A stretch of 6,628 nt of DNA from Acidimicrobiaceae bacterium (GTDB lineage: Bacteria > Actinomycetota > Acidimicrobiia > Acidimicrobiales > RAAP-2): the NCBI GenBank assembly GCA_030838245.1, contig JAUTXB010000140.1:1-6628 (forward strand). The letters are read 5' to 3'. Below, piece by piece: positions 1-6,628 of the stretch. Positions within the stretch are counted from its first letter, which is position 1; the number at the start of each line of letters is the position of its first letter. A model generated the notes under the pieces. It searched no databases. It was not told the origin of the DNA and saw only the letters and a list, made by a program, of their open reading frames with translations. A program made the translations under genes and the position numbers.

Positions 1-206
1 ACTGTCCACCGCCGTCATGTTCTGTTCACTATCGTCATGTGCCCCTCATTGACTCTCGTTACCCGGTGTTCCGAGTTTCCCACAGCTAATTTTCGAGGTG
101 AGGGATGGGTACCAGGCACGGAGCTCAAGTCGCCGTGCCCATTGCCGCAAGCCCTACCCAGTTGTTCACCAACGTGATTCCCTACAGTTTCGCCCACGAA
201 GCGTGG
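1..206. other. Intergenic region left of rsmE, no gene supported
   Basis: This stretch lies downstream of the rsmE stop codon. I see no reading frame with recognisable protein character, and its base composition is visibly less GC-rich than the flanking coding DNA. It contains two imperfect 20-nt units that both begin CGTCATGT (13-32 and 33-52). It also holds a short hairpin, CCACG-AAG-CGTGG (194-206), abutting the rsmE stop, and a larger inverted repeat at 115-139. A short open frame on the minus strand (15-197) resembles no family I know. Confidence 0.5.
115..139 (-). terminator. Possible terminator hairpin after the hrcA-dnaJ-rsmE operon
   Basis: GGCACGG (115-121) and CCGTGCC (133-139) form a perfect 7-bp stem with an 11-nt loop, about 70 nt past the rsmE stop in the direction of transcription. 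No U-tract follows on the minus-strand transcript, so it is not a classical intrinsic terminator. Many actinobacterial terminators lack a good U-tract, which leaves the call possible but weak. Confidence 0.3.
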
Positions 207-971
207 TTATGCAAGAGGCGCTATCAGGTGTTGTCTCAACGCGCAGAGTAACGTACCAGCCGCAACCGCAGCGGTCTCCGCCCGGAGAACATTTCCACCG
301 AGCCCGACGGTGTCGAATCCGGCCTGGAGCTCGGCTGCGTCCCATCCGCCTTCGGGCCCGATTGCGACTACCGGCCGGTCGAGGTCCGGCGGTCCGCCGC
401 CCGGGCAGGCCAAGGTGGTCGGTCTCCCGGTCAGGGCAGCCAGTGACCCGAGCGTGGAGACGGCGGCGACTTCGGGCAACCAGGCCCGCCGGCATTGGGC
501 GGCTGCCTCCTGGGCCACCCGACGCAGTCGTTCCACCGACTTGGTTGCCCGATCGCCTTCCCAGCGAACCACCGATCGTGCGGTGAGGATGGGCACGATC
601 CGGTCCACGCCCAGCTCGGTCAGCTTCTGCACCACCCACTCGGGGCGATCCCCCTTCACCGGGGCGAAGGCCACTGTGACGGCCGGCTCAGCCGGCGCCG
701 TCAGCTGCACCGGCCCCAACGGGACCAGGGTGGGACCGGTCGGACTCCGGCCCGAGTCGATCCGACAGCGTGCCCACCGTCCGGCTCCGTCACCGGCCAC
801 CACGATCTCGCCGTCCCGCAGTCGGAGCACTGCGGTCAGGTGATGGGCATCGGCCCGGCTCAGGACCGGGCGGCTCGGATCGTCGACGAAGACCATGGCC
901 GCGGCATCGACCGATGCCGGGCCGACCGGTGAGCGCTCCGACCCGTTCTCGTCGGGGGCGCGCGCCGACAC
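207..971 (-). CDS. rsmE: 16S rRNA (uracil-1498-N3)-methyltransferase RsmE
   Basis: RsmE uses S-adenosylmethionine to methylate N3 of U1498 in 16S rRNA on the assembled small ribosomal subunit, in the cytoplasm. The 254-residue frame matches the usual family length. An N-terminal PUA-like part (residues about 26-90, with DAHHLTAVLRL near 41-51) is followed by the conserved KGDRPEWVVQKLTELGVDRI block (106-125) and EAAAQCRRAWLPE (155-167). The C-terminal SPOUT knot carries GPEGG (205-209) and LGGNVLRAETA (224-234), which form the AdoMet site. The gene is last in the hrcA-dnaJ-rsmE operon, 14 nt after the dnaJ stop, an order also known in mycobacteria. The start is uncertain. GTG at 971 gives an unconserved 25-residue leader and has no clear Shine-Dalgarno; ATG at 896 starts MVFVDDP, closer to the usual family N-terminus, but also lacks one. 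The stop is TAA at 207-209. Confidence 0.95.
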   Translation of the reverse strand: MSARAPDENGSERSPVGPASVDAAAMVFVDDPSRPVLSRADAHHLTAVLRLRDGEIVVAGDGAGRWARCRIDSGRSPTGPTLVPLGPVQLTAPAEPAVTVAFAPVKGDRPEWVVQKLTELGVDRIVPILTARSVVRWEGDRATKSVERLRRVAQEAAAQCRRAWLPEVAAVSTLGSLAALTGRPTTLACPGGGPPDLDRPVVAIGPEGGWDAAELQAGFDTVGLGGNVLRAETAAVAAGTLLCALRQHLIAPLA

Positions 972-991
972 GTCAGCTCGACACGTCAGCT
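966..991. repeat. 13-nt tandem duplication at the dnaJ/rsmE junction
   Basis: The unit CGACACGTCAGCT occurs twice back to back, at 966-978 and 979-991, without a mismatch. On the minus strand it covers the last serine codon and TGA stop of dnaJ, then repeats that same segment before the coding part of rsmE. The unit is not a multiple of three, so the first copy's GTG runs at once into a TGA, while the second copy's GTG (969-971) opens the rsmE frame. Confidence 0.9.
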
Positions 992-2137
992 GAGTGCGGA
1001 GCGGATCTTGGAGAACAGCTTGTCGGGACCGGGCGGATCCAACTCTTCGCCTCGCTCGATGGCCAGGTGCTCCACCAGCTCACGCTGGGCGGCGTCGAGG
1101 TCGGTCGGGGTCTCGACCACGACCCGGATGTAGAGGTCGCCCCGGCCCCGGCCGCGCAGGTGGGGGACGCCGAGGCCCTTCATCCTGATCACTTGTCCTG
1201 TCTGTGTCCCTGGGACGATGGTCACGTCGCGGTGGTCGTCGAGCGTCTCGAACCCCACCGTCGCCCCCAAGGTGGCTTGGGTCATGGCCACGTAGAGGTC
1301 GGCGTGTAAATCGGTGCCGTCGCGTTCGAAGACGTCGTCCTCGTTCACCGAGAGATGGACGAACAGGGCGCCGTTGGGGCCACCGCGGTAGCCAGCCGGT
1401 CCGTGCCCCCCGAGGCGGAGCGTCGAGCCGTTGTCGACGCCGGCAGGCACCTCGACGGTCAGCGTCCGCTCGACGACCCTCCGGCCGTCGCCACCGCAGT
1501 CGGTGCAGGGAGTGGTGACCGCCTCGCCCGTCCCCTGGCACCGCTGGCAGGGCATGGCCGTGACCACCTGGCCCAGGATCGAGTTCCGGACCCGGCGCAA
1601 CTCGCCGGCGCCGTCGCAGTCCGGGCAGCGGATGGCTGATGTGCCCGGGCGAGCACCGCTGCCGGCGCAGGTCTCACAGTGGACCGGCCCCTCGACGGTG
1701 ACCTCCCGGCGCGTGCCGAAGATGGCCTCGCGGAACTCCAACCCGACCACCATCTCGACATCGGGGCCGGGTGTGGGACCGGTGCGCCGGCGTCCGCCGC
1801 CGGGACCTCCGGGAACGCCACCGTTGAAGAAGGCATCGAAGAGGTCGCCCAGTCCGCCGCCACCGAAGATGTCTCCCGGGTTGCCGCTGAACCCACCGTT
1901 GCCGGCCGCCGGTCCGAAGACGCCCTCGGCCCCGAACCGGTCGTAGCGGGCTCGTCGCTCAGGATCGCGGAGGACCTCGTAGGCCATGCTCACCTCTTTG
2001 AACCGCTCATCGGTGGCTGCGTCGCCACCGGTGGCGTCAGGGTGCAGCTCGCGTGCCTTTTGCCGATAGGCACGCTTGAGCTCGTCGTCGCTGGCGTCGC
2101 GCGTCACGCCCAGGAGGGCGTACAGGTCGTCGTTCAT
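986..2137 (-). CDS. dnaJ: Chaperone protein DnaJ (Hsp40, type A)
   Basis: DnaJ delivers unfolded proteins to DnaK and stimulates DnaK ATP hydrolysis in the cytoplasm. The 383-residue product is full length with all type A domains. The J domain (about 4-68) has the essential HPD at 32-34. A Gly/Phe-rich linker spans about 68-118. The zinc-binding cysteine-rich domain has four intact CxxCxGxG repeats at 154-161, 171-178, 197-204 and 211-218. The C-terminal substrate-binding beta domains cover about 125-150 and 220-345. The LYALLGV start of the J domain and the position after hrcA suggest the DnaJ2 paralogue of actinobacteria rather than the one in dnaK-grpE-dnaJ operons. ATG at 2137 is chosen because the J domain begins at once and a CAGG lies six bases upstream. 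It sits 16 nt after hrcA and should be co-transcribed from the CIRCE-controlled promoter. The TGA stop lies inside a 13-nt tandem repeat. Confidence 0.97.
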   Translation of the reverse strand: MNDDLYALLGVTRDASDDELKRAYRQKARELHPDATGGDAATDERFKEVSMAYEVLRDPERRARYDRFGAEGVFGPAAGNGGFSGNPGDIFGGGGLGDLFDAFFNGGVPGGPGGGRRRTGPTPGPDVEMVVGLEFREAIFGTRREVTVEGPVHCETCAGSGARPGTSAIRCPDCDGAGELRRVRNSILGQVVTAMPCQRCQGTGEAVTTPCTDCGGDGRRVVERTLTVEVPAGVDNGSTLRLGGHGPAGYRGGPNGALFVHLSVNEDDVFERDGTDLHADLYVAMTQATLGATVGFETLDDHRDVTIVPGTQTGQVIRMKGLGVPHLRGRGRGDLYIRVVVETPTDLDAAQRELVEHLAIERGEELDPPGPDKLFSKIRSALS

Positions 2138-2153
2138 CTATTGCCTGTTCCGA

Positions 2154-3221
2154 TCAAAGGTTTCCGGTCTCGCCGAGGCGCTGGCCGAGTCGCTCGCCGA
2201 CCACCCGTGCGACAGCCAACGCTTGTGGATAATTCATCCGGGTGGGCCCGAGCAGGCCGATGGTGCCGGCCTTCTCCCCCTCCACCGCGACCGGCATGAC
2301 CACGATGGCACACGAGGCCAACGGCTCGAAGCCGTGCTCGGCCCCGATAGCCACCGACAGGCCACGATCGAGTACATCGCGCAGCAACGAGACCACCACC
2401 AGCTGCTGCTCCAAGATGGTCAACACCGATCGAACCGTCTCGACTGCGTCGAAGGCGGCGGCCAGCCGGGAGGGACCTCCCACGAACAGCTGGTCGGCGT
2501 GGTCCTCGGGCCGCATGGACGTGAGGGCAGCCAATCCGGCCCCTACCAACGAGTCAGTGGCCCGATCCCCCGTCGAGCGGGCCTGCTGGGCCACCATGCC
2601 CAGAGTCACCCCGTCGGCGTGGGCAGCCAAGTGCCGGCCGGCCGCAGCCAGGCGCTCCTCCGACGTGTCCTCGGTCAGCTCGATCGACTGCTTTTGCACC
2701 GCACCGTCGGCCAGAACCACGACCAGCAGGGCCAGCCGCGGCCCGAGGCCCACCAGCTGGACGGAGCGGACCGCCGCAGCCTCGTGGGAAGGCCCGACGA
2801 CCATGGCCGTGCAGTCGGTCAGATCGGCCAGGAGGCCCGAGGTGCGCTCCAGCATCTGCTCGATCTCGCCGTGGGCGTGATCGAAGAACTGCCGGACCTG
2901 CTGGCGCTGGACGGGCTCGAGCGGGCCGGGGCCACCGAGGTGGTCGACGAAGAACCGGTACCCCTTGTCGGTGGGAATCCGCCCGGCACTGGTATGGGGC
3001 TGGGTCAGGTAGCCCTCGCCCTCGAGTGCGGCCATCTCGGTCCGGACCGTGGCCGAGGACACGCCCACGCCGGGCAGGTCGGCGACGTGCTGAGATCCGA
3101 CAGGCAATGCGGACCCGATGTACTCGGTCACCACCGCAGTCAGGATGGCGGCCTTGCGGGCGTCGATCGAGGACTGGTCCCCGTCCGGGTCGTGGAGCTG
3201 TGGGTCGTCAGTACGCACCAT
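2154..3221 (-). CDS. hrcA: Heat-inducible transcription repressor HrcA
   Basis: HrcA is a dimeric repressor that binds CIRCE operators and silences chaperone operons; it needs GroEL to stay active, so stress that occupies GroEL relieves repression. The 355-residue product has the N-terminal winged helix (about 20-90), with the family block VSSATVRTEMAALEGEGYL (54-72) and the HTSAGRIPTDKGYRFFVDHL segment (76-95). A GAF-like middle domain follows, and the C-terminal signature GTIGLLGPTRMNYPQALAVA begins near residue 319. About 18 residues precede the conserved DARKAAIL start; ATG at 3221 is the only good upstream start, with only a weak purine-rich stretch (GAAGTGA) before it. It is first in the hrcA-dnaJ-rsmE operon, and a CIRCE element lies 80 nt upstream, so it very probably represses itself. 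The TGA stop (2154-2156) is 16 nt from dnaJ. Confidence 0.97.
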   Translation of the reverse strand: MVRTDDPQLHDPDGDQSSIDARKAAILTAVVTEYIGSALPVGSQHVADLPGVGVSSATVRTEMAALEGEGYLTQPHTSAGRIPTDKGYRFFVDHLGGPGPLEPVQRQQVRQFFDHAHGEIEQMLERTSGLLADLTDCTAMVVGPSHEAAAVRSVQLVGLGPRLALLVVVLADGAVQKQSIELTEDTSEERLAAAGRHLAAHADGVTLGMVAQQARSTGDRATDSLVGAGLAALTSMRPEDHADQLFVGGPSRLAAAFDAVETVRSVLTILEQQLVVVSLLRDVLDRGLSVAIGAEHGFEPLASCAIVVMPVAVEGEKAGTIGLLGPTRMNYPQALAVARVVGERLGQRLGETGNL

Positions 3222-3301
3222 GGATGATCACTTCGGTTGTCTCGTTCGTTCCCACCGACGGGACGGCGGGATTGCCGATGCCGAGTCTGTGGGTTCGTCG
3301 A

Positions 3302-3328
3302 TTGGCACTCCACTCTACCGAGTGCTGA
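3302..3328 (-). promoter_or_regulatory. CIRCE operator (HrcA binding site) upstream of hrcA
   Basis: TTGGCACTC (3302-3310), a 9-nt spacer and GAGTGCTGA (3320-3328) match the known CIRCE consensus TTAGCACTC-N9-GAGTGCTAA. Each arm differs from it at one position, and the inner GCACTC/GAGTGC halves pair perfectly. The spacing is exact, and the site lies 80 nt before the hrcA start, where autorepression is expected. On the transcribed strand the spacer contains TAGAGT (3312-3317), which fits an actinobacterial -10 hexamer (TAnnnT). No convincing -35 is visible, so the promoter assignment is tentative; the operator itself is not. Confidence 0.92.
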
Positions 3329-3413
3329 CCAGGGACGGCCCTCATGCCAGACCGGCGCGGTGCGGGGGCGACAGGGCAGGGCCAGCGCAAGGCGGTGCGC
3401 ATGCTCACGCCAG

Positions 3414-3449
3414 CCCGGGTTTGGCCTGGTGGCTCGGGCAGGACCCGGG
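3414..3449 (-). terminator. Possible terminator hairpin downstream of the DtxR-family gene
   Basis: CCCGGGT (3414-3420) and ACCCGGG (3443-3449) form a perfect 7-bp stem, with CCTG/CAGG able to pair inside it. The structure begins about 10 nt past the regulator's stop codon and lies before the CIRCE-controlled promoter, a sensible place to end transcription. It has no U-tract, so it may be a U-less actinobacterial terminator or simply GC-rich chance pairing. Confidence 0.35.
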
Positions 3450-3459
3450 GGCCCAGAGC

Positions 3460-4119
3460 TCAAGCGGAGGCGATGAAGAGCTGTTTGGTCATCGCCGGCC
3501 CTACCGCCACGGTGGCGTCGCCCACGACCAGCGTCAATGTTCCGTCGGGGGCCTTGGCCTGGATGGTGGCGGTGGTCCCCGGGGTCAGCCCATGATCGCC
3601 CAGGTAGGTCAGTGAGGCCGAGTCGTGCTCGACACTCTCGGTGATCCTCAGGAGTTTGATGTTCTCACCCGGCTCTGCCTTGGCCAGGGATCGCTGCTCG
3701 CTCCGTGTGCCGGCTGAGCCCGGGATGGGGTTCCCGTGCGGGCAGGTGGTGGGATTCTCGAGCAGGACGATCAAGCGCTTCTCGACGTCATCAGAGATGA
3801 CGTGCTCCCACCGGCCGGCCTCGAGGTGCGCCTTGTCCCAGTCGAGACCGATGATGTCGACCAAGAGGCGCTCGGCCAGGCGATGCTTGCGGACCACGCC
3901 CTCGGCCAGGGCGGCGCCAGCCGGCGTAAGCGCGATCTGCCGGCTGGTCCGAGTGATGAGATCGTCTGCTTCCAGGCGATCGAGCATCTCCGACACCGAG
4001 GGTGCCGCTTTGTCGAGGCGTTCGGCAAGGCGGGCCTGGATGACGGGCACGCCCTCTTCCAGTAGGGAGAAGATCGCCTCCAGGTACTCCTCAACCGGGG
4101 GATGGAAACGGTCGAGCAC
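3460..4119 (-). CDS. DtxR/IdeR/MntR-family metal-dependent transcriptional regulator
   Basis: DtxR-family proteins bind a divalent metal (Fe2+ or Mn2+), dimerise and repress uptake genes or activate storage genes. From GTG at 4119 the product has 219 residues, normal for the family. A winged helix (about 5-72) includes ARLAERLDKAAPSVSEMLDRLE (29-50, recognition region). The dimerisation and metal domain follows (about 73-135), with KHRLAERLLVDIIGLDW and the PTTCPHGNPIPGS block. The C-terminal SH3/FeoA-like domain (about 145-219) contains TYLGDHGLTPG. By comparison with DtxR, ancillary-site ligands His79, Glu83 and His98 and primary ligands Glu105 and His106 are present. The positions of DtxR Met10 and Cys102 are Glu11 and Gly102, so metal choice cannot be assumed. 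This start is chosen because it opens just before the conserved PPVEEYLEAIF and has AGGA eight bases upstream; longer frames run antisense through the divergent small gene. Its targets are unknown. Confidence 0.92.
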   Translation of the reverse strand: MLDRFHPPVEEYLEAIFSLLEEGVPVIQARLAERLDKAAPSVSEMLDRLEADDLITRTSRQIALTPAGAALAEGVVRKHRLAERLLVDIIGLDWDKAHLEAGRWEHVISDDVEKRLIVLLENPTTCPHGNPIPGSAGTRSEQRSLAKAEPGENIKLLRITESVEHDSASLTYLGDHGLTPGTTATIQAKAPDGTLTLVVGDATVAVGPAMTKQLFIASA

Positions 4120-4127
4120 AGAAATGA

Positions 4128-4131
4128 TCCT
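4128..4131 (-). promoter_or_regulatory. Ribosome binding site fixing the DtxR-family start
   Basis: On the minus strand AGGA stands eight bases before GTG at 4119 and supports that short start over longer upstream frames. The same bases sit inside TAGGAT, which would also fit a -10 hexamer exactly seven bases before the GTG, so a leaderless transcript is an alternative reading. Confidence 0.55.
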
Positions 4132-4212
4132 AATGGGGCGGCGACGTGATGCTCCGCACGCCTCGGCCAGGGAAGCCACCCGCCGGCCGATCTGGACACA
4201 TACAGCACTACC

Positions 4213-4614
4213 GTGGGTTTCGTGGACGAGGACCGAGAGCTGGACAGCGGCACGGTCGACGAGCACAGTGGGGACGATCCGACCCCGGTTGTCGAACCGA
4301 GCGGCGAGGGGTCGATCGAAGTGCCCGAGGACTCCCTGCGCTTCGATCGCTGGCGGCGGCGATCGGCCGCTGGGGCGATGATGACGGGGATCGCCTTCGG
4401 GCTGCAAGAGGCACTCGAGCGGAAGCGCAAGGAGGTTCCCATCGTGCAACAAGCCGACGGCGACCCACCGGGCCCACCGGGCCCCATCGAGCTGCAGTTC
4501 GACCCCGACCATCCCGAAAAGACGGTGGCGGTGATCAGGCCCTGGCTCATCGAGGCTCACGGGCCGAATGCCGAGGATGGGGATGCCACGGCCCCTACAG
4601 AGACGGCGGACTGA
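4213..4614 (+). CDS. Small acidic hypothetical protein, divergent from the DtxR-family gene
   Basis: I do not recognise a named family for this 133-residue product. It is probably real: codons are strongly GC-biased at third positions and the protein has a sensible layout. An acidic, low-complexity N-terminus (about 1-40) leads to a basic stretch, FDRWRRRSAAGAMM (44-57), and a short helical, partly hydrophobic segment, TGIAFGLQEALE (58-69), too short and mixed for a clear transmembrane helix. A proline-rich linker with a 9-nt tandem repeat (PPGPPGP, 85-91) precedes IELQFDPDHPEKTVAVIRPWL (92-112) and an acidic tail. It resembles small conserved hypotheticals I associate with actinobacteria, but that is memory rather than a search. 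It begins 93 bp from the DtxR-family start on the opposite strand, so the two may share a control region. GTG at 4213 has no clear ribosome site; GTG at 4222 is an alternative, three codons shorter. Confidence 0.72.
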   Translation: MGFVDEDRELDSGTVDEHSGDDPTPVVEPSGEGSIEVPEDSLRFDRWRRRSAAGAMMTGIAFGLQEALERKRKEVPIVQQADGDPPGPPGPIELQFDPDHPEKTVAVIRPWLIEAHGPNAEDGDATAPTETAD

Positions 4615-4862
4615 GAACTTTTCAGCTGGACATGACGCTGTACCTGCGCCGCGCAACTGCACCCCGCTGGTGAGAACGTGCGCTGAACGGAACGCAATTC
4701 GGTGAGGTGCCGCGCCCGCTACGCCGCTCACTGGTGTCCGAGCAGTAGGTGGGGCCCGGCAGTCCCGTCGCTAGCCGTAGATGGGCGGCGTAACGCGCTA
4801 TTCACAACCAGGATACCGGAAGGAAACAACGGCAACCTACGGTAAACACCGAAAACTAAATC
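4615..4862. other. Intergenic region before the riboswitch, no gene supported
   Basis: I see no convincing reading frame, tRNA or clear terminator between the small hypothetical gene and the riboswitch aptamer. Base composition turns AT-richer from about 4800, as expected for a promoter zone. The promoter of the riboswitch transcript should lie near 4800-4860. TACGGT (4838-4843) fits a loose TAnnnT -10, but no -35 supports it. An 8-nt inverted repeat, TACGCCGC (4720-4727) with GCGGCGTA (4785-4792), could close a 57-nt loop. Confidence 0.5.
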
Positions 4863-4962
4863 GCATCTAGGGTTCCGCATCCGATCACGGGATGGTCTGG
4901 TCCGAGAGGTGCACAGGCCCACTCCGGTGGGCTTGACACGGAGGGATAAAAGCCCGGGAGGT
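4861..4962 (+). promoter_or_regulatory. Guanidine-I riboswitch (ykkC class, subtype 1) aptamer
   Basis: The segment carries the three conserved ykkC blocks in order: CTAGGGTTCCG (4867-4877), GGTCTGGTCCGAGAG (4894-4908) and ACACGG...GGGATAAAAGCCCGGGAGG (4936-4961). The expected helices can be drawn. P1a pairs 4863-4868 with 4907-4912 (one G-U pair); its inner extension is 4878-4882 with 4890-4894. P2 is a perfect 6-bp stem, GCCCAC/GTGGGC, with a TCCG loop (4917-4932). P3 pairs GGG (4943-4945) with CCC (4953-4955). Subtype 1 RNAs of this class bind guanidinium and usually turn genes on. The ppGpp- and PRPP-sensing subtypes share the core, but the intact P3 block and the creatininase downstream favour guanidine. 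The aptamer's 3' part is also the 5' arm of the following terminator, and the regulated gene starts at 5002. The distal ORF start at 4909 falls inside this RNA and is not a real start. Confidence 0.9.
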
Positions 4963-4991
4963 TACGACCTTCTGGGCTTTTGCCCATTTTT
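4948..4991 (+). terminator. Riboswitch expression platform: intrinsic terminator before the ligase gene
   Basis: Positions 4948-4962 pair with 4967-4981 in a 15-bp stem (outer AAAAGCCC/GGGCTTTT perfect, two G-U pairs inside) closed by a TACG tetraloop. T-rich sequence follows: TTTT ends the stem and TTTTT lies at 4987-4991. The 5' arm is the same sequence as the aptamer's P3 3' side, so aptamer and terminator exclude each other. Ligand binding should therefore prevent termination, giving an ON switch, as known for most guanidine-I riboswitches. A small alternative hairpin, TGGGC-TTTT-GCCCA (4973-4986), could form when the long stem does not. Confidence 0.8.
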
Positions 4992-4997
4992 AGGAGA
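4992..4997 (+). promoter_or_regulatory. Ribosome binding site deciding the glutamine synthetase-family start
   Basis: AGGAGA lies just after the terminator's T-run and four bases before GTG at 5002. It is the strongest Shine-Dalgarno in the window and fixes the start there rather than at the upstream in-frame ATG at 4909. Confidence 0.88.
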
Positions 4998-5001
4998 CTA
5001 C

Positions 5002-6396
5002 GTGGACACAATCAAGCAGGTCGAGGAGCAACACGAGGAGCTGGCGAAGACCCTCGCCGGCCAGGGCGTCGAGTACGTCTTTGCCTCGTTCGTCGATGTC
5101 ACCGGCCGGGCCAAGTCCAAGTGCGTGCCCATCCAGCATCTTCCCGCCCTCTTCGCCGGCCATGAGCGTTATACGCCACGGGGAATGGGCAATCTCGGAC
5201 AGATGACCCCTGACGAGGACGAATGCGTCACCGTGCCCGACAGAGACACACTGTGCATTCTCCCGTGGGACACGCGGTTTGCCCATATGACCGCAGATCT
5301 CTATTACGGGGGGACCGAGCCCTTCGCTCTCTGCACCCGCTCCGTACTGAAGCGGGCAGAGGAGCGGGCCACGTCGGCGGGGTATCGCATGCAGTTGGGT
5401 ATCGAGACGGAGCTGTTCGTCACTCGTTCGTTCGCCGATCACCCCGGACCGGACGGCTACCTTCAGCCGTCTGCCCCATCGGGACGGCTCCGTCCGACGC
5501 CGGCCTATGACGTGGAGTCGACCCTCGACATGATGCCGTACCTGGACGAGATGGTGCGGGCGATGGACGCGTGCGGATTCGGTGTCTTCAGCTTCGACCA
5601 CGAGGGAGGCGACGGACAGGTCGAGTTCGACTTCGACTACGCGCCGGCCCTGGTGATGGCCGACCGGATCACGCTGTTTCGGCTGATGGCCAAGCAGATC
5701 GCCAAGCAGGTAGGGCTCGAGGCCACGTTCATGCCGAAGCCCTATACCGACGGATGGGGCTCGGGTGCCCACTTCAACATGAGCCTGGTCGACGGTGCGG
5801 GCGAGAACCTCTTTCGGGATGCCGACGACGCCAGGGGTCGGGGGTGGAGCAAGGAGGCCTACGGGTTCGTGGCCGGCATCCTGCGCCACGCCCCGGCGTT
5901 GGCCGCAATCTGCACACCGACGGTCAACTCGTACAAGCGACTGCAACCGCGACTGGCCGACGGGACGGTGTCTTGGGCCCCGACCTGGGCCGCGTACGGC
6001 GACAACAACCGCTCTTGCATGCTCCGGCTCCCACGCAACCGGCCGGCCGTCGAGAACCGGGGCGTGGACTCCGCGGCCAATCCCTATCTCGCCGCCGCCT
6101 TTCTCCTGGCTGCCGGGCTCGAGGGGGTGGAGCAAGGGCTCGACCCGGGAGAACCAGTCGAGGACCTTACCTATGACTGGGCCACCGCTGGGCCCTCGGG
6201 CGGGGACCTGACGGCGACACGACTGCCGAGAACCCTGCTCGAGGCCATTGAGGCCTTCGATGCCGATCCGCTCGCCCGTGAGGTCTTCCCCGCTCAGTTC
6301 GTGTCGACGTACGTGGACATGAAGGTCAACGAGTGGGAGACCTACCACGCGCAGGTGACCGACTGGGAGCGCACGACCTACCTCCACATGTTCTAG
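5002..6396 (+). CDS. glnT: Glutamine synthetase-family ligase, type III (GlnT / gamma-glutamylmethylamide synthetase-like)
   Basis: Members couple ATP hydrolysis to joining the gamma-carboxyl of glutamate to ammonia or, in relatives such as gamma-glutamylmethylamide synthetase, to an amine. The 464-residue product has the N-terminal beta-grasp domain (about 20-105, with SFVDVTGRAKSKCVP) and the catalytic domain (about 110-440). Visible active-site motifs are Glu135-x-Glu137 in GIETELF, His200-Glu201 and Glu208 in FDHEGGDGQVEFDF, MPKP (244-247), GSGAHFNMS (253-261, His257), NSYKR (309-313), NNRSCMLRLP (335-344) and ENR...ANPYLAA (351-365). The type I ammonium loop DGSS is absent; YTPRGMGN (57-64) stands there. 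The adenylylation tyrosine motif is also missing. These traits fit type III enzymes. The start is set by AGGAGA four bases upstream. The gene sits directly behind a guanidine-I riboswitch and 112 nt before a creatininase-family gene, so guanidine probably induces it. Family confidence is high; the acceptor substrate is unknown. Confidence 0.93.
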   Translation: MDTIKQVEEQHEELAKTLAGQGVEYVFASFVDVTGRAKSKCVPIQHLPALFAGHERYTPRGMGNLGQMTPDEDECVTVPDRDTLCILPWDTRFAHMTADLYYGGTEPFALCTRSVLKRAEERATSAGYRMQLGIETELFVTRSFADHPGPDGYLQPSAPSGRLRPTPAYDVESTLDMMPYLDEMVRAMDACGFGVFSFDHEGGDGQVEFDFDYAPALVMADRITLFRLMAKQIAKQVGLEATFMPKPYTDGWGSGAHFNMSLVDGAGENLFRDADDARGRGWSKEAYGFVAGILRHAPALAAICTPTVNSYKRLQPRLADGTVSWAPTWAAYGDNNRSCMLRLPRNRPAVENRGVDSAANPYLAAAFLLAAGLEGVEQGLDPGEPVEDLTYDWATAGPSGGDLTATRLPRTLLEAIEAFDADPLAREVFPAQFVSTYVDMKVNEWETYHAQVTDWERTTYLHMF

Positions 6397-6508
6397 CGGT
6401 GATGACCCTGAGCTCGATGATCGAACGAAAGCGGACCGGGATCACAGAGATGTGGAACGCAAGTCCGTTCCGCCTGCACGGGCCAGCAGCTCGGTGTGAG
6501 GGCTAGGC
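6397..6508 (+). other. Spacer between ligase and creatininase-family genes
   Basis: The 112-nt gap contains no gene. GGAACG (6454-6459) and CGTTCC (6466-6471) form a 6-bp hairpin with a 6-nt loop. CGGAC (6432-6436) can instead pair with GTCCG (6463-6467), so alternative folds exist. There is no T-run, so nothing clearly separates the two genes into different transcripts. Confidence 0.4.
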
Positions 6509-6628
6509 GTGCCCACCGTGCGTTGGGCAGACTTGTCCTCACCCGAAGTGGGCGATCGAACCGGCAGGAACGGCCACGAGGTCGGCCTTCTGCCCGTCGG
6601 CGCCACCGAGCAGCACGGCCCCCACTTG
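6509..6628 (+). CDS. Creatininase (creatinine amidohydrolase) family protein, 5' part only
   Basis: The frame starts with GTG at 6509, preceded by GAGGG at a six-base gap and by an in-frame TGA at 6497, and stays open to the window edge after 40 residues. The family signature LLPVGATEQHGPHL (27-40) is unmistakable. Glu34 and His36 occupy the metal-ligand positions known in Pseudomonas creatininase (Glu34, His36), and RWADLSSPEV (5-14) matches the usual opening helix. Family members are metal-dependent amidohydrolases: creatininase opens creatinine to creatine, other members act on formamides in riboflavin/deazaflavin synthesis, and MftE trims the mycofactocin precursor. Position behind a guanidine riboswitch and a glutamine synthetase-like ligase suggests a role with guanidino or cyclic amide compounds. 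Substrate cannot be told from the fragment, and the remaining metal ligands lie outside the window. Confidence 0.88.
   Translation, partial: MPTVRWADLSSPEVGDRTGRNGHEVGLLPVGATEQHGPHL

Follow-up and report, generated by a model that had tools for sequence, protein, structure and literature searches.

The window, by which we mean the whole 6,628-nucleotide stretch of Acidimicrobiaceae DNA analyzed here, carries a predicted guanidine-I (ykkC subtype 1) riboswitch with an overlapping intrinsic terminator, followed by genes for a glutamine synthetase-like protein (P0002), probably a gamma-glutamyl amine ligase, and for a creatininase-family hydrolase (Table 1). From these features we infer a riboswitch that binds guanidinium and acts as an ON switch, inducing a catabolic operon whose substrate would be guanidine or a guanidino compound, and we regard this reading as probable. 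The aptamer itself is ordinary, and the controlled genes are the interesting part.

Table 1. Features of the riboswitch-operon region of the window.
Feature	Position	Strand	Basis
Predicted guanidine-I (ykkC subtype 1) riboswitch aptamer, P1/P2/P3	4856–4962	+	RF00442, 91.8 bits; marker nucleotides
Intrinsic terminator hairpin, 16 pairs, then CCCATTTTT	4947–4982	+	Folding; recovered in six-sequence consensus fold
Shine-Dalgarno-like AGGAG, 5 bases before GTG 5002	4992–4996	+	Read from sequence
Glutamine-synthetase-like protein P0002, probably gamma-glutamyl amine ligase, GoaS/GmaS-like, 464 aa	5002–6396	+	PF00120, PDB matches, residues
Creatininase-family hydrolase, N-terminal 40 aa, cut by window end	6509–6628	+	PF02633; EQHGPHL motif

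The guanidine-I covariance model (RF00442, Rfam) matched over its full length (model positions 1 to 107 of 107), with a score well over the gathering score of 63 and an E-value of 3.1e-16 in the 6,628-base window. This significant match agrees within 5 bases with the initial annotation, which had placed a guanidine-I riboswitch at 4861 to 4962, and the three conserved ykkC blocks described there were all found in the sequence (CTAGGGTTCCG at 4867, GGTCCGAGAG, and CACGGAGGGATAAAAGCCC). A permissive Rfam search of positions 4700 to 5100 returned five other matches, each far under its own cut-off, and the next-best family by E-value reached 22.6 bits against a cut-off of 45. No rival subtype 2 model scored at the aptamer, and Rfam 15 may contain none; the subtype 1 call rests on the marker nucleotide and the gene context. 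In the available text of PMC6031431, guanidine-I RNAs have an adenosine, A46, where the ppGpp and PRPP subtypes (2a/2b) have a pyrimidine, and sorting ykkC RNAs on this position alone splits guanidine contexts from the rest. Both candidate A46-equivalent positions in CCGAGAG of the window are A, whichever column is the exact one. Each of the 16 aptamers inspected that contain the exact core motif, the one in the window among them, has the subtype 1 A marker; in one of these, at locus L082, the CCGAGAG stretch reads CCAAGAG. Because the subtype-defining adenosine is present, the RNA is assigned by sequence to subtype 1 and not to the ppGpp/PRPP subtypes; it belongs to a known family, shows nothing unusual within it, and is predicted to bind guanidinium. 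The preference for guanidine-I over subtype 2 in the initial annotation was thus supported by the score, by the marker, and by the gene context in relatives. The fold energy of the aptamer alone did not stand out (z = -0.88, with 30 of 200 shuffles reaching it) and was left unused as evidence. Among the six operon-linked aptamers described below, 8 of 37 predicted pairs were changed on both sides and still pair (two in P1, five in P2, and one in the terminator), a count drawn from few and partly close sequences.

The terminator hairpin is a strong structure (-24.4 kcal/mol, z = -5.5, a value reached by none of 200 shuffles). It takes up the 3' arm of P3 (GCCC, 4952 to 4955), and it replaces P3 in the consensus fold of the six operon-linked aptamers. 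Since the terminator uses this arm, it competes with the ligand-bound aptamer, and the expression platform is consistent with a transcriptional ON switch. No sigma-70-like promoter was found in positions 4600 to 5060. The longest frame (4909 to 6396, 495 aa) starts inside the aptamer, as had been noted initially, but the accompanying expectation that a gene caller would bury the RNA did not hold here: the database copy of the window protein begins at GTG 5002, behind the AGGAG, and close homologues align from residue 1 of this start. Burial of the aptamer in an open reading frame was therefore rejected.

Upstream, on the opposite strand, a DtxR-type metal repressor with a FeoA domain is encoded (3460 to 4731, minus strand; PF02742, 100 bits; NCBIfam DtxR, 177, under the cut-off of 290), and a link to the riboswitch operon was not evident. 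The window also contained an operator of the CIRCE type, TTGGCACTC-N9-GAGTGCTGA, at 3302 to 3328 (plus strand; degenerate pattern fitted with 0 mismatches, 0 expected), upstream of an hrcA-dnaJ-rsmE cluster that runs on the minus strand from 3221 down to 207. We take this operator to be CIRCE, a known kind of heat-shock control.

A ligase at least 60% identical to P0002 was encoded at 14 loci (the window, L001 to L010, L090, L091, and L096), 12 of which have upstream sequence. The aptamer heads the operon in 6 of these 12, namely the window, L001 (71.6 bits with RF00442), L002 (73.3), L003 (86.2), L090 (69.1), and L096 (82.0). Among these 12, it was found at the operon head in all five loci with a ligase identity of at least 72%, and in L003 (64%), where the creatininase-family gene comes first and the ligase second, it still stands in front. 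L001 and L002 appear closely related, which makes the number of independent events less than six; in both, the T run after the hairpin is weak, and termination is therefore less certain. L001 is titled Acidobacteriota and L002 Actinomycetes, with nearly identical riboswitches and second aptamer loci (L062 and L063), and one of the two MAG labels may be wrong. No aptamer was found before the ligase operon in the other six loci with upstream sequence (L005 to L009 and L091), so the link between aptamer and operon is not universal. Genomes G007, G008, and G389 contain an aptamer elsewhere, and G005, G006, and G009 gave no RF00442 match over the search threshold. The 12- and 14-locus counts do not include the loci with ligases at 48–57% identity (L073 to L075, L092, and L097); L073 to L075 and L092 gave no RF00442 match at the gathering score, nor did the corresponding genomes G241, G302, G423, and G700. 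In a control set of 49 loci with ligases at 32–35% identity (L011 to L059), partner genes reaching 45% identity and the core motif were both absent from the fetched stretches, the motif search being for the exact 11-base core rather than with the covariance model. A wider sampling for relatives yielded few: 3 of 296 genomes at the phylum level (1e-120), and 6 of 395 at the class level and 5 of 248 at the order level (both at 1e-150), with several genomes recurring.

P0002 matched the catalytic domain of glutamine synthetase (PF00120, 315 bits) and scored 444 bits with the type III glutamine synthetase model TIGR03105, under its cut-off of 469.6. The best sequence matches in the PDB were a glutamate-methylamine ligase (9qur, 293 bits) and then 7cql (256 bits), and chains named glutamine synthetase gave 213 bits or less. 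The entry 7cql, named type III glutamate-ammonia ligase in the PDB, is taken by us to be the structure of GmaS from Rhodovulum, because its alignment agrees with the residue numbering of PMC7948447. By that alignment, the P0002 equivalents of GmaS W300, D177, E186, and R312 are W325, D199, E208, and R337, and the Asp50' position, Ala48 in GmaS, is R60. D210 stands at GmaS N188 in the amine pocket and Ser197 at GmaS Q175. As described in the portion of PMC7948447 available, GmaS has Trp300 in place of the Glu-flap glutamate and Ala48 in place of Asp50', with catalysis by Asp177, Glu186, and Arg312, and loss of the Asp50' and Glu-flap residues has been tied to loss of ammonia use (PMC7948447, PMC11335346, available portions).

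For these residues, P0002 was aligned with 119 of the 120 best homologues (out of 4,702 at 1e-100; the database copy of P0002 itself was omitted), 120 sequences in all. W325, R60, D199, and R337 were each found in 120 of 120, and E208 in 119 with one gap. Both hallmarks of glutamine synthetase, Asp50' and the Glu-flap glutamate, are thus absent from P0002 and these close homologues, and the features of the GmaS/GoaS group (PF00120, the equivalents of D177/E186/R312, and no Glu flap) are present. Loss of both ammonia-handling residues with retention of the GmaS catalytic residues argues that P0002 is very probably a gamma-glutamyl ligase of amines rather than of ammonia. It departs from GmaS in having Arg at the ammonia site and Asp210, and the invariant R60 may indicate an acceptor with an anionic group. 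One database protein, P0112 (744 aa), is a natural fusion of the ligase with a creatininase-family protein.

The creatininase-family fragment at the window end scored 31.7 bits with PF02633, for which the cut-off is 31.3. A homologue lies directly beside the ligase in 12 of the 14 loci, the window included; in the remaining two (L004 and L010), a contig end falls within the ligase or immediately before it. The full-length copy of L090 scored 134.4 bits with the creatininase model TIGR04448 (cut-off 235) and 134.5 bits with MftE (cut-off 172), and gave 83 bits to the solved creatininase. The homologues retain the EQHGPHLP...TD motif as well as the histidine of NxH. The position of creatininase E122, presumably a metal ligand, is Gly in nine and Asn in one of the ten sequences reaching it, out of 12 aligned, as the window and L001 copies are cut short before this position. 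Measured in the relatives, the window copy being cut, neither a score over the TIGR04448 cut-off nor E122 was found, and by sequence the protein is a member of the creatininase family and not creatininase proper.

Downstream sequence was present in 12 loci (L002 to L010, L090, L091, and L096), in which the genes behind the ligase encode a C26 hydrolase (8 loci), a short-chain dehydrogenase/reductase-type SDR protein (9), and a peptide/nickel-type solute-binding protein (9). In the C26 hydrolase, the motifs GICRG and WHPE, which we take to hold the catalytic triad residues, were kept in 8 of 8 aligned homologues. Within the fetched stretches of the 14 ligase loci, a Rieske oxygenase was found in five (upstream in L005, L006, L009, and L091; downstream in L090), a guanidinase in two (L004 and L090), and urease alpha in one. 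The order in L090 is aptamer, ligase, creatininase-family gene, C26 hydrolase, SDR, importer, Rieske oxygenase, arginase-family enzyme, metallo-beta-lactamase-fold protein, and urease alpha, the last (977 bits, cut-off 907) being truncated where the fetched sequence stops. The arginase-family enzyme gave 661 bits to 9FEK, 568 to 7ESR/7OI1, and 176 to the next arginase-family sequence; 9FEK is the Nitrospira guanidinase and 7OI1 the Synechocystis enzyme according to the available text of PMC11410670, and by these matches the L090 enzyme is a GdmH-type guanidinase. That of L004, about 8 kb behind the ligase, is 83% identical to it. For the importer binding protein, NikA was the best NCBIfam model (135.6, cut-off 393), and dipeptide-binding proteins were the best solved structures (107 bits). 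Because this protein is ambiguous between peptide and nickel types, the importer may bring nickel instead of the substrate, in which case it may supply the guanidinase and urease.

RF00442 matches over the cut-off occurred in 8 of the 17 genomes searched (5 of 10 and 3 of 7). In L084 and L085, the aptamer precedes an arginase-family gene and Rieske, metallo-beta-lactamase-fold, and GdmH genes; in L087, it precedes GdmH; and in L088 and L089, it precedes importer genes and then a gene for an isochorismatase-family hydrolase, although the L089 aptamer (L071) scored 59 bits, below the RF00442 cut-off. UAAP/DUF1989 genes, with UAAP taken by us to be carboxyguanidine deiminase, lie behind aptamers in three genomes with a ligase cluster: G003 (L082), G007 (L086), and G389 (L101). 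In L101, the UAAP gene stands beside a urea/guanidine-carboxylase-type enzyme scoring over the urea carboxylase cut-off. In L083, the aptamer is followed by an unassigned gene and a 2OG-Fe(II) oxygenase (PF14226/PF03171). Most of these aptamer-led genes belong to guanidine biochemistry that is already known, and this favors guanidine as the ligand of the group.

Three further observations concern these loci. In genome G008 (L083 from 8742 on; L070 from 1512 on, the latter read by eye), the gene between the aptamer and the 2OG-Fe(II) oxygenase gene is small and gave no Pfam or NCBIfam match; the riboswitch-controlled oxygenase is worth attention because some 2OG oxygenases make guanidine (PMC11018352, available text). 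A second arginase-family enzyme, URH1, is 36–40% identical to GdmH and is encoded between the aptamer and the Rieske/GdmH genes in L084 (12302 to 13333, minus strand) and L085 (7136 to 8248, minus strand), and behind the importer genes in L089 (8401 to 9468, plus strand). The isochorismatase-family hydrolase is encoded behind guanidine-I-controlled importer genes in L088 (8589 to 9227) and L089 (9487 to 10230), and also inside the ligase cluster of L005 (12835 to 13413); its best NCBIfam model was biuret amidohydrolase (70.7 for the L089 copy, cut-off 370).

In the proposed mechanism, the leader would fold the terminator (4947 to 4982) when guanidinium is absent, and transcription would stop; guanidinium, when present, would hold the P3 arm in the aptamer and block the terminator, so that the downstream operon is made. 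The operon core would be the gamma-glutamyl amine ligase and the creatininase-family hydrolase, joined in relatives by the C26 hydrolase, the SDR, and the peptide/nickel-type ABC importer, in some by the Rieske oxygenase, and in L090 by guanidinase and urease. As to the chemistry, one possible course, which we rate as doubtful, is that a substituted guanidine or amine is imported and capped with gamma-glutamate by the ligase, the capped compound is oxidized by the Rieske enzyme, and uncapping then releases free guanidine, the riboswitch ligand, which guanidinase and then urease would convert to ammonia. The aptamer, terminator, gene content, conserved gene order, and active-site residues were established directly. 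Guanidinium binding, induction, the substrate, and the reaction order are deduced from these, and the ligase, C26 hydrolase, and Rieske enzyme would presumably work as in the aniline and 1-naphthylamine clusters.

Glutamate synthases (PMC5912903) and glutamate biosynthesis (PMC7266159) are named among subtype 2a targets in the available portions of these sources, as would suit a ykkC subtype 2 riboswitch (ppGpp, PRPP, or NDP) governing nitrogen metabolism. Nevertheless, the A at both candidate positions of CCGAGAG, where subtypes 2a/2b have a pyrimidine (PMC6031431, available text), and the guanidine genes beside the aptamers of relatives make this explanation hardly credible, and on these two grounds subtype 2 was rejected. 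Ordinary nitrogen assimilation, in which a glutamine synthetase is induced to mop up ammonia from guanidine, would agree with the 444 bits of the TIGR03105 type III model and with the source name glutamine synthetase of many among the best 120 of 4,702 homologues. We consider it highly improbable, as the TIGR03105 score lies under the cut-off and all 120 aligned close homologues (best of 4,702) have Trp in place of the Glu flap and Arg in place of Asp50'; a true glutamine synthetase was rejected on residues R60 and W325. Many proteins of this clade that are named glutamine synthetase (seen among the best 120 of 4,702 matches) are probably something else.

An explanation that keeps the amine ligase is that it and its partners dispose of an amine, such as methylamine, freed by arginase-family cleavage of an alkylguanidine to urea and amine. 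Methylamine ligases are the closest solved relatives of P0002 by sequence (9qur, and 7cql by the inference from residue numbering), and URH1 lies with Rieske and GdmH behind the aptamer in L084 and L085. However, the sequence fetched around the 14 ligases contained no URH1 gene, the 38% matches in L004 and L090 being the GdmH gene, and R60 in place of GmaS Ala48 in 120 of 120 aligned sequences (best of 4,702) means that the amine site differs; this explanation appears unlikely. Somewhat less likely still is a third route of guanidine breakdown, in which the ligase would make gamma-glutamylguanidine, the creatininase-family or another hydrolase would deiminate it, and the C26 hydrolase would free urea and glutamate. 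Creatinine is an acylguanidine, hence a creatininase-family enzyme could act on gamma-glutamylguanidine; D210 in place of GmaS N188 in the amine pocket could favor a cation; and the C26 motifs are conserved throughout the eight aligned homologues. Guanidine is what this riboswitch class senses, and in six loci the first gene behind the aptamer is that of the ligase or of the creatininase-family protein. Against this route, a guanidinase, which needs no activation step, is encoded in the same operon in L090, the Rieske enzyme of five loci would have no role in it, and guanidinium is a poor nucleophile.

The preferred reading remains a guanidine-induced catabolic operon. A wider reading, which we put forward tentatively and with slightly less than even confidence, is an undescribed guanidine-riboswitch regulon of Actinomycetota that would combine gamma-glutamylation by a GoaS-type ligase with Arg at the ammonia site, a creatininase-family hydrolase, and in some loci a Rieske oxygenase to turn a guanidino compound or guanidine into guanidine or urea. 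If true, this route would be distinct from the guanidine carboxylase pathway, would feed or parallel direct guanidinase, and would possibly be a biological source of the guanidine sensed by riboswitches. Riboswitch contexts led the field to guanidine carboxylation, and the natural origin of guanidine was left open, in the available text of PMC12186494. That a glutamate-capping ligase is found under a guanidine sensor, and in L090 together with an oxygenase, guanidinase, and urease, suggests that guanidine may be a breakdown product of the substrate, and the operon may be the sign of a little-known mode of growth on guanidine compounds. No description of a ligase-creatininase operon under a guanidine riboswitch was found in the open-access literature searched, and a 2017 gene-context survey may list it; a guanidine/ykkC riboswitch together with creatininase was likewise not found in that literature.

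The window RNA resembles known RF00442 guanidine-I riboswitches in its full-length match, conserved blocks, A marker, overlapping terminator, and ON logic. No difference was evident in the aptamer, whereas the controlled genes of the window are unlike those in the portions of the literature consulted. A guanidine-I aptamer occurs with gdmH (sll1077) and an ABC importer in Synechocystis and marine Synechococcus, and in the latter a Rieske gene lies downstream in the guanidinase operon (PMC12186494, PMC10119275, available portions). L090 likewise combines aptamer, GdmH guanidinase, and ABC importer, but the gamma-glutamyl ligase and creatininase-family gene lead, a C26 hydrolase and an SDR are present, the importer is of the peptide/nickel type and not TauABC-like, and urease alpha follows. 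Operons for guanidine carboxylase, CgdAB, and allophanate hydrolase are also guanidine-I controlled; their enzymes differ, and none of these was identified among the L090 operon genes. Between the ligase and Rieske genes of the atdA/npaA clusters lies a presumed GATase-like gene, a further shared feature. In these clusters for aniline (atdA) and 1-naphthylamine (npaA), the amine is not oxidized directly, the oxygenase taking its glutamylated form, and a glutamine synthetase-like ligase without Asp50' and the Glu flap is encoded with a Rieske dioxygenase in one cluster, as in the loci described here (PMC11335346, available text). They differ in their aromatic amine substrates, and the same available text describes no guanidine riboswitch, creatininase, guanidinase, or urease in them. 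Finally, compared with GmaS (9qur, and presumably 7cql), P0002 differs in Arg60, Asp210, Ser197, and its linkage to a creatininase-family gene, but shares the equivalents of D177, E186, R312, and W300.
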